Origin: Plantactinospora sp. KBS50
Lineage (GTDB): Bacteria > Actinomycetota > Actinomycetes > Mycobacteriales > Micromonosporaceae
Length of the DNA stretch: 64,000 nucleotides
Reading direction: 5' to 3'
Assembly: GCF_002285795.1 (NCBI RefSeq)
Contig: NZ_CP022961.1
Coordinates: 6,538,501-6,602,500, forward strand
The notes beneath the pieces are model-generated. The model worked only from the letters and a program-made list of their open reading frames with translations. It did no database searches and was not told the origin of the DNA. Below are positions 1 through 64,000 of the stretch, piece by piece; position 1 is the stretch's first letter, and every line of letters begins with the position of its first letter. Both the position numbers and the translations under genes were made by a program.

Positions 1-447
1 CTGTTGGCCGGCGTGACCGGACTGCTCGCCCCGGTGGCGGAGCTGACGGCCGTCGGCTGGGCGCAGGCGGGCCTGGTGCTGCACGTGGCCGCGGCGTACG
101 GCCACGATCCGACGGACCCGGAGCGGGTGGTGGACCTGCTGGTGTTGACCGGCGCGCATCGGGATGCGGCGGCCGCCCGGGCGGCACTCGGCGGCGCGGA
201 TCCGGACGGCCCGGGCGACCCGGGTGATCCGGCCGGTGGGCTGCCGGTACGCCGGCTGCTGTTGGCGGGCCGGCGGCTGGCGGCGCCGTTCGCCGCGCAG
301 TCGGGTGGCTGGCTGGCGGTCCGGTTGGCGGTCCGGGGTCTGCCCGGCGGTGGCCCGTTGGCCGCGGCGGCGGCCAACGCGGAGGCCGTGCAGCGGTTGG
401 CGGCGCGCTCGGCCGCGCACTACCGGGTCGGTCCGGCGGGCGGCTGA
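1..447 (+). CDS. C-terminal part of an EcsC-like protein (5' truncated)
   Basis: The frame is open from the first base of the window, so this is the 3' part of a longer gene; at least 148 residues are visible. The segment starting WAQAGLVLHVAAAYGHDP, followed by DPERVVDLLVLTGAHRD, resembles actinobacterial EcsC-family proteins, which carry a similar YGxDPTDPER stretch. The tail is Ala/Gly/Leu-rich with likely amphipathic or membrane-associated helices. No catalytic motif is visible and the family has no firm biochemical role. It ends 41 bases before the convergent CPBP protease gene. The family name comes from resemblance only. Confidence 0.6.
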   Translation: MLAGVTGLLAPVAELTAVGWAQAGLVLHVAAAYGHDPTDPERVVDLLVLTGAHRDAAAARAALGGADPDGPGDPGDPAGGLPVRRLLLAGRRLAAPFAAQSGGWLAVRLAVRGLPGGGPLAAAAANAEAVQRLAARSAAHYRVGPAGG

Positions 448-488
448 GGGGTGCCGGGCCGGCGGACGGCCGAGGTCGGTCGGGCGGC

Positions 489-1259
489 TCAGAGCCAGTC
501 GAACCAGGAGCGGGGCAGCGCGGCGTAGCCGACGAAGGCGACCACGTCCAGCAGGGTGTGGGCGATCACCAGCGGCAGCACCCGCCGGGTACGCAGGAAG
601 AACAGCGCGAAGATCACGCCGAGGACGGCGTTGCCGACGAACGCGCCGATGCCCTGGTAGAGGTGGTAGGAGCCGCGGAGCACGGCGCTGGCGGCCACCG
701 CCGGCCAGCAGCGCCAGGCCAGTTCGCGCAGCCGGGTCACCAGGTAGCCGACCACGACGACCTCCTCCAGGATCGCGTTCTGCGCGGCGGAGAGGATCAG
801 CACGGGCACGGCCCACCACAGGTGCGGCAGCGCGGCGGGTACGACGGTGGCGTTGATGCCGAGCCGGGCGGCCAGCCAGAACAGGCCGAGGCCGGGCAGT
901 CCGACCAGCGCCGCGAGGCCGGCGCCGCGGGCCAGGTCGGCGCCGGGCCGCCGGGCGTCCAGGCCGAGCAGCCCGCGCGCGTCGCCGGGGTCCCGGCTCA
1001 GCAGGTGTACGGCGAGCAGCACGGGTACGAGCGCGAAGCCGATGCCGAGAAGCTGGTAGGTCAGGTCGAGCCAGGGGCGGCTGGACTGGGACGGGTTGAG
1101 GGTGGCGGTCTGCTGGGAGAGCGGCCGGTCGGCGGTCAGCCGGGCGATGATCGTGACCAGCGAGTAGACGGCCGACTGGCCCAGTGAGACGCCGAGCACG
1201 AGCAGGACCTCGATCCGGAGGGTCCGGTGCCGGGTCGGGGCGGCGAGGTCGGTGGTCAC
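489..1259 (-). CDS. CPBP-family intramembrane metalloprotease
   Basis: A 256-residue polytopic membrane protein with about eight hydrophobic segments. The signature is the EEVVVVGYL segment (residues about 170-180), matching CPBP motif 1 (EExxxR-like, with a Tyr/Leu context here), and a later HTLLDVVAF helix near the C-terminus that supplies the conserved His. CPBP (Abi/CAAX-like) proteins are membrane proteases, some processing bacteriocins or prenylated peptides; the substrate here is unknown. I chose the GTG at 1259, which begins VTTDLAAP just before the first hydrophobic helix; the frame is open far upstream but that part is antisense shadow. It is divergent from the flavohaemoglobin gene, and a perfect palindrome lies between them. 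The SYHLYQ segment supports CPBP, but the Arg of the EExxxR motif is not obvious, so proteolytic activity is uncertain. Confidence 0.8.
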   Translation of the reverse strand: MTTDLAAPTRHRTLRIEVLLVLGVSLGQSAVYSLVTIIARLTADRPLSQQTATLNPSQSSRPWLDLTYQLLGIGFALVPVLLAVHLLSRDPGDARGLLGLDARRPGADLARGAGLAALVGLPGLGLFWLAARLGINATVVPAALPHLWWAVPVLILSAAQNAILEEVVVVGYLVTRLRELAWRCWPAVAASAVLRGSYHLYQGIGAFVGNAVLGVIFALFFLRTRRVLPLVIAHTLLDVVAFVGYAALPRSWFDWL

Positions 1260-1349
1260 CCTGACACTCTGCCCGACGTGGCCGCGGGGTCGGACGCCGG
1301 CCGGGTGATCCGGGATCGCATTTTCGGTCAGACCCGTGAGCGGGACTCT

Positions 1350-1372
1350 CGATCGCACACTGTGTGCGATCG
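1350..1372. promoter_or_regulatory. Perfect 23-bp palindrome, probable operator
   Basis: Two 11-base arms (CGATCGCACAC and its exact reverse complement) flank a single central T. It lies between the divergent CPBP protease and flavohaemoglobin genes, 125 bases before the latter's start. Such a perfect odd-length palindrome is typical of a dimeric repressor site. The cognate regulator is not identifiable; I do not recognise it as an NsrR, LexA or SoxR consensus. Confidence 0.6.
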
Positions 1373-1496
1373 GTGTCGACGGAGCGTGTCCATTCTGAGG
1401 GTGCACATTCCAGGGCACCACCCCAGCACGAACCCCGATCTGCCGGCCAGCTCGTGCGGGCGCATCCGACGCACGACGATACCGAGAAGGACGTCT

Positions 1497-2612
1497 ATGG
1501 ACAACCTCGGGCGGCTGTTGAAGGAGAGCTGGGTTCTCGTCGAGGATCGGCGGGACCAGCTGGCCAGCCACTTCTACGCACGGATGTTCCTGTCCGATCC
1601 GACGCTGCGTCCACTGTTCCCGGTCCAGCTCACGGGCCAGCGGAACCGGCTGCTGGAGGCGCTCGTCACGGCGATCCACACCGTCGACGACCCCGAGCAC
1701 TTCGACGCGTACCTGCGTGGCCTGGGCCGCGACCACCGCAAGTATCACGTGGCGCCGGAGCACTACGACGTGGTGGGCGTCTCGCTGCTGGACGCCCTGC
1801 GCACGTTCGCGGGTGACCAGTGGACCATCGAGTACGACCAGGCGTGGCGCGACGCGTACGCGGCGATCGCGGCCCGCATGCTGGCCGGCGCCGCGGCCGA
1901 CCCGAACCCGCCGTTCTGGCACGCCGAGGTGCTCACCCACGAGCGGTACGGCCGGGACATCGCCGTGTTCACCTGCCAACCGTTGCAGTATCCGCTGCCC
2001 TACCGGGCGGGTCAGTACGTCAGCATCGAGGCGCCCCGGCATCTGGCCCGGATGTGGCGCACCTACTCGATCGCGAACGCGCCGGGCGAGGACAACGTGC
2101 TGGAGTTCCACGTCCGGTGCCGGAACGCGGGCTGGGTGTCCGGTGCGCTGGTACGCCGGATCCGCCCCGGTGACCTGCTGCGGGTGGCCGCGCCGATGGG
2201 CTCGATGACGCTGGATCCCGAGTCGACCCGGGACGTGCTGTGCGTGGCCTCCGGGGTGGGGTTGGCCCCGGTCAAGGCCCTGGTGGAGGAGTTGGCCCGG
2301 TACAACCGGACGCGCTGGGTGCACGTGTTCGTGGGCGCCCGCACCGAGGCCGACCTCTACGGCCTGGAGTCGCTGTACCGGCTCTCCGCCCGGCACCCGT
2401 GGCTGTCGGTGGTGCCGGTGTGCAGCGCCGACCCGTCCTTCTCGGGCGAACACGGCACCCTCGGTCAGGCGCTGGACCGGTTCGGCCCGTGGACCGGGCA
2501 CGACTGCTTCGTCTCGGGCTCGACCAAGATGGTCCGCTCGACCCTGCGGGTGTTGGCCGAGCAGGAGGTGCCGAGCGAGAACATCCGGTACGACACCTTC
2601 GGCGACACCTAG
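1497..2612 (+). CDS. Flavohaemoglobin-type globin/FAD/NAD(P)H oxidoreductase
   Basis: A 371-residue two-part protein. The N-terminal globin domain (about 1-135) has the proximal-His region GRDHRKYHVAPEHYDVVG. The C-terminal ferredoxin-reductase-like module (about 145-371) has the FAD-binding RTYSIANAP motif and the NAD(P)-binding GVGLAPVKALVEEL motif. Flavohaemoglobins convert nitric oxide and oxygen to nitrate in the cytosol using NAD(P)H. This protein is slightly shorter than classical Hmp (about 400) and resembles actinobacterial variants. ATG at 1497 was chosen because GAGAAGG sits 5-6 bases upstream and the globin fold begins immediately; the longer upstream frame does not look coding. 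Regulation through the palindrome at 1350-1372 is plausible. It is convergent with the HTH-deformylase gene across a strong hairpin. Assignment is firm at family level; NO dioxygenase activity is inferred. Confidence 0.88.
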   Translation: MDNLGRLLKESWVLVEDRRDQLASHFYARMFLSDPTLRPLFPVQLTGQRNRLLEALVTAIHTVDDPEHFDAYLRGLGRDHRKYHVAPEHYDVVGVSLLDALRTFAGDQWTIEYDQAWRDAYAAIAARMLAGAAADPNPPFWHAEVLTHERYGRDIAVFTCQPLQYPLPYRAGQYVSIEAPRHLARMWRTYSIANAPGEDNVLEFHVRCRNAGWVSGALVRRIRPGDLLRVAAPMGSMTLDPESTRDVLCVASGVGLAPVKALVEELARYNRTRWVHVFVGARTEADLYGLESLYRLSARHPWLSVVPVCSADPSFSGEHGTLGQALDRFGPWTGHDCFVSGSTKMVRSTLRVLAEQEVPSENIRYDTFGDT

Positions 2613-2663
2613 TGCGGCGTCGACGTCCAGGACGCCGTGACAGACCTCCCTCCCCCCAAAAAT

Positions 2664-2699
2664 GGGCCCCGGGTCCCGCTCACGCGGGATCCGGGGCCC
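2664..2699. terminator. Bidirectional hairpin terminator
   Basis: A 16-bp stem with one G-T wobble and a 4-base loop (TCAC) lies between the convergent flavohaemoglobin and HTH-deformylase genes. Runs of C and A on the left side (2650-2663) give a U-rich tract for the minus-strand transcript. Confidence 0.88.
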
Positions 2700-2713
2700 T
2701 CCCCCCGCGATCG

Positions 2714-4240
2714 TCAGTAGCGCCAGGGGTGGCCGGTTTCCCGGTACTCCTCCACCGGCACCAGCGGCATGCCGGCGGCCATCCGGTCCACGTAGAGGCG
2801 GCCCTCCAGGTGGTCGATCTCGTGTGCCACCAGCCGCGCCATGGCGAAGTCGAACGAGGTGATCACCGGGGAGCCGTCGTACTCCAGGTGTTCGACGTCC
2901 AGTCGCAACGGCCGGGGCACGAGTCCGCGTACGTCGAAGAAGGACAGGCAGCCCTCGTACTGTTCGTCGGCGTCCGGGCCGACGTCCACCACCCGGGGGT
3001 TGAGCAGGACGACCGGTTCGGCGCCGCGGTCCGGCGGTCGTACGACGGCGGCCGAGCAGTCGAGCCCGATCTGCGGCGCGGCCAGCCCGACGCCCTTGCT
3101 GAACGGGTGCAGTTCGTCGACCCGTTCCAGCGCCTCCAGCAGCCGGCCCACGGCTTCCCGCGCCGCGTTCTCCTCGGCGGGCAGGTCGAAGCGGCGCGTC
3201 GGTTGGCGCAGGATGTCGGCGCCGCGTTGCAGGATGCCGGCGCCGCGCATCCGGTCGCTGGCCCGTTCCTCGTTGCCGGTCACCACGCCGTCCGGTCCGG
3301 ACGGCAGCGCCCGGAATCGCCATTCCATCCGGTACCGCGCGTGCAGCTGCGGGTATTCGGTGCCCCACTCGAAGATGACCCGGTCGCCGTCGGCGCGGCG
3401 GTCGATCGGGGTACGCAGCGGGCCTTCCTCCGCCGACAGCGACGTTTCGACGCCCCAGACCTGCGGGTCCAGGCTCGCCGGCAGGTCGATCCGGACGGCC
3501 AGGCGCTGGGTGGGCATCCGGACGGCCCGCTGGAACCACGGTCCCCACTTCTCCTCGCCGACCGTGTACGCGTACTCGATGGTGGCCCGGCGTCCGGGAT
3601 AGAGCGGAAAGCGTTCCTCGCCGTTCTCGAACAGCAGCCAGGCTTCCTTGAAGGCGTCCCGGTCGTGCTTGGTCCGCCAGTCCATCGGCTCCACCCGACC
3701 GTCGTCCCGGCATCGGGCCTGGAGGTCCAGCTCGGTGAAGGTGAGCGGGTGTTCCCGGTGGTGCCGGTTCGAGCGTCCGGGGTCGTGCGGGTACCGGTCG
3801 ACCGCGATCCGGACGAGGTACCGGGTGACCGGCTCGTTGCCGCCGTTGAAGAGGCGGCGCCGGACGACGCAGCGGTAGACGCCGTCGACGTACCGGAGGG
3901 TGGCGATCTCCTCCTCGACGGCCAGGCCGGTGCCGGGCGGCAGCCAGTGGTCGGCGGCGGCCACGGCGCGCCGCGGCCCGGGTACGGTCCGCGCCTGGCG
4001 CAGTTCGTCGTACTCCTGGAAGCGTTGCCAGATCGCGCCGCTGGCACCCAGGACGGCCTCCGCGCGCCGGGCGAAGTCCTCGGTGGGCCGGTGCCGGCGC
4101 CCTTCCACGTGGCTGACGTACGACGGGTCGAAGCCCATCCGGGCGGCCAGTTGCTTCTTGCTCAGGCCACGGGCCACCCTCCGCCGGGAGAGTTCGGCCG
4201 CGAACGAGTCGGCAGCCCGTTCGAGAGGCGAGAGGGTCAT
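2714..4240 (-). CDS. XRE-type HTH protein fused to a peptide deformylase domain
   Basis: A 508-residue three-part protein. Residues about 12-70 form a Cro/CI-type HTH (RRRVARGLSKKQLAARMG, then the recognition helix DPSYVSHVEG). Residues about 110-320 are a beta-rich middle region that I cannot name. The C-terminus carries all three peptide deformylase motifs: GVGLAAPQIG (about 383-392), EGCLS (429-433) and HEIDHLEG (473-480), giving the Cys and two His metal ligands plus the catalytic Glu. Deformylases remove the N-formyl group from nascent proteins, but housekeeping enzymes are about 170-220 residues with no DNA-binding domain. The fusion suggests a regulator that senses or processes formylated peptides; that is inference. 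ATG 4240 immediately precedes the HTH. It is divergent from the FhuF-like gene. Confidence 0.85.
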   Translation of the reverse strand: MTLSPLERAADSFAAELSRRRVARGLSKKQLAARMGFDPSYVSHVEGRRHRPTEDFARRAEAVLGASGAIWQRFQEYDELRQARTVPGPRRAVAAADHWLPPGTGLAVEEEIATLRYVDGVYRCVVRRRLFNGGNEPVTRYLVRIAVDRYPHDPGRSNRHHREHPLTFTELDLQARCRDDGRVEPMDWRTKHDRDAFKEAWLLFENGEERFPLYPGRRATIEYAYTVGEEKWGPWFQRAVRMPTQRLAVRIDLPASLDPQVWGVETSLSAEEGPLRTPIDRRADGDRVIFEWGTEYPQLHARYRMEWRFRALPSGPDGVVTGNEERASDRMRGAGILQRGADILRQPTRRFDLPAEENAAREAVGRLLEALERVDELHPFSKGVGLAAPQIGLDCSAAVVRPPDRGAEPVVLLNPRVVDVGPDADEQYEGCLSFFDVRGLVPRPLRLDVEHLEYDGSPVITSFDFAMARLVAHEIDHLEGRLYVDRMAAGMPLVPVEEYRETGHPWRY

Positions 4241-4591
4241 CAGTGTCCTCGAGGCCGGGAGTTTCCAGTGTGCTGGCGTTCACCGGCGGAACCACGAAAG
4301 TGAAGCGTTGCCGACATTCACCTTGACAATTTGTCGTAAATCGTCAATGATCAACACGGCGAGTACGTCTTCTGACACACTCTGAGACGTCTCACCACGA
4401 TCCCCCCGACCATCGCCCCGTCCCCCAAAAGCGGCAAAATCCTCGTTAGGTTTGCCTTACCTGACCCCAGTGGCTAGCCTGGCCCCAGGCGTGCCCCTGG
4501 GGGTTGAACGTGGGCGCGCCGGGAAGTCCGACGAGACGGAATCTCGGGGGGAAACGGCGATGACCGGTACGGCAGCTGCACGGCGAGGCTG
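4241..4591. other. Divergent intergenic region with an imperfect palindrome, an iron box and a short leader frame
   Basis: This 351-base gap separates the HTH-deformylase and FhuF-like genes and is the most AT-rich stretch of its neighbourhood. At 4323-4347 is an imperfect palindrome (TTGACAATTT and AAATCGTCAA around a 5-base spacer, one mismatch), a candidate site for the adjacent HTH protein. At 4447-4465 is an IdeR-like iron box. A 15-codon frame begins with ATG at 4560. Confidence 0.6.
4447..4465 (+). promoter_or_regulatory. IdeR/DmdR-type iron box
   Basis: TTAGGTTTGCCTTACCTGA matches the actinobacterial iron-box consensus (TTAGGTTAGGCTAACCTAA) at 15 of 19 positions and keeps the dyad. 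It lies about 127 bases upstream of the FhuF-like ferric-reductase gene, exactly where an iron repressor would act. Binding is inferred. Confidence 0.75.
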
Positions 4592-4607
4592 GTGCCCGCC
4601 GTGCTGA
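4560..4607 (+). other. Possible 15-codon upstream reading frame
   Basis: ATG at 4560 follows a purine-rich CGGGGGGAAACGG and encodes a 15-residue, Arg/Cys-containing peptide whose TGA (4605-4607) overlaps the candidate GTG starts of the FhuF-like gene in another frame. It could couple translation or be chance. Confidence 0.3.
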
Positions 4608-5398
4608 CGCTGACCACCCGCCGGTCCGAGGCCACGCCCCCGCCACTCGCGCCGGTCACCGGACTCCTCCACACCATCTTCGGCACCGACGTGCTGCCCG
4701 GGCTCGCCCCGGACCTGGTGGTCACCGACGAGCGCGGCTGGCTGCCCGCCACCGACCTGATCAACGGCCGGCACCTGGACGACCTGCTGGCCACCGCGGC
4801 ACACCGCTGGGACGCCCAACCGCACGCCGCCGCGGCGCTGGCCTGGAAGGCGTACACCTACTGGCTCGCGCTGCCGGTCGTGCTGGGCTGGCTGTCGGCC
4901 CGCCGCGTCCCGCTGGTGGATCCGGCCGACGTACTGGTCCGGCTCGACGACGACGGACCGCTCATCGCGTTCGGCCTGCGCCGCTCGGCGCGAATCGCCG
5001 CGCTGCCCACCGACCCCGCGGCCCTCACCGGGGACCCCCGGGTACGCGTGGTCCGCGACGAGGCCCAGTTGCTCGCCGAACTGCGCCGCTCGCTGCTGGA
5101 CGCCCACCTCGACCCGCTGCTGGCCGCGATCCAGACCCGGGTCCGGATCGGCGCCCGCACCCTGCTCGGGTCGGTCGCCTCCGGCGTGGCGTACGGGGTG
5201 CTGCGCGCCGCCGACGCCGTTCCGGGCTCCCCGGCCGGCGCCATCGACACCCTGCTCGGCGCCCTCGACCTCGACGACCTGATCGAACTGGTCCCCGGCC
5301 CCGCCGGCGCGCCGATGGTGCAGCGCAAGACCTGCTGCCTGGCCTTCACCCTGCCCAAGCCGAAGTTCTGCGCCGGCTGCTGCGTCCGGCCCTCCTGA
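4592..5398 (+). CDS. FhuF-like ferric siderophore reductase, [2Fe-2S]
   Basis: A 268-residue cytoplasmic protein. The C-terminal CCLAFTLPKPKFCAGCC holds the C-C-x10-C-x2-C pattern that binds the [2Fe-2S] cluster in FhuF-type ferric reductases, which release iron from imported ferric siderophores. The rest is Leu/Ala-rich and weakly conserved, as is usual for the family. The iron box upstream fits iron-starvation induction. The start is uncertain: GTG 4592 gives the longest product, GTG 4601 is an alternative, and the only ATG with a good ribosome-binding site (4560) is in another frame. It stands alone, with no siderophore transporter genes nearby, and is convergent with the next gene. Confidence 0.8.
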   Translation: MPAVLTLTTRRSEATPPPLAPVTGLLHTIFGTDVLPGLAPDLVVTDERGWLPATDLINGRHLDDLLATAAHRWDAQPHAAAALAWKAYTYWLALPVVLGWLSARRVPLVDPADVLVRLDDDGPLIAFGLRRSARIAALPTDPAALTGDPRVRVVRDEAQLLAELRRSLLDAHLDPLLAAIQTRVRIGARTLLGSVASGVAYGVLRAADAVPGSPAGAIDTLLGALDLDDLIELVPGPAGAPMVQRKTCCLAFTLPKPKFCAGCCVRPS

Positions 5399-5413
5399 GC
5401 CCGGCCGGGACGC

Positions 5414-7447
5414 TCAGGCGGTCAGCGCCCGCACGTCCCACACCCAGACCCCGCCCCGGCGTACCGGTTCGATCCCGGTCAGCTCCGTCATCGCCCGGCG
5501 CATGGCCGCCTCGTACGGGACGGGGGCCAGCACCACCACACCGGCCCGCCAGTACCGCAGGTCCGCCACCGCCGCCTGGCGGCGGCGAGCGGTGATCGGC
5601 GGCGCGCTACCGGTGTCCCGGATCCGGGAGAAGAGGTTGCTGGTGGAGCGGGGCGGCGCCGAGAACCGGGCCCGCCGGTCGGGCCGCCCGTCCGGGCCGA
5701 GGAAGTAGCCCCGGGGCAGCCGCAGGTCCAGCCCGGTGACGGCGGACCAGCGCAGCGGATCGGTGTAGTGGGCATCCGGCAGCGGCAGCGGCACCACCGT
5801 CCGGTCGCCAACCACGTACTCCCGCCAGGTGCCGGCCGTGACGAACGCCGGCACCGGATCGAGCGGCGCCGTGGGCAGCGGCGTCGGCGCGAGCGGGAGC
5901 AGCAGCAGCACGAGCGCCGCCAGCATCGCCAGCCGCACCCGCCGGCCTGTCCACCAACCGCCCGGACTGCCGGTCTCGTCCGCACTCCCTGCGCCGTCCC
6001 TTCTCCCGGTCTCGTCCGTTCTCCCGGCGACGTCTCTCCCGGCGACGTCTCTCCCGGCACCGTCCGGACTCCCGGTCTCGTGCGTTCTCTGCGCCTCGTG
6101 CGTTCCCCCGGCGCCGTCCGGGCCGGTCGCCGCGACCGGCCCGGCGGCGCCGGCCCCGTCGCGGGCCAGCACCATCGCGCGGTCCCAGCCGAGCGCGACC
6201 AGGACGGCCAGCAGCGGCCCGGCCGCCAGCGCCCAGCGGGTCGGGACCACCGCGTCGAGGACGGGGAGTTGGTCAAGCGCGGCCCACGGCCCCGGGATAC
6301 CGGTGATGCGGCCGGCCACCCGCAGCCGCGGGCCGAGCGACAGCAGCGCGAAGACCAGCGCCGCCGCGGACACCGCCAGCGCCACCGCGCTGCGCCGGAG
6401 CCACCACACCAGCACCGGCAGGGCCAGCAGCAGGGGCCAGCCGAAGAACGCGTTCTCCTCGGTGGCGTTCTGCGCCAGTCCGCCGGGCGGAAACAGGTGG
6501 CCGCCCAGCGACTCCCGCGAGTACGCACCGAAGGACAGCAGGTCGGCGGCGTACCCGGCGACCGCCGGCGGCAGGCCGCGGTAGCTGCCGGGGCCGGTCA
6601 GCGCCACGCTGAGCGGGTAGGCCAGCAGCAGCCCCGAGAGCAGCGCCGCGGTGCCCAGGCCGGCCAGGAACGTCCGGGCGTCCCGCCGTACTGCTGGTCG
6701 CAGCGCGGCGACCACGGCCGTGACGATCCCGAGGCCCACCGCGGTGAACAGCAGTATCTCGGGGTTGAGGAACGCCTGCGCCACCGCCACGGCCGCGAGC
6801 AGGGCGCCGTTGCGGAGCCACCGGCCGGGATCGCGCAGCCGGACGGTACGCCAGACCAGCACCGGAACCAGGAACTGAGCCACGATGTTGGGGTGGCCGT
6901 TGGCGTGCGACACCATGCCCGGGGCGAAGCCGGCGACCAGCGCACCGAGCCAGGCGGCGGACCGGGTCCGGACCAGCATCCGGGAGAACAACAGGTACCA
7001 GGCGATCCCGGTGCCGGCGAGGGCACCGGTCAGGAACACCGTAAAGGCGAGGTGCGGGCCGAGCGCCAACGTGCCGGGGGTCAGCGGAAGAGTTATGGTC
7101 AGCACGGAGGTGTTCGCCATCAGGTTCACCCCGACCGGGGCGTTCATCCGGTCGCTGAAAAGCGGATCCGCACCGGTCGTCAGCACCCGCGCGCCGTGCG
7201 CCAACATCCATTCGAACAATGCCTGGTCGGATCGGTTGGCCCGCAGTTCCTGGTCCGGAAACACCCACAACCGGGCCGTGACCCAGCCAGCCAGCAGGAC
7301 GAAGCTGACCATCGCCGCCGCGTCGACCAGCCGGGCGGACCGGAGCCGGACGGGGATGACACGGCGGGCCGACCCGGCTCCCTCGGGCGTTCGGGGGTAG
7401 CCGCGCCCCGACGGGGGGCCACCGGATTCGGAACGTCGGGTTGTCAT
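5414..7447 (-). CDS. Large polytopic membrane protein, GT-C glycosyltransferase-like
   Basis: A 677-residue protein with about ten hydrophobic helices, then a C-terminal soluble part (about 520-677). After the first helix comes a long loop with NRSDQALFEWMLAHGA; acidic residues in this position are typical of GT-C enzymes that use polyprenyl-phosphate sugars outside the membrane, but I see no diagnostic family motif. Residues about 440-500 are a low-complexity Thr/Glu/Gly/Arg insertion encoded by short degenerate DNA repeats (5985-6125). ATG 7447 was chosen: the frame runs to another ATG at 7534, but those bases are AT-rich and look non-coding. It is divergent from a methyltransferase gene, a pairing consistent with envelope glycan synthesis. 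Function is not established. Confidence 0.7.
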   Translation of the reverse strand: MTTRRSESGGPPSGRGYPRTPEGAGSARRVIPVRLRSARLVDAAAMVSFVLLAGWVTARLWVFPDQELRANRSDQALFEWMLAHGARVLTTGADPLFSDRMNAPVGVNLMANTSVLTITLPLTPGTLALGPHLAFTVFLTGALAGTGIAWYLLFSRMLVRTRSAAWLGALVAGFAPGMVSHANGHPNIVAQFLVPVLVWRTVRLRDPGRWLRNGALLAAVAVAQAFLNPEILLFTAVGLGIVTAVVAALRPAVRRDARTFLAGLGTAALLSGLLLAYPLSVALTGPGSYRGLPPAVAGYAADLLSFGAYSRESLGGHLFPPGGLAQNATEENAFFGWPLLLALPVLVWWLRRSAVALAVSAAALVFALLSLGPRLRVAGRITGIPGPWAALDQLPVLDAVVPTRWALAAGPLLAVLVALGWDRAMVLARDGAGAAGPVAATGPDGAGGTHEAQRTHETGSPDGAGRDVAGRDVAGRTDETGRRDGAGSADETGSPGGWWTGRRVRLAMLAALVLLLLPLAPTPLPTAPLDPVPAFVTAGTWREYVVGDRTVVPLPLPDAHYTDPLRWSAVTGLDLRLPRGYFLGPDGRPDRRARFSAPPRSTSNLFSRIRDTGSAPPITARRRQAAVADLRYWRAGVVVLAPVPYEAAMRRAMTELTGIEPVRRGGVWVWDVRALTA
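5985..6125. repeat. Degenerate short repeats inside the membrane-protein gene
   Basis: Variants of CTCCCGGCGACGTCT and CTCCCGGTCTCGTCCG recur here, and one 15-base unit is duplicated exactly. They encode the loop with duplicated GRDVAGRDVAG. The repeat keeps frame, so it is likely a length-variable linker. Confidence 0.6.
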
Positions 7448-7621
7448 ACCATTTCGGAGCGTATCGGGATGACTTGCTGATCGTAGGGGATCGGCAAGAT
7501 TTAACGAGAAAAACTCGGATCCGTCCCACACCATGGAGTCCGATTTTCGTAGAGTCGCCGTAAGTGGTTAACTCTGTCGGTTCAGGGTGCAGGGTCATAG
7601 CAGATCGTGAGGCATCGACGT

Positions 7622-8332
7622 ATGGCACAACTCACCGGAGACCAGCAGGTTCAGTCCGAGGTGCTGGAGGGCTTGGCCACTGCGGTGAACCACCGCCGGT
7701 GGTTCGTCGAGCTCGCCGTGCCCTACCTCGGTGACAACCCGATCGAGATCGGCAGCGGCCTCGGTGACTACGCCCTCGAATGGGCGCCGTACCTGGACCG
7801 CTTCACGGCCACCGAGGCGGACCCCGAGCGCCTGATCACGCTCAAGGAGCGGCTGGCGGTCGAGCCCAAGATCGAGGTACGCGAGATGCTGCTGCCGCAC
7901 TCCACGCGCGGCGACTACAGCGCCGCCGTCTCGTACAACGTGCTGGAGCACATCGAGGACCACGTGGGTGCGCTACAGAGCATGCGCGACCTGGTCCGAC
8001 CGGGCGGCGCCATCGTGCTGATCGTCCCGGCGTTCGAGTTCGCGATGAGCCCCGCGGACGTCGCCACCGGCCACGTCCGGCGGTACACCCGCAAGACCAT
8101 GCGCGCCGCCCTCGAAGCTGCCGGCCTCACGGTCGAGCGGCTGCACTACGCCAACGCGCTCGGCCTGCTCGGCTACTACATGGCCACCAGCGTGTTCCGG
8201 CTGATGCCCAAGGAAGGGCCGATGGTGAAGCTCTACGACAGCCTCGTGCTCCCGGTCACCAAGGCGGCCGAGCAGATCGTCCGGCCACCGTTCGGGCAGT
8301 CCGTCTTCGCGGTGGCCCGCGTACCCGGCTGA
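7622..8332 (+). CDS. Class I SAM-dependent methyltransferase
   Basis: A 236-residue Rossmann-fold methyltransferase. Motif I is NPIEIGSGLGDYALEW (about 40-55), the acidic end of beta-2 is in FTATEADPERL, and the motif IV region is SYNVLEHIEDH, all typical of the ubiquinone/small-molecule class that binds S-adenosylmethionine. The C-terminal third, with GYYMATSVFRLMP, resembles methyltransferases found beside polysaccharide genes. ATG 7622 is preferred to GTG 7607 because GTGAGG lies 9 bases upstream. It is divergent from the polytopic envelope protein at 5414-7447, suggesting a shared glycan or lipid-linked pathway. The acceptor is unknown. Confidence 0.82.
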   Translation: MAQLTGDQQVQSEVLEGLATAVNHRRWFVELAVPYLGDNPIEIGSGLGDYALEWAPYLDRFTATEADPERLITLKERLAVEPKIEVREMLLPHSTRGDYSAAVSYNVLEHIEDHVGALQSMRDLVRPGGAIVLIVPAFEFAMSPADVATGHVRRYTRKTMRAALEAAGLTVERLHYANALGLLGYYMATSVFRLMPKEGPMVKLYDSLVLPVTKAAEQIVRPPFGQSVFAVARVPG

Positions 8333-8410
8333 CCCGCCGCGGGCGCCGACCCTCCCGCGGGCGCGTCGGCACGGCCACGCGGTCGCGGCCGTGCCGGCGC
8401 CGCCGAGGTG

Positions 8411-8944
8411 CTACTCCTTCACCTGGTACGTCGGGCGGATGACCGCCCGCGCCAGGGTGTGGAACGTCAGGTTGAACCCGACCTGCGCGCACGGCGTGTC
8501 CGGCCCCAGGTCGAGGCTCGGAACGTCCAGCGCGTGCACGGCGAAGAGGTACCGGTGCGCCCGGTCGCCGGCCGGCGGCGCCGCACCGCCGTACCCCTGC
8601 GAACCGTAGTCGTTGCGCATCGCCACGGCGCCGTCGAGCGACTGGCCGCCGGCCCCGCGCGGCAGTTCGGTCACCGTGGCCGGCAAATTGATCAGCACCC
8701 AGTGCCAGAATCCGCTGGCGGTGGGAGCATCCGGGTCGAAGCAGGTCACCACGAAGCTCTGCGTCTCCGCGGGGAAGCCGGACCAGCTCAGCTGCGGCGA
8801 CTCGTTTCCGCCGCCGACGCTCTGATGCGCGAACGCGGCGTCCATCGGCTCGCCGTTGGCCACGTCCGTGCTGGTGAGCGTGAACGACGGTACGGGCGGC
8901 AGGGTCTCGTACGGGTCCGGGGCGATCGGACGATCCAGGTTCAT
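8411..8944 (-). CDS. PEBP family (YbhB/YbcL-type) protein
   Basis: A 177-residue protein with the phosphatidylethanolamine-binding protein hallmarks: [11 protein letters not shown], the [16 protein letters not shown] anion-pocket motif, and [14 protein letters not shown]. No signal peptide is visible, so it is probably cytosolic. Bacterial homologues bind small anionic ligands or act as protease/kinase inhibitors, but their role is mostly unknown. It is monocistronic and convergent with the methyltransferase gene (78-base gap). ATG 8944 directly precedes the domain. Confidence 0.88.
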
Positions 8945-9366
8945 CTCATGTCCTTCCGCGAGAATGTCCGCAGACCTTCTTACCCGAACCAGGCCGACGA
9001 CACGGACATGTCGGCAACGCCACTCGCTGTGGACAGGCCAGGGAGATCGAGGTCAGGTACCGCGTCTGCGACCTGGCCGCGTTGGAGCCCGAGCCATGCC
9101 GCCGTGACGTTGCCCTGTCGGCCCTGTAACTCAGGAAGACCAGGCGTACGCCCAGGATGGCTGTTCCTGGACGACGTCGAGCGCATCGGGGAGCGTTCGT
9201 GGAGATCGAGAAGATCATCGGTCCGGGGCAGTCTGGGAAGGCCCTGCAAGCCGCGCAACCCTGGCTGGTGTGTAGCAGCGAGGCCACACCAGCGGATCGC
9301 AGTAGCGCCGTTCGACGGCAACGCTCCGGTGTCCCGGTTGCCGCCATCTGCTGGCATGCTCTGCCC
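8945..9366. other. Gene-poor stretch, nothing recognised
   Basis: About 420 bases with lower GC bias and no frame that looks like a real protein. A frame beginning with ATG at 9157 joins the next gene in phase, but its first 70 residues look non-coding. No transposase, repeat or RNA gene was seen. It may be decayed sequence at the edge of an accessory patch. Confidence 0.4.
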
Positions 9367-9756
9367 GTGCTCGATCGCCAGTGGCTCACCCAGGACCAGC
9401 AGTTCGCTCCCGGCAGGGAACTGTTCCGCTGCGACCGTCAGTTCGCCGTCTGGGCCTACACCATCAGCCACAGCCAACTGGTGCTGCGGGCGCGGACGAC
9501 CGGTACCGACGGGCACCGGCCGACACGCATTGATGTTCTCTTCAAGCCCGTCGAGGCGATGAAGACCCGGATGGAGTACCGGGACGGGCTGGTCATCCGG
9601 TGCGCCACGACCGACGAACGCGACCGAATCCTGGCCGACGCCGGCTTGGTGGGTACGAATTTCAGGGTGTTCGTGCTGCCGACCCCGGATGGGCTCGACC
9701 ATGTCGTCACCATGGGTGTCGGGTGGTGCGAGGATGAGCGGGAAGATCGCGAGTGA
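9367..9756 (+). CDS. Uncharacterised protein, first of a coupled pair
   Basis: A 129-residue soluble protein that I do not recognise. It starts VLDRQWLTQDQQFAP and contains aromatic beta-strand patterns (RQFAVWAYTISHSQLVLRA) and an acidic tail. There are no Cys clusters, membrane helices or nuclease motifs. Its stop overlaps the start of the next gene by four bases (GTGA), so the two are translationally coupled. GTG 9367 was chosen because the compositional coding signal begins there; ATG 9157 would add 70 low-quality residues. The start has no clear ribosome-binding site. The small-beta-protein plus larger-partner layout recalls actinobacterial immunity or defence pairs, but nothing proves that. 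Confidence 0.5.
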   Translation: MLDRQWLTQDQQFAPGRELFRCDRQFAVWAYTISHSQLVLRARTTGTDGHRPTRIDVLFKPVEAMKTRMEYRDGLVIRCATTDERDRILADAGLVGTNFRVFVLPTPDGLDHVVTMGVGWCEDEREDRE

Positions 9757-10805
9757 CAGGGCTGGACTTCTTCGTCGACGTGGTGGTCCGTGGCATGGTT
9801 CTCGGCGTCGGAGCCGGTGATCCGCCTGACGAGGTGGCGCGGGTGCTGGGATCCGGGTACGTCGAGGACCTACGCCGCACCACCCTGCGCCGCGACTACG
9901 GCCTGGTCGAGTTCTCCTGGACAAGGGGACGCGATGACACCGCTTGGTGCCCCGGCGGCTTCGTTGTCCAGGTACACCGGCTGACCGCGTTGCCCGTCAC
10001 CACGCCGTTCGACCGGTACGGGTCGTTCGATCAACGGCTACGGTTCGACGGGTTGGCCCGCACGGTCGCCGCGCTTGATCAGCGGCTGGAGGAGATTGCC
10101 CGCGAAGGTGACAGCCCCACCTTCCGCCGGTACGGGCTTGCGGAGTCGCAGACCGTCATCTTGGTCGTCGCCGACAGCGCGGACGGTCGACTTTCGGCTG
10201 GCGATGTGTGGTCGATCGCCGTCCCGTCTCCAGCCGCCGGCCGGCCCGCCGCACGCAGCCAAGCCATCGACCACCAGTTGGCCCACATGCTGCGGCTGTC
10301 CGACACCGCCCGCGCCGACTGGCTCCAGCGCAACCAGCCGGCCGCGGCTCACGTCAACTGGTGGCTGGCATTGCTCTGCACGCCCGACCGGAAGTTCAAC
10401 AAGGCGGGCCGGCCGATCCAGATGCGGGCAGACTGGGTACGGCTGACACTGTGGCTGCTGCGCTGGACCAGCGATCAAGGCGTCTTCAACGCCTACGAAC
10501 ACGCCCAGCGGATGGCGTACTTCCGCGCGATGTTGAAGGACCTGGACATCGACTCGCTCGCGCTGGCGCCCTCTGCCGACGAGATCGTCCGGAACTGCCT
10601 GGCGGCCATCCCGGTCAGTCTGGACGAGGTGGCACTCGTCGACCACCCATCGGCGCTGCGTCGACTGAACCGGAGTCAGATGTGGGCGTCCCGTCGGGCC
10701 AAGAACCTGATCAACGCCGCAGAATACAACCTGGACGACGTCACCGACGAACGACTGGCCCAGCAGCTACGGCAGTGGATCGCAGTCAAGCGACGCCTCG
10801 TCTGA
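9753..10805 (+). CDS. Uncharacterised protein, second of a coupled pair
   Basis: A 350-residue soluble protein, not recognised. The N-terminal part (about 1-110) has GDPPDEVARVLGSGYVEDLR followed by a short strand, LVEFSWTR. This is reminiscent of SMI1/KNR4-like or other immunity-type actinobacterial proteins, but the match is too weak to name. The C-terminal two-thirds is helical and Arg/Leu-rich (RLTLWLLRW, RRLNRSQMWASRRAKNLI). No membrane segment, Walker motif or nuclease motif is visible. GTG 9753 overlaps the preceding stop. A 363-base gene-free stretch follows. The two genes plus the flanking nuclease-like gene form the accessory patch next to tRNA-Ser. Confidence 0.6.
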   Translation: MTGLDFFVDVVVRGMVLGVGAGDPPDEVARVLGSGYVEDLRRTTLRRDYGLVEFSWTRGRDDTAWCPGGFVVQVHRLTALPVTTPFDRYGSFDQRLRFDGLARTVAALDQRLEEIAREGDSPTFRRYGLAESQTVILVVADSADGRLSAGDVWSIAVPSPAAGRPAARSQAIDHQLAHMLRLSDTARADWLQRNQPAAAHVNWWLALLCTPDRKFNKAGRPIQMRADWVRLTLWLLRWTSDQGVFNAYEHAQRMAYFRAMLKDLDIDSLALAPSADEIVRNCLAAIPVSLDEVALVDHPSALRRLNRSQMWASRRAKNLINAAEYNLDDVTDERLAQQLRQWIAVKRRLV

Positions 10806-11168
10806 TGTCCGCTGCAGTTTGCCTCCGACGTTGCCGGACGAACGCCGCGCGGTCCAACGGAAGAAGTTGAGCCGCGCGGCGCCCACGCACTACCCCTCCT
10901 GAGCCAGCGGCTCGACGTCGAGTTCGACGACGGCCACCCCGGCGCAGAGCGGAAACATCGAGTGCGTACCGCGTTGGCCTGCTCGTACATCGGCCGAGTC
11001 GCCGATCAACGGTTCTGCAAATTCGGCAAGCGTGAGCGCAGCCCCGGGTCAGCTTCGCCCCTCAGCCGACCTGAACCTTGACCACCCAGTCGACTCCGTT
11101 TAGCGCTGGCCGTTGGCCACGACGATGGTCCGGCACGTCGCTCGAAGTCAAAGAGAACCTTGAGCTTA
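10806..11168. other. Gene-free stretch between accessory genes
   Basis: About 363 bases with no convincing frame in any phase, of mixed GC content. It may hold remnants of degraded coding sequence. The 3' end of the nuclease-like gene marks its right edge. No hairpin with a T-tract was found. Confidence 0.4.
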
Positions 11169-12284
11169 TCAATGATTCTTGTTGCCGCCATCTCCCATAA
11201 ATGCCCTGACGGCAGACCGTATTGCGTCAGCGTGGAGATAGATATCGTCAACAGAACCGATCAAATGACGGGTCTCGGTCTTATCGGCATCGAACGTCCC
11301 AACGTACTTTCGAGCCTTCCCATTGAAGTGCAGTCGCGCTATGGGCTTGCGGTTGTTGTCGTCCAGGATGACCGCGAAGTACGACTTTGCGTCGCGACCC
11401 ACAATGCGCTGGGGCTTAACCTCGCTACATGCGATCGCCTTGACGATCTGGTAGCCGTTCAGCTCTTCGAGCGTCGTTTCCACCTCGGTGTCACGGGTGA
11501 CGTCGCCCAGTGCGACCTCTTCGCTCTCAAGCACATCGGAAGGCGCCTCGGTGGCCTGTCTGGGAAGGCTTGCGTGGAGTGCGTCTTTCAGACGTTCATT
11601 TACTTGATCTCGGACAAACTGCGAGGACGCCTTGGCAACCAGTGAACGAAACTGTTCGCGCCTCTTCTGAGTGAAGGCGCCATCATAGACTCTCGTGGCG
11701 AAAAATTTGACCCAATCATCCTCGGGATCCTTGAACTGCGCCGCCATCGAGCGCTTGATTTGGCCGAGATATTTCAATTCTTCCGCCGCGCTGATAATGG
11801 AGTCAAGGTCGAAGACTTCTTTTGTGAGCTTGCGCAGTTCCGGCAACAAGCTGTCATCAATGTCTTGCAGATCCAGCACGAGAAATGGCTTGGCATCCAT
11901 CTTGTTGGGCGCGTCGAGATCGGTGTAGAATTGGTAGACCTGACCGTTGGTGAGGACCGCGATCCGCGCGTTCGTGACCGAGAAATACCGATAGAGCTGA
12001 GATGCGTGTTCAATTTTTAGAGAGTCGCGCGGCTGCTTGCATTCGATGAGGATCTGCACCTCGCCGGAATGCATGATTGCGTAGTCGACCTTTTCGCCCT
12101 TCTTGGCGCCGACGTCGGCGGTGAACTCCGGTATCACCTCCAGCGGATCAAAGACATCGTAGCCGAGGATCATCGAGATGAACGGCATGACGAAAGCATT
12201 CTTGGCAGCTTCTTCCGTCTGAATCGTGTCCCGCTGATTTCGAACCTTCGTGGCAAGCGCGGCGACCCGTTCATCGAACTCCAT
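11169..12284 (-). CDS. Stand-alone type I restriction HsdR N-terminal-type protein
   Basis: A 371-residue protein with codon usage and GC clearly lower than its neighbours. Residues about 20-135 match the HsdR_N PD-(D/E)xK nuclease fold: TEEAAKNAFVMPFISMILGY, then D67 in GEKVDYAIMHSG and E81-x-K83 in QILIECKQPRDSL. That is followed by ASQLYRYFSVTNARIAVLTNG, typical of the domain. There is no helicase motor, and no HsdM or HsdS gene lies in the window, so this is not a complete type I system. The C-terminal half (about 260-371) is a separate beta-rich region with RPIARLHFNGKARKYVGTFD-like strands, seen in other solo members. It probably binds or cleaves nucleic acid, but its partner is unknown. 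It looks horizontally acquired, with tRNA-Ser about 460 bases away. Confidence 0.8.
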   Translation of the reverse strand: MEFDERVAALATKVRNQRDTIQTEEAAKNAFVMPFISMILGYDVFDPLEVIPEFTADVGAKKGEKVDYAIMHSGEVQILIECKQPRDSLKIEHASQLYRYFSVTNARIAVLTNGQVYQFYTDLDAPNKMDAKPFLVLDLQDIDDSLLPELRKLTKEVFDLDSIISAAEELKYLGQIKRSMAAQFKDPEDDWVKFFATRVYDGAFTQKRREQFRSLVAKASSQFVRDQVNERLKDALHASLPRQATEAPSDVLESEEVALGDVTRDTEVETTLEELNGYQIVKAIACSEVKPQRIVGRDAKSYFAVILDDNNRKPIARLHFNGKARKYVGTFDADKTETRHLIGSVDDIYLHADAIRSAVRAFMGDGGNKNH

Positions 12285-12746
12285 TAAGCACTCCCCTTTT
12301 TTTCTGGCAGGCGAAAGACACCGGGCGCGGCCCGCAATCCCTTGCTGGCGAGTCTGATGCCCACGGCAAGCCCGGATGTTACCGACCGATTGCCTAGCGC
12401 GACCTCAGAAAAGAGACCGACTAATCCCTCCTTTCGCCTTGCCGATGGGACAGAAAGGGCGGGTTCGTGGTGTCTTGATCGTGAGTATGATGCGCTCCCG
12501 ACCCGAGTGGGTCTCCTGGATCTTGAGCCGCAGGCCAGCTGTCCACGTCTGCCGCGGTGAACAAGGCCTATTCCTCGTGCATCGAGGCCCGGGTCGAAGA
12601 AGCACCGGGTGACGCCGACAGGCAACCGCCACGACCAGTGAGACACGGCGGCATCGGCAAGGGCCGGCGAAATCGATTCACCAGCTGTGAACACGCCCCC
12701 GGCCGGCGTTCGTGCTGGTCGGGGGACGTTTTTGCTGCTCGGACGG
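12285..12746. other. Gene-free stretch between the nuclease-like gene and tRNA-Ser
   Basis: About 460 bases with no supported gene. A G/C stem (CCCCCG at 12696-12701, CGGGGG at 12720-12725) followed by ACGTTTTT looks like a plus-strand terminator with no gene to terminate, perhaps left from a lost gene. I looked for a second copy of the tRNA 3' end here and in the accessory patch and did not see one. Confidence 0.4.
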
Positions 12747-12833
12747 CGGAGGGTGTGGGATTCGAACCCACGAAGAGATTGCTCCCTTACCGGTTTTCAA
12801 GACCAGCGCCATCGGCCACTAGGCGAACCCTCC
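12747..12833 (-). tRNA. tRNA-Ser (anticodon UGA)
   Basis: A complete class II tRNA: 7-bp acceptor stem (GGAGGGT/ACCCTCC), D-arm, anticodon stem CTGGT/ACCGG with loop CTTGAAA giving anticodon TGA, a long variable arm typical of tRNA-Ser, and T-arm GTGGG-TTCGAAT-CCCAC. CCA is not encoded. It decodes UCA-type codons, rare in this GC-rich genome. It sits at the border of the gene-poor accessory patch. Confidence 0.95.
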
Positions 12834-12995
12834 GGACGACGCGCCCGGCTCGCCGGGACACCGCCGGTCCTAGTCTGCCATGGCCCGGTGAACCGTCGGT
12901 GATCGCCGGACCCCGGCCTCGAACCATCCTCGAACCATCCTCGAACCGCGGCGGACCGGGCGTGGGTCGGGCCGATCGTCGGGTAAGACTGAGCC

Positions 12996-13976
12996 ATGCG
13001 CGCGATCACGATTCCCGAACCCGGTGGGCCGGAGGCCCTCGTCTGGGCCGAGGTGCCGGACCCCGAGCCCGGCACCGGCGAGCTGCTGATCGAGGTGTGC
13101 GCCAGCGCCGTGAACCGGGCCGACGTGCTGCAACGGCAGGGGCACTACGCTCCGCCGCCGGGCGCCCCGACGTACCCGGGTCTGGAATGCTCGGGCACGG
13201 TGGCGGCCGTCGGCCCGGGGGTGGCCGGCTGGACGGTGGGCCAACCGGTCTGTGCGCTGCTGGCCGGCGGCGGGTACGCCGAGCGGGTGGCCGTGCCGGC
13301 CGGTCAGGTGCTGCCGGTGCCGGTCGGGGTCGACCTGGTGGAGGCGGCGGCGCTACCGGAGGTGGCCTGCACCGTCTGGTCGAACGTTGCCCGGTTGGCG
13401 CGGCTCGACCGCGGCGAGACCCTGCTGGTGCATGGCGGCGGCAGCGGGATCGGCACCTTCGCGATCCAGTTCGGCAAGGCGCTGGGCGCCACGGTGGCGG
13501 TAACGGCCCGGGCCGGCAAGCACGGCCCGCTGCGGGAGTTGGGTGCCGACCACACGATCGATTATCGCGAGCAGGACTTCGTCGAGGAGATCCGCTCGGC
13601 CACCGGTGGGCGGGGCGCGGACGTGATCCTGGACATCATGGGTGCGGCGTACCTGGGTCGGAACGTCGCGGCGTTGGCCACCGGCGGGCGTCTCGTGGTG
13701 ATCGGCCTGCAGGGCGGGCGCCAGGGTGAGCTTGACCTGGCGGCCCTGTTGGCCAAGCAGGGTACGGTCGCCGCCACGACGCTGCGGTCCCGGCCGGTCG
13801 AGCAGAAGGCGGCGATCGTACGGGGTGTTCGGGAGCAGGTGTGGCCGCTGGTCGAGTCGGGCCGGATCCGCCCGGTGGTGGATCGGCGGGTGCCGCTGGA
13901 GCGGGCCGCCGAGGCGCACCGGTTGATCGAGTCGAGCGACCACCTCGGCAAGGTGCTGCTGGTCCGCGAGCGGTAG
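12996..13976 (+). CDS. NAD(P)H:quinone oxidoreductase, zinc-less MDR family
   Basis: A 326-residue medium-chain reductase of the QOR/PIG3 type. The catalytic domain has VNRADVLQRQGHY and the Rossmann fold has VHGGGSGIGTFAIQFGKALGA. The Cys/His zinc ligands of alcohol dehydrogenases are missing, as expected for quinone reductases. It reduces quinones or enones with NADPH in the cytosol. ATG 12996 starts right at the conserved MRAITIPEPGGPEAL. It lies upstream of, and convergent with, soxR, which together with the quinone substrate suggests a redox-stress neighbourhood. Confidence 0.9.
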   Translation: MRAITIPEPGGPEALVWAEVPDPEPGTGELLIEVCASAVNRADVLQRQGHYAPPPGAPTYPGLECSGTVAAVGPGVAGWTVGQPVCALLAGGGYAERVAVPAGQVLPVPVGVDLVEAAALPEVACTVWSNVARLARLDRGETLLVHGGGSGIGTFAIQFGKALGATVAVTARAGKHGPLRELGADHTIDYREQDFVEEIRSATGGRGADVILDIMGAAYLGRNVAALATGGRLVVIGLQGGRQGELDLAALLAKQGTVAATTLRSRPVEQKAAIVRGVREQVWPLVESGRIRPVVDRRVPLERAAEAHRLIESSDHLGKVLLVRER

Positions 13977-14058
13977 CCGGCCCCCGGCCGGCTCGCGCAC
14001 ACGCCGGGACGCGGGACGCGGAAACGCGGGACGCCGGGACGCACCGGACCAGCGGTGG

Positions 14059-14478
14059 TCAGCCGAGCAGGCGCGGTCCCGGGCCTTCGGCGGCGAGTAC
14101 GTCGTCGGGGTTGTACAGCCGGCAGCGTTGCAGGGACAGGCAGCCGCAGCCGATGCAGCCGGTGAGGTCGTCGCGCAGCCGCGTGAGCAGGTTGATGCGG
14201 TCGTCCAGCCGGCCGCGCCACCGGTTGGACAGCCGGGTCCAGTCCGCGCGGGTGGGGGTACGCGAGTCGGGCAGTTCGTCAAGGGCGGTGCGGATCTCCT
14301 CCAGCGACACCCCGACCTGCTGGGAGATCCGGATGAAGGCCACCCGGCGCAGCTCGGACCGCTCGTACCGGCGCTGGTTTCCGCCGGTGCGGCCGGCCCG
14401 GATCAGGCCCAGCCGCTCGTAGTAGCGCAGCGCCGAGGGCGCCACCCCGGAGCGCGCCGCAAGCTCGCCGATGGTCAT
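14059..14478 (-). CDS. soxR: SoxR, redox-sensing MerR-family regulator
   Basis: A 139-residue protein. The N-terminal MerR HTH is TIGELAARSGVAPSALRYYE, followed by a dimerisation helix. The C-terminal CIGCGCLSLQRC supplies the four cysteines (CxxCxCx5C) of the [2Fe-2S] sensor. SoxR is switched on by redox-cycling compounds such as phenazines and actinorhodin-type antibiotics. ATG 14478 follows CAGGACACG; longer starts at 14490 and 14499 are possible. It is divergent from the split transketolase genes, with a palindrome between them, and convergent with the quinone oxidoreductase. In actinomycetes SoxR usually controls oxidoreductases and exporters. Confidence 0.92.
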   Translation of the reverse strand: MTIGELAARSGVAPSALRYYERLGLIRAGRTGGNQRRYERSELRRVAFIRISQQVGVSLEEIRTALDELPDSRTPTRADWTRLSNRWRGRLDDRINLLTRLRDDLTGCIGCGCLSLQRCRLYNPDDVLAAEGPGPRLLG

Positions 14479-14505
14479 CGTGTCCTGCATCGCCCTCACC
14501 TTGAG

Positions 14506-14521
14506 TTGAAGTGCACTTCAA
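14506..14521. promoter_or_regulatory. 16-bp palindrome, candidate SoxR operator
   Basis: TTGAAGTGCACTTCAA is a perfect palindrome, extended by two more pairs after one mismatch. It lies in the 59 bases between soxR and the transketolase N-subunit gene. It shares the CTTGA/TCAAG flavour of SoxR boxes (CCTCAAGTTAACTTGAGG) but is not identical. Confidence 0.6.
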
Positions 14522-14537
14522 GTCGCAGGCTATCCGC

Positions 14538-15233
14538 ATGAGTGTCCCGACAACCACGACCGAGCCGATGGCCTCGGTCACCCCGCTGCTGACCCGGATC
14601 ACCGGGGACGAGAAACACGCGCCCAGCGCGCACAGCACCCTCGATGTGCTCTGGGTGCTCTACGACCGGGTGCTGGCCACCACGCCCGCGACGGCGGAGG
14701 ACCCGGACCGGGACCGCTTCCTGCTCTCCAAGGGGCACGGGCCGGCCGCGTTCTACGCGGTGCTGGCCGCCAAGGGGTTCATCCCACCGGAGTGGCTGGA
14801 CGACCTGGCCGGACCGGACAGCCGGCTCGGTCACCACCCGGACCGGCTGCTGGTGCCGGGGGTGGAGATCGGCTCGGGCTCGCTCGGGCACGGCCTCGGG
14901 CTGGGCGTGGGCACCGCGCTCGGCCTCCGGGCGCAGGGTCTGACCAACCCCCGGGTGTACGTCCTGATCGGCGACGCCGAGTTGGACGAGGGCGCCAACC
15001 ACGAGGCCGTCGCCTATGCGGGGGCGATCGGGCTGGACAGCGTGACCGCGATCGTGGTCGACAACGCCTCGGCCACGCACGGCTGGCCCGGTGGCATCGC
15101 CGGCCGGTTCACCGTGGCCGGTTGGACCGCCGTCACCGTGGACGGCCGGGACCACGAGGAGATTTTCGCCGGGTTGACCGGGCACCGGCCCGGTCGGCCG
15201 CACGCGGTGGTGGCCCGGATCGGAGGAGCATGA
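14538..15233 (+). CDS. Transketolase, N-terminal subunit (ThDP-binding half)
   Basis: A 231-residue protein equal to the N-terminal half of transketolase. It has SKGHGPAAFYAVLAAKG, the GSLGHGLGLGVGTALG stretch, and the ThDP-Mg motif region GDAELDEGANHEA with the distal Asn in DNASATHG. It forms the active enzyme with the next gene's product, moving two-carbon ketol units in the pentose phosphate pathway or in a specialised ketose pathway. ATG 14538 follows a weak CAGG; a start at 14511 would run through the operator. It overlaps the C-subunit gene (TGATG). Split transketolases often serve secondary pathways, not housekeeping. Confidence 0.87.
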   Translation: MSVPTTTTEPMASVTPLLTRITGDEKHAPSAHSTLDVLWVLYDRVLATTPATAEDPDRDRFLLSKGHGPAAFYAVLAAKGFIPPEWLDDLAGPDSRLGHHPDRLLVPGVEIGSGSLGHGLGLGVGTALGLRAQGLTNPRVYVLIGDAELDEGANHEAVAYAGAIGLDSVTAIVVDNASATHGWPGGIAGRFTVAGWTAVTVDGRDHEEIFAGLTGHRPGRPHAVVARIGGA

Positions 15234-16123
15234 TGCGCGACACGTTCGTCGGGACCAGCACGGCGCTGCTGGCGGAGGATCCGCGGACCGCCCTGGTGCT
15301 GGCCGACATCTCGGCGGCCGACTTTGCCCCGGCCGCGCGCCGGCACCCGGACCGGGTGCTCAACGTCGGCATCCGGGAGCAGTTGATGATCGGCGTGGCG
15401 GGTGGGCTGGCGCTGACCGGGCTGCGTCCGATCGTGCACTCGTACGCGACGTTCCTGGTGGACCGGGCGTACGAGCAGATCAAGCTCGACCTCGATCACC
15501 AGGGGGTCGGTGCGGTGCTGGTCAGCGTCGGCGCCTCGTACGATGCCGCGCGCTCCGGCCGGACCCACCAGTCGCCGGGAGACGTGGCGCTGTTCGACAC
15601 GTTGGGTCGGTGGACGGTGCGGGTGCCCGGTCATCCGAGCGAGGTGGCCCCGTTGCTGCGGTCCGCGGTGGCCCAGGACGGGTCGGTCTATCTGCGGTTG
15701 TCGAGCCAGTCCAACACGGCCGGCCATCCGGGGGCCGACCGGCTGCGGGTGCTGCGCCGGGGTACGCCGGGCGCACCGCTGGTGGTGGCGGTCGGTCCGG
15801 TGCTGGACGCGACGCTCACCGCGGTCGCCGCGCTGGATGTCACGGTCGCCTACACCCACACGCCGCGGCCGTTCGACACCGCCGGGCTGCGGGAACTGGC
15901 CGGTCGCGAGGTGGTGCTGGTCGAGCCGTACCTGGCCGGGACCTCGGCCCGGGTGGTGGCCGACGCCCTGGCCGACCGGCCGCACCGGCTGCTCGGCCTC
16001 GGCGTCACGGAGGTGGACCTGCACCGGTACGGCGATCCGGCGGACCACGCGCGCTGGCACGGCCTCGATGCGGCGGGACTGTGCCGGTCCATCACCGCGT
16101 TCCTCGTGCCCGGCGCCGGCTGA
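15233..16123 (+). CDS. Transketolase, C-terminal subunit
   Basis: A 296-residue protein equal to the pyrimidine-binding plus C-terminal half of transketolase. NVGIREQLMIGVAGGLALTG contains the Glu that activates the ThDP aminopyrimidine, followed by SYATFLVDRAYEQIKLD. The start is one of two tandem ATGs at 15230 and 15233; 15233 has the better spacing (5 bases) from GGAGGA. Its A is shared with the upstream stop, ensuring stoichiometric synthesis with the N-subunit. It is followed by a tandem-repeat gap. Expression is probably set by the SoxR-side promoter. Confidence 0.87.
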   Translation: MRDTFVGTSTALLAEDPRTALVLADISAADFAPAARRHPDRVLNVGIREQLMIGVAGGLALTGLRPIVHSYATFLVDRAYEQIKLDLDHQGVGAVLVSVGASYDAARSGRTHQSPGDVALFDTLGRWTVRVPGHPSEVAPLLRSAVAQDGSVYLRLSSQSNTAGHPGADRLRVLRRGTPGAPLVVAVGPVLDATLTAVAALDVTVAYTHTPRPFDTAGLRELAGREVVLVEPYLAGTSARVVADALADRPHRLLGLGVTEVDLHRYGDPADHARWHGLDAAGLCRSITAFLVPGAG

Positions 16124-16124
16124 C

Positions 16125-16238
16125 CGGAGCCTCAGCCGCGGGGCGGGTTTCGGAGCCCCAAGCCGCGAGCGCCGGAGGCTCAGCCGCGGGCGCTCGGAGG
16201 CTCAAGCCGCGAGCGCTCGGAGGCTCAGCCGCGGGCGC
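16125..16238. repeat. Five 21-26-base tandem units at the 3' end of a glycosyltransferase gene
   Basis: Units beginning CGGAGGCTCAGCCGCGGGCG (variants with CTCAAGCCGCGAGCG) occur at about 16125, 16151, 16173, 16195 and 16218. The last one contains the stop codon of the minus-strand glycosyltransferase, so the array is a serial duplication of that gene's tail. Units abut, so it is not CRISPR. Confidence 0.8.
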
Positions 16239-16938
16239 CGGAGCCCAGCGCGCGGGGTCGGCGGGCGCGCTCGCGGCCGAGGATCCACAGCGCCTCGACG
16301 CCGTCCCGCCAGGTGATCTTCTTGCCCTCGTCACGCCCCCGGGCGCGGTAGCTGATCGGCACCTCGTACGGCCGGATCCTGCGGCGCAGCAGCTTGCCGG
16401 TGACCTCGGCCTCCATGCCGAATCCCCGCGACTTCACCTCCAGCGAGCGGTACAGCGCCACGGGCAGCAGCTTGAAGCAGGTCTCCAGGTCGCCGATGTA
16501 CGAGTTGTAGAGCACATTGGCGGCGGTCGTCACGGCCTTGTTGCCCATCACGTACCAGAAGCTGTAGGCGCTGTGGCTGCCGAAGGTGCGATTTCCGTAG
16601 ACGACCGTGGCGCGGCCGTCCAGCACCGGGGCCAGCAGCCGGGGGATGTCGTTGGGGTCGTACTCGAGGTCCGCGTCGAGGATGACCATGTACTCACCCT
16701 CGGCGTTGTCGACCGCGGTCTTGATCGCCGCGCCCTTGCCGGCGTTGCGCGGATGGGTGATCACCCGGACCCGGCTGTCGTCCGCGCCCGCGAGGATCTC
16801 CGGGGTGCCGTCTTTGCTGCCGTCGTCGACCACTACCATCTCGATCTCGCAGGGATACTCCACTGCCAGCGCCTGCTTCAGCGCGTCAGCGATGCGTTCG
16901 GCCTCGTTGTAGACCGGCATCAGGATCGAGAGCTTCAC
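16225..16938 (-). CDS. Family 2 glycosyltransferase, polyprenol-phosphate type
   Basis: A 237-residue GT-A fold enzyme. KLSILMPVYNEAERI is the N-terminal strand, VVVDDGSKDGTPEI binds the nucleotide, DADLEYDPNDI is the metal-binding DxD region, and CFKLLPVALYRSLEVKSRG matches the dolichol/polyprenol-phosphate mannosyl- and glucosyltransferase group. It has no C-terminal membrane domain, so it is likely a soluble or peripheral enzyme making a lipid-phosphate sugar donor. GTG 16938 has GGAG 7 bases upstream; the frame remains open further but codes nothing recognisable. The C-terminal 10-15 residues (RRPRALGSGARG) fall in the tandem-repeat DNA. Confidence 0.86.
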   Translation of the reverse strand: MKLSILMPVYNEAERIADALKQALAVEYPCEIEMVVVDDGSKDGTPEILAGADDSRVRVITHPRNAGKGAAIKTAVDNAEGEYMVILDADLEYDPNDIPRLLAPVLDGRATVVYGNRTFGSHSAYSFWYVMGNKAVTTAANVLYNSYIGDLETCFKLLPVALYRSLEVKSRGFGMEAEVTGKLLRRRIRPYEVPISYRARGRDEGKKITWRDGVEALWILGRERARRPRALGSGARG

Positions 16939-17253
16939 GAGAGTCTCCGTGGTGAGTTGGCAGATCCCCGACAGCGTATCCGAACCCCGTCGATCAGATG
17001 GCCCGACTCCCTCCCGGCCGGCGGCCCCGAGCAGCGCCGACTCCGCCGCCACCTGCGGATCCGCACCGGCCACCGGGCGAGACCGCACACCGGGCCGAAC
17101 GGGGGATCGGGATCGGCCGATCGGCGCTCCGGCATGGCGATCGACGGTGGTCGCCATCGACGGGTCTTGCGAAAAGTATTCACATAACTAAACCTCGGCG
17201 TTACCTTCTGGTAACCGATCGGACCCCAGCGATCGGTTGGAAGGAGTTCGTCG
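16939..17253. other. Divergent intergenic region with hairpins
   Basis: 315 bases between the divergent glycosyltransferase and SGNH-hydrolase genes. Near 17171-17192 is a small AT-rich patch suitable for promoters. Two adjacent inverted repeats occupy 17200-17238, just before the hydrolase ribosome-binding site. No coding sequence is seen. Confidence 0.5.
17200..17238 (+). promoter_or_regulatory. Two overlapping leader hairpins before the SGNH hydrolase
   Basis: GTTACC-TTCT-GGTAAC (17200-17215) and AACCGATCG-8 bases-CGATCGGTT (17213-17238) share three bases, so only one can form fully at a time. The second ends two bases before the AAGGAG ribosome-binding site. They may be an operator or an RNA switch; no ligand class is recognised. 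Confidence 0.5.
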
Positions 17254-18867
17254 ATGTTCGGACCCCCCGCCCCCGAGAGCCGACCCGCCCTCCGGGCGCT
17301 CCGGCGGCGCTCCCTCGCCGCCGCGGCGCTCGTCGCGGGCCTCATCCTCCCGACGGTCACCGTCCTGGCCGGACCGGCCAGCGCCGCCGACCAGCCCACC
17401 GTGCAACCCCTGCCGGCCAACCTTGAAGCCATCCGGTCCACCGAGGCGACCGCCCTCTACGGCAGCCCGGAGATCCGCCCGCTCAGCCAGCGCAAGGTCT
17501 CGCTGGTCACCATGGGCGACAGCGAGATCTCCGGCGAGGGCGTCGGCAACTACGTTCCCGGCACGCACCAGGATGGAAACTGGTGCGACCGATCACGCGA
17601 CCAGGCCGTGTTCCGCACCGGCATCCCCTCCGACGTGCAGTACAACCTGGCCTGCTCCGGCGCGACCCCGTGGAACCTGATCGCCGGCGGCCCGAGTCAG
17701 TGGAACGAACTCAACCAGGGCGACTACCTGGCCATCAAGGCGCGGAACACCAGGATCAAGCTGATCTGGGTGGTGGTCGGCGCGAACGGCGACGGGACCA
17801 TCCAGTTCGGTCCGGTGGCCACCGACTGCGCCATCCACCGGGTGTTCTTCCAGGGCACGTGCTACCCCACCTACACCGACCAGTGGACGGTACGCACCGA
17901 CGGCAGCCGGCAGGCGGTGCAGGACGCGCTGAACTCGATCCGGCAGACCATGACCGACGCCGGCTACCTGCGTACGGACTACGAGCTGGTGCTCCAGTCG
18001 TACCCCAGCCCGGCCAGCCCGGACGTCGAGGACAACCCGAACTTCCCCGGCTGGTACAACGGCGGCTGCCTGCTCTACCTCGCCGACCTGGCCTTCGCCC
18101 GCAACAAGGCGGTACCGCTGTTCGAGCGGGCGCTGCGGCAGGCCGCCGCGAACACCGGCACCCGCTACCTCGACGACAGCCGGCTGTTCCACGGCCACGA
18201 GGTGTGCACCGACAACACCTCGGTCCGCGGCCTCTTCATCGAGCTGGGCATCTGGGACGAGAACGCGGCCCGGCAGTCGTTCCACCCGAACGCGCGGGGG
18301 CACGGCATGTTCGCCAGCTGCATGACCCAGTTCTTCAACTCGGGCCTGGACCAGGGCACCTGCGTGGACCCGGCCAGCACCGGCGCCGGCGTCCTGCAAC
18401 CGGGTCTGCTGGAGTTCAAGCAGCTACGCAACGCGGCGACCGGGACCTGCGTGGACGGCAAGGGGTACGACTCGCGGAACAACACCGTGCAGCAGGGGTA
18501 CTCCTGCCACGGCGGTCGCAACCAGGGCTTCTGGTACGACCCGGCCCGCGGCTCGCTGCACTCCGAGCTGTCCCACGACCGGTGTCTGGACGTGGCCGGC
18601 GGCACCCTCACCGCCAACACCCCGGTCAACATCTACGACTGCCACGGCGGGGTCAACCAGCAGTGGGTCTTCGCGGGCAGCCAGATCCGGGCGGCCGGCA
18701 ACCAGAACCTCTGCCTGGCCTTCGACAGCCCGTCCAGCGGCAAGCCCCGACTGCGCCTGGCGACCTGCTCGTCCAGCAGCCGCCAGCAGTGGTCGTTCGA
18801 GTCCCGGAACTTCGCCAACCCGGTCGGCTACGGGCACGACGACTTCATCGGGTCGCGCGTCTACTGA
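17254..18867 (+). CDS. Secreted SGNH-fold esterase with C-terminal ricin-type lectin domain
   Basis: A 537-residue exported protein. Residues 1-44 are a Sec signal peptide ending at AGPASA. A GDS-like nucleophile block, TMGDSEISGEG, lies at about 87, and SFHPNARGHG supplies the catalytic His near 347. Paired Cys residues suggest an extracytoplasmic, disulphide-bonded fold. From about 385 a beta-trefoil lectin with QW-type repeats (NQGFWYD, NQQWVFAG, RQQWSFES) probably binds polysaccharide. It is likely a polysaccharide deacetylase or esterase acting in the environment; the substrate is unknown. ATG 17254 has AAGGAG seven bases upstream. Confidence 0.85.
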   Translation: MFGPPAPESRPALRALRRRSLAAAALVAGLILPTVTVLAGPASAADQPTVQPLPANLEAIRSTEATALYGSPEIRPLSQRKVSLVTMGDSEISGEGVGNYVPGTHQDGNWCDRSRDQAVFRTGIPSDVQYNLACSGATPWNLIAGGPSQWNELNQGDYLAIKARNTRIKLIWVVVGANGDGTIQFGPVATDCAIHRVFFQGTCYPTYTDQWTVRTDGSRQAVQDALNSIRQTMTDAGYLRTDYELVLQSYPSPASPDVEDNPNFPGWYNGGCLLYLADLAFARNKAVPLFERALRQAAANTGTRYLDDSRLFHGHEVCTDNTSVRGLFIELGIWDENAARQSFHPNARGHGMFASCMTQFFNSGLDQGTCVDPASTGAGVLQPGLLEFKQLRNAATGTCVDGKGYDSRNNTVQQGYSCHGGRNQGFWYDPARGSLHSELSHDRCLDVAGGTLTANTPVNIYDCHGGVNQQWVFAGSQIRAAGNQNLCLAFDSPSSGKPRLRLATCSSSSRQQWSFESRNFANPVGYGHDDFIGSRVY

Positions 18868-18946
18868 CCGGCCGTTCACGAACCCGCCGCCCGGCGTGCT
18901 GCCGGGCGGCGGGACCGTGCGGAACCGGGTGGTCCGGCGAGGCGGA

Positions 18947-19549
18947 CTACTTCTTGTTCGGGATCACCACGAGCCGGGCCACGCCGTTGTCGCCGTCCCT
19001 GGTGCCGGCCACGCCCAGCTCGGTGCCGACCTTCACGTCGCTCGGCTGGATCGTGGTACGCCGCTCGACGACCTTCAACTGCGGCCCGAAGGTCCAGGTC
19101 TCGGTGAACCCGTCGGTGGACTTGACGGTCATCGAGGTGTCGGTGATCGCGGTCACCGTGCCCCGCTGGACCGCCACGGTCTTCGTCCCGTCCTGGGTCT
19201 GCACCACGACCTCGCCGTGCAGCGTGTTGCGGCGCAGCAGCACCCGGGCCTGGTGGCGCTTGCGCCACGCCTCGGCCCGCTGGCCCCTGCCCGGTCCGGC
19301 GCTCGGCTCGGCGCCCTCGGCGCCCTCGGTGGCCGACGGGTCCGCCGAGGGGTCGGCCGCGGCGATCTGGGCGGTGTCGAATCCCATAGCGGCCAGCGCC
19401 TGCCCGTCCGCGCCCATCGCGGCAGCGACCTCGACCGCGGTCTGCTCGGCCGTGTCGCTGGCCCGCCCGGCCACGCCGCAGCCGGTCAGGCCGAGCGCAC
19501 CAACCCCGGCCAGCAGAACCGTGCCGACCGCAACTCCCCAACGCTTCAT
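18947..19549 (-). CDS. Lipoprotein with DUF5666-like C-terminal domain
   Basis: A 200-residue lipoprotein. The signal peptide ends in the lipobox LTGC at about 22-25. The middle is Ala/Pro/Ser/Gly-rich; the C-terminal 90 residues hold VAVQRGTVTAITDTSMTVKS, a small beta-barrel pattern as in DUF5666-type periplasmic proteins. ATG 19549 has AAGGA upstream and starts the MKRWG signal peptide. It lies 165 bases downstream of a histidine kinase and regulator on the same strand, and may be a target or accessory of that system. Its exact role is unknown. Confidence 0.7.
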   Translation of the reverse strand: MKRWGVAVGTVLLAGVGALGLTGCGVAGRASDTAEQTAVEVAAAMGADGQALAAMGFDTAQIAAADPSADPSATEGAEGAEPSAGPGRGQRAEAWRKRHQARVLLRRNTLHGEVVVQTQDGTKTVAVQRGTVTAITDTSMTVKSTDGFTETWTFGPQLKVVERRTTIQPSDVKVGTELGVAGTRDGDNGVARLVVIPNKK

Positions 19550-19714
19550 CGTCCATCCTTCCTGGTGAGGTGCCACCAGCGTGCCCCGCGCAGAGCAACG
19601 GACGGTCAGGCCGGTGTTCGGATCGGGTAAGGATCCGCGGTCCGGCCCCGGTCCGGCGTTCGGTCCCGGTCCGGCATCCGGTCACGGTCCCGGCGGGTAC
19701 GCCGGAGGCCGTGC

Positions 19715-21244
19715 TCACGGCGGCGGCGGTAGCCAGACGGTGAAGCTCGCCCCGCCCTCGGGTGCGTGGCCGGCGCTGATCGCACCGCCGAGCCGGCGCA
19801 CCAGCCCGGCCGCGAGCGCCAGCCCGAGCCCGCTGCCGACCTTGCGGACCCCCCGGTACCGCTGGTGCAGGGCGCCGCGCTCGAAGGCCACCGCGAGGTC
19901 GTCGTCGGTGAAGCCGGGTCCGCCGTCCCGCACCTGCACGATCCCGCCCCCGTTGCGCGGTGCCGGGCCGGCATCCGCACCGGAGGCGGCGCGCGCCGCG
20001 ACCACAACGGGCGCCCCCGGGGGTACGACCCGCAGCGCGTTCTCCAGCAGCCCGTCGACCACCTGCCGGATCCGGCCGGGATCGGTCCACACCGCCACGG
20101 GGGTCGGCGGCAGTTCGGCCCGCAACTCGACGCCGGCCGCCGCGCAGCGCGGCGCCCAGGTCTGGGCCACCGCCCGCAGCAACCCGCCCAGCTCGACGGG
20201 GAGTGGTTCAAGGGCGAAATCCGCCGCCTCCAGCCGGGCCAGCGCGAGCAGGTCGCTGACCAGCCGGTCGAGGTGTTCGGCCTCGCCGAGCATGGTCCGG
20301 CCGGCCCGCTGCGCCTCGTCCGGCCCGACCACCCCGTCCGCGATCGCCTCGGCGTACCCGCGGATCGAGGTCAACGGCGTACGCAGCTCGTGGGAGACCG
20401 AGAGCAGGAACTCCCGCTGCCGCCCCTCGCTGGTGGCCAGCGCCGTGGCCAGGTCGTTCAGCGCGTACGCCAGGTCCGCCGCCTCCTGCGGCGGTTCGAC
20501 CGGCAGCCGGACGTCCCGCTCCCCGGAGCGCAGCCGGGCGGCCGCCGTCGCGGCGTTGCGGATCGGCCGGGCCAGCCGGCGGGCCAGCAGGATCCCGGCG
20601 ACCACCCCGGCGACGAGGCCGGCCAGCAGCGGCAGCCACAGTCCGGCCACGATGCGCAGCCACAGTCCGCTGACCAGCGGCCGGACCAGCACCACGCCGC
20701 TGCCGCCGGGCAGGGCCCGGCCCTCGATCAGCGACGGCCGGCCGGCCACCAGGCGCCGGCCGGAGAAGTTGTGCCCGGCGGCGATCCGCTGAACGGTGGC
20801 CTGCGGCAGCCCGCTCCGGTCCGGCTGGCCGGCGCGGATCAGGTACGCGTCGATGCGTTGCCGGCGCAGTTGCTGGATGATCCGTTCCTCGTCGGTGCTG
20901 CGACCGCGGTCGATCCGGGGTCGCAGCACCTGGGCGGCGAGGTTGGCCTGCGCCGCCAGCGCCTCCCGGGCCTGCCGGTCGGCGGTGCGGGCGGCCAGCG
21001 GTACCGACACCACGAGGGTGACCAGCACGGAGATCAACGCGACCAGGCAGGTCACCAGCACCGCCCGGGTGGTCAGGGTCCGCCCGACGCGGCGCCGGCC
21101 GGGTGACCGGGCGTCGTCCCGGCCGGGGCCGATCACCGGCAGCATCATGGTCGGCTGCCCGACGCCCGGATTGCCGGGGCCCCGGTCGCCGCCGAGGGTC
21201 GGGTCGCCGCCGCGGGTCGGCGGCGGTTCAGCCGGCGGCGGCAT
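19715..21244 (-). CDS. Sensor histidine kinase (HAMP, HisKA, HATPase)
   Basis: A 509-residue membrane kinase. An N-terminal Pro/Gly-rich cytoplasmic stretch (1-60) leads to TM1, then an extracytoplasmic sensor of about 120 residues, TM2 (about 205-230) and a HAMP linker. The H-box is LLSVSHELRTPLTSIRGYAE, the N-box is LLENALRVVP and the G-box is KVGSGLGLALAAGLVRRLGG. It autophosphorylates the His and passes phosphate to the partner regulator. Its ATG (21244) overlaps the end of the regulator gene by 17 bases, so the pair is coupled. The signal sensed is not evident. Confidence 0.9.
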   Translation of the reverse strand: MPPPAEPPPTRGGDPTLGGDRGPGNPGVGQPTMMLPVIGPGRDDARSPGRRRVGRTLTTRAVLVTCLVALISVLVTLVVSVPLAARTADRQAREALAAQANLAAQVLRPRIDRGRSTDEERIIQQLRRQRIDAYLIRAGQPDRSGLPQATVQRIAAGHNFSGRRLVAGRPSLIEGRALPGGSGVVLVRPLVSGLWLRIVAGLWLPLLAGLVAGVVAGILLARRLARPIRNAATAAARLRSGERDVRLPVEPPQEAADLAYALNDLATALATSEGRQREFLLSVSHELRTPLTSIRGYAEAIADGVVGPDEAQRAGRTMLGEAEHLDRLVSDLLALARLEAADFALEPLPVELGGLLRAVAQTWAPRCAAAGVELRAELPPTPVAVWTDPGRIRQVVDGLLENALRVVPPGAPVVVAARAASGADAGPAPRNGGGIVQVRDGGPGFTDDDLAVAFERGALHQRYRGVRKVGSGLGLALAAGLVRRLGGAISAGHAPEGGASFTVWLPPPP

Positions 21245-21926
21245 AGCCGACGCCGCGGTGCGTCCGGATCACGTCGGCCGCCGCCGGACCGAGCTTCGCC
21301 CGCACCTGCGCCACGTGCACGTCCACCGTGCGGGTGCCGCTGTGCGCGGCGTATCCCCAGACGGCTGCCAGCAGTTCCTCCCGGGTGAACACCCGACCGG
21401 GGCGGTTCATCAGGTGTGCCAGCAGGTCGAACTCGGTGGAGGTGAGCCGCACCGGGGCGCCTGCGACGCTGACCGTCCGCCGCTCGGGGTCCAGGGTGAC
21501 CGGCCCGACGACCCGGGTCTGGTCGGCCCCGGCCGGCACGCCGACGGTGCGCCGCAGCACCGCCCGGACCCGGGCCACGAGTTCCCGCGGGCTGAACGGC
21601 TTGGTCACGTAGTCGTCCGCGCCGAGTTCGAGCCCGACGATCCGGTCGACCTCGTCGTCCCGGGCGGTCAGGAAGATCACCGGGGTCCAGTCCCCGCCCT
21701 GCCGCAGCCGCCGGCACAGCTCCGTGCCGGCCAGGCCGGGCAGCGCGATGTCCAGCACGCAGGCGACGGGACGCAGCCGCCGGGCGGCGGCGAGACCCGC
21801 CGCGCCGTCGTGTTCGACGTGTACGCCGAAGCCGTCCCGGGTCAGGTAGAGGCGTACCAGGTCGGCGATCGCCGGCTCATCCTCGACCACCAGGACCAGA
21901 CCCCGGTTCGCCGCGTCGGTGGACAC
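21228..21926 (-). CDS. OmpR/PhoB-family response regulator
   Basis: A 232-residue protein: receiver domain (1-120) with VLVVEDEPAIADLVRLYL, phosphoacceptor Asp in CVLDIALPGLAG, Thr in FLTARD and Lys in DDYVTKPFSP. The winged helix follows (about 135-232), with EFDLLAHLMNRPGRVFTREE and RTVDVHVAQVRAKLG. GTG 21926 begins right before the domain; a longer ATG-started form adds a non-conserved tail. It is the first gene of the operon with the downstream kinase. The lipoprotein after the kinase may belong to the regulon. Confidence 0.92.
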   Translation of the reverse strand: MSTDAANRGLVLVVEDEPAIADLVRLYLTRDGFGVHVEHDGAAGLAAARRLRPVACVLDIALPGLAGTELCRRLRQGGDWTPVIFLTARDDEVDRIVGLELGADDYVTKPFSPRELVARVRAVLRRTVGVPAGADQTRVVGPVTLDPERRTVSVAGAPVRLTSTEFDLLAHLMNRPGRVFTREELLAAVWGYAAHSGTRTVDVHVAQVRAKLGPAAADVIRTHRGVGYAAAG

Positions 21927-21993
21927 CGGCCAATGATGGCCGATCGACGGGACGGGGTACACGCGGGCCGGGTTCGAACTCTGTAAAGAGGTG

Positions 21994-22524
21994 TCAGGCC
22001 AGCGCCGTGCCGAGCGGCAGCAGCCGGCCGTCGGCGGTGATTGTCGAGCCGGGCGCGGTGATGGGGGTGCCGGGCGCGTACCGCACGGGCGGGATCGTCG
22101 CGGGCACCCGGAAGGCGTGGCTGAGCAGGGCGTCCAGCCGCCACACCTGCGCCGGCCGGCTGGTGCGGATCTGGAACCGCTCGCGGATCCCGTCGACGGC
22201 GGTCGCCGCGAACTCGACGATGCCGAGCCGGGGATCCGGGTTCCAGGTGACGTGGTCGAGGTGCCGCAGTTCGGCGTTGAGGTGCAGGCGCAGCCGGCGG
22301 GTGAGCCGGGTCTCGCTGGTCACCACGAGCCGCCGCTCGGTGAGCAGCATCAGGTAGCCGGGGGCCTGGCCGGCCCGCTCCGGCCGGGTGCACCTGGTCA
22401 CCAGCACGGTGGTGTCGCCGGGCTCGACGCACCGCCGCAGCACCGGCATGTGCCGGCTCACGGTCGGGATGCCCACCGCGGCCTCGGCGGCGGCGGGCAG
22501 GAAGGTCCGGGTGAACACGTCCAT
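21994..22524 (-). CDS. Uncharacterised PH-like protein
   Basis: A 176-residue protein of the small actinobacterial pleckstrin-homology-like kind. Beta-strand patterns include YLMLLTERRLVVTSE and LDHVTWNPDPRLGIVEF, with no membrane segment. The LTERRLVVT stretch is typical of bPH domains. The C-terminal tail (about 145-176) is Pro/Gly/Thr-rich. ATG 22524 was chosen. It lies 59 bases downstream of the thiolase on the same strand and may be co-transcribed. No function can be assigned. Confidence 0.6.
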   Translation of the reverse strand: MDVFTRTFLPAAAEAAVGIPTVSRHMPVLRRCVEPGDTTVLVTRCTRPERAGQAPGYLMLLTERRLVVTSETRLTRRLRLHLNAELRHLDHVTWNPDPRLGIVEFAATAVDGIRERFQIRTSRPAQVWRLDALLSHAFRVPATIPPVRYAPGTPITAPGSTITADGRLLPLGTALA

Positions 22525-22583
22525 GTCAGTAACAACGATAGGTACGCTCGCGATGACTCGCCGTAACATCGTTGAAAGTAAAA

Positions 22584-23756
22584 TTACAGAAGTTCCACGA
22601 TGGTGGCGTTCGCCATTCCTCCGCCCTCGCACATCGTCTGCAGTCCGTACCGGATGCCGTTGTCCCGCATCTGCCCCAGCATGGTGGTCATGATCCGGGC
22701 GCCCGAGCCGCCGAGCGGGTGGCCCAGCGCGATCGCCCCGCCGCGCGGGTTGAGCCGCTCCGGATCCGCCTCCGTCTCGGCGAGCCAGGCCAGCGGCACC
22801 GGGGCGAACGCCTCGTTCACCTCGTACACACCGATCTCCTCGATGCCCAGCCCGGCCCGGCGCAGCGCCTTGGCGGTGGCCGGGATGGGCGCGGTGAGCA
22901 TGACGACCGGGTCGGCGGCGGCGACCACCGCGGTGTGGATGCGGGCCAGCGGCCGCAGCCCGTGCGCGGCGGCCCACTCCGAGGTGGTCACCGCCAGCGC
23001 CGCCGCGCCGTCGGAGATCTGCGACGCCGAGCCGGCGGTCACCACGCCGTCCGGCCGGAACGGGGTCGGCAGCTCGGCCAACCGCTCCAGGCTGCTGTCC
23101 CGGCGGATCCCCTCGTCCCGGTCGGCCTTGCCGCCGTCCGCCACGGCCACCGGGGCGATCTCGGCGTCGAACCCGCCGGCGTCCTGCGCCGCGGCGGCCT
23201 TCGCGTGGCTGGCCAGCGCGAACTCGTCGAGCTGGCGACGCGACTGGCGCCACCGGCGGGCGATCAGCTCGGCGCCGACGCCCTGGTTGAACGGCACCGG
23301 TTCGTCGGCCGCGAAGCCCTCGACCCCGCGGTAGCGCTCGCGGACCTGGTCGCCGAACGGCTGGCCGGCCCCGACGCTGGCGCCCATCGGCACCCGGGTC
23401 ATCGACTCCACGCCGCCGGCGACCACCAGGTCCGCCTGGCCGGCGAGCACGGTCGCCGCGGCGAAGTGCAGGGCCTGCTGGCTGGACCCGCACTGCCGGT
23501 CCAGGGTGGTGCCGGGGACCGACTCGGGCCAGCCGGCGGCCAGCACGGCGTTGCGGGCCACGTTCCACGACTGCTCGCCGACCTGGGAGACGCAGCCCCA
23601 GACCACGTCGTCCACATCGGCCGGGTCGAACCCGGCCCGCTGCGCAAGCGCCCGGAGCACGTGCGCGGACAGATCCACCGGATGTACGCCGGCCAGGGCG
23701 CCGCGGCGCCGCCCGACCGGGGTCCGTACCGCCTCGACGATGACCGCGTCTCTCAT
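22584..23756 (-). CDS. Acetyl-CoA acyltransferase (thiolase)
   Basis: A 390-residue thiolase. The nucleophilic Cys is in DRQCGSSQQALHFAA (about residue 89), followed by VVAGGVESMTRVPMG. The C-terminal active site has NEAFAPVPLAW, GGAIALGHPLGGSGAR (catalytic His) and CEGGGMANA (second Cys). Length and motifs match degradative thiolases that release acetyl-CoA from 3-ketoacyl-CoA in fatty-acid oxidation. ATG 23756 opens with the standard MRDAVIVEAVRTPVG. No fadB-like partner is adjacent, so it may work with an unlinked complex. Confidence 0.92.
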   Translation of the reverse strand: MRDAVIVEAVRTPVGRRRGALAGVHPVDLSAHVLRALAQRAGFDPADVDDVVWGCVSQVGEQSWNVARNAVLAAGWPESVPGTTLDRQCGSSQQALHFAAATVLAGQADLVVAGGVESMTRVPMGASVGAGQPFGDQVRERYRGVEGFAADEPVPFNQGVGAELIARRWRQSRRQLDEFALASHAKAAAAQDAGGFDAEIAPVAVADGGKADRDEGIRRDSSLERLAELPTPFRPDGVVTAGSASQISDGAAALAVTTSEWAAAHGLRPLARIHTAVVAAADPVVMLTAPIPATAKALRRAGLGIEEIGVYEVNEAFAPVPLAWLAETEADPERLNPRGGAIALGHPLGGSGARIMTTMLGQMRDNGIRYGLQTMCEGGGMANATIVELL

Positions 23757-23879
23757 GTTAACTCCCCGGTAACGTGGCTGGCCCGATCGTAGCCCGCCCG
23801 CGGCTGCCGAGGCGAGCCGTTGATCATCGGCCACCGGCACGGCGTACTCCGGCCGGGCGTGGGCTGGCATGCTGGACGG

Positions 23880-24305
23880 ATGGGACCAGCCGCCTGGCGC
23901 GTACCCCGGGCCGTACCCGGACTCAAGCTGGCCGGCGCCGCGGCGGTGCTGCTGCTCGCGCTGCTGCTCGGTGGCGGCGATCCGGTCCGGCTCGGCGTGG
24001 CGGCACTGGCCGCCGTCGCGCTGCTGGCCTGGGCCGGACCCGACCTGCTGGCGCCGGTCCGGCTGGCCGCCGACGCCGCCGGGGTCTGGGTGCCGCACGG
24101 GTACGCCGGGCGGCGCCGGCTGGCGTGGGCGCAGGTGGAGCGGATCTCGGTCGACCGTCGACCCCGTTTCGGGCTGCGGACCGGCACCCTGGAGATCGAC
24201 ACGGGCAGCTCGCTGCACCTGTTCGGCCGGTACGACCTGGGCGCGGATCCGGCCGAGGTGGCCGCGGTGCTGCGCTCGGTGCACCGGAACGCGACCCGGG
24301 CCTGA
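23880..24305 (+). CDS. Small membrane protein with PH-like domain
   Basis: A 141-residue protein. Two closely spaced hydrophobic helices (about 15-50) are followed by a bPH-type domain with DAAGVWVPHGYAGRRRLAW and TLEIDTGSSLHLFGRYDLG. Such proteins are common one-off actinobacterial membrane proteins of unknown role. ATG 23880 follows CTGGACGG. The stop is at the start of a 34-base tandem duplication. It is convergent with the rhomboid gene. Confidence 0.65.
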   Translation: MGPAAWRVPRAVPGLKLAGAAAVLLLALLLGGGDPVRLGVAALAAVALLAWAGPDLLAPVRLAADAAGVWVPHGYAGRRRLAWAQVERISVDRRPRFGLRTGTLEIDTGSSLHLFGRYDLGADPAEVAAVLRSVHRNATRA

Positions 24306-24370
24306 GGCCGAAGCCGGGACGGCCGGTTCAGCCCGATGAGGCCGAAGCCGGGACGGCCGGTCCAGCCCGA
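24303..24370. repeat. Tandem duplication of a 34-base unit at a gene 3' end
   Basis: Two copies (24303-24336 and 24337-24370), each starting TGAGGCCGAAGCCGGGACGG and differing at one base. The first copy includes the stop codon of the PH-like gene. Confidence 0.85.
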
Positions 24371-24400
24371 TCCCGTCCGATCCGCCGGCGGCGGGCCGGT

Positions 24401-25308
24401 TCAGCCCAACAGCGCGGCCGTGCGCACGATCGTGAGGCCGGCCAGCAGCAGCACCAGCACCACCCCGCCGGCCACCTGCACCGCGGTCCGTCGGCCGCGC
24501 GGCGCGTACGCCAGGACCAGCGCCATCAGCGTGCCCGCCAGCAGGCCACCGAGGTGGCCCGCGATGCTGATGTACGGCACCGCGAAGGTGAAGATCAGGT
24601 TGACCACCAGCACCGGCACCACGCCCGAGGTGTCCCGACCGAGCCGGCGCATGATCACGAACAGCGCGCCGAACAGGCCGAACACCGCCGTCGACGCACC
24701 CACGGTCTGCTGGTTGGGCGCGCTGAACAGGTACGCCGCGACGTTGCCGCCGAGCCCGGCCACCAGGTAGAGCCCGAGGAACCGGGCCGGGCCGAGCGCC
24801 ATCTCCAGGCTGCGGCCCAGCACCCACAGCGCCCACATGTTCAGCAGCAGGTGCACCACGCCGTAGTGCAGGAACATCGCGCTGAACAGCCGGTACCACT
24901 CGCCCTCGGCGATGCCGTGCACGGTGAAGTCCTGGTAGCGGGCCAGGCCGAGCACCGAACCCCACTGGGTCAGCGGCGTGCCCTGGCCCATCAGTCCGCC
25001 GAGCCCGCCGCCGGCCACCGAGCTACCGGCGCCCGAGGCGACCACCGAGGCCAGCAGCAACAGCACGTTCAGCCCGATGATCGTCTTGGTGACGTAGCCG
25101 TAGCGGCCGGCGGCACCGCCACCGAAGGCGGTACGCGCCGGCCGCTGGCTCCGTCGACCCAGTTCCACGCACTCGGGACACTGGTGGCCCACCGAGGCGT
25201 CCCGCATGCAGTCCGGACAGATCGGCCGGTCGCAGCGGGTACACCGGACGTGACTCTCCCGCCCGGGTGTCGGTAGCAGACCGGCGTCGTCGGCGGGGAC
25301 TCACTCAT
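24401..25308 (-). pseudogene. Rhomboid intramembrane serine protease with frameshifted N-terminal zinc finger
   Basis: From ATG 25308 the frame encodes a start typical of actinobacterial rhomboids, up to CYRHPG. The family's next part, RESHVRCTRCDRPICPDCM then GHQCPEC, is in another frame. Restoring one C/G near 25261-25262 (a CCCGGGCGGG context on the coding strand) joins them into one full B-box zinc finger plus a six- or seven-helix rhomboid domain. The catalytic Ser is in VGASTAVFGLFGA and the His in SIAGHLGG. Without the repair only a 268-residue form from ATG 25207, lacking most zinc ligands, could be made. Either a sequencing error or a genuine lesion; error is more likely because the protease domain is intact. 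Rhomboids cleave transmembrane substrates; the target is unknown. Confidence 0.85.
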
Positions 25309-25341
25309 GCGGGCAAAAATACCTCGGTCGACGGCGGTCGG

Positions 25342-25884
25342 TCAGTTGCCGGACCGCTCGATCTCGACGCGCTCGATCACGACGTCCTCCCGCGGCCGGT
25401 CGCCCGGACCGGTCGCGGTGTTGGCGATGGAGTCCACCACCTTGGCCGACGCCTCGTCGGCAACCTGCCCGAAGATCGAGTGCTTGCCGTTGAGGTGCGG
25501 CGTCGGGGACACCGTGATGAAGAACTGCGAGCCGTTGGTACCGCGCCCGCCGACGACCCCGGCGTTCGCCATGGCCAGCAGGTAGGGGCGGTCGAACCGC
25601 AGCTCCGGGTGGATCTCGTCGTCGAACTGGTAGCCCGGTCCGCCCCGGCCGGTGCCGGTCGGGTCACCCATCTGGATCATGAACCCGCTGATCACGCGGT
25701 GCGAGATCGTGCCGTCGTAGTACGGCGCGGAACCCGGCTGGCCGGTGCGCGGGTCCGTGTACTCACGGGTCCCCTCGGCCAGCTCGACAAAGTTGCGCAC
25801 CGTCCTCGGCGCGTGGTTCGGGAACAGCTCCAGCCGGATCGGGCCGTGGTTGGTCTGCAAGGTGGCGTAGATGGTCTCGGCCAC
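25342..25884 (-). CDS. Peptidyl-prolyl cis-trans isomerase, cyclophilin type
   Basis: A 180-residue cyclophilin with the active-site signature YYDGTISHRVISGFMIQMGD, then FDDEIHPEL, GTNGSQFFITVSPTPHLNGKHSIFG. It speeds isomerisation of X-Pro bonds; with no signal peptide it is cytosolic. GTG 25884 was chosen since AGAGGAG lies 6 bases upstream and the upstream frame is not conserved. It is followed at 33 bases by the rhomboid gene on the same strand, a common actinobacterial arrangement. Confidence 0.93.
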   Translation of the reverse strand: MAETIYATLQTNHGPIRLELFPNHAPRTVRNFVELAEGTREYTDPRTGQPGSAPYYDGTISHRVISGFMIQMGDPTGTGRGGPGYQFDDEIHPELRFDRPYLLAMANAGVVGGRGTNGSQFFITVSPTPHLNGKHSIFGQVADEASAKVVDSIANTATGPGDRPREDVVIERVEIERSGN

Positions 25885-26001
25885 GGGTACTCCTCTTTCG
25901 TTGGTCAGTTCCATGCGGATCCTCCCATGTGCCCGTTCTGGCAGTACGGAGGCATCCGCTAGGAGAGGATGGCGGAGGAACCACACAGGAGGTGGAGACC
26001 G

Positions 26002-26694
26002 GTGTTAGGAATCGGGCGGCGCAGGCGCCATCGCGATCTCATGCGGACCGAGTTGGGGGAGAGCCTGGACCATTTCGTCCAGGCGGCCTCGCATGCGGCC
26101 GGTGGGGTGGGCGCAACCGTGGGACCCAGGATGAACGCCGCCCGCGAGCGGGTGGCGCCGGGGGCCGCCATGATCCGCGGCAACGCGGCTCGGGTCCGCA
26201 GCGACGCGCAGCGCCGCTGGGGCAGCACGATGAGCACCCTCGCGCCGCTGGCCGTGGCCGCCGTGGACGGCGCCCGGCAGGCCGGCACCGCTACCACCCG
26301 TAAGGCGAAGGCGGCGGAGATGAAGCGAAAGAAGAAGTCCGGTGGACGGCTCGCCAAGGCCGCGAAGGTACTCGCGGTCGGCGCGGCGATCGGCGCCGCC
26401 GGCGCGATGGTGCTGCGCCGCCGGCGCAACGACCAGGAGTGGTACGCGTACGACCCGGCCGCCACGCTGACCGGCGTGGATCCGGCGGGCACGCACAACG
26501 GCGTGCCGAAGGACCCGGCGGGGCGTACGGAGAGCGACCTGGCGGCCTCGGCCGCGACCGCCCCGGAGACCAGCGTCACCCCGGACCAGGCCGATGCCGG
26601 CACGGCGACCGGCCGGGCGGCCACCAGCGGCGACAAGCCGGGCTCGGCGACAAGCTCGATGACGCAGACCGCCAAGCAGGCCGCGGGCAAGTGA
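26002..26694 (+). CDS. DUF5324-like membrane-anchored protein
   Basis: A 230-residue protein. The N-terminal half is helical and basic, with RELGESLDHF-like and ARERVAPGAA stretches. One predicted transmembrane helix (about 135-150, AVGAAIGAAGAMVL) is followed by RRRRND, so the C-terminus is probably cytoplasmic. The C-terminal 75 residues are Ala/Thr/Pro/Asp-rich and disordered. Layout resembles the actinobacterial DUF5324 family, which has no known function. GTG 26002 has AGGAGGTG seven bases before it, better than ATG 25969. It is divergent from the cyclophilin and ends before a strong hairpin. Confidence 0.6.
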   Translation: MLGIGRRRRHRDLMRTELGESLDHFVQAASHAAGGVGATVGPRMNAARERVAPGAAMIRGNAARVRSDAQRRWGSTMSTLAPLAVAAVDGARQAGTATTRKAKAAEMKRKKKSGGRLAKAAKVLAVGAAIGAAGAMVLRRRRNDQEWYAYDPAATLTGVDPAGTHNGVPKDPAGRTESDLAASAATAPETSVTPDQADAGTATGRAATSGDKPGSATSSMTQTAKQAAGK

Positions 26695-26703
26695 CCCGGG
26701 TGC

Positions 26704-26753
26704 GGGGAAGGGCCTCCTGCCGTCGCAGTCCGTGACGCAGGGGGCCCTTTCCC
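26704..26753. terminator. Hairpin terminator between convergent genes
   Basis: A 16-17-bp stem (GGGGAAGGGCCTCCTGC with 26737-26753, a few mismatches) and a 16-base loop lie just after the DUF5324-like gene. It is followed by GC-rich repeats and not by a T-tract, as is common in actinomycetes. Confidence 0.7.
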
Positions 26754-26787
26754 GACGGCCGGCCCGGACGCGCCCGTCCCGACGGCC

Positions 26788-26851
26788 GTTCCCGACGGCG
26801 GCCGTTCCCGACGGCGGCCGTTCCCGACGGCGGCGGTTCCCGACGGTCCGG
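26788..26851. repeat. Four 16-base tandem repeats
   Basis: Units of GTTCCCGACGGCGGCC start at 26788, 26804, 26820 and 26836, the last two with changes. They lie between the terminator and the corA stop codon. Confidence 0.85.
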
Positions 26852-26857
26852 CCCCGG

Positions 26858-28000
26858 TCAGAGCCAGCCGTTGCGGCGGAACCAGCGGTACAGCGCGAAC
26901 GAGAAGCCCACCATCGCGGCGAACACCCCCGGATAGCCGTACTTCCATTCCAGCTCCGGCATGTACCGGAAGTTCATCCCGTAGATGCCGGCGATGGCGG
27001 TCCACACGGCGGCGATGGCGGCCCAGGCCGCGATCTTGCGCATGTCGTTGTTCTGCTCGACGGTCACCTGGGCCAGCCGCGCCTGCAGGATGGAGTTCAG
27101 CAGGTCGTCGTACGAGTTGACCTGCTCCACCGTGCGGCTGAGGTGGTCCTGGACGTCCCGGAAGTAGCGCCGGATCTCCTTGGGTACGTCCCGGTTGAGC
27201 TGCCCGGTGAGCAGCGCCATGGGCCGTTGCAGCGGGATGACCGCCCGCTTGAACTCGACCAGTTCCCGCTTCATCTGGTAGATCCGCTGGATCCGGCTGC
27301 TGGTGTAGCGGGCGAAGACCTGCGCCTCCAGCTCGTCCAGATCGTCCTCGATCTTGTCGGCGACCTCCAGGTAGAGGTCCACCACGCGGTCGGTGACGGC
27401 GTACGCCACCGCCCACGGGCCCTGCCCGAGCAGGTCCCGCTTGCTCTCCAGGTCGGCCCGGACCGGAGCCAGCCGGCAGGCGTCGCCGTGCCGGACGCTG
27501 ATCACGAAGTTCGGCCCGATGAAGAGCATCACCTGGCCGGTCTCCACGACCTCCGAGGTCTCGGTCAGCTCGTCGTGCTCGCAGTAGCGGGCGGTCCGCA
27601 GCACCAGGAAGCTGACCTCGCCGAACCGTTCCAGCTTGGGCCGCTGCTCGGCCTTGACGGCGTCCTCCACGGCCAGCTCGTGCAGGCCGAACGACTCGGC
27701 GATCCCGGCCATCGCCTGCGCGCTGGGCTCGTGCAGGCCGACCCAGACGAACGCGTCGCGCCGCTCCCGGGCCTCGGCCAGCGCGTCGGCGTAGTGCCAG
27801 TCGCCCGGCTGGCGCTCACCACCGACGTACAGCCCGCAGTCGACCACCGAGTTGCGTTCCTCGGCGGTGTGCCCGGCGCGGCGCGGCTGGCCGTCCGCGG
27901 CCAGGATGCGGGTGACCGCCCGCACCGGCGCGGACCAGGCCCGGCCCCGGGACCGGGGTGCGCCTCCGCGTGTCTGTCCCTGCTCGATCCGCTCCGCCAT
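26858..28000 (-). CDS. corA: CorA-type magnesium/cobalt transporter
   Basis: A 380-residue protein with a long, acidic, helical cytoplasmic domain (to about 315) and two C-terminal transmembrane helices. The signature YGMNF follows TM1, and TM2 ends in an Arg-rich tail (YRWFRRNGWL). CorA pentamers conduct Mg2+ inward across the membrane. ATG 28000 follows GGAGGAGG at a long spacing. The first 60 residues are Arg-rich and less conserved. It is monocistronic; no Mg-sensing riboswitch was recognised upstream. Confidence 0.92.
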   Translation of the reverse strand: MAERIEQGQTRGGAPRSRGRAWSAPVRAVTRILAADGQPRRAGHTAEERNSVVDCGLYVGGERQPGDWHYADALAEARERRDAFVWVGLHEPSAQAMAGIAESFGLHELAVEDAVKAEQRPKLERFGEVSFLVLRTARYCEHDELTETSEVVETGQVMLFIGPNFVISVRHGDACRLAPVRADLESKRDLLGQGPWAVAYAVTDRVVDLYLEVADKIEDDLDELEAQVFARYTSSRIQRIYQMKRELVEFKRAVIPLQRPMALLTGQLNRDVPKEIRRYFRDVQDHLSRTVEQVNSYDDLLNSILQARLAQVTVEQNNDMRKIAAWAAIAAVWTAIAGIYGMNFRYMPELEWKYGYPGVFAAMVGFSFALYRWFRRNGWL

Positions 28001-28418
28001 CGTCCGGTCCGCCTCCTCCCGGTCCAGGACACCGTCGGGTTTGCAGGCTACGCCGCCGAGGGCGCACCGAATGATCGACAGGGGTGGCCGGCGCGCCGCG
28101 GCAGCACGCCGTGGGCGGCCACCGGGATGGCGCCGGGCCGGCGGGCGCCGGCCCTTGGGGCGGCGCCGGGTGGACCGGCCGCGTCGGGGGGGTGAGGTGC
28201 GAACGGCCCACCCGGCACCATCTTGGGGGCGGGGGTGATGTCCCGGCGCACCGTCTCCGCCACCCGGACGGCCGGCAGGCCGCCACGCCGGCGGAAACAG
28301 ATGCTCGGAGCATTGTGGGCCGGCCGTACCGCAGACGAAAAGACCCGGCAGTAACAACGCGAGCTTCTGTCGGGTTTCTGACAGAAGCTCGCGACAACCT
28401 CGTGCCCGCCCCGCGGCG
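28001..28418. other. Gene-free region between corA and an aminotransferase gene
   Basis: 418 bases. The left part is GC-rich without codon structure, presumably the corA upstream region. The right end holds the hairpin at 28358-28393. I see no gene. Confidence 0.5.
28358..28393 (-). terminator. Perfect 14-bp hairpin after the aminotransferase gene
   Basis: CGCGAGCTTCTGTC and its exact complement GACAGAAGCTCGCG flank an 8-base loop, starting 26 bases beyond the minus-strand stop. It lacks a U-tract, so it may be an I-shaped actinobacterial terminator. Confidence 0.72.
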
Positions 28419-29513
28419 TCAGCGACGGACGGCGTCCATCGCCGCGGCCAGCCGGCGCACACCCTCCTCGATCCGGTCCGCGCCCACCGCCGAGTACGCG
28501 AGCCGCAGCGCGTGCTGGCCGCCGTCCAGGACGAAGTCGCTGCCCTTGACCACCGCGACCCCGCGTTCGGCCGCCGCCGGCGCCAGGTCGTCGACGTGCA
28601 CGTCGGAGGGCAACTCGATCCACAGGAAGTAGCCGCCGTCCGGCTCGGTGAACCGGGCCTGCGGGATGTGCCGGCGCAGCGCCTCGGCGAGCGCCTGGGA
28701 CCGGTCCCGCAGCGCCGCGGAGACCGCGGCGATCGACCGGTCGATGTCTCCCGAGACGCAGAACTGGTGCACGATCGCCTCGGCGACCATGCCCGGGGAG
28801 ATGTACAGGTTGGTGGCCCGCTTCACGATCGCGGCGATCAGGTCCGGCTGACCGACCAGGTAGCCGACCCGGACGCCGGGGCAGACCGTCTTGGTGAAGC
28901 TCGACGCGTGCACCACCAGCCCGCGCGTGTCGAGCGAGAGCATCGAGGGCAGCGGTTCGCCGCGGAACCGGATGTCCGCGTACGGGTCGTCCTCGAAGAT
29001 GATGAACCCGTACTCGGCGGCGAGGTCGAGCAGCTCGTGCCGCTTGCTCAGGGAGAGGGTCACGCCGGCCGGGTTCTGATAGTTCGGGATGATGTGCGCC
29101 AGCTTGGGGCGTACCCCGGATTCGAGCAGCTTGCGAAGCTCGGCGGTGTCGATCCCGTCCGGCTGGATGGTCACCGCGTGCACCTGGCCGCCCTGCTGCT
29201 GAAGGTTGAGCAGGGTCCGGTCGTACGTCGGCCGCTCCACCACCACGGCGTCGCCGGGCTTCACCAGGTGGTCGAAGAGGAACGCGTCGGCCTGCAACGA
29301 ACCGTTCGTGACCAGCACCTGACCGGCCTCGACGCCGTGCTTGCGCGCGATCCACTCCCGCAACGGCGGGTACCCCACCGCGGTCCCGTACGCGGTGACG
29401 CCGGCGGGATCGGCTTCGAAGGCGCGCACGGCCGCGGCCTTGAGGCCGTCGACATCGACGATGTCCAGCGAGGGCGCCCCACGGGCGAAGGAGATCAGCT
29501 GCTCGGCAGTCAT
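28419..29513 (-). CDS. PLP-dependent aminotransferase, fold type I (2-aminoadipate/aromatic type)
   Basis: A 364-residue enzyme. ISFARGAPSLDIV opens the fold, AYGTAVGYPPLREWIARKHG and VLVTNGSLQADAFLF form the PLP-phosphate site, and YQNPAGVTLS, FEDDPYADIRFRG and SSFTKTVCPGVRVGY supply the Asp, Tyr and Schiff-base Lys (near 235). It most resembles LysN/KAT-like aminotransferases and the catalytic half of MocR regulators, but no HTH is present. Substrate unknown; an alpha-amino acid is likely. ATG 29513 is used. It is divergent from the gene at 29623. Confidence 0.88.
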   Translation of the reverse strand: MTAEQLISFARGAPSLDIVDVDGLKAAAVRAFEADPAGVTAYGTAVGYPPLREWIARKHGVEAGQVLVTNGSLQADAFLFDHLVKPGDAVVVERPTYDRTLLNLQQQGGQVHAVTIQPDGIDTAELRKLLESGVRPKLAHIIPNYQNPAGVTLSLSKRHELLDLAAEYGFIIFEDDPYADIRFRGEPLPSMLSLDTRGLVVHASSFTKTVCPGVRVGYLVGQPDLIAAIVKRATNLYISPGMVAEAIVHQFCVSGDIDRSIAAVSAALRDRSQALAEALRRHIPQARFTEPDGGYFLWIELPSDVHVDDLAPAAAERGVAVVKGSDFVLDGGQHALRLAYSAVGADRIEEGVRRLAAAMDAVRR

Positions 29514-29622
29514 GACTACCGAGCCTACGGGTGAGCTGGGACGCCGCGACGCAGGTCCGGCCGTGTCCGCATGCTGAACCCGGCGCCGTGCGAACGCCCG
29601 GCCGGTCACTAGTCTGGCCGGC

Positions 29623-30531
29623 GTGGACCCTCTCCGCCGACCCGGCGTGCCGACCGGGCCGACCGGACAACCCGGGCCGACCGGACAACCGCGTACGACC
29701 GGACAGCGCCCCACGACCGGACAGCCCGGGGCGACCGGGGCTACCGGGCCGACGGCGACGCCGCACCGGCTCGGGCGGAGTCCGGCGACCGACCTGGTGG
29801 CGGTGCCGCCGTACCGGGTCGCCGCCCTCGTCGCCCCCGCGGTGGACCGGGTGTTCGTGGCCGCCATGGCCGCCGCGCGGCTGGGCGGCGGCAGCCAACT
29901 GGTCCAGCGCTACGGCGGGCCGCCCGCCGTGGGCTTCCTGATCGACTTCCGGACCCGGCTGGCGGTGCCCGGACGGCTGGTGGACGAGTCGGGGTTCGCG
30001 GCGCTCACCCGCTACCACGACCCGGCCGAGTGCCGCCGCACCCTGGACCGGCAGATCGCGCACGGCATGATCCAGCGCGTCGACGGCGGGTTCGCCGCGA
30101 CCGAACGCGGGCTGGCCTTCCTGGCCGAGCTGTACGACCTGCACGCCGAGGTGCTGGCCGCCGCGTGGCGGGAGCACCGCGACCGGGTACGGCGGTTGGC
30201 CGGCGTCCTCGACCGGCTGCTCGAACCGGCCGCCCTGGCGGCCGGGCCGGCCTTCCGGGCGGTGGCCCCGCCGCACGAGCCGCTCGGCGCGGCGCCCGAA
30301 CTGCTCCTGCTGAACCGGCTGGGGGTGCTGCGGTACCACCGGGCCGACGCGCACGCCGCGGCCTGGGCGGCGGCCGGGCACACCGCCGAGAGCATCATGG
30401 CGCTGGAACCCGGGCCGGAGCGCGAGGCCATCGAGCTGGAGACCGACCGCCGGGCGGCCGGGCCGTACGGGGTGCTGACCCCCGACGAAAGGCTGACGCT
30501 GCTGGCCGATCTGGCGGCCCTGCCCGGATGA
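29623..30531 (+). CDS. Uncharacterised protein with collagen-like Gly-rich N-terminus
   Basis: A 302-residue protein. Residues 8-45 are Gly-Pro/Thr-Gly repeats (GPTGQPGPTGQP, GATGATGPT), a low-complexity collagen-like stretch. The rest is helical and Ala/Leu-rich with a winged-helix-like element (CRRTLDRQIAHGMIQRVDGG, ATERGLAFL), so a MarR-like or transcription-related protein is possible. It has no membrane helix or signal peptide. GTG 29623 is the only good start; the N-terminal repeats may be disordered. A 24-base tandem repeat follows the gene. Function unknown. Confidence 0.62.
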   Translation: MDPLRRPGVPTGPTGQPGPTGQPRTTGQRPTTGQPGATGATGPTATPHRLGRSPATDLVAVPPYRVAALVAPAVDRVFVAAMAAARLGGGSQLVQRYGGPPAVGFLIDFRTRLAVPGRLVDESGFAALTRYHDPAECRRTLDRQIAHGMIQRVDGGFAATERGLAFLAELYDLHAEVLAAAWREHRDRVRRLAGVLDRLLEPAALAAGPAFRAVAPPHEPLGAAPELLLLNRLGVLRYHRADAHAAAWAAAGHTAESIMALEPGPEREAIELETDRRAAGPYGVLTPDERLTLLADLAALPG

Positions 30532-30568
30532 GCCGGGTCCGGCGGTGCGACCATGCCGGCGGATGGAG

Positions 30569-30616
30569 CCGGGGCACGCGGACGCGGGTGAACCGGGGCA
30601 CGCAGACGCGGGTGAA
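30569..30616. repeat. Two tandem copies of a 24-base unit
   Basis: Copies at 30569-30592 and 30593-30616, starting CCGGGGCACGCGGACGCGGG, differ at one base. They lie between the gene ending at 30531 and the cytidylyltransferase-like gene. Confidence 0.8.
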
Positions 30617-30707
30617 CCCCGGCCGAACGTCGGCTGACGCCGACCCGACCATCTGACGGCGCTATCCTCCTGCGGACGGCTCATGTCTGCTAGGGAGGAC
30701 CCGTCCC

Positions 30708-31439
30708 ATGATCGGTATGGTGCTCGCCGCGGGTGCGGGGCGCCGGCTCCGCCCGTACACCGACACGCTGCCCAAGGCGCTGGTGCCGGTGGACGGGGAG
30801 ACGACCATCCTCGACATCGCGCTGGCCAACCTCGCCGCGGTCGGGCTCACCGACGTCGTGATCGTGGTCGGCTACGCGGCCGGAGCGGTCGAGTCCCGGG
30901 TCGAGGCCCTCCAGGACCGGTACGGCGTCAAGATCACCCTGGTGCACAACGACCGGGCCGAGGAATGGAACAACGCGTACTCCCTGTGGCTGGCCCGGGA
31001 CCACTTCGCGCAGGGCGCGTTGCTGGTCAACGGGGACACGGTGCACCCGGTGAGCGTGGAACGGACGCTGCTCGCCGAGCGCGGGCCGGGCATCCTGCTG
31101 GCCCTGGACACCGTCAAGAAGCTCGCCGACGAGGAGATGAAGGCCGTCTTCGACGCCTCCGGCCAGCTCACCCGGATCACCAAGCTGATGGACCCGGCGC
31201 AGGCGCACGGCGAGTACATCGGCGCCACCCTCATCGAGCCGCACGCGGCAGCCGGGCTCGCCGAGGCGCTGGAGGCCACCTGGCGGCGCGACCCCAACCT
31301 CTACTACGAGGACGGCTACCAGGAGTACGCGGACCGCGGTGGCGAGGTGCGCGGCGCGGCCATCGGTGATCTCGAATGGGTGGAGGTCGACAACCACGAC
31401 GACCTGGCCCGCGCCCGGGAGATCGCGTGCCGCTACTAG
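30708..31439 (+). CDS. NTP-transferase, LicC/cytidylyltransferase-like
   Basis: A 243-residue nucleotidyltransferase. MIGMVLAAGAGRRLRPYTD with PKALVPV is the GT-A-like nucleotide-binding signature, and LLVNGDTVHP is the metal-binding Asp region. It resembles LicC/phosphocholine cytidylyltransferase and IPCT-type enzymes that form CDP-alcohols from polyol or choline phosphates. It is first of three overlapping genes with a dehydrogenase and a CDP-alcohol phosphotransferase, so the likely product is a CDP-polyol. ATG 30708 has GGGAGG about ten bases upstream. The acceptor phosphate (glycerol-1-phosphate, inositol-1-phosphate or another) is inferred. Confidence 0.8.
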   Translation: MIGMVLAAGAGRRLRPYTDTLPKALVPVDGETTILDIALANLAAVGLTDVVIVVGYAAGAVESRVEALQDRYGVKITLVHNDRAEEWNNAYSLWLARDHFAQGALLVNGDTVHPVSVERTLLAERGPGILLALDTVKKLADEEMKAVFDASGQLTRITKLMDPAQAHGEYIGATLIEPHAAAGLAEALEATWRRDPNLYYEDGYQEYADRGGEVRGAAIGDLEWVEVDNHDDLARAREIACRY

Positions 31440-32494
31440 CCCGCTCCGTCCAGGCGCCGCTGCACATCGAGGTACGCCGGGGCGCGGTCGCCGACCTGGG
31501 CGCGATCCTCTCCGACGGGCGGATCTCGGCCGGCGGCGACGTGGCGGTGGTGGTCGGGCCGGGCCAGGGCGAGAAGGTCGCCGAGCTGATCCAGCCGACG
31601 CTCGGCTCGGCCGACATCTTCACCACCACGGGCGGGACGCTGGACGCCGCGCTCGAACTGGGCGGCAAGCTGCGCACCCGCTCCTACGACGCGGTGGTCG
31701 GCATCGGCGGCGGCAAGACGGTGGACGTCGCCAAGTACGCGGCCATGCGCCGCGGCCTGCCGATGGTGTCCGTGGCCACCGCGCTGGCCAACGACGGCAT
31801 CGCCTCCCCGGTGTCCAGCCTGGTCACCGAGGGGATCAAGGGCTCGTACGGCGTGCACATCCCGATCGCGGTGATCGTGGACCTGGACTTCGTGGAGAGC
31901 GGCCCCGATCGGCACAACCGGGCCGGCATCGGCGACCTGATCAGCAACATCAGCGCGCTGGCCGACTGGGAACTGGCCCGGCAGGTCCGCGGTGAGCCGG
32001 TGGACGGCCTGGCCGCCTCGCTGGCCCGGGCCGCCGCCGAGGCGATCATCAACCACCCCGGTGACATGAGCGACGACGACTTCGTCACCGTGCTGGCCGA
32101 GGGGCTGATCTCCAGCGGCCTGGCCATGGCGGTCTGCGGCAGCAGCCGGCCGGCAAGCGGCGGCTGCCACGAGATCATGCACGCGATCGACGCGCTCTTC
32201 CCGGACACGGCCTCGCACGGCGAGCTGGCCGGGCTGGGCGCGCTGTACTGCACCTGGCTGCGCGGCGACCAGCGGCGGCTGCGGCAGATGTCGGCCTGCC
32301 TGCGGCGGCACAACCTGCCGCGTACCCCGGCCGATGTCGGCCTGGACGACGAGCAGTTCGCGGACGCGGTGGCGTTCGCCCCGCGGACCCGGCCCGACCG
32401 CTACACCATCCTCGAACACCTCGACCTCGGCGCCGAGGAGATCCGCCGGCGGTTGGGAGACTACGTCGATGCCCTCGACCACCACGGCGCCTGA
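31427..32494 (+). CDS. Glycerol-1-phosphate dehydrogenase-like iron/zinc alcohol dehydrogenase
   Basis: A 355-residue enzyme of the G1PDH/AraM branch. VVGIGGGKTVDVAKYAA binds NAD(P). ANDGIASPVSSLVTEG matches the G1PDH hallmark (HDGIASP), with Asn in place of His. Metal ligands lie in GIGDLISNISALADWELA, SRPASGGCHEIMHAID and the TASHGE His. G1PDH reduces dihydroxyacetone phosphate to sn-glycerol-1-phosphate, the archaeal lipid enantiomer. GTG 31427 overlaps the upstream gene by 13 bases. The family resemblance is good; an alternative polyol-phosphate substrate is possible. Confidence 0.78.
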   Translation: MPLLARSVQAPLHIEVRRGAVADLGAILSDGRISAGGDVAVVVGPGQGEKVAELIQPTLGSADIFTTTGGTLDAALELGGKLRTRSYDAVVGIGGGKTVDVAKYAAMRRGLPMVSVATALANDGIASPVSSLVTEGIKGSYGVHIPIAVIVDLDFVESGPDRHNRAGIGDLISNISALADWELARQVRGEPVDGLAASLARAAAEAIINHPGDMSDDDFVTVLAEGLISSGLAMAVCGSSRPASGGCHEIMHAIDALFPDTASHGELAGLGALYCTWLRGDQRRLRQMSACLRRHNLPRTPADVGLDDEQFADAVAFAPRTRPDRYTILEHLDLGAEEIRRRLGDYVDALDHHGA

Positions 32495-33185
32495 GCCGGC
32501 CGTCCGGGACTTCTACCGGACCAACCGCGGGGGCGGGCTGTTCAGCGAGGCGGTCAGCCAGTGGGGCGGCGCGCTGCTGGCCCGCACCGGGCAGCGGCTC
32601 GGGCTGCCGCCCACCGCACTAACCCTGGTCAATCTGGTGCTCGGCCTGGCCACCTCCGTCACCGTCGCCGGACTGGCGCCGCGGGTGGCCGGCGGCCACC
32701 TGCCGGCCTGGCCGGTGGGGCTGCTCGCGCTGGTCGGCTGGCAACTCGCGTACGCCTTCGACTGCGCCGACGGGCAGCTCGCCCGGGTCACCGGCCAGGG
32801 CAGTGCCGCGGGCGCCCGGCTGGACGTGCTGTGCGACGTGGCGGCGCAGATCGCCCTGGTCGCGGCGCTGTCGGCGGTGGCCGTGGCGCAGCGGCCCGGC
32901 GTACCGGCCTGGCTGGTGGCGGCCTTCGCCGGCACCTGGATGGTCAACCTGGTGACCTCGGTGATGCAGGCCGGGCCGAACGCGGCCAGCATGGTGGCGT
33001 CCCGGTCGCTGCCGGTCCGGGCGGTCAAGCTGGTCCGCGACTACGGCGCGGTGATCTTCCTGGCCGGGCTGGTGTTGACCCTCGTACCGGCCTGGACCGT
33101 CTGGCTGGTGACCGCCTTCACCGTGGTCAACGCCGGGTTCCTGCTGGCCAGCATCGCCTTCTCGGCCCGCGCCGCACTGCGCTGA
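32469..33185 (+). CDS. CDP-alcohol phosphatidyltransferase
   Basis: A 238-residue membrane protein with about six helices and the full family motif DG-x2-AR-x8-G-x3-D-x3-D: D98, D101-G102, A105-R106, G115, D119 and D123. It transfers a phospho-alcohol from a CDP-linked donor to an acceptor alcohol, or joins two polyol phosphates as in di-myo-inositol phosphate synthase. ATG 32469 overlaps the dehydrogenase gene by 26 bases. As the last gene of the trio it should consume the CDP-polyol. Whether the product is a phospholipid, solute or wall precursor is unknown. Confidence 0.85.
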   Translation: MPSTTTAPEPAVRDFYRTNRGGGLFSEAVSQWGGALLARTGQRLGLPPTALTLVNLVLGLATSVTVAGLAPRVAGGHLPAWPVGLLALVGWQLAYAFDCADGQLARVTGQGSAAGARLDVLCDVAAQIALVAALSAVAVAQRPGVPAWLVAAFAGTWMVNLVTSVMQAGPNAASMVASRSLPVRAVKLVRDYGAVIFLAGLVLTLVPAWTVWLVTAFTVVNAGFLLASIAFSARAALR

Positions 33186-33216
33186 GCCGGCCGCCGGGTC
33201 GGCGCCGACCCGCGGC

Positions 33217-34470
33217 TCACCGGTCGCGACCGGTCGCCGCCAGGTCGCGGTAGATGTCCAGCAGTTGCCCGGTCACCACCGCCGGGGAGAAGGTCGCCTC
33301 GTAGCGGGACCGGGCGACCGACGCGAGCGCCGCCGCCCCGTCCCGGGCCACCGGCAACGCGGCGGCCAGCGCCGCGGCGTCCGCCGGCACCGCCCAGCCC
33401 GCGGGACCAGCGCCGTCGCCGACCGTACGGTCACCGGCGGTGGCCGGAGCGCCACCGGCCGCTGGATCATCGCCGGCGGTGGCCGGAGCGCCTCCGAGCA
33501 GGTACGGGATGCCGCCGAGCGCGGTGCCCAGCACCGGCCGGCCGGCGGCCATCGCCTCGATCACCACCGTCGGCAGCACGTCGTGCCAGGTGGGCACGAC
33601 CAGCACCACGGCGGTCGAGCGGAGCGCCGCCGCCACCCCGGCGCGGTCCAGCGGGCCGAGGTACTCCACGTCCCCGCGCGCCACCGCCGCCGCCTCGGCC
33701 AACGGCCGCAGCTCGCCGTCCCCGGCGATGCGCAGCGGTCCCAGCGCACCGTCCGGGTGCCGGTGCCACGCCTCCAGCAGCAGGCCGAGCCCCTTCTCCG
33801 CGGACAGCCGGCCGTAGTAGAGGAATCCGTCGCCCAGCGGCGCGGGTGTCCCCGGATCCGGGATGCCGTTCGGCTTGACCGCGATGTGCCCGGCCGGGAT
33901 GCCGTAGTCGCGCAGGTGCTCGGCGATCCCGGCGGTCAGCGCGATGTACCGGTCCACCGAGTGCCAGGTCGGCCGGTGCACCGCGAGCGTGGTGGCCATC
34001 AGCGCGCTCTGCGCCCGGGACCCCCGGTAGCAGCGGTGCACGATTGCCGGCACCCCGAGCGCCCGTCCGCGGCAGTCGGTGCAGATCCGGCCGTCCCGGA
34101 AGTAGATCCCGGAGGAGCAGACCTGGCGGTAGTTGTGCACGGTCTGCACCACCGGCAGGCGGTAGCGGTGCGCGGTCCGCACGATCCACGGCGACAGCAG
34201 CGGGTACGGGTTGTGCAGGTGCAGCAGGTCCGGCCGGTGTGACTCGATCAGCCGGGCGAGTTCCCGCTGTGCCCGGGGTGCGTAGATCGGCGACAGCGGC
34301 AGCAGCGCCCGGGCCGCCGTCGGCAGCTCGGGGATCTCGTCCGAGCTGCGCAGGAACGGCAGCACGTCCACCCCGGCGGCGGCCAGCTGCTCGATCTCGG
34401 CATCGACGACGGTGTTCTCGCCGGACGGCTGACCGGTCCGGTAGCGGTTGTGCGCCACGACCACCTTCAT
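33217..34470 (-). CDS. GT4-type glycosyltransferase
   Basis: A 417-residue GT-B enzyme. The N-terminal domain has HNRYRTGQPSGENTVV and HLHNPYPLLSPWIVRTAHRY, and a Cys cluster (CSSGIYFRDGRICTDCRGR) found in one branch of family 4 enzymes. The C-terminal domain has LYYGRLSAEKGLGLLLEAW and VVPTWHDVLPTVVIEAMAAG, the donor-phosphate Glu region. It transfers a sugar from a nucleotide donor, probably to a polysaccharide or lipid. The loop at about 330-360 contains a duplicated GGAPATAGD, encoded by repeated DNA (33435-33500). It is divergent from the DNA glycosylase gene. Confidence 0.86.
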   Translation of the reverse strand: MKVVVAHNRYRTGQPSGENTVVDAEIEQLAAAGVDVLPFLRSSDEIPELPTAARALLPLSPIYAPRAQRELARLIESHRPDLLHLHNPYPLLSPWIVRTAHRYRLPVVQTVHNYRQVCSSGIYFRDGRICTDCRGRALGVPAIVHRCYRGSRAQSALMATTLAVHRPTWHSVDRYIALTAGIAEHLRDYGIPAGHIAVKPNGIPDPGTPAPLGDGFLYYGRLSAEKGLGLLLEAWHRHPDGALGPLRIAGDGELRPLAEAAAVARGDVEYLGPLDRAGVAAALRSTAVVLVVPTWHDVLPTVVIEAMAAGRPVLGTALGGIPYLLGGAPATAGDDPAAGGAPATAGDRTVGDGAGPAGWAVPADAAALAAALPVARDGAAALASVARSRYEATFSPAVVTGQLLDIYRDLAATGRDR

Positions 34471-34494
34471 GAGGGAACAAGCTACCGTTGCAGG

Positions 34495-35355
34495 GTGCCG
34501 GAGCTACCCGAGGTGGAGGCGCTGGGCGCCTACCTGCGTGAGCGCGCCGTCGGCCGGGAGGTCGAGCGGCTCGAGGTGGCGTCGCTGTCCGCGCTGAAGA
34601 CCTACGATCCGCCGCCGTCCGCGGTGGCCGGCCGCACGCTTGTCGACGCCGCCCGGCACGGCAAGTTCCTGGACGTGGTCTTCGACGGCGACCTGCACCT
34701 CGTGGTGCACCTGGCCCGCGCCGGGTGGCTGCACTACCGGGAGAGCTTCGCCTCGAAGCTGCCGCTGAAACCGGGCAAGGGCCCGATCGCGCTGCGGCTG
34801 CGGCTGGCCGACGGCTCCGGCTTCGACCTGACCGAGGCCGGTACGCAGAAGAGCCTGGCCGCGCATCTGGTGCCCGATCCGGCGCTGGTGCCCGGGGTGT
34901 CCCGGCTCGGCCCGGACGCGCTCGCGGTCGACCTGCCGGCCTTCGCCGAGCGGATCCGCGGGCGGCGCGGGCAGGTCAAGGGGGTGCTGACCGACCAGCA
35001 GGTGCTCGCGGGCGTCGGCAACGCGTACTCGGACGAGATCCTGCACGCCGCGAAGCTGTCGCCGTTCGCGATCACCGACCGGCTGCGCGACGACCAGGTC
35101 GCGGCGCTGTACGAGGCCACCCAGCGGGTGCTGACGGACGCCGTGTCCCGTTCGGTGGGGCAGCGGGCCGCCGAGCTGAAGGGCGAGAAACGCGCCGGTC
35201 TGGCCGTGCATGCCCGCGCCGGGCTGCCCTGCCCGGTCTGTGGCACGACGATCCGATCGGTCTCGTTCGCCGATTCGAGCCTCCAGTACTGCCCGGGTTG
35301 TCAGACCGGCGGGAAGCCTTTGGCTGACCGTCGGTTGTCCCGCCTTGTGCGCTGA
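34495..35355 (+). CDS. Fpg/Nei-family DNA glycosylase
   Basis: A 286-residue repair enzyme. It starts VPELPEVEALGAYL; after removal of the initiator the Pro and following Glu form the catalytic pair. The helix-two-turn-helix region includes GVLTDQQVLAGVGNAYSDEIL, and a C-terminal zinc finger has CPVCG and CPGCQ. It removes oxidised bases from DNA and nicks the strand. GTG 34495 is the conserved start. It is unrelated to the flanking envelope genes and follows a short gap after the divergent glycosyltransferase. Confidence 0.92.
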   Translation: MPELPEVEALGAYLRERAVGREVERLEVASLSALKTYDPPPSAVAGRTLVDAARHGKFLDVVFDGDLHLVVHLARAGWLHYRESFASKLPLKPGKGPIALRLRLADGSGFDLTEAGTQKSLAAHLVPDPALVPGVSRLGPDALAVDLPAFAERIRGRRGQVKGVLTDQQVLAGVGNAYSDEILHAAKLSPFAITDRLRDDQVAALYEATQRVLTDAVSRSVGQRAAELKGEKRAGLAVHARAGLPCPVCGTTIRSVSFADSSLQYCPGCQTGGKPLADRRLSRLVR

Positions 35356-35409
35356 GTGAGGCTCGCCGGGAAATCACCCACCATGCCGAAACCGCCCGGT
35401 TCACGAACC

Positions 35410-35437
35410 TTGGCGTGGCTCGATCCGTCGGTATAGT
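35410..35437 (+). promoter_or_regulatory. Probable housekeeping sigma-factor promoter
   Basis: TTGGCG (35410-35415) and TATAGT (35432-35437) are separated by 16 bases, about 130 bases before the chosen start of the sugar-phosphate transferase gene. It is the best hexamer pair in this gap; not proven. Confidence 0.5.
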
Positions 35438-35565
35438 GGCTCGGTCCCGCAATGTCTCCCGGCGCAACGGTCCGATCCGGGCCGGCGTGGGAGACTGGGG
35501 CGGTGGGCGACCCGAGCCCTTATGGGGAGTGGGCGGCACGTGTCAGGCGGGAGGACCCAGGCGAG

Positions 35566-37128
35566 GTGACCACAAGCCTCCATCGCCCGGTAGGCAACGC
35601 AGCTCCGGGCGGAAGCGTGCGCCACGTCGACAGCTTCGAGATCCAGCCGCCGACCGGGCCGGTACACAACGGCGTACCGCGGTCGGCCTGGGCACGGGCC
35701 CGCCGCCGGGTATCCCGCTGGCACCGGCCGTACACGGTGGCCCTGGTGTTCGTCGACTACCTGGCGGCGGCGCTGGCGAGCTGGATCGCGATCACCACGT
35801 TCAGCCAGGCCCGGGCCGGCTTCTACACGGCCAAGGAGGACCCGACCTGGTTCTACACGGTCGCCTTCGTGCTCCTCCCGCTCGGCTGGTTGATCATTCT
35901 CTGGGGTAACCGGGCGTACGACCGGCGCTATCTCGGGCTCGGACCGGACGAGTTCAAGCGGGTCACCCGGGCCTCCGTGACGGTCGCCGCGACGGTCTCG
36001 TTCCTCGCGTTCGCCACCAAGACCGACCTGTCCCGGTACGCGGTGGCCACCGCCCTGGTCGGCGCCACCCTGCTCATCCTGGTGGAGCGCTACCTCGCCC
36101 GGCTGGTGCTGCACGGGGTGCGCACCCGCGGCGGGCACGCCGGGCACCGGATGGTGCTGGTGGGCACCCTGCCGGACGCCCTGGAGGTGCACCGGGCGGT
36201 CACCCGCAGCCCCGCGGCCGGTCTGGTCCCGGTCGCCATCGCGCTGACCGACGGTTTCGCCGCCGCCCGCGGCGTCGAGACCCCGGTTCCGGTGTACGCG
36301 GTCCAGGACGTGCTCGCGCTGGTCCGCGAGGTCGGCGGGGACACGATCGCGGTCTGCGGATCGGCCAGCGCCGAGCCGGGCGAGCTGCGCCGGCTGGCCT
36401 GGCAGTTGGAGGGTTCCGGGGTCGATCTGGTGGTCGCGCCGCAGTTGACCGACATCGCCGGCCCGCGGGTGCACATCCGGCCGATCGAGGGCCTGCCGCT
36501 GCTGCACGTCGAGGAGCCCACGCTCTCCGGCCCCGCGCTGCTGGCCAAGAACCTGATGGACCGGGTCGCCGCCGGCCTGGGTCTGCTGCTGCTGGTCCCG
36601 TTGTTCATCGCGATCGCGATCGCGATCCGGCTCTCCGACCGCGGCCCGGTCTTCTTCCGGCAGCCCCGGGTGGGGCACGAGGGCCGGACGTTCCGGGTCT
36701 GGAAGTTCCGGACCATGTACGTGGACGCGGAGGACCGGCTCGCCGGGCTGGTGGACCAGAACGAGACCGACGGGATGCTCTTCAAGATCCGCCAGGATCC
36801 CCGGGTCTTCCCGATCGGGCGGTTCCTGCGGGCCAGCTCGCTGGACGAGCTGCCCCAGCTCATCAACGTGCTCAAGGGCGAGATGTCGCTGGTCGGTCCG
36901 CGTCCGCTGCCCGCCGACGACGGTGACTTCCTCGGCGACGTCCGGCGCCGACTGCTGGTCCGCCCCGGAATGACCGGATTGTGGCAGGTTTCCGGACGCT
37001 CCGACCTGTCCTGGGACGAGGCGGTCCGGCTGGACCTCTACTACGTGGACAACTGGTCGCTGGCGTACGACCTGAGCATCCTGTGGCGGACCGTGGGCGT
37101 GGTGCTGGCCCGCAAGGGCGCGTACTGA
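35566..37128 (+). CDS. Polyprenyl glycosylphosphotransferase (WcaJ/exopolysaccharide type)
   Basis: A 520-residue membrane enzyme: four N-terminal helices (about 60-180), a CoA-binding-like Rossmann domain (about 185-320), then the sugar transferase domain with KNLMDRVAAGLGLLLLVPLF, RQPRVGHEGRTFRVWKFRTM and SLDELPQLINVLKGEMSLVG. It starts a polysaccharide by moving a sugar-1-phosphate to undecaprenyl phosphate at the inner membrane face. The start is uncertain: GTG 35566 fits, earlier frames extend to 35452 and GTG 35620 is possible. No flippase or polymerase genes follow, so it is a lone initiating enzyme here. Confidence 0.88.
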   Translation: MTTSLHRPVGNAAPGGSVRHVDSFEIQPPTGPVHNGVPRSAWARARRRVSRWHRPYTVALVFVDYLAAALASWIAITTFSQARAGFYTAKEDPTWFYTVAFVLLPLGWLIILWGNRAYDRRYLGLGPDEFKRVTRASVTVAATVSFLAFATKTDLSRYAVATALVGATLLILVERYLARLVLHGVRTRGGHAGHRMVLVGTLPDALEVHRAVTRSPAAGLVPVAIALTDGFAAARGVETPVPVYAVQDVLALVREVGGDTIAVCGSASAEPGELRRLAWQLEGSGVDLVVAPQLTDIAGPRVHIRPIEGLPLLHVEEPTLSGPALLAKNLMDRVAAGLGLLLLVPLFIAIAIAIRLSDRGPVFFRQPRVGHEGRTFRVWKFRTMYVDAEDRLAGLVDQNETDGMLFKIRQDPRVFPIGRFLRASSLDELPQLINVLKGEMSLVGPRPLPADDGDFLGDVRRRLLVRPGMTGLWQVSGRSDLSWDEAVRLDLYYVDNWSLAYDLSILWRTVGVVLARKGAY

Positions 37129-37197
37129 CCGGGCCGAGCGACCGGTCCCGGCCCGGCGCCCCTGGCGCGGCGACGCCGGACCGGTCAGGATTCGACG

Positions 37198-38442
37198 GTG
37201 GCTGCCAACCTCCTGTCGGCACTGGCCGTCGCGGTGCTGATCGGCGCGCTCGGCGCGGCGGTCTTCGCGGTGGTCCGGCTCCGGGCCCGGCGCGGCATCG
37301 TGACGGCGAGCCAGCGCGCCACCTATGACGTCCTGCACACCGCCGGGCTCGCGGCCGAGCCGCTGCGCGCGGGGCTGACCGGCGCGGGTGCCGCCAAGGC
37401 GGTACGCCACCTGCGCGCCCTGGTGGGCGCCACCGGGCTGGCCGTGATGGACGACCGCGGGGCGCTGGCCTTCGACGGCCACGGCGCGCACCACCTGGAC
37501 CAACTGGTGGCGGCGGCGCACCGGGCCATCGCGGCCGACCGGTCCAGCGTGCTGGGCGAGCCGGATCTGCGCTGCGATCTGGTGGACTGTCCGGTCCGCA
37601 GCGCCGTGCTGGCCCCGCTGCGCGGACCCGACCAGCGGCCGGTCGGCGCGCTGGCCGCGGTCTGCGACGGCCATCCGGCACCGGGCCTGGTCCAGGCCAC
37701 GCTGGAGACCGCGCACTGGGCCAGCGACCAGCTCGCGCTCGCCGAGTTGGAGTCCTCCCGGGAGCGGCTCGCCCGGGCCGAGGTACGCGCGCTGCGCGCC
37801 CAGATCAGCCCGCACTTCATCTACAACGCCCTGACCGCGATCGCCTCGTTCGTCCGGACCGACCCGGAGCGCGCCCGGGAACTCATCCTGGAGTTCGCCG
37901 AGTTCACCCGGTACTCGTTCCGGGCGCACGGCGACTTCACCACGCTGGCCGAGGAGTTGCGCTCGATCGACCGCTACCTGACGATCGAGCGCGCCCGGTT
38001 CGGCGACCGCCTCCAGGTGAGGCTGCAGATCGCCCCGGAGGTGCTGCCGGTCAGCCTGCCCTTCCTCTGCCTGCAACCGCTGGTGGAGAACGCGGTGCGG
38101 CACGGGTTGTCCCGCAAGACCGGAGTGGGCATGGTGAGCATCGTGGCCCGGGACGCCGGCGCGGAGTGCCTGCTGACGGTGGAGGACGACGGGGTCGGGA
38201 TGGACCCGGCCGTGCTGTTCGGCGACGCGGACGGCACCCCGGACGGCGAACCGGCGGAGCGGGCCGCCGCCGTCCGGGGCGACGACTCGGGTCAGCACGT
38301 GGGGTTGTCCAACGTCGATGAGCGGTTACGCTCCGCCTTCGGGGACGAATTCGGACTGACCGTGGAGACCGGGCCGGGAGTTGGTACGAAGGTGAGCATG
38401 CGGGTGCCCAAGTTCCATCGAGCCGTCCGGGCCGGCTCGTGA
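37198..38442 (+). CDS. LytS-type sensor histidine kinase
   Basis: A 414-residue kinase. One N-terminal transmembrane helix (about 4-27) is followed by a GAF-like region (about 60-180). The His_kinase box RAQISPHFIYNALTAIASF has its His near residue 206. HATPase_c elements are PLVENAVRHGLSRKTG and DDGVGMDPAVLFGD. This is the LytS/YehU class that works with LytTR regulators. GTG 37198 precedes the helix. It overlaps the regulator gene by GTGA. A sensor for a small carboxylate is plausible because the downstream genes encode a symporter. Confidence 0.9.
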   Translation: MAANLLSALAVAVLIGALGAAVFAVVRLRARRGIVTASQRATYDVLHTAGLAAEPLRAGLTGAGAAKAVRHLRALVGATGLAVMDDRGALAFDGHGAHHLDQLVAAAHRAIAADRSSVLGEPDLRCDLVDCPVRSAVLAPLRGPDQRPVGALAAVCDGHPAPGLVQATLETAHWASDQLALAELESSRERLARAEVRALRAQISPHFIYNALTAIASFVRTDPERARELILEFAEFTRYSFRAHGDFTTLAEELRSIDRYLTIERARFGDRLQVRLQIAPEVLPVSLPFLCLQPLVENAVRHGLSRKTGVGMVSIVARDAGAECLLTVEDDGVGMDPAVLFGDADGTPDGEPAERAAAVRGDDSGQHVGLSNVDERLRSAFGDEFGLTVETGPGVGTKVSMRVPKFHRAVRAGS

Positions 38443-39194
38443 CCCCGTTCCTGCGGGTGCTGGCCGTGGACGACGAGCCGCCGGCGCTGGACGAGCTGGC
38501 GTACCTGCTGCGCGCCGATCCGCGGGTGGCCCGGGTGCACACGGCCGGGGACGCCACCGAGGCGCTGCGGGTGCTCCGGGACGCCGACGTGGAGGCCGTC
38601 TTCCTGGACATCCGGATGCCCGGCCTGGACGGCATGGAACTGGCCCGGGTGCTGCGCCGGTTCGTCCGGCCGCCGGCCATCGTCTTCGTCACCGCGTACG
38701 ACGACGCGGCGGTCGACGCGTTCGACCTGGGCGTCACCGACTACGTCCGCAAGCCGGTCCGGGCCGAGCGGCTGGCCGAGGCGGTCCGCCGGGTGGCCGG
38801 CTCCCGCGTGGTGCCGAGCCATCCCGCGGCGGCGGCTCGGGCCGAGGAGGATCCGACCATCCCGGTGGAGCTGGCGGGCACCACCCGGATGCTGCCCCGC
38901 TCCACCGTGCGCTGGGTGGAGGCGCAGGGCGACTACGCCCGGCTGCACACCTCGGACGGCTCGCACCTGGTCCGGGTGCCGCTGGCCACCCTGGCCGATC
39001 GCTGGGCGGATGCCGGCTTCGTCCGGATCCACCGGTCCTATCTCGTGCAGTTGCGGCTCATCGCCGAACTGCGGCTGGTGAACTCCGGTTACGTGGTCAT
39101 CATCGACGGCGCGGAGCTGCCGGTGAGCCGCCGGCACACCCGGGAGCTGAAGGACAAGCTCGTCCGGGCCACGAAACAGGACTGGACCCGCTGA
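38439..39194 (+). CDS. LytTR-family response regulator
   Basis: A 251-residue regulator. The receiver has LAVDDEPPALDELAYLL, phosphoacceptor Asp in VFLDIRMPGLDGMELA and Lys in VRKPVRAERLAEA. The C-terminal LytTR domain (about 150-251) has RWVEAQGDYARLHTSDG, VRIHRSYLVQL and LPVSRRHTRELKDKL. It binds direct repeats upstream of its targets. GTG 38439 overlaps the kinase stop. In other bacteria such pairs control carboxylate transporters, and the symporter genes begin about 145 bases downstream. Confidence 0.92.
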   Translation: MTPFLRVLAVDDEPPALDELAYLLRADPRVARVHTAGDATEALRVLRDADVEAVFLDIRMPGLDGMELARVLRRFVRPPAIVFVTAYDDAAVDAFDLGVTDYVRKPVRAERLAEAVRRVAGSRVVPSHPAAAARAEEDPTIPVELAGTTRMLPRSTVRWVEAQGDYARLHTSDGSHLVRVPLATLADRWADAGFVRIHRSYLVQLRLIAELRLVNSGYVVIIDGAELPVSRRHTRELKDKLVRATKQDWTR

Positions 39195-39231
39195 CGGAGC
39201 CGCCGGCCCGGTTCCGTGCTTTCGGGCGAAG

Positions 39232-39271
39232 TTATCCACAGGAGTGACGGGTTACCCACAGGTTGTCCACA
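39232..39271 (+). promoter_or_regulatory. Cluster of three DnaA-box-like sites
   Basis: TTATCCACA (39232-39240), TTACCCACA (39252-39260) and TTGTCCACA (39263-39271) lie in the same orientation in the gap between the LytTR regulator and the DUF485-like gene. The first is the canonical box and the third is the form preferred by actinomycete DnaA. This could be a DnaA-titration or regulation site. Confidence 0.65.
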
Positions 39272-39337
39272 ACGCGCCACGCCCAGGCCGGGTGACGGGA
39301 GCCTTGACAATCATCGGCGGCCGGTGAGACTGCCGGA

Positions 39338-39742
39338 ATGGCCGTAACCAGCGACCCCTCGGCACCGGCGGACCCACCCCGCCGGGCCCGGATCGTGTTG
39401 GCCGAGGTGGCCCGCCGACCCGCGCCCCGCTCGCCCGCCCACACCGAGCTGACCCAGCGGACCCAGGTCGGCGACGCCCTGGTCCGGGGTCTGGTCCGGG
39501 CCCAGCTCGCGCTCGCGGTCCGGCTGTCGCTGGTGGTGGTGATCGGGTTGGGCGGGCTGCCGATGCTGTTCGCCATCGCACCCGCGGTGGGTCGGGTGAA
39601 GCTGTTCGGGGTCGGGCTGCCGTGGCTGCTGCTCGGCGCCGCCGCCTACCCCTTCCTGATGGCCGTCGGCTGGTTGTACGTCCGCTGGGCGGAACGCAAC
39701 GAGGAGGACTTCACCGATCTGGTCCAGCGGCCGGAGCGGTGA
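39338..39742 (+). CDS. DUF485-like small membrane protein
   Basis: A 134-residue protein with a disordered N-terminus (1-60) and two transmembrane helices (VRLSLVVVIGLGGLPMLFAI, LPWLLLGAAAYPFLMAVGWL). The layout matches small DUF485/DUF4212-type partners encoded next to sodium:solute symporters. Its stop overlaps the symporter start (TGATG), so the proteins are made together, probably as a complex. ATG 39338 is the first in-frame start after the DnaA-box cluster. Confidence 0.75.
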   Translation: MAVTSDPSAPADPPRRARIVLAEVARRPAPRSPAHTELTQRTQVGDALVRGLVRAQLALAVRLSLVVVIGLGGLPMLFAIAPAVGRVKLFGVGLPWLLLGAAAYPFLMAVGWLYVRWAERNEEDFTDLVQRPER

Positions 39743-41388
39743 TGGTCAGCCCGTACGTCGTACCGGCGATCATCGCGGTCACGCTGGTCACCGTCGCCAT
39801 CGGCTTCTACGGGCTGCGGGTGGCGCGCACCACCTCGGACTTCCTGGTCGCCTCCCGGATGGTCAGCCCGACCTGGAACGCGGCGGCGATCGGCGGCGAG
39901 TACCTGTCGGCCGCCTCCTTCCTCGGGATCGCCGGCCTGATCCTCAAGTACGGCGTCGACGTGCTCTGGTACCCGGTCGGCTTCGCCGCCGGCTACCTCG
40001 CGCTGCTGCTGTTCGTGGCCGCGCCGCTGCGCCGGTCCGGGGCCTTCACCCTGCCGGACTTCTGCGAGCTGCGGCTCGGGTCGCGCCGGCTGCGCAAGCT
40101 GGCCACCCTCTTCGTGATCTTCATCGGCTGGCTGTACCTCGTGCCCCAGTTGCAGGGCGCCGGTCTCACCCTGAACACGGTGACCGGCCTGCCGTACGCG
40201 CTGGGTGCCCTGCTGGTCGGCGCGGTCGTGACCGCGAACGTGGCGCTCGGCGGCATGCGCGCGATCACCTTCGTCCAGGCCTTCCAGTACTGGCTCAAGC
40301 TGACCGCACTGGCCGTACCGGCGATCTTCCTGATCCTGCAGTGGCAGTCGGACGGCCGGCCGGCGGTGACGCCGCCGGCCGGCACCACGTTCCGGGTCGA
40401 GACCACCGTCGAGGTCCGGGACACCGCCACCATCACCCGGCCCGACGGCACCCTCCAGCGGGTACGCTCCGGCGACCGGCTGACGTTCGAGGCCGGCGAG
40501 CCGGTGCCGGAGGTCTCCTCCGTGCCCACCCGCAGCGGTGTGGACTGGTTGCTGCCCAGCGCGGCCGGCCGGGACGACCGTGGGCTGTTCGCCACCTATT
40601 CGCTGATCCTCGCGACGTTTCTGGGCACGATGGGGCTGCCGCACGTACTCGTGCGGTTCTACACGAACCGGGACGGTGCCGCCGCCCGCCGGACCACCCT
40701 GGTGGTGCTCGGCCTGGTCGGCGCCTTCTATCTGCTGCCCACGCTGTACGGCGTGCTCGGCCGGGTGTACACCCCGCAACTGCTGGTGACCGGCGACACC
40801 GACGCGGTGGTGGTGCTGCTGCCCTCGGCGGTGCTGGGTGGCACGGTGCTCGGTCACCTGCTGGCCGCGCTGGTTTCGGCCGGCGCGTTCGCCGCGTTCC
40901 TGTCCACCTCCTCCGGGCTGCTGACCAGCGTCGCCGGGGTGCTCTCCGCGGATGTGCTGCGCCGCGGCTCGGTCCGCGGATTCCGGTTGGCGGCCCTGAT
41001 CGCCGGGGTGGTCCCGATGGTCCTGGCGCTGACCGTGACCAGCCTGGACGTCTCCCAGGTGGTCGGGTTGGCCTTCGCGGTGGCCGCGTCGAGCTTCTGC
41101 CCGCTGCTCGTGCTGGGCATCTGGTGGCGCGGCCTGACCGCGGTGGGCGCGGCCGCGGGTGTGCTCGCCGGCGGCGGCGCGGCGGTGCTGGCCGTGCTGG
41201 TCACGGTGCTCGGGCCGCCGCTGCACGGCTGGCCGTCGGTGCTGGTCACCCAGCCGGCCGCCTGGACCGTGCCGCTCGCCTTCACCGTGATGGCCGTCAC
41301 CTCGATCGCGACCCGCCGCCAGGCGCCGGCGGATGTGGGCGCCACCATGCTCCGGCTGCACGCTCCGGAGGCGATCCGGCTCGGCTGA
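39742..41388 (+). CDS. Sodium:solute symporter (SSS family)
   Basis: A 548-residue transporter with 13 or so helices. GGEYLSAASFLGIAGLIL is the SSS signature of acetate/pyruvate-type members, followed by GLPHVLVRFYTNRD. A hydrophilic loop (about 205-285) with VEVRDTATITRPDG strands is an insertion, longer than in ActP. It probably imports a monocarboxylate with sodium. ATG 39742 is coupled to the DUF485-like gene. Its place behind a LytS/LytTR pair suggests control by them. Substrate not proven. Confidence 0.86.
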   Translation: MVSPYVVPAIIAVTLVTVAIGFYGLRVARTTSDFLVASRMVSPTWNAAAIGGEYLSAASFLGIAGLILKYGVDVLWYPVGFAAGYLALLLFVAAPLRRSGAFTLPDFCELRLGSRRLRKLATLFVIFIGWLYLVPQLQGAGLTLNTVTGLPYALGALLVGAVVTANVALGGMRAITFVQAFQYWLKLTALAVPAIFLILQWQSDGRPAVTPPAGTTFRVETTVEVRDTATITRPDGTLQRVRSGDRLTFEAGEPVPEVSSVPTRSGVDWLLPSAAGRDDRGLFATYSLILATFLGTMGLPHVLVRFYTNRDGAAARRTTLVVLGLVGAFYLLPTLYGVLGRVYTPQLLVTGDTDAVVVLLPSAVLGGTVLGHLLAALVSAGAFAAFLSTSSGLLTSVAGVLSADVLRRGSVRGFRLAALIAGVVPMVLALTVTSLDVSQVVGLAFAVAASSFCPLLVLGIWWRGLTAVGAAAGVLAGGGAAVLAVLVTVLGPPLHGWPSVLVTQPAAWTVPLAFTVMAVTSIATRRQAPADVGATMLRLHAPEAIRLG

Positions 41389-41449
41389 GCCGCCCGCCGG
41401 GCGGCGCCGTGGTCGGCCGCGGTCGACAGCGCGGGCTACGGTTGCCCGC

Positions 41450-42211
41450 ATGGATGGCAACGGACAATCTGCGCTCACCCTGCGTGGGCTGGCCAAACGG
41501 TTCGGTGAGAAGGTGGCGGTCGCGGGGGTCGATCTCGACGTCCCGGCCGGTTCCTTCTACGGGCTGCTCGGCCCGAATGGCGCCGGCAAGACCACGACGC
41601 TGTCCATGGCCGTCGGTCTGCTCCGGCCCGACGCCGGCACCGCGTACGTGCTGGGCCACGACGTCTGGAGCGATCCGGGGCAGGCCAAGCGGCAGTTCGG
41701 CGTGCTGCCGGACGGCGTCCGGCTGTTCGACCGGCTCACCGGTCCGGAACTGCTCGCCTACAACGGCCTGCTGCGCGGGATGGACCCGGACGTGGTCGAC
41801 CAGCGCGCCCGGGAACTGCTCGACGTGCTGGCGCTGGCCGACTCCGGCCGCACGCTGGTGATCGACTACTCCGCCGGGATGAAGAAGAAGATCGGCCTGG
41901 CCTGCGCGCTGCTGCACGCTCCCCGGCTGCTCGTGCTGGACGAGCCGTTCGAGGCGGTGGATCCGGTCTCGGCCGCGCTGATCCGGGACATCCTGCACCG
42001 GTACGTCGGCGGCGGCGGAACCGTGATCTTCTCCAGTCACGTGATGGAGGTCGTGGAACGGCTGTGCAGCCACGTGGCGATCCTGGCCGACGGGACGATC
42101 AAGCGGGTCGGCACGCTGGCCGAGGTCCGCGGCGAGCGGTCGCTGGAGGAGACGTTCGTCCAGGTGGTCGGCGGCCGGGTGTCGACCGGCGAGGAGTTGG
42201 CGTGGCTGTAG
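41450..42211 (+). CDS. ABC transporter ATP-binding protein
   Basis: A 253-residue ATPase: Walker A GLLGPNGAGKTTTLSMA, a Q-loop region, signature-like IDYSAGMKKKIGLA, Walker B LLVLDEPFEAVDP and H-loop IFSSHVMEVVER. It is of the ABC-2 exporter type. Its gene overlaps the permease gene by 10 bases. ATG 41450 was chosen; no clear ribosome-binding site is seen. The substrate is unknown. Confidence 0.92.
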   Translation: MDGNGQSALTLRGLAKRFGEKVAVAGVDLDVPAGSFYGLLGPNGAGKTTTLSMAVGLLRPDAGTAYVLGHDVWSDPGQAKRQFGVLPDGVRLFDRLTGPELLAYNGLLRGMDPDVVDQRARELLDVLALADSGRTLVIDYSAGMKKKIGLACALLHAPRLLVLDEPFEAVDPVSAALIRDILHRYVGGGGTVIFSSHVMEVVERLCSHVAILADGTIKRVGTLAEVRGERSLEETFVQVVGGRVSTGEELAWL

Positions 42212-43896
42212 CGGATGCCGCCGCCCGTACCGTCCCCGCCGGGCCGCCGCCCGCGGCGACGCGTCGGGTGTCGCCGTGGCTCTTCGTCCGGCTCAAGCTG
42301 CGGGTGCTGGGCAACAACTTCCGCGGGCAGACGTCCCGGATCGTGCTGTTCGTCATCGGCATCCTGGTGGCGCTGTGGCTGGCCGGTACCGGCTTCCTGC
42401 TGTTCGCCGCCCCCGGCCTGGCCTCCCGGCCGGATGTCGCGCTGCTGGTCGGCGCGTTCGGCGGCGGGCTGCTGGTGCTCGGCTGGCTGCTGCTGCCGCT
42501 GGTGTTCTTCGGCGTCGACGAGACCCTGGATCCGGCCCGGTTCGCGCTGCTGCCGCTGCGCCGCCGCACGCTGATCACCGGGCTGCTCGCGGCGGCGCTG
42601 GTGGGCACGCCGGCGGTGGCCACCCTGCTCGCCGCCGCCGGCCTGGTGCTCGGCACCTGGAAGCTGGGTGGCCCGGCCGCCGGCCTGGTCGCGCTCGTCG
42701 GCGTGCTGGTCGGGGTGGTCCTGTGCGTGGCCATCAGCCGCGCCGTGACCAGCGCCTTCGCCACGATGCTGCGGTCCCGGCGGGTACGCGACCTGGCCGC
42801 GGTGCTGCTCGCGCTCTTCGCCGCGTTGCTCGGCCCGCTCCAGATCGCCGTGCTCGGGACGGTGCAGAGCACCGACTGGCGGCTCTACGAGGTGCCGGCC
42901 CGGATCGTCGGCTGGACCCCGCTGGGCGCGCCGTTCACGATGGGGCTGGACGTGGCCGACGGCCGGGCCTGGGCCGCGCCCGTCAAGCTGCTGATCGCGC
43001 TGGCGACGATCGGGCTGCTGCTCTGGTGGTGGTCCGGGTCGGTGGAGTCGGCCATGCTCGGCGCGGCGGGCGGCCCGGCCGGGTCGCGCCGCAGCGTTGC
43101 CGGCGGCTCGGCCGTGCGGCAACTGTTCCCGCGGCCGCTGCGCGGTCTGCGGCCCACCCGGTACGGCGCGCTGGTCGCCCGGGAGACCCGCTACTGGTGG
43201 CGCGACATGCGCCGACGGGCCGGCCTGATCACGTTCGCCGTGATCGGCATCTTCATCCCGGCCATGATGAACATCCGGGACCTCGGCGGCGGCGCCGGCG
43301 TCGGGGCGCCGTCCCGGGTCACCGTCGGGCTGTCCCTGCTGTTCGTCGGGCTGGTCGCCGCGGTGAGCCTGGCCAACGAGTTCGGTTACGACGGCAGCGC
43401 GTACGCGGCGAACGTGACGGCGGGCGTGCCCGGCCGGGTGGAACTGCTGGCCAGGGTGACCGCGTACTCGGTGTACATCGCACCGTTGATCGTGGCCATC
43501 TCGGTGGCGGTCGCGCTGCTGATCGGCCGGCCGGACTGGTTGGGCATGGTGACCGGCACGCTGTTCGCGGCGTACGGCGCGGGGCTCGCGGTCACCCAGT
43601 TCGTCGCGATCCTGGGCGCGTACGCGCTGCCGGAGACGAGCAACCCGTTCGCCATCAACACCGGTGCCGGGGTGGCGAAGAGTCTCCTCAGCCTGCTGGC
43701 GATGCTCGGCTCGGCCGTGGCCGGCCTGCCGATGGTGGTGGCGAACGCGCTGCTCGGCGACGTGTGGCTCTGGCTCGCCCTGCCCGTCGGCCTGGCGTAC
43801 GGCGTCGGCGCCGCCGTGCTCGGCACGTACCTCGCGGGCGACGTCCTCGACCGGCGGATGCCGGAACTGCTCCAGGCGGTGACGCCCCGCCGCTGA
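42202..43896 (+). CDS. ABC-2 type transporter permease
   Basis: A 564-residue membrane protein with at least ten hydrophobic helices and the central ARETRYWWRDMRRRAG turn found in this family of large permeases. It pairs with the preceding ATPase. GTG 42202 has GAGGAG five bases upstream. It exports an unknown substrate. A short direct repeat (43893-43935) straddles the stop. Confidence 0.86.
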   Translation: MAVADAAARTVPAGPPPAATRRVSPWLFVRLKLRVLGNNFRGQTSRIVLFVIGILVALWLAGTGFLLFAAPGLASRPDVALLVGAFGGGLLVLGWLLLPLVFFGVDETLDPARFALLPLRRRTLITGLLAAALVGTPAVATLLAAAGLVLGTWKLGGPAAGLVALVGVLVGVVLCVAISRAVTSAFATMLRSRRVRDLAAVLLALFAALLGPLQIAVLGTVQSTDWRLYEVPARIVGWTPLGAPFTMGLDVADGRAWAAPVKLLIALATIGLLLWWWSGSVESAMLGAAGGPAGSRRSVAGGSAVRQLFPRPLRGLRPTRYGALVARETRYWWRDMRRRAGLITFAVIGIFIPAMMNIRDLGGGAGVGAPSRVTVGLSLLFVGLVAAVSLANEFGYDGSAYAANVTAGVPGRVELLARVTAYSVYIAPLIVAISVAVALLIGRPDWLGMVTGTLFAAYGAGLAVTQFVAILGAYALPETSNPFAINTGAGVAKSLLSLLAMLGSAVAGLPMVVANALLGDVWLWLALPVGLAYGVGAAVLGTYLAGDVLDRRMPELLQAVTPRR

Positions 43897-43935
43897 CGGG
43901 TCTGTCCCACCCCGCCCTGACGGGTCTGTCCCACC
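43893..43935. repeat. Two direct copies of a 19-base unit
   Basis: CTGACGGGTCTGTCCCACC occurs at 43893-43911 and 43917-43935. The first copy contains the permease stop codon. Confidence 0.85.
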
Positions 43936-43957
43936 GGCGGCTGCCTCGCCCGGCACA

Positions 43958-44491
43958 ATGAGCCGGGTGACGCAGCCGCCGGGTGGCCACATCCACCACA
44001 CCGACCCGTTCGCCACGCCGCAGTCCGACCGGTCACCGGTACGCCGGCTCCGCGGCCGGCTGGCGGCGCCGGTGACCCTCTGGACGGCGCCCGGCCCGGC
44101 GGGGCTCACCGTCTCCTCGACGCTGGTGGCCGACGGCGAGCCGGCCCGGTTGCTGGGTCTGATCGACGAGGAGTCGGAGTTCTGGTCCGCGGTCACCGCC
44201 GCCGAACGGTTCGCGGTGACACCGCTCGGCCCGGCGCACCGCCGGCTCGCCGACCGGTTCGCCGGGCTGTTCCCGGCACCCGGCGGACCGTTCGCCGAGG
44301 GTGCGTGGACGGAGACCGACCACGGCCCGGTACCGGCCGACGGGGGCGGCTGGGTCGGCTGCCGGCTGGACGAGGCCCGCCCGTGCGGCTGGGCGCTGCT
44401 CGTCGAGGCGACGATCGAGACGGTCGAGCTGGCCGGGGACGTACCGCCGCTGCTGCACCACCGCGGCCGGTACCGCGAACTGGCTCCCTGA
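43958..44491 (+). CDS. Flavin reductase-like, FMN-binding protein
   Basis: A 177-residue split-barrel protein. VTLWTAPGPAGLTVSSTLVA and RFAVTPLGPAHRRLADRFAG match the flavin reductase-like FMN-binding family; no zinc or heme motif is seen. Such proteins reduce free FMN or serve oxygenases; here no oxygenase is adjacent. ATG 43958 is the first start after the direct repeat. It could be co-transcribed with the ABC genes. Confidence 0.75.
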   Translation: MSRVTQPPGGHIHHTDPFATPQSDRSPVRRLRGRLAAPVTLWTAPGPAGLTVSSTLVADGEPARLLGLIDEESEFWSAVTAAERFAVTPLGPAHRRLADRFAGLFPAPGGPFAEGAWTETDHGPVPADGGGWVGCRLDEARPCGWALLVEATIETVELAGDVPPLLHHRGRYRELAP

Positions 44492-44538
44492 CCGCGCCCG
44501 CCCGCCCGGCGGGTCGGAGATCGGCATCGGTGAACGGC

Positions 44539-44552
44539 GTGACAATGGTCAC
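44539..44552 (+). promoter_or_regulatory. CRP/GlxR-type site
   Basis: GTGACAATGGTCAC is a perfect GTGA-N6-TCAC dyad, the core of cAMP-receptor-protein sites. It lies 123 bases upstream of the DUF485/ActP operon. cAMP control of acetate uptake is known in other actinobacteria, so this is plausible. Confidence 0.6.
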
Positions 44553-44674
44553 TCGGCGCACCGGACGGCCCGTTCGGCGCAGCCGGGTGCAGCCACCCGC
44601 CGATCATCTTCCGCGGTACCGCGCAACTACCTACCGTGCGCGCAATCCCGCACCCCGGAAGGTGGTGATCCCGC

Positions 44675-45031
44675 ATGTCCACGGATACTCCCGCCGAGAC
44701 TCCGGCCGGTACGGCCGAGCCGGCGAACCGGTATCTGGAGGTGGCCCGCTCGGCCGAGTTCGACGGCCTCCGCCGTGCCCTCCGCCGCTTCGTGTTCCCG
44801 ATGACGGTGGCGTTCTTCTGCTGGTACGCGCTTTACGTGATCCTCTCGGCATACGCCCGGGACTTCATGGGCCAGGTCCTGTTCGGAGACATCAACGTGG
44901 CCCTGGTCTTCGGCCTGTTGCAGTTCGCGTCGACGTTCCTGATCGCCTGGCTGTACTCCCGCTACGCCGACCGCAGGCTCGACCCGGTGGCCGACCGGAT
45001 CCGGGCCGAACTCACCGGAGGTGACTCGTGA
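44675..45031 (+). CDS. DUF485 family membrane protein
   Basis: A 118-residue protein with two transmembrane helices and the DUF485 features RRALRRFVFPMTVAFF, VILSAYARDFMG and FLIAWLYSRYADRRLDPVAD. It is the YjcH-like partner of acetate permease. ATG 44675 starts a Thr/Pro-rich tail. Its stop overlaps the actP start (GTGA). It is under the CRP-like site. Confidence 0.9.
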   Translation: MSTDTPAETPAGTAEPANRYLEVARSAEFDGLRRALRRFVFPMTVAFFCWYALYVILSAYARDFMGQVLFGDINVALVFGLLQFASTFLIAWLYSRYADRRLDPVADRIRAELTGGDS

Positions 45032-46695
45032 CCAGGGTCCTGGCGGCCGAGGCGGCCGGCTCCGCCCGGGGGCTGACCATCACGCTGTTCCTGGTGCTGG
45101 TGGCGGTGACCCTGGTGATCACCGTGTGGGCGAGCCGGCAGACCCGGACGGCCACCGACTTCTACGCCGGCGGCCGGTCCTTCTCCGGCTTCCAGAACGG
45201 CATGGCGATCGGCGGCGACTACATGTCGGCCGCGTCGTTCCTGGGCATCGCCGGCATCATCGCGCTGAGCGGGTACGACGGCTTCCTGTACTCGATCGGC
45301 TTCCTGGTGGCCTGGCTGGTGGCCCTGCTGCTGGTGGCCGAGCTGCTGCGCAACTCCGGCCGGTACACCATGGCCGACGTGCTGGCGTTCCGGATGCGGC
45401 AGCGGCCGGTCCGGACGGCCGCCGCGGTCTCCACCATCACGGTCTCGATCTTCTACCTGCTGGCCCAGATGGTCGGCGCGGGCGCCCTGGTGGCGCTGCT
45501 GCTGGGGATCAAGCCGGGGACCACGTTCCTGGGCATGGACGCGGCGACCGCCAAGGTCGCCACGATCATCCTGGTCGGCGCCCTGATGATCATCTACGTC
45601 ACGGTGGGCGGCATGAAGGGCACCACCTACGTGCAGATCGTCAAGGCCATCCTGCTGATGGGCGGGACCCTGGTGATGGCGCTGCTGGTGGCGGTGCACT
45701 ACAAGTTCAACCTGTCGTCGCTGCTGGGCGACGCCGCCCGAGCATCCGGCAAGGGGAACGCGTTCCTGGAACCGGGGTTGCGGTACGGCGTGGAGACGGC
45801 CGACGCGACGAAGACGTTCTACAGCAAGATGGACCTGCTCTCGCTGGGCATGGCGCTGGTGCTGGGCACCGCCGGCCTGCCGCACATCCTGATCCGGTTC
45901 TACACGGTGCCCACGGCCCGGGCGGCCCGGCGCAGCGTGCTGTGGGCGATCGGCATCATCGGCTGCTTCTACCTGCTCACCCTCGCGCTCGGGTTCGGCG
46001 CGGCGGCGCTGGTGGGGCACGAGGCCATCACCGCGCAGGACAAGGCCGGCAACACCGCCGCGCCGCAGCTCGCGCAGGCGCTCGGCATCGAGTACCTGGG
46101 CGGCGGTACCGGCGGATCGGTCCTGCTGGCCGTGATCGCGGCGGTCGCCTTCGCCACGATCCTGGCCGTGGTCGCCGGGTTGACCCTGGCCTCCTCGTCC
46201 AGCCTGGCGCACGACTTCTACGCGAACGTCGTGAAGCGGGGCCAGGCCTCGGAGCGGCAGGAGGTGAACGTCGCCCGGATCTCCGCCCTGGTGATCGGCG
46301 CGGTCGCGATCGTCCTGTCGATCTTCGCGCAGAGCCTCAACGTGGCGTTCCTGGTCGCACTCGCCTTCGCGGTGGCGGCCTCGGGCAACCTGCCCGCGAT
46401 CCTCTACAGCCTGTTCTGGCGGCGGTTCAACACCTCCGGAGCGGTCTGGGCGATCTACGGTGGCCTGCTCGCGGCCGTGTTGCTGGTGTTCTTCTCCCCG
46501 GTCGTCTCGGGCTCGCCGACGGCGATGTTCCCGGACCACGACTGGCACTGGTTCCCGCTGTCCAACCCGGGCATCATCTCGATTCCGTTCGGCTTCCTCT
46601 GCGGCTGGTTGGGCACCCTGCTGTCCAAGGAGAGCGACGAGGCCAAGTACGCGGAACTGGAGGTCCGGTCGCTCACCGGGGCCGGAGCGCACTGA
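45028..46695 (+). CDS. actP: Cation/acetate symporter, ActP type
   Basis: A 555-residue SSS-family transporter with about 13 helices. GGDYMSAASFLGIAGIIALS is the signature; later LGTAGLPHILIRFYTVP and VAASGNLPAILYSLFWRRF match acetate permeases. It takes up acetate or other small monocarboxylates with Na+ or H+. GTG 45028 overlaps the DUF485 stop. It is closely related in layout to the pair at 39338-41388, so the window has two such systems. A strong terminator follows. Confidence 0.9.
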   Translation: MTRVLAAEAAGSARGLTITLFLVLVAVTLVITVWASRQTRTATDFYAGGRSFSGFQNGMAIGGDYMSAASFLGIAGIIALSGYDGFLYSIGFLVAWLVALLLVAELLRNSGRYTMADVLAFRMRQRPVRTAAAVSTITVSIFYLLAQMVGAGALVALLLGIKPGTTFLGMDAATAKVATIILVGALMIIYVTVGGMKGTTYVQIVKAILLMGGTLVMALLVAVHYKFNLSSLLGDAARASGKGNAFLEPGLRYGVETADATKTFYSKMDLLSLGMALVLGTAGLPHILIRFYTVPTARAARRSVLWAIGIIGCFYLLTLALGFGAAALVGHEAITAQDKAGNTAAPQLAQALGIEYLGGGTGGSVLLAVIAAVAFATILAVVAGLTLASSSSLAHDFYANVVKRGQASERQEVNVARISALVIGAVAIVLSIFAQSLNVAFLVALAFAVAASGNLPAILYSLFWRRFNTSGAVWAIYGGLLAAVLLVFFSPVVSGSPTAMFPDHDWHWFPLSNPGIISIPFGFLCGWLGTLLSKESDEAKYAELEVRSLTGAGAH

Positions 46696-46749
46696 TCCAT
46701 CGGCCCGTTCCGGGCCGCGCACCGGCACCGATCCGGTCGCGTCCCACCA

Positions 46750-46786
46750 CCCCTCCCGGCGCAGCCTCACCGCCGGGAGGGGGTTT
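46750..46786 (+). terminator. Hairpin terminator after actP
   Basis: A perfect 12-bp stem (CCCCTCCCGGCG with CGCCGGGAGGGG) and a 9-base loop, followed by GTTT, 55 bases after the actP stop. Confidence 0.88.
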
Positions 46787-46843
46787 CACATTCGGCGCCG
46801 GTGGCCCCTCCCGGGGGACGCTGTCCTGTGTAGGCTCGGCCGC

Positions 46844-47821
46844 ATGGTGGTTTCGCAGCGGTTCGGATCCGGGCACCGCGTCCTCGTCACCGGCGGCGCC
46901 GGCTTCGTCCCGTCGCACCTGGTCGACTCGCTGATCGGGCGGGGCTGCACGGTGGTGGCCGTCGACAACTTCGTGACCGGCTCCAAGGAGAACGTCGCCC
47001 ACCTGGCCGACAACCCGCGCTTCACGCTGGTCGATGCCGACGTCTCGGACGGCCTGCCGGCCCACCATCCGGCGCTGGCCGAACGCTTCGACGCGATCAT
47101 GCACATGGCCTCGCCGGCCAGCCCGACCGACTTCGCGCTGCTGCCCGTCGAGATCCTCCGGGTGGGTTCCCTCGGCACCCTGCACCTGCTCGACCGGGCG
47201 CTGGCCGACGGCGCGCGCTTCCTGCTCGCCTCCACCTCCGAGGCGTACGGCGACCCGCTGGTGCATCCGCAGCCGGAGAGCTACTGGGGCAACGTCAACC
47301 CCAACGGGGTACGCAGCGTCTACGACGAGGCCAAGCGCTTCTCCGAGGCCGCCACCATGGCCTACCACCGGTTCCACGGGCTCGACGTCGCGATTGTCCG
47401 GATCTTCAACACGTACGGTCCGCGGATGCGGCCGGACGACGGGCGGGCCATCCCGGCCTTCATCACGCAGGCGCTGCGCGGCGAGCCGATCACGGTGCAC
47501 GGCACCGGTACGCAGACCCGGTCGATCTGTTACGTGGACGATCTGGTGCGCGGCATCCTGCTGCTGCTCGACTCGACCGAGACCGGTCCGATCAACTGCG
47601 GCACCGAGCACGAGATGTCGATGCGCGAGCTGGCGGAGCTGATCGTGGAGATCGCCGGCGGCGGATCCGAGGTGACCTTTGTCACGAGGCCGGCCGATGA
47701 CCCGGAGAAGCGCCGGCCGGACCTCACCCTGGCGCGCGAACGGCTCGGCTACGAACCTCGGGTCGACCCCCGGACCGGCCTGGCGAGCACCGTCGCGTAC
47801 TTCCGGGAACACCTGGCCTGA
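46844..47821 (+). CDS. NAD-dependent epimerase/UDP-glucuronate decarboxylase-like
   Basis: A 325-residue extended SDR enzyme. The NAD site is VTGGAGFVPSHLVDSLIGRG, with Pro where the third Gly of GxxGxxG is usual. The catalytic residues are in SVYDEAKRFSEA (YxxxK), and RIFNTYGPRMRPDDGRAIP matches UDP-glucuronate decarboxylase/UDP-galactose epimerase proteins. It probably makes UDP-xylose or a related sugar donor for wall glycans. ATG 46844 directly precedes the fold. The LCP wall-ligase genes follow. Confidence 0.87.
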   Translation: MVVSQRFGSGHRVLVTGGAGFVPSHLVDSLIGRGCTVVAVDNFVTGSKENVAHLADNPRFTLVDADVSDGLPAHHPALAERFDAIMHMASPASPTDFALLPVEILRVGSLGTLHLLDRALADGARFLLASTSEAYGDPLVHPQPESYWGNVNPNGVRSVYDEAKRFSEAATMAYHRFHGLDVAIVRIFNTYGPRMRPDDGRAIPAFITQALRGEPITVHGTGTQTRSICYVDDLVRGILLLLDSTETGPINCGTEHEMSMRELAELIVEIAGGGSEVTFVTRPADDPEKRRPDLTLARERLGYEPRVDPRTGLASTVAYFREHLA

Positions 47822-47903
47822 GCCGGCCCGGGTCGCAACAAATCGCCCGTACTCCCCTGCGGCGTCCAGGGTTTTCTTGGCATGACTACGTACCCTGAGC
47901 CAC

Positions 47904-49174
47904 ATGTCAGCGAACCCGCCCGCCGGTCGTCCCGGCGACGCCCACCGGCCGGCCAGCGGCTCGGCCGGCCGTGCCAGCGTGCCCGCCGGCGGCGTCGCCG
48001 GCCGGGCACGCATCCCGCGCCCGGCCGACGGTGGCCGGGATGTTGACCACGATGCCGAGCGCCCCCGCCGGGGCTACGGCGGCACGCCCGGCGGGCCGGG
48101 TGGGCCGGACCGGCCGGGCGGACCCGGCGGTACGGGCCGTCCGCCGACCGGCGGACCCCGGCGGCTGCGCCCCCGGTGGGGCGGATCGCCCTGGTGGCCG
48201 GCGTCGTGCTGCTGGTGCTCGGCGTGCTGGCCGGCACCGGGGCGTGGCTCTACGCCCGCAACCTCAACGAGGACATCAAGCGCACCGACCCGTTCTCGGT
48301 GATCACCGCGGGGCGACCGGCCAAGACGGTGGACGGGGCCATCAACATCCTGCTGGTCGGCAGCGACTCCCGGGATCCGGACGCCCCGGTCGACGGTGCC
48401 GGCAAGTGGCGGGCCGACACCATCATCCTGATGCACGTCCCGGCCAGCCACGACAAGGCGTACCTGGTCTCCATCCCCCGCGACCTGTACGTCCCGATCC
48501 CCGGCGACGCCTCCGCCGGATGCGACACCGCGCAACGCGAGAAGATCAACGCCTCGTTCGCCTTCGGCGGCCTGCCGCTGGCCGTGCGGACCGTGGAGTG
48601 CTTCACCGACGTCCGTATCGATCACGTGATGGCGATCGACTTCGGCGGGTTCAAGGAGGTCACCGACGCGCTCGGCGGGGTGGATCTTGAGGTGGACCAG
48701 AGCATCACGTCGATCCACAAGCCGTACCGGAAGTTCACCAAGGGCACCATGCACATGGACGGCGCGACGGCGCTGGACTGGGTGCGGCAGCGCAAGCAGT
48801 TCGCCCAGGGCGACTTCACCCGGGTGCGCCACCAGCAGGAGTTCCTGCGCGCCCTGATGGACAAGGCGGCCAGCACGGGCACGCTGTCCAACCCGGCGAA
48901 GCTGAACGCCTTCCTCAGTTCGGTCACCAAGGCGGTCACCGTCGACCAGGAATTCTCGTTGGTTGACATGGCGGTGCAGTTCCGCAACCTGCGCGGCCAG
49001 AACCTGACCTTCATCACCAGCCCGCACCTCGGCAGCCAGATGATCGACGGTCAGTCGGTGGTCATCTCCGACCGCGAGCGGGCGCTGGCCATGTACCAGG
49101 CGATAGCCGCAGACAAGATGCAACAGTGGGTGAACGCGGACAAGCAGTCCGACACCAGCACGAACGGTGGCTGA
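47904..49174 (+). pseudogene. LytR-CpsA-Psr protein 1, frameshifted between tail and membrane helix
   Basis: ATG 47904 opens a frame with strong codon bias encoding a Pro/Gly-rich cytoplasmic tail ending RRLRPRWGG. The rest of the family pattern, starting VGRIALVAGVVLLVLGVLAG (membrane helix), is in another frame. Adding one base at the GGTGGGGCGG run near 48178-48182 joins them. After the helix the LCP domain has NILLVGSDSRDP, RADTIILMHVP, YLVSIPRDLYVPI and VRQRKQF-type elements. Without repair, translation from GTG 48176 could still make a tail-less 332-residue LCP. LCP enzymes attach glycopolymers to peptidoglycan. Likely a base-call error; the domain itself is intact. Confidence 0.8.
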
Positions 49175-49335
49175 AAATCATCCGAACGGCCGCTTTGCCG
49201 CAGCGTGGCGGCATCGGCCGGCCCGGTCGGCGCACCGGTGAGCCCGGCGGCCAGCCACAACCCCGGATCCGCCGCTCGCGGGAACGCGCAAGGATCCGTA
49301 CAGTGGGCTGGCCCCGCACGTGAACTGGAGCAGGC

Positions 49336-50544
49336 ATGCCGGTTGACACCCGTCGACGCCCCGCGATGGAGCCACCAGCCTCCCCCGGGTACGCATCATC
49401 GGCCGCGCCACCGCCGGCCGACCCACCGCGAACCGCAAAACGGAAGCGGCGCCGCGATCCCGCCTGGGCGCGCTCGCTTGTGGTCTTCGGCGCCGTGCTG
49501 ATGATGCTCAGCGGCGGGGCGATCGTCGGCAGCAAGGCGCTGATCAGCCGGGCGGCCGGCGCGATCGATCAGGAGAACCTGCTGGGCGGCGCCGGCAAGA
49601 GCGGCGCCGAGGGCGGCAAGGACCTCAAGGGGCCGATCGACCTGCTGCTGCTCGGGGTGGACATCCGGCAGGGCTGGGACAAGAACGACACCCGGCCGGA
49701 CACGATCATCATCCTGCACATCCCCGCGACCCACGACCGGGCGTACCTCATCTCCGTCCCGCGCGACACCGAGGTCCAGGTCCCGGCGTTCCCCAAGAAC
49801 GGGTTCAAGGGTCGGGTCGAGAAGATCAACGGCGCCTTCTTCGCCGGCGCGCAGAACGGCGGCGGCTGGGCCGGCGGCACGGAGCTGCTGGCGCGGACCA
49901 TCAAGAACGCCGTGGGGATCAGCTTCGACGGCGCCGCGATCATCGACTTCAACGGCTTCAAGGGCGTGATCGACGCGCTCGGCACCATCAACGTCTGCGT
50001 GGACCAGAAGGTGACCTCGCACCACATGATGGTGGTCGACGGCAAGCCGATGTACATCACCGACGCCAAGGCGTCCGGCAAGCGGTACACCCCGGTGACG
50101 TACCAGCCCGGCTGCCAGGACATGAAGGGCTGGCAGGCGCTGGACTTCTCCCGGCAGCGGTACGGCCTGAAGAACGGTGACTACGACCGGCAGCGGCACC
50201 AGCAGCAGGTGATCAAGGCCATCGCCAAGAAGGCGATGGACGGCGGCGTGATGACGAACCCGAGCAAGGTCAACCACCTGATCCAGGCGGCGGGCAAGGC
50301 GTTCACGCTGGACACCAACGGCGTGCCGATCGCCGACTTCATCTTCACGATGCGCGGCGTGACGGCCAACGACCTCACCCTGGTACGCACCAACGGCGGC
50401 AAGTTCAACTCGCGCCAGAGTTCCAGCGGGGAGTCCCGGGAAGCCCTCACCCAGGAGAGCATCGAGATGTTCCGCGCGGTCAAGAACGACAAGCTCGCCG
50501 AGTTCCTGGACGAGCATCCGGACATGCTGGCCCCCAAGTCGTGA
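49336..50544 (+). CDS. LytR-CpsA-Psr family protein 2
   Basis: A 402-residue protein: an Arg/Pro-rich cytoplasmic tail (1-45), one membrane helix (about 47-68) and an extracellular LCP domain with IDLLLLGVDIRQG, RPDTIIILHIPATHD, YLISVPRDTEVQVP and FSRQRYGLKNGDYDRQRHQQ, the Arg/Asp residues that bind lipid pyrophosphate. It transfers wall polymers from a lipid carrier to peptidoglycan. ATG 49336 precedes the tail. It sits between two paralogues; a strong terminator follows. Confidence 0.9.
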   Translation: MPVDTRRRPAMEPPASPGYASSAAPPPADPPRTAKRKRRRDPAWARSLVVFGAVLMMLSGGAIVGSKALISRAAGAIDQENLLGGAGKSGAEGGKDLKGPIDLLLLGVDIRQGWDKNDTRPDTIIILHIPATHDRAYLISVPRDTEVQVPAFPKNGFKGRVEKINGAFFAGAQNGGGWAGGTELLARTIKNAVGISFDGAAIIDFNGFKGVIDALGTINVCVDQKVTSHHMMVVDGKPMYITDAKASGKRYTPVTYQPGCQDMKGWQALDFSRQRYGLKNGDYDRQRHQQQVIKAIAKKAMDGGVMTNPSKVNHLIQAAGKAFTLDTNGVPIADFIFTMRGVTANDLTLVRTNGGKFNSRQSSSGESREALTQESIEMFRAVKNDKLAEFLDEHPDMLAPKS

Positions 50545-50571
50545 CACCGGTCGGCCCTCGGCCGACCCGCG

Positions 50572-50613
50572 CGCCCACCGGTGGACGTTGAACCGTCCGC
50601 CGGTGGGCGTTTT
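50572..50613 (+). terminator. Hairpin terminator after LCP protein 2
   Basis: A 16-bp stem with one G-T wobble (CGCCCACCGGTGGACG with its partner at 50594-50609), loop TTGAAC and a TTTT run: a textbook intrinsic terminator, 28 bases after the stop. Confidence 0.9.
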
Positions 50614-50772
50614 CCGTCTGGCCGGGAACCGACCGTCGGCGAATCCGGCACCGGCAGATACCGCAAAAGCCACTGATCGGTCGTAGCGGACCCTTAGGGT
50701 GGATCAGGAATTGGTTCGCCAGGCTCGGTCCGGGGAGGGGCTACGTTCAGAGCGAAGCGGGCCCGTGCCACG

Positions 50773-51900
50773 GTGCCGCCCGGTCAACCCACCGATCCGG
50801 CCGCGCCGCCGCCCGGCCCAGCAGCACCGCCCGGCCCAGCAGCACCGCCGGGCCCGCCGGTCGGCCCGGGACCGGCGGCGGACGCGGACGCGCCGCGGAC
50901 GCCGGACCGGCGCAAACCCCCACTCTGGGCGCGGCTCGTCGCGGGAGCCGGACTGCTGCTCATCGTCGTCTCGATCGTCGCCGGCTTCGGCATGCACGCC
51001 CTGACCGACCGGTACGACCGCAGCGTGTCCAAGGAGTCCCTGCTCGACCCCGCGGCCCGCCGGGGCCGTGCCGCGGTCACCGGACCGCTCAACTACCTGC
51101 TGATCGGCTCCGACCAGCGCCCGTCCCAGTCGGCCGGCGAGGCCCGGTCGGACACCATCATCATCGTGCACATCCCGGCCGGCCTGGACCGGGCGTACCT
51201 GATCTCGGTGCCCCGGGACCTGCTCGTCGAGATCCCGCCCGGCGGCGCGTACGCCGGGGGCAACGACAAGGTCAACGCGGCCTTCCAGTTCGGCGGCGGC
51301 GGGGAGGGCGGCGCCCAACTGCTGTCCGCGACGCTCAGCCGGCTGACCGGCGCCCAGTTCGACGGCGCCGCCATGATCGACTTCTCCGGCTTCGAGCGGG
51401 TGATCGACCTCGTGGGCGGGGTTCGGATGTGCGTGGACACCCCGATCCGGTCCATCCACACCGGCGCGCACTTCGAGGTGGGATGTCAGCGGATGGGCGG
51501 TGCCCAGGCGCTCGACTACGCCCGGCAACGGTACGACCTGCCGCACGGCGACTACGACCGCCAGCGCCACCAGCAGCAGCTACTGCGGGCGATCATGGAC
51601 CGGGTGGCGCCCACCGACCTGATGTCCAATCCGATCAAGCTCGACCAGGTGATCCGGGCGATCGGTTCCGCGCTGACCGTCGACACCAACGGCGCCCAAC
51701 TGGAGGACGTGGTGTTCGCCCTGCGCGGCATGCACTCCAGCAGCATGGCGGGGATCCAACTGCCGTCGCACCCGGAGACGATCGACGAGACCTCCTACGA
51801 CCTGATGGATCCCGAGTCGGACGGACTGTTCCAGGCGCTGCGCGGCGACGACCTCGACAACTGGAGCAGGGCCAACCCCCGGTGGGTGAACCAGCTCTGA
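50773..51900 (+). CDS. LytR-CpsA-Psr family protein 3
   Basis: A 375-residue paralogue: a Pro/Ala/Gly-rich cytoplasmic tail (1-48) with PPGPAAPPGPAAPPGP, a membrane helix (about 52-75) and the LCP domain with NYLLIGSDQRPS, RSDTIIIVHIPAGLD, YLISVPRDLLVEIP and YARQRYDLPHGDYDRQRHQQ. The start is not certain; GTG 50773 is used and the frame may begin a little upstream. Same role as the two preceding genes. A terminator separates it from LCP 2, so it has its own promoter. Confidence 0.88.
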   Translation: MPPGQPTDPAAPPPGPAAPPGPAAPPGPPVGPGPAADADAPRTPDRRKPPLWARLVAGAGLLLIVVSIVAGFGMHALTDRYDRSVSKESLLDPAARRGRAAVTGPLNYLLIGSDQRPSQSAGEARSDTIIIVHIPAGLDRAYLISVPRDLLVEIPPGGAYAGGNDKVNAAFQFGGGGEGGAQLLSATLSRLTGAQFDGAAMIDFSGFERVIDLVGGVRMCVDTPIRSIHTGAHFEVGCQRMGGAQALDYARQRYDLPHGDYDRQRHQQQLLRAIMDRVAPTDLMSNPIKLDQVIRAIGSALTVDTNGAQLEDVVFALRGMHSSSMAGIQLPSHPETIDETSYDLMDPESDGLFQALRGDDLDNWSRANPRWVNQL

Positions 51901-51928
51901 CCGGCGGCCTGGCCTACCCTTGGTTGTT

Positions 51929-52264
51929 GTGTTCGAACCTGACGTTCCCTCCGTGACCGCGACCGACGTACCGGCCGACGCTTTCCTGCTCGACGTGCGC
52001 GAGCCGGACGAGTGGTCCGCCGGCCATGCCCCGCAGGCACACCACCTGCCGATGATGGAGATTCCAGCCAGGCTCGCCGAGATTCCCACCGAATCGGAGG
52101 TGGTGGTCGTGTGCCGGTCGGGCGGCCGATCCGCCCAGGTGGTCGGCTACCTGATGGGCAACGGCTGGGAGAACGTGCGCAACCTGACCGGCGGGATGCG
52201 CCAGTGGGCCGCCGCCGGCCGGCCGATGACCAGCGAGGACGGTCAGCCGGCCCGGGTGGTCTGA
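51929..52264 (+). CDS. Rhodanese-like domain protein
   Basis: A 111-residue single rhodanese domain. DAFLLDVREPDEWSAGHAP is the N-terminal CH2 motif and VVVVCRSGGRSAQVVGYLM contains the active Cys loop CRSGGR. It transfers sulphane sulphur in the cytosol. GTG 51929 was chosen; a TTG at 51920 also reads in frame. It is five bases from the diesterase gene and may be co-transcribed. Confidence 0.87.
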   Translation: MFEPDVPSVTATDVPADAFLLDVREPDEWSAGHAPQAHHLPMMEIPARLAEIPTESEVVVVCRSGGRSAQVVGYLMGNGWENVRNLTGGMRQWAAAGRPMTSEDGQPARVV

Positions 52265-52268
52265 TCGG

Positions 52269-53110
52269 ATGCGTCACGCCCCCGACAGCCCGTCCTCCGG
52301 CGGTACCGGCACCACGCCCGGGCCGCTCGTCTTCGCCCACCGGGGCTCCTCGGCCGCGCTGCCCGAGCACACCCTCGGGGCGTACCTGCGCGCCCTGGAC
52401 GAGGGGCGGACGGGCTGGAGTGCGACGTCCGGCTCACCCGGGACGGCCACCTCGTCTGCGTGCACGACCGGCGGCTGGACCGGACCAGCAACGGCCGGGG
52501 GCGGGTCAGCGCCCGCACCCTGGCCGAGCTGACGCAACTCGACTTCGGCTCCTGGCATCCCGGTGCGACGAGCGAGGACGCGCCGACCGACGACCCACCG
52601 GATCCGTCGCTGAGCGGCCTGCTCACCCTTGACGGGCTGCTCGGCGCCGTCCGGGACGCCGGACGCCCGGTCGAGTTGCTGATCGAGACGAAACATCCGA
52701 CCCGGCGCGGCCCCGAGGTGGAACGGCGGCTGATCGCGCTGCTGGACCGGCACGGCCTGCTGCGTCGGGACGCCGACCAGCCGGTCCGGGTCACCGTCAT
52801 GTCGTTCTCCGCGCTCGCGGTACGGCGGATCCACGCACTCGCACCGGCGCTGCCGACGGTCCTGCTGCTGGAGGTGCTGCCGCCGGGGCTGCGTTCCGGC
52901 CGGCTGCCGTTCGCCGCCCGCATCGCCGGCCCCGGCATCGGGCTGGTCCGGGCCCGTCCGCAGCTCATCCCGGCGCTGCGGGCCGCCGGCAACCAGGTGT
53001 ACGTCTGGACCGTGAACCGGGCGGAGGACCTCGACCTGGTCCTGGAGTACGGCGTCGACGGCGTGATCACCGATCGGCCGGCCTTCGTCCTGGACCGGCT
53101 CAACCGCTGA
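52269..53110 (+). pseudogene. Glycerophosphodiester phosphodiesterase, frameshifted
   Basis: From ATG 52269 the frame shows the family start: VFAHRGSSAALPEHTLGAYL (first catalytic His) and RALDEG. The continuation, DGLECDVRLTRDGHLVCVHD with the metal-binding E and D and second His, is in another frame. Restoring one G at the GAGGGGCGG run near 52403-52407 gives one uninterrupted TIM-barrel protein of about 280 residues with IETKHPTRRG and VYVWTVNRAEDLD. It would hydrolyse glycerophosphodiesters to glycerol-3-phosphate and an alcohol. Without the repair neither half is active. A base-call error is likely; a real lesion cannot be excluded. Confidence 0.85.
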
Positions 53111-53175
53111 CCCGCGGCGGCGCAACGGCGACCCCGGGCCTGCCGCCGGTCCGCTCCAGCGGGCAGACTCGGGGC

Positions 53176-54636
53176 ATGCCGGAGCCCCCCGACTACCGCT
53201 CAGTGATCGCCGGACAGAGCGTCGCGATCGACATGATCAACGCCGGCGACGCCGGCCTGCCCGTCCTCACCCGCCTGATCGGCACCATCCAGCAGGCGAT
53301 CCACGCCGAGGGCATGGTCTTCGTGGAGTACACGCCCACCGAGGGCCGGATCGTGGCCGCCACCGGCGCCGTCGAGTGGACGCTGGGCCGGCCGGTACCG
53401 ATCGGCGACCGGGCGACGAACCAACTGCTCAGCGGCCCGCGCTGCCAGGAACTGCGGGTGGACGCGCTGGCCGAGGAACTCGCGGCGCAGTTGGACGGGC
53501 ACGGGATGGGTCGCATGCTGGTGGCCCGGGCCGAGATCGGCGGCGTCACCGTGGGCGGCCTGCACGCGCTCTACCCACCGGACACCCCGGCGCCCGGCGA
53601 GGAGGTGCGGACGATCCTGACCTACGTGGCGTCCTGCATCGCCCATCTCTACGGCGACCAGACCGGCCTGCCGGTGCACGGCGACGGTCCGGTGGTCGCC
53701 GCGCTCGCCGACGGGCTGGCGATCGTCGACCGCGACGGCGGCGTACGGCTGTGGAATCCGGCGGCCGAGCGGATCACCGGCCTGCCGGCCGGGCGGATGC
53801 TCAACCAGCGGCTGCCGTTCCCGCTGCCACCTCCCGGCCAGGTGCTCGACTACCGGCTGCCGGACGACAAGTGGCTCAAGATCACCAGCGGCGAGCTGCC
53901 GGGCAGCGTGGCCTCCCGGGTGGTCACCATCTCCGACGTGACCGCCCAGCACCAGCACGACCACGACCGGGATCTGTTCGTGGCGGTGACCAGCCACGAA
54001 CTGCGTACGCCGATCACCGTGATCAAGGGCTTCGCCGACACGCTGAGCCAGCACTGGGACTCGGTGCCGGAGCCGGACCGCCGGGCCGCGGCCGTGGTGA
54101 TGGCGCAGCGTACCGACGAACTCGCCCGGCTGGTCGACCGGCTGCTCTCGGCGGCGACCGACGCCGGATCGGTCGGCGGGGCCGCGCCGATGCCGTTCGA
54201 CCTGGCCGACGCCCTGGCGGAGGCGGTCGCGGACCTGCCCCGCGACCTGCGCCGGCGGGTCACCCTCGACCTGCCGGCCGACCTGCCGGCCGCGATCGGC
54301 GACCGGGCCAGCCTGCCGACCGTCCTGACGGAACTGGTCACCAACGCGGACAAGTACTCGGCCGCGGACGCGATGATCGAGCTGTGCGCCGAGGCCGACG
54401 AACGCTCCGTGGTCTTCCGGGTCGGCGACCGGGGCATCGGGGTACGGCCCGAGCATGTCGAGCGGGCGTTCGACCGGTTCTGGCAGGGCGAGTCGGGGGA
54501 TCGGCGGCGCTATCCCGGCGCCGGACTGGGGCTATATCTGGTCAGAAAGATTGTGGAGCGACAAAAAGGATGGGTCAGCCTCCGTCCCCGCACCGGTGGC
54601 GGTACCGTCGCAGAGGTGCGGCTACCCCGGGCGTGA
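53176..54636 (+). CDS. PAS/GAF-containing sensor histidine kinase
   Basis: A 486-residue soluble kinase. A GAF-like domain (about 20-165), a PAS domain (about 172-250, ADGLAIVDRDGGVRLWNPAA), then HisKA with FVAVTSHELRTPITVIKGFA and HATPase with ELVTNADKYSAADA, DRGIGVRPEHVERAFDRFW and PGAGLGLYLVRKIVE. No transmembrane helix is present, so it senses a cytosolic signal, perhaps redox or ligand via GAF. ATG 53176 is used. It is followed 33 bases later by an anti-sigma-like ATPase, but no response regulator is adjacent. Confidence 0.88.
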   Translation: MPEPPDYRSVIAGQSVAIDMINAGDAGLPVLTRLIGTIQQAIHAEGMVFVEYTPTEGRIVAATGAVEWTLGRPVPIGDRATNQLLSGPRCQELRVDALAEELAAQLDGHGMGRMLVARAEIGGVTVGGLHALYPPDTPAPGEEVRTILTYVASCIAHLYGDQTGLPVHGDGPVVAALADGLAIVDRDGGVRLWNPAAERITGLPAGRMLNQRLPFPLPPPGQVLDYRLPDDKWLKITSGELPGSVASRVVTISDVTAQHQHDHDRDLFVAVTSHELRTPITVIKGFADTLSQHWDSVPEPDRRAAAVVMAQRTDELARLVDRLLSAATDAGSVGGAAPMPFDLADALAEAVADLPRDLRRRVTLDLPADLPAAIGDRASLPTVLTELVTNADKYSAADAMIELCAEADERSVVFRVGDRGIGVRPEHVERAFDRFWQGESGDRRRYPGAGLGLYLVRKIVERQKGWVSLRPRTGGGTVAEVRLPRA

Positions 54637-54669
54637 GCCGGCATGGGGCGCGGAGGAGGATGGCGGTCT

Positions 54670-55146
54670 ATGACCTGTCCGGCGGAGCGAGCCTGGTGCG
54701 TGGTGGTGCCGCACCAGCCGCGCGGTGCGCGCATGGCGCGCCACCGGCTGTCCACCGAACTCGTCGACACGATCCGGCCCGGCTTCCTGGCCGATGTCGT
54801 GGCGGTGCTCGCCGAGCTGGTCGGCAACTCCGTGCTGCACGCCCAGCCGCTGCCCGGCGAGGTCATCCGGGTGGCCTGGCGGCACCACGTCGAGGGCGAC
54901 ACCGACGTCGTGCAGGTCCGGGTGACCGATGGCGGCGGTGCCGCGCCGCCCCAGGTCCGCGACACCGACCTCGACTCGCTCGACGGCCGCGGCCTGCACA
55001 TCGTCACCGCGCTGGCCACCAGTTGGGGCGCCGACCGGGACGGCCTGGGACAGAGCGTCTGGGCCGAGCTGCGCGCGCCGGCCGGCGAGCCCACGGCGCC
55101 GCCCGGCGGCGCCACCGCGGCCACCGACCTGCTGGCCCGGCGATAG
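54670..55146 (+). CDS. RsbW-like ATP-binding protein
   Basis: A 158-residue single HATPase domain of the anti-sigma-factor type: ELVGNSVLHAQPLPG (N box), VRVTDGGGAAPPQ (G1) and GRGLHIVTALATSWG (G2). Such proteins bind ATP and inhibit sigma or anti-anti-sigma partners. A Cys/Trp-rich stretch at 5-15 is unusual. ATG 54670 follows GGAGGA at a longer spacing. Its partners are not adjacent. Confidence 0.82.
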   Translation: MTCPAERAWCVVVPHQPRGARMARHRLSTELVDTIRPGFLADVVAVLAELVGNSVLHAQPLPGEVIRVAWRHHVEGDTDVVQVRVTDGGGAAPPQVRDTDLDSLDGRGLHIVTALATSWGADRDGLGQSVWAELRAPAGEPTAPPGGATAATDLLARR

Positions 55147-55188
55147 CCGGGCCACCGCGCCGGTACGGCTGCCCTAGGCTGTCTTCCC

Positions 55189-56073
55189 GTGAGCAAGCGT
55201 CGTAAGAGCAACCGCGCCGGCGGGACCGAGCCGAAGCGCCAGAAGCTGCGGGACGTCTTCGTGCCCCGGCCCTTCGAGGGTCTGGCCGACGAGGTCGAGT
55301 GGATCGCGTTGCGCGAGTTCGTCCCGGCCGCCTCCGCGCCGCTGACGCTGCGCCCCGAACTCGCCGAGCAGTACGGGGAGCGGCCGGTCACGCTGGCCAC
55401 CGTGCTGCCGATGGCGGCGCCGGCGCTCGCCCGGGCCGACGGCGCGGTGCTGGTCGGGTTGCAGCGCCACGTGCAGTCCGGGGACGTGTCCCGGGACATC
55501 GCCGAGGCGCTGCTGTGCGCGCTGCGCACCGAGCCGGGACAGCCGGTCGAGGTGCCGGCACTGCCGGGCGAGGGGCCACGGCTGCCGGACGTGCTCGTCG
55601 ACGGGCCGCTGGACGTCACGATGCACGACGGGTTCGAGTTCTGGCTGGCCGACGACGCGCCCCGGGACGGCTCGGTGCAGGCGTCGCTGGAACGGGCCAA
55701 CGCGTCGATCTACCCGACCGTCCGGCTCGAGAGCGCCCGAGCCGCCTACTGGGTACGGGTGCCGGAGAAGGCCCACGTCCGGTGGGTGATGCCCGAGCCG
55801 GAGGACGTCACGCTGGACGCGCTCGCCCGGCTCGCCGTGGCCGGCGACCTGCCGCTGGCCGAGGGCACGAAGTTCGCCGGGATGTTCCGGGCGCACGGCC
55901 GGCTCGTACCGGTGTGGGATCTGCCCGCGGACCCGCCGGCCGAGCACTGGAGCGCGCCGGTGGCCGACTTCGCCAAGCGCTACGCGGAGGCGGCGGCCGA
56001 CCCGACGCCGCTGGACGCCGCCGGGCGCCGGGCCCGGCAGGGGTTGCTGGGCCGCCAGGTCGCGCTGCGCTGA
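55189..56073 (+). CDS. DUF5926 family protein
   Basis: A 294-residue cytoplasmic protein with the DUF5926 features DVFVPRPFEGLADEVEWIAL, RPVTLATVLPMA, VGLQRHVQSGDVSRDIAEAL, MHDGFEFWLA and KFAGMFRAHGRLVPVWDLP. It has a basic N-terminus (KRRKSNRAGG). The family is almost confined to actinobacteria and has no known role. ATG-like GTG 55189 begins the conserved MSKRRK. It is convergent with arginine deiminase. Confidence 0.88.
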   Translation: MSKRRKSNRAGGTEPKRQKLRDVFVPRPFEGLADEVEWIALREFVPAASAPLTLRPELAEQYGERPVTLATVLPMAAPALARADGAVLVGLQRHVQSGDVSRDIAEALLCALRTEPGQPVEVPALPGEGPRLPDVLVDGPLDVTMHDGFEFWLADDAPRDGSVQASLERANASIYPTVRLESARAAYWVRVPEKAHVRWVMPEPEDVTLDALARLAVAGDLPLAEGTKFAGMFRAHGRLVPVWDLPADPPAEHWSAPVADFAKRYAEAAADPTPLDAAGRRARQGLLGRQVALR

Positions 56074-56112
56074 CCGGCACCCCGGGACCGCCTCCCGGGC
56101 AGCATCCCGCGG

Positions 56113-57309
56113 TCACCCGCGGGCGAGCGGGCAGGACATGCAGCGCGGTCCGCCCCGGCCGGAGCCCAGCTCCGAGCCGGCGATCCGGATCACCTCGATG
56201 CCGGCGCGTTCGAGCTGCGCGTTGGTCTCGACGTTGCGCTCGTACGCCACCGCCAGCCGCGGCGCGAGGGCGAGGGTGTTGTTGCCGTCGTCCCACTGCT
56301 CCCGCTCGGCCGTCACCGGGTCGAGCCCGGTGTCGATGACCCGCAGCGTGTCCAGGTCCATCGCGTCGGCGGCGGCCCGCAGGAACGGTGCCGGGCCGTC
56401 GACCCGCGGCTCACCGTCCGGACCGGGCACCACCGTGTACGCCGACAGCGTGTCGGCGATGTTCGGGTACATCAGCACGGCATCGGAGTCCACCATGGTG
56501 CAGACGGTGTCCAGGTGCATGGTGGCCCGCTGCTGGGCGATCGGCACGACCAGCAGGGTGTGCGCCAGCCCGGCGGCGAAGACCCGGCGGGCCAGCCGCT
56601 CGGCGCCGGCCGGGGTGGTCCGCTCGCCCACCCCGATCGCCAGCGCGCCCGGGGCGAGCAGCAGCACGTCGCCGCCCTCAAGGTGCTCCAGCGCCGGTTG
56701 GTAGACCAGTTCGGTGCCGGCGAACCGGGGATGGTGCCGGTAGATCGCCCCGGTCAGCGACGTCTCCCGGTGTCGGGCCGGCATCGCCAGGCTGGTCACC
56801 GCCACCCGGTCCCGGATCCACACCGACGAGTCCCGGGTGAACAGCAGGTTCGGCAGCGGGTCGATCACGAAGTCGTGCCGGTCCATCAGCTGGTACACCA
56901 GGCCGCCCGGCCGGTCCGGTCCGGTGCGCAGTTCCTCGTGGGCCAGGCCGGAGATGAGCACGGTGGCCAGCGCGTCCGGGTCCAGATAGCTGAGATGGTC
57001 GGCCACCCGCCGTTGCAGCGTCTCGCCGAGGCGCGGGTCGGCCAGCACCTGATCGGTCAGTTCGGCGCGGGCGGCGGGAACCCCCAGCGTCTCGGCCAAC
57101 AGGTCCGCGAGGTAGAGCACCTCGACCCCCCGGTCGCGCAGGGCGGCGGCGAATCCGTCATGCTCCTCCTGTGCGCGACCCACCCACGGTATGGCGTCGA
57201 AGAGGAGTGAGTCGTTGTTCCGCGGGGTCAGCCGGGCCAGCTCGGGCCCGGGCCGGTGCAGCAGCACGGTGCTCAGCCGGCCGACCTCACTGTCGACATA
57301 GTGAGTCAT
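56113..57309 (-). CDS. arcA: Arginine deiminase
   Basis: A 398-residue guanidino-group hydrolase. [34 protein letters not shown] (catalytic His) and [14 protein letters not shown] (nucleophilic Cys) are all present. It converts arginine to citrulline and ammonia, starting the deiminase pathway. No arcB or arcC genes lie nearby. ATG 57309 starts the conserved [10 protein letters not shown]. An inverted repeat at 57358-57378 lies upstream. The protein is cytosolic. Confidence 0.94.
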
Positions 57310-57357
57310 TGGTGCAGCTTAGGTCCGCCGTTGGCACCATCCGGGAAAACGTCTCAG

Positions 57358-57378
57358 GGATGAATATGGCATTCATCC
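57358..57378. promoter_or_regulatory. Inverted repeat upstream of arcA, ArgR-like
   Basis: GGATGAAT and ATTCATCC flank a 5-base spacer between divergent arcA and the NERD-like gene. The TGAAT/ATTCA arms recall the ARG box, although the usual spacing is 4. It is a candidate operator for arginine control of arcA. Confidence 0.55.
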
Positions 57379-57473
57379 GCACTCATTCCGGCGCTGCACC
57401 TTGCCCGTTTGGCCGCCCGTCCACGTAGGGTAGTGGACAGATAACTTCAAGAGACCTTTTGCCGGAGGTCGCT

Positions 57474-58217
57474 ATGACTGTCTTTCCCGCCCGACGCACC
57501 ATGCCCCCAGGTCGGGCACTGCCGCCCGGGAGCACCGCCGCGGAGGCGCCAGGCTCCCGCGGGGCGCTCGAACCCGTACGGCCCAACCCACTGGAGTGGG
57601 CCCGACGCCGCCGCGCCGAACGCGAGGCCCGCCGACTCGAAGCCGCGGGTGCCCGCGCGCTCAGCCGGCTCGACCACCTCGGCCCCGCGTGGCACGTCGC
57701 CGAGCTTCCCTCGCCGGACACCCCGGCCGCGCTGCTGGATTCCGACGGCGTGGCCGAACGCCACCGGTTCCTGGCGATCGGCCCCAGCGGGCTGTTCGCG
57801 GTGACGGTCGCCGACCACGGCCGGGCCCGGGTGATGGTGGCCGGGGACGTCGTGCAGATCAACGGCAAGCGCCCGACGTACGTCTCCGACGCCCGTCGGG
57901 AGGCCAGGCGGGCCAGCCGGGCGCTGTCCGAGGCGGTGGGCCTGAACATCCCGGTGGCCCCGGTGCTGACCTTTGTCGGCTCCGGTGTCATCAGCGTGTA
58001 CGGTCTGCCCAAGGAGTGCCTGGTGGCTACCCACCGGGAACTCGACCGGCTGCTGGTGGCCGGCGGCGAACGGATCAGCCCGGCCACGGCCGACAAGCTG
58101 TACCAGGTCGCCAACGCACCGGCGACCTGGGGACTCGGACCGCAGTCGGCAGCCGCCGACTACCGGTGGTACGCCGAGGGCCGAACGGCCGCTGACAAGC
58201 AGGCCACCCGCCGGTAA
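57474..58217 (+). CDS. NERD-like (nuclease-related) domain protein
   Basis: A 247-residue protein. After a Pro/Arg-rich N-terminus (1-65) comes a NERD-like region with HRFLAIGPSGLFAVTV, GDVVQINGKRPTYVSDARRE and ASRALSEAVGLNIPVAPVLTF. The pattern is that of actinobacterial NERD proteins, which share a nuclease fold; the classical catalytic residues are not clear. ATG 57474 has GGAGG upstream. It is divergent from arcA. A tandem repeat follows. Confidence 0.68.
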   Translation: MTVFPARRTMPPGRALPPGSTAAEAPGSRGALEPVRPNPLEWARRRRAEREARRLEAAGARALSRLDHLGPAWHVAELPSPDTPAALLDSDGVAERHRFLAIGPSGLFAVTVADHGRARVMVAGDVVQINGKRPTYVSDARREARRASRALSEAVGLNIPVAPVLTFVGSGVISVYGLPKECLVATHRELDRLLVAGGERISPATADKLYQVANAPATWGLGPQSAAADYRWYAEGRTAADKQATRR

Positions 58218-58234
58218 CGTCGCATCCAGCGCCA

Positions 58235-58276
58235 CCGCTGTCCTTTGGCGGGCAACCGCTGTCCTTTGGCGGGCAA
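58235..58276. repeat. Two tandem copies of a 21-base unit
   Basis: CCGCTGTCCTTTGGCGGGCA(A) occurs twice back to back, with a partial third copy (CCGCTGG). It lies in the 190-base gap between the NERD-like and PAS genes. Confidence 0.85.
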
Positions 58277-58409
58277 CCGCTGGCGGGGACGTCCCCGGCG
58301 ACCTGAGTTCGGCCGGACCACCGAGGCGGGGCCCACCGCCGGAGGCAGGGTGACGTTACGGGGCGGAACACGTTAGCGTGGTTCCGCCGGTGGTTGCATA
58401 GGAGGCGCG

Positions 58410-58868
58410 GTGGCCCACGTCGAACTCTCCCTTACGGAAGCGTTCGTCCCAGCGCCCGCGACGTCGACGCACGAGTCGGACAGCTTCTCCCGCTGGGTGG
58501 GCACCGTCTCGGCGGCTGCGGAGCCATGCCTGGTCATCGACGTGCACACGATCGTCTCGGCGGTCTCCCGGTCCTGCTGCACGCTGCTCGGGCTCGGCTC
58601 CCCGGCCGAGGCCGTCGGCCGTCCGCTGCTGGACAACGGGCTGCGACTGCTCGACTTCACCGCCGCCCGGGCCGAGCTGAGCGAACAGGAAGCCGAAAAG
58701 ATCCCGCCGCTGCTCGCCATCAGCTCGCAGCGGCTGGCTCGCGGCCTGATGCGGGTCGCGACCCCGGCCGTCGGCGATCCGGACGCGACCGTGGACGCCA
58801 TCGCCGCCCCGCTGCTGGCGGCGGACGGCTCGGTGGCCGGTTCGCTCACCTTCCTGTCCGAGGTGTGA
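58410..58868 (+). CDS. Small PAS-like protein
   Basis: A 152-residue soluble protein with a PAS fold: SAAAEPCLVIDVHTIVSAVS, LLGLGSPAEAVGRPLLDNGL and IAAPLLAADGSVAGSLTFL. It has no output domain, so it would act by binding a partner. Two adjacent Cys (SCCTLLG) may matter for redox. GTG 58410 has AGGAGG upstream. It might supply a signal to an unlinked kinase. Confidence 0.72.
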   Translation: MAHVELSLTEAFVPAPATSTHESDSFSRWVGTVSAAAEPCLVIDVHTIVSAVSRSCCTLLGLGSPAEAVGRPLLDNGLRLLDFTAARAELSEQEAEKIPPLLAISSQRLARGLMRVATPAVGDPDATVDAIAAPLLAADGSVAGSLTFLSEV

Positions 58869-58947
58869 TCCGCGAATCGGCGGAAATGCACTGGCTGTGT
58901 CGCTCGCCGCACCGGTACGACGTTGGGCTGTGGTCGCCGGTCACCGT

Positions 58948-59343
58948 ATGGTCATCCTCATGCTGGATATCGCGCTGCTGCCCGGGGAGTACGCCGTGTG
59001 CCGGCTGGCGGCCGGCACGGCGGTGCCCGGCGGGCTGCTGAATGGCGCGGACGGCGTCGTTTCGGTCACCTGCACCGCCGACGAGTTGTCGGTCATCTGC
59101 CCGAGCGACCGGGTGCCGGCCGACGCCGTGGTGGAGACCCCGTGGCGGTGCCTCCAGGTCATCGGGCCGATGGACCTCGCGCTGACCGGGATCCTCGCCT
59201 CGCTGGCCGGGCCGCTGGCCGAGGCCCGGGTGAACATCGTGGCCTTCTCCACCTACGACACGGACTATCTCCTGGTGCCGACGGTCCGGCTCAGTGAGGC
59301 GCTGGCGGCGCTCACCGCGGCCGGCCACCGCATCGCCGGCTGA
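58948..59343 (+). CDS. ACT domain-containing protein
   Basis: A 131-residue protein with CASTOR/ACT-like features: ALLPGEYAVCRLAAG, ADELSVICPSD and MDLALTGILASLAGPLAEARVNIVAFSTYDTDYLLV (as two stretches). ACT domains bind amino acids. ATG 58948 or 58960 may start it; 58948 is used. No enzyme domain is attached, so it may be an amino-acid sensor. It is near the prephenate dehydratase gene. Confidence 0.82.
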   Translation: MVILMLDIALLPGEYAVCRLAAGTAVPGGLLNGADGVVSVTCTADELSVICPSDRVPADAVVETPWRCLQVIGPMDLALTGILASLAGPLAEARVNIVAFSTYDTDYLLVPTVRLSEALAALTAAGHRIAG

Positions 59344-59418
59344 GCGGGGCCACCTCCCAGCCGGAGGCTCTACGATGAGCCGATCGCTGACCACCGTCGA
59401 TATCGAGGAGCCCGTACC

Positions 59419-60069
59419 GTGCTCCGGCCCTCCGCCATGCGTCTCCGGCGCGCCGCGCCGACCCTCACCGTGCTCGCCGGCATCGCGTTCCTCACCGGGA
59501 CGGGGCTGCTCGCCGGCTGCGGCGCGCCGCCCCAACCGCGCGCCACGCCGGGCTGGACCGGCCCGCCGGTACCCACCGGGACGACGTCCGGCGTGCCGGG
59601 AGCACCCGGCGGCCCGGCGGTGCCGGGCGGTTCGTTGCCCGGCGCCTCCGGCAGCCCGGGCGCGGTGCCGCCGCTGCCCGGAAGCGTCCCACCCCTGCCG
59701 GCCAGCGTCCCGCCGCTGCCGGGCGCGGTGGTGCCCGGGCTGCCGAGCCCGCCTCCGGTGGCCCGTGCCTGCGCCGGTCAGCCCAGCGCCGCCGAGGTGC
59801 TCGCCGCGGTGCACCGGTCCGGCCTGATCCCGGCGACGGTGAACGGCACGGCGGCCACCGGCCCGCTCTGCGCGGCGGACTGGCAGTTCACCGAGTTCGA
59901 CGTCTCCGGCGGCGACCCCCTCCAGGTGGTGACCCGGCGCCAGGACGGCAAGCTCGTAGCGGTCACCGCCGGCACCGACGTGTGCAGCATCGACGTCCGC
60001 ACCGCTGCTCCGGACGCGATCCGGGCACTGGCCTGTGATGCCGCCGCCGGCCAGGCAGGGGCTGCGTAG
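59419..60069 (+). CDS. Proline-rich lipoprotein
   Basis: A 216-residue lipoprotein with a lipobox LLAGC at about 31-35. Residues 40-115 are low-complexity Pro/Gly/Ser/Val, with the repeat VPPLPxSVPPLP. The C-terminal 100 residues hold two Cys pairs that may be disulphides (ARACAGQP, TGPLCAADW, DVCSIDV, ALACDAA). GTG 59419 has GAGGAG eight bases upstream; ATG 59437 is an alternative. Function unknown. Confidence 0.72.
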   Translation: MLRPSAMRLRRAAPTLTVLAGIAFLTGTGLLAGCGAPPQPRATPGWTGPPVPTGTTSGVPGAPGGPAVPGGSLPGASGSPGAVPPLPGSVPPLPASVPPLPGAVVPGLPSPPPVARACAGQPSAAEVLAAVHRSGLIPATVNGTAATGPLCAADWQFTEFDVSGGDPLQVVTRRQDGKLVAVTAGTDVCSIDVRTAAPDAIRALACDAAAGQAGAA

Positions 60070-60078
60070 GCTGGGCGG

Positions 60079-61035
60079 ATGCCAGGAACACCGCCCAGCC
60101 GCTTCGTCTACCTCGGACCCGAGGGCACCTTCACCGAACAGGCCCTGCGGACGATCCCCGCCGCCGAGCGCGGCGCCCGCACCCCGGCCCGCAGCGTGCC
60201 GGAGGCACTGGACGGCGTACGGTCCGGCGACTTCGACGCCGCGGTGGTGCCGCTGGAGAACTCCGTGGGCGGCGCGGTGGCGGTGACCCTGGACGAACTT
60301 GTCGCCGGGGACCCGTTGGTGATCACCCGGGAGATCGTCCTGTCCGTCCGGTTCCAACTCGCCGCGCGCTCCGGCACGCAGCGGTCCGGGATCCGTACGG
60401 TCGCCGCGCATCCGCAGGCGTCGGCGCAGTGCCGGCACTGGCTGCGGGCGCACCTGCCGGACGCCACGGTGGTCGACGTGCTGTCCAACGGCGCGGCCGC
60501 GGCGGACGCGGCGGACGGCCGGTACGACGCGGCGATCTGCGCGCCCATCGGCGCCCGCCGGCACCGGCTGGCCATCCTGGCGGCGTCCATCGCCGACCAC
60601 GAGGACGCGGTGACCCGGTTCGTGATGGTCTGCCGCCCCGGCCCGCCACCGCCGCCCACCGGCGACGACGTGACCTCGCTGGCCGTCTACATCGCGCACG
60701 ACCGGGTGGGCGCGCTGCTCGCGGTCCTCACCGAACTGTCGGTACGCGGCATCAACCTGACCCGGATCGAGTCCCGGCCCACGGGCGAGGGACTGGGCCG
60801 GTACGCCTTCTTCCTCGACTGCACCGGGCACGTCGCCGACGTACGGCTCGGTGAAGCGCTCCAGGGTCTCCGCCGGACCTGCGCCGACGTGCGCTTTCTC
60901 GGCTCGTACCCGCGGCACCGGTGGACCGGCACGGCGGCCGACGTGCCGCTGCCGGCGCCGCCGGGACTCTCCGATGCGGACGTGGCGGACTCGCTGGCCT
61001 GGTTGTCCCGGATCCGCGCCGGGCAGCCGGCCTGA
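60079..61035 (+). CDS. pheA: Prephenate dehydratase
   Basis: A 318-residue enzyme. The catalytic domain has YLGPEGTFTEQAL, VVPLENSVGGAVAVTLD and the catalytic Thr-Arg-Phe in EDAVTRFVMV. The C-terminal ACT domain binds Phe, with ESRPTGEGLGRYAFFLDC. It converts prephenate to phenylpyruvate for phenylalanine synthesis, subject to feedback. ATG 60079 starts 10 bases after the lipoprotein stop. A stand-alone enzyme, as is usual in actinobacteria. Confidence 0.94.
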   Translation: MPGTPPSRFVYLGPEGTFTEQALRTIPAAERGARTPARSVPEALDGVRSGDFDAAVVPLENSVGGAVAVTLDELVAGDPLVITREIVLSVRFQLAARSGTQRSGIRTVAAHPQASAQCRHWLRAHLPDATVVDVLSNGAAAADAADGRYDAAICAPIGARRHRLAILAASIADHEDAVTRFVMVCRPGPPPPPTGDDVTSLAVYIAHDRVGALLAVLTELSVRGINLTRIESRPTGEGLGRYAFFLDCTGHVADVRLGEALQGLRRTCADVRFLGSYPRHRWTGTAADVPLPAPPGLSDADVADSLAWLSRIRAGQPA

Positions 61036-61109
61036 CCGAGCGCGGGCGGCCGGACCGAGCGCGGGCGGCCGGACCGAGCGCGGGCGGCCGGACCGAGCGC
61101 GGGCGGCCG
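61034..61109. repeat. Four perfect 19-base tandem repeats after pheA
   Basis: GACCGAGCGCGGGCGGCCG repeats exactly four times, starting at the pheA stop codon. It abuts the AIM24 terminator area. Confidence 0.9.
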
Positions 61110-61181
61110 GACCGGCCGGTCTGGCCGAGGGCGGGCGGGTCGACCCGGCGGGTCCGCCCCCGGCCGGTCCGGATGGGACGG

Positions 61182-61919
61182 TCAGTTGCCGAGCAGCCCG
61201 CCGAGCAGGCCGCCCTGCTGCTGTTCCTGCTGGTGCCCGTGTCCGGCGCCGCCGACCGGCGGCTCCTCGGAGGGCTGCACCACGACGAAGCCCTGGCCGG
61301 CGAAGCTCATCGTGAACGCCTCGCCGGTGCGGCGGCCCAGCAGCGTGCCGAGGCCGAGTTGCTCGGCCCGGTGGTAGCCGGTCTGCAGGCTGGCCGACCA
61401 ACAGACCGCGGCCTGCGGGTCCACAAAGGTGGGCTGGTCGACGTTGAGCACCACCGGGGTGCCCTTGGTGGTGATCGCGATCCGGCCCTGCCCGGTGAAG
61501 ACGCAGTTGAAGAGGCCGGCCGAGGACATCATCCCGGCGCCGCCGACCATCTTGATGTCGTAGTTGAGGCTCGGGTCGAAGGCGAGCACGCTGGAGCCGT
61601 TGATGGACAGTGCGTCGCCCGGCTCCAGGTCGATGATGTGTACGTCGGCGGCGAGGTTGGCCAGGAAGACGTCACCGCGGCCGGTGAGCTTCATCAGCGG
61701 CACGCCCTCGCCGGTCAGCTTCTGCTTGAGGAACTTGCCGATCCCGCCGGAGCCGAGCGCATGGAACTGCACCTGCCCCTGGTAGGCGACCATCGAGCCG
61801 ACCCGGGCCATCGCCTCGCCGTTGAGCTCGATCTTGAGCAGCTTGGAGTTCTGCAGCCGCATGCCGGGCTGGTCGGATTCCTTTTCCAGATTCTCTGCGG
61901 CGAACAGCGCGCTGCGCAT
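61182..61919 (-). CDS. AIM24 family protein
   Basis: A 245-residue beta-barrel protein of the AIM24/TerD-like family: VGSMVAYQGQVQFHALGSGG, VPLMKLTGRGDVFLANLAAD, IDLEPGDALSINGSSVLAFD and MSFAGQGFVVVQPSE. The Gly/Gln-rich tail (GGAGHGHQQEQQQGGLLGG) is disordered. Such proteins have no clear function and often sit near stress genes. ATG 61919 was chosen. It is convergent with pheA. Confidence 0.87.
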   Translation of the reverse strand: MRSALFAAENLEKESDQPGMRLQNSKLLKIELNGEAMARVGSMVAYQGQVQFHALGSGGIGKFLKQKLTGEGVPLMKLTGRGDVFLANLAADVHIIDLEPGDALSINGSSVLAFDPSLNYDIKMVGGAGMMSSAGLFNCVFTGQGRIAITTKGTPVVLNVDQPTFVDPQAAVCWSASLQTGYHRAEQLGLGTLLGRRTGEAFTMSFAGQGFVVVQPSEEPPVGGAGHGHQQEQQQGGLLGGLLGN

Positions 61920-62222
61920 CTCACGTTCCTCCTGGTCGAGCGGGTACCGCCGATGCCCGCCGCCGGGCATCGACAGCCCGGGCGGTCGGACACGGCTCAG
62001 GCTAGGTACTCCGGTCAACCGCGAGAAACGACCGTTTTGCCGAACCCGCCTCACGCCCAGCCGAGATCGTGCAGCCGTTCGTCGTCGATAGCCCCACCTC
62101 GTCGTTCGACGACCCGTCCGACAGCGACGCCGGCCGGGCTGGGGCGCCGCAACTGGCGGGTTTCGCATAGAGCCGATCAACGATGCTTCCGTGGAATACT
62201 GATGGCACAGGAGGGGGGCGCA
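61920..62222. other. Gene-free region holding the left repeat of the cassette
   Basis: 303 bases. The AIM24 promoter side is at the left. The 45-bp duplicate of the metallopeptidase 3' end lies at 62046-62090. From 62091 on is the 5' region of the DUF433 gene. No other gene is seen. Confidence 0.6.
62046..62090. repeat. 45-bp perfect direct repeat, left copy (candidate attachment site)
   Basis: Identical over 45 bases to 63297-63341, in the same orientation, with a period of 1,251 bases. The right copy is the last 13 codons of the metallopeptidase gene plus five bases. This left copy has no gene, so it is the duplicated remnant. Confidence 0.93.
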
Positions 62223-62843
62223 GTGACTTTCAAGCCACCGCTTGCGTCCGTACTCACGGGCGCGACGCTCAATCAGTTGCGCACCTGGGCGGACAAGGGC
62301 TTGGTCGTCCCCGAGATCAACCCGAAGAACCCGCCGCTGTACTCGTTCCGTGATCTTGTCTGGCTGCGAGCAATCGTCGCGCTTCGCGCACAGACGTCCT
62401 TGCAACGCATCTCGCGTGCGGTCGCGAACCTCGACGTCTACGACCTGACTGAGCACCGGTCCGCGTACCGGTTCTGCACTGACGGTGAGACGATCTGGGT
62501 CGAGAACACCGACGGCCATGGTCTTGACCTGGTGGTCCGCCCCGGGCAACCCACCGTGATGAGTTTCGACGACGTTGCGCGGCCGTTCACGAACTTCCGC
62601 AACGAGGAGGTGGTCGACTTCTACCGGCCTGCCGCCCACCTGCAAGTTCGTCCTCAGCGTCTCGGCGGTTGGCCGACCATAGAGGGAACACGGGTCCCAT
62701 ACGACACGATTGCGAACCTTGTCGATGGCGAGACGGTCACACCGGACGAGGTCGCGAACTACTACCCCGACGTCACTCCCGAGGCAGCGTCGTCGGCGGT
62801 CCGGTTCGATGCACGAGTGCGGGCGGTCCGCGAAGCATCGTGA
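62223..62843 (+). CDS. DUF433 domain protein, antitoxin-like
   Basis: A 206-residue protein. The N-terminal part looks like a MerR-type HTH (LASVLTGATLNQLRTWADKG, FRDLVWLRAIVALR). The C-terminal DUF433 domain (about 140-206) has WPTIEGTRVPYDTIANLVDG and VANYYPDVTPEAASSAVRFD. DUF433 proteins are predicted antitoxins for DUF5615 PIN-like proteins; here the partner follows directly. GTG 62223 has AGGAGG ten bases upstream; the frame reaches ATG 62202. Its stop overlaps the next start (GTGA). It probably represses its own promoter. Confidence 0.83.
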   Translation: MTFKPPLASVLTGATLNQLRTWADKGLVVPEINPKNPPLYSFRDLVWLRAIVALRAQTSLQRISRAVANLDVYDLTEHRSAYRFCTDGETIWVENTDGHGLDLVVRPGQPTVMSFDDVARPFTNFRNEEVVDFYRPAAHLQVRPQRLGGWPTIEGTRVPYDTIANLVDGETVTPDEVANYYPDVTPEAASSAVRFDARVRAVREAS

Positions 62844-63264
62844 CCGGCTCCCTGAAACTCTTTATCGACGAGAACCTGCCGCCTAAACTCGGGCAGCCTC
62901 TCACGAGATCTTCCAGGGTCACAGGTTCCGCAACGCCCAACAGTCGAACGCCCTCGGGATGGATGACCGCGACCTGTTCGCTTACCTCGGTCAGTCCGAG
63001 TTCGACGCGATCATCACCCTCGATTCTCGCCAGCTCGAAGACCCTGAGGAACGGGCGGCCCTCATCATGCACGGCCTCCACTGGATCGGAGTGCCGCCCA
63101 TCAAGGCTCGTGGGCAGATGTTCCTCGCACTACTGACCGGGACCGTAACCGCTGGACTACCTCACGTATTCGAGCACTGGCAGGACACGCCCCACGCCTA
63201 CCACCTGCGGGCCATCGGTGAAGCGCGCAGTTTCCAGCCCTCCTACCACCCGCTCTCTGGCTAG
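62840..63264 (+). pseudogene. DUF5615 PIN-like toxin gene, frameshifted
   Basis: GTG 62840 encodes SLKLFIDENLPPKLGQPL, the typical DUF5615 start with its acidic residues. The rest, HEIFQGHRFRNAQQSNALG, then MDDRDLFAYLGQSEFDAIIT and LDSRQLEDPEE, is in another frame. A missing base near 62899-62903 separates them. The PIN-like fold would be an RNase when whole; about 140 residues. From the ATG at 62959 the track of the C-terminal 100 residues is open. The break may be a true inactivation of a toxin or a base-call error. It partners the DUF433 gene. Confidence 0.78.
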
Positions 63265-63275
63265 CCGAAACGGCT
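63263..63275 (+). terminator. Short hairpin after the toxin-like gene
   Basis: AGCCG-AAA-CGGCT overlaps the stop codon; a weak terminator at most. Confidence 0.4.
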
Positions 63276-63296
63276 GAACACGATCGGCCGCGAGCA

Positions 63297-63341
63297 CCGC
63301 CTCACGCCCAGCCGAGATCGTGCAGCCGTTCGTCGTCGATA
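63297..63341. repeat. 45-bp perfect direct repeat, right copy (in gene 3' end)
   Basis: Identical to 62046-62090. It covers the stop codon (63302-63304) and the last 13 codons of the metallopeptidase. Confidence 0.93.
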
Positions 63342-63664
63342 CCAAAGTGATGGGCAATCTCGTGCACCACGGTCACGGCCACCTCTTCGACCACCTCGTC
63401 CTCGTCCTCGCAGAGGCGCAGGATGGGTCCGCGGTAGATGAGGATCCGGTCGGGCAGCACGCCGGCGTAGTCCCAGCCGCGCTGGGTGAGGGCGTGGCCC
63501 TCGTACAGGCCGAGGAGTTCGGGCTCGCCGGGTGGCGACTCGTCCTCGACCAGGATGACGACGTTGCTCATGAGCCCGAGGAGTTCCTCAGGCACCTCGT
63601 CGAGGGCCTCGCCGACCAGTTCCTCGAAGCGCTCTCGATCCATCTCCACCGGCACGGCACCCAT
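63302..63664 (-). CDS. Zinicin-like metallopeptidase family protein
   Basis: A 120-residue protein with the zinc motif VVHEIAHHFGIDDERLHDLGW (HExxH and a distal Asp/His) and an acidic N-terminal half. Small actinobacterial members of this family (COG3824-type) are predicted metallopeptidases with unknown substrates. ATG 63664 is used; ATG 63643 is an alternative. Its 3' end is the target-like site of the repeat-bounded cassette, but its coding sequence is complete. Confidence 0.88.
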   Translation of the reverse strand: MGAVPVEMDRERFEELVGEALDEVPEELLGLMSNVVILVEDESPPGEPELLGLYEGHALTQRGWDYAGVLPDRILIYRGPILRLCEDEDEVVEEVAVTVVHEIAHHFGIDDERLHDLGWA

Positions 63665-63718
63665 TGTGCCGCCGGCCCGGCCACCCGGGGCCACCCGCGG
63701 CCGACCGGCGGCGGTGTG

Positions 63719-63776
63719 CCGATCGGGGCAGGCGGCCCGATCGCCCTTCAGCGACGACCGTCTGCCCCCGATCGGT
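63719..63776 (-). terminator. Hairpin after the OsmC-family gene
   Basis: The CCGATCGGGGCAGGCGG arm pairs with 63757-63776 with small mismatches, around a 20-base loop. It lies between the OsmC-family stop and the metallopeptidase start on the same strand. Confidence 0.55.
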
Positions 63777-63808
63777 GGGCCGGACGGGCCCAGCGTGTGA
63801 TCAGGATC

Positions 63809-64000
63809 TCAGGAGTTGAGTCGGGCATCCAGGCTGATCTGCGCACCCGGCGAGAGCAGGCGGGAGATCGGGCAGTTCTCCTTGGCGGCCTCGGCGATCT
63901 TGCTGAACTCGTCGGCGTCCAGCCCCGCCGCGACCACCCCGGTCACGAGTTCGATCCGGGTGACCGTCATGCCGGCGTCCGTCTTGTCCAGGTGTACCCG
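63809..64000 (-). CDS. OsmC-family peroxiredoxin-like protein, C-terminal part (5' truncated by window end)
   Basis: The last 63 residues are seen, ending at TGA 63809. The segment AAKENCPISRLL carries the second redox Cys of the OsmC/Ohr family, and ARLNS is the terminus. OsmC proteins reduce organic hydroperoxides with a two-Cys mechanism. The first Cys and start lie outside the window. Confidence 0.88.
   Translation of the reverse strand, partial: RVHLDKTDAGMTVTRIELVTGVVAAGLDADEFSKIAEAAKENCPISRLLSPGAQISLDARLNS

Follow-up and report, generated by a model that had tools for sequence, protein, structure and literature searches.

An actinobacterial operon with a G1PDH-like dehydrogenase that may make CDP-glycerol for a teichoic-acid-like envelope glycopolymer

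Three overlapping genes on the plus strand of the Plantactinospora sp. KBS50 genome raise the question of what a bacterium would make with a glycerol-1-phosphate dehydrogenase (G1PDH)-like enzyme encoded between a nucleotidyltransferase and a CDP-alcohol phosphotransferase. An earlier note had proposed that the set makes sn-glycerol-1-phosphate (G1P), activates it with CTP, and transfers it, which would place archaeal-handed glycerol in an envelope molecule or solute. The window analyzed here, a stretch of 64,000 nucleotides from this member of the Micromonosporaceae, lies on a single contig of 6.69 Mb, at positions 6,538,501 to 6,602,500. All three genes lie where that note had placed them, and all of their domain scores exceed the Pfam cut-offs (Table 1). 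The nucleotidyltransferase gene runs 13 bp into the dehydrogenase gene, which in turn runs 26 bp into the CDP-alcohol phosphotransferase gene.

Table 1. Features of the operon and its conserved neighbors, in window coordinates
Feature	Position	Strand	Description	Evidence
Shine-Dalgarno-like AGGGAGGA	30692..30699	+	8 nt 5' of first-gene ATG	read in sequence
LicC/IPCT-like cytidylyltransferase candidate	30708..31439	+	243 aa	Pfam NTP_transferase 47.7 bits (cut-off 21.2)
NNAYSL stretch	30969..30986	+	almost unchanged across 22 relatives	aligns with NNFYSL of LicC
Glycerol-1-phosphate dehydrogenase-like protein	31427..32494	+	355 aa, GTG start	Pfam Fe-ADH_2 106.5 bits (cut-off 28)
DGIASP motif	31793..31810	+	residues 123-128; D123 predicted metal ligand	aligned with M. 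jannaschii and 5fb3 G1PDH
H248	32168..32170	+	predicted metal ligand	aligned with archaeal His
H264	32216..32218	+	predicted metal ligand	aligned with archaeal His
CDP-alcohol phosphotransferase	32469..33185	+	membrane protein, 238 aa, ATG start	Pfam CDP-OH_P_transf 38.3 bits (cut-off 22)
Complete motif DCADGQLARVTGQGSAAGARLDVLCD	32760..32837	+	D-x2-D-G-x2-A-R-x8-G-x3-D-x3-D, residues 98-123	pattern search
GT4 glycosyltransferase	33217..34470	-	conserved Micromonosporaceae neighbor, possible partner	Pfam
WbaP/EPS-type polyprenyl-phosphate sugar-1-phosphotransferase	35452..37128	+	conserved neighbor	Bac_transf 227 bits

This arrangement is not due to chance, since a dehydrogenase match is present in 118 of the 135 good Micromonosporaceae genomes and 37 of 44 loci, drawn from nine families, keep the 13-bp overlap. 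When all genomes are counted, 113 of 151 Micromonosporaceae have a strong dehydrogenase match, and about a quarter of the class sample (88/346) has a homologue. The gene set is widespread across Actinomycetota and not peculiar to the KBS50 genome. Synteny was read with a simple GC-frame gene caller on individual loci, which sometimes misplaces starts, and the 116-locus gene-cluster comparison merges some antisense ORFs in its clusters. We use "Streptomyces-like" as a name for family f20, inferred from synteny and PMC13118837.

We describe the dehydrogenase as G1PDH-like and probably a G1PDH, a wording that reflects both its score against the PRK00843 equivalog (253.3 bits, below the cut-off of 413) and the modest support for the node joining it to its archaeal relatives. 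The DGIASP hallmark named in the earlier note is indeed present; it aligns, as does a DW motif, with the archaeal enzymes, and both are retained across 24 diverse relatives, which also keep the predicted metal triad without variation. Among solved structures, 3ce9 and archaeal G1PDH are closest, with profile scores of 204-230 bits versus at most 86 for glycerol dehydrogenases. A confident AlphaFold2 model (pLDDT 91) finds 3ce9 first in a PDB fold search, then M. jannaschii G1PDH (TM 0.79-0.87; 0.79-0.81 when normalised to the query), for which the matches include one structure with NADPH and DHAP. The actinobacterial dehydrogenases form a clade with 100/99 support, on a long branch (1.57), in a phylogeny of 44 proteins. 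A deeper, modestly supported node (89/82) joins this clade to archaeal EgsA and 3ce9, with AraM 9h4x and AroB falling elsewhere; the tree contains long branches, its references are few and partly fragments, and glycerol dehydrogenases were left out. The phylogeny tends to place the enzyme within the G1PDH/AraM group, a position outside which would have counted against the proposal; an AraM-type identity was rejected on the tree and the profile scores together. AraM-like proteins of the phylum are separate from the operon dehydrogenase (locus L177). The operon enzyme has its fold, metal ligands, and DGIASP in common with archaeal EgsA and bacterial AraM, and groups with the former; B. subtilis AraM, whose product goes into an ether lipid via PcrB (PMC13400652), lies on a different branch. 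Unlike the genes for either, the operon gene overlaps a cytidylyltransferase gene.

Locus L176 encodes a divergent G1PDH relative that lacks DGIASP and may no longer be a dehydrogenase (9387-10433, plus strand). Three Streptomyces-like loci (L143, L144, and L147) have a second G1PDH copy between rne-like and rplU-rpmA-obg genes, with a nucleotidyltransferase alongside in two of the three. In the KBS50 genome itself, a 761-aa protein at about 2.866 Mb (locus L003, 901-3186, minus strand) has a long N-terminal part and a C-terminal dehydroquinate-synthase-like domain; it is possibly a sugar phosphate cyclase.

The first gene product is LicC/IPCT-like and is expected to be a CTP enzyme acting on glycerol phosphate. 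Its nearest solved relatives by profile search are the LicC CTP:phosphocholine cytidylyltransferase 1jyk, 4jd0, 6pd1, and the IPCT 2xme; LicC, IPCT, and the 6pd1 enzyme are CTP enzymes with small phospho-alcohols or phosphonates as substrates. It reaches none of the curated cytidylyltransferase equivalog cut-offs. Its EWNNAYSLW segment aligns with LicC, and across families the nucleotidyltransferase is more conserved than the dehydrogenase. LicC, the best solved relative and the one with the NNxYSL stretch in common, uses phosphocholine, whereas glycerol phosphate is the expected substrate here.

The complete metal motif that had been reported in the CDP-alcohol phosphotransferase was recovered as a full pattern, and none of its eight motif residues varies among 11 Micromonosporaceae relatives. 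By sequence, the nearest PDB entry is cholinephosphotransferase 1 (a weak match, E 6.6e-6); by fold, the nearest are IPCT-DIPPS 4mnd and AF2299 4o6m, also weak (E 4e-3 to 7e-3) and obtained with a medium-confidence model. The protein matches PIP synthase models as well. The weak matches to cholinephosphotransferase, IPCT-DIPPS, and AF2299 suggest that the donor is a soluble CDP-alcohol, which the operon's first gene could supply. The transferase is a regular operon member in typical Micromonosporaceae (116-locus comparison), while other families have a different CDP-alcohol phosphotransferase at the same operon position, with His or Ala as the fourth motif Asp. Among the small CDP-alcohol phosphotransferases of loci L141-L204, most families carry His at this position, and most Streptomyces-like members carry Ala. 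The window transferase keeps the Asp and scores 65-79 bits against the profile of the other-family transferases and that of a DUF5941-linked one.

Far from the operon (0.62 versus 6.57 Mb), the same genome has TagG, TagH, a DUF5941-linked CDP-alcohol phosphotransferase, and a GT2-TagF fusion in a row (locus L191, 7455-13353, at about 618.9-624.9 kb; domains ABC2_membrane, ABC_tran, DUF5941/CDP-OH_P_transf, and GT2-Glyphos_transf). The L191 set and the operon are the parts that Streptomyces-like genomes keep in one cluster. The TagF domain of the fusion scores 178 bits with TarF (glycerol) versus 72 with TarL (ribitol), both below the curated cut-offs, and the L191 proteins likewise miss the curated NCBIfam cut-offs for TagH and TarF. 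The genome has no TagF-like gene besides this fusion; a separate TagB primase is thus missing, and a CDP-alcohol phosphotransferase may carry out the first transfer instead. The genome encodes one WecG/TagA-like protein. TagD is absent from the genome (best TIGR01518 match 39.9 bits, cut-off 165.4), and so is GGGPS/PcrB (zero PF01884 matches), for which reason an archaeal-type ether lipid was rejected as an unlikely product.

The same association recurs in relatives. In a profile scan, the nucleotidyltransferase-G1PDH pair adjoins TagG and/or TagH in several Micromonosporaceae and in families f6, f8, f10, f18, f20, and f28. Locus L197 has the order nucleotidyltransferase, G1PDH, TagG, TagH, GT2-TagF fusion, and Streptomyces-like loci read DUF5941AP-NTP-G1PDH-CDPAP-GT2-TagG-TagH. 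When the nucleotidyltransferase profile was run across the phylum, other Actinomycetota classes also yielded strong matches, and the loci inspected there again have TagG, TagH, the DUF5941-linked transferase, G1PDH, and GT2. PMC13118837 describes Streptomyces synteny of araM, tagG, tagH, crtB, a CDP-alcohol phosphatidyltransferase, and a nucleotidyltransferase, a gene set equal to that of the operon relatives; its passage on this synteny makes a general connection with teichoic acid and with secondary metabolism and proposes no such CDP-glycerol route. The recurrent TagG/TagH/TagF context supports the envelope half of the suggestion that archaeal-handed glycerol enters an envelope molecule or solute and does not favor the solute half: a di-inositol-phosphate-type compatible solute is disfavored because the recurrent context is one of polymer export.

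Some relatives of the operon have further neighbors. At locus L150, the nucleotidyltransferase-G1PDH pair is followed by an ABC-2 exporter and a GlfT2-like galactofuranosyltransferase (7242-9347, minus strand), the latter suggesting a galactofuranose polymer with glycerol phosphate. In Streptomyces-like loci L141, L142, L145, L146, and L163, the cluster directly precedes squalene/phytoene synthase genes, which resemble a hopanoid cluster. At L159, about 8 kb from the pair, fused IspD and short-chain dehydrogenase domains (18115-19614, minus strand) resemble a CDP-ribitol enzyme.

Co-occurrence was counted in a class sample of 346 genomes (TagF at E<1e-70, TagD at >=100 bits, and G1PDH at E<1e-90). 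G1PDH occurs in 77 of the 120 genomes with strong TagF versus 8 of the 226 others, although these are genome-level counts, and p-values from them overstate because the sampled genomes are related. The G1PDH-TagF association holds at the family level (p = 0.0015). None of the 26 genomes with strong TagD in this sample has G1PDH, an exclusion that does not reach significance when counted by family (p = 1.0) and so serves as a supporting point only. Moreover, TagD and G1PDH are both missing from 28 of the 120 TagF genomes of the class, so that the absence of TagD does not require the G1PDH route. Among 151 Micromonosporaceae, with TagF taken at E<1e-40, 81 have both G1PDH and TagF, 32 G1PDH alone, 6 TagF alone, and 32 neither; TagD exceeds its cut-off in none of the Micromonosporaceae genomes counted. 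Since 32 of the 113 G1PDH-bearing genomes lack TagF at this threshold, those genomes must have some other consumer of the product.

We take a wall glycopolymer as our first choice of product, ahead of a lipid or solute, and lean slightly toward a model in which the operon makes CDP-glycerol and first uses it, for a teichoic-acid-like envelope glycopolymer. The reactions are predictions, drawn from the observed gene anatomy, family assignments, recurrent gene context, and co-occurrence. The G1PDH-like enzyme would reduce DHAP to G1P, and the LicC/IPCT-like enzyme would join G1P with CTP to give CDP-glycerol, probably of mirror-image (archaeal) handedness; these two enzymes would replace TagD. 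In the least certain step, the membrane CDP-alcohol phosphotransferase would hand glycerol phosphate on to a lipid-linked acceptor, which the adjoining WbaP-type enzyme may have begun. The L191 TagF-like protein would then extend or decorate the chain with the same CDP-glycerol donor, and TagG/TagH would move the polymer out. Envelope glycosyltransferases had been noted next door to the operon, and two candidates stand there: the GT4 enzyme, whose cluster occurs at 51 of the 116 loci compared, and the WbaP-type sugar phosphotransferase (60 of 116), which passes its TIGR03025 cut-off with 403.6 bits and is a possible initiating enzyme. The chain first proposed for this DNA, in which G1P is made, activated with CTP, and transferred to an envelope molecule, fits all of these findings.

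The main alternatives differ in the acceptor or in the substrate. The operon might instead make a (glyco)phospholipid, with glycerol phosphate from G1P-derived CDP-glycerol put on diacylglycerol or a glycolipid, much as a cholinephosphotransferase acts with CDP-choline. Cholinephosphotransferases are the best PDB sequence matches of the transferase, which is moreover regular in typical Micromonosporaceae operons, including those without a strong TagF (e.g., G034 and L160). However, the sequence match is weak, and where the pair occurs without a window-type transferase it still adjoins TagG/TagH or TagF (L197, L155, and L165). TagG/TagH-type transporters usually move polymers. We regard a phospholipid as an unlikely product.

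A polymer of the same type could also be built from a different CDP-alcohol, if the dehydrogenase has drifted to another phospho-ketone or aldehyde (a pentulose phosphate, or a glycerol-2-phosphate route). The PRK00843 score well under the cut-off, the long branch, and the modest support for the wider group would all agree with such drift, as would the substrates of the cytidylyltransferase relatives, which are choline phosphate, inositol phosphate, and phosphonates. Yet the enzyme agrees with archaeal G1PDH in its metal ligands, in DGIASP, and in the DW motif, a G1PDH solved with DHAP is among the best fold matches, and the TagF domain of the genome is closer to glycerol-phosphate than to ribitol-phosphate transferases; we therefore consider a drifted substrate improbable. 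That the three genes have no common product at all, the transferase being a phosphatidylinositol-phosphate-type enzyme for ordinary envelope lipids and the dehydrogenase serving glycerol metabolism, would suit the matches of the transferase to PIP synthase models and folds, but the tight overlaps kept across families and the recurrent shared context argue for one pathway and make this reading very improbable.

Our preferred model, the CDP-glycerol route to a wall glycopolymer, resembles known systems in part. It has the same expected end product, CDP-glycerol, as the TagD/TarD route with TagB/TagF, and it too is linked to TagF, TagG, and TagH. It differs in using an NTP_transferase rather than a TagD family enzyme, in the opposite glycerol handedness expected, and in that the first transfer is probably made by a CDP-alcohol phosphotransferase. 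In IPCT-DIPPS, the source of the best fold match of the transferase (4mnd), a CDP-alcohol phosphotransferase is likewise paired with a cytidylyltransferase related to that of the operon; the operon adds a G1PDH-like enzyme, encodes separate proteins, and lies in an envelope polymer context. As for whether polymerases could use such a donor, two TagF-like enzymes accepted both glycerol-phosphate enantiomers from racemic CDP-glycerol (PMC5974469), one of the two was inactive with pure CDP-1-glycerol (PMC8262930), and another enzyme requires CDP-3-glycerol (PMC11666461). All three papers regard bacterial CDP-glycerol as G3P-derived.

Altogether, this suggests a second, unrecognised glycerol-phosphate supply route to bacterial walls. 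A broader version, an Actinomycetota-wide, TagD-independent CDP-glycerol route in which wall glycopolymers are made from sn-glycerol-1-phosphate and a CDP-alcohol phosphotransferase replaces the TagB primase, is a tentative extension that we think somewhat more apt to fail than to hold. In the literature searched, which included few subscription papers, we found no paper tying G1PDH to teichoic acid synthesis and no settled role for bacterial G1PDH outside Bacillales. Bacterial G1PDH features in lipid-divide arguments (PMC6431249, PMC5059525); if G1PDH-like enzymes feed wall polymers and not lipids, then how widely they occur in Actinomycetota has little bearing on membrane chirality. If the model is true, Streptomyces and Micromonospora relatives should carry mirror-image glycerol phosphate in their wall polymers, a prediction that can be tested chemically.

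Beside the envelope genes, the window also contains a LytS-type histidine kinase and LytTR response regulator pair (37198-39194).
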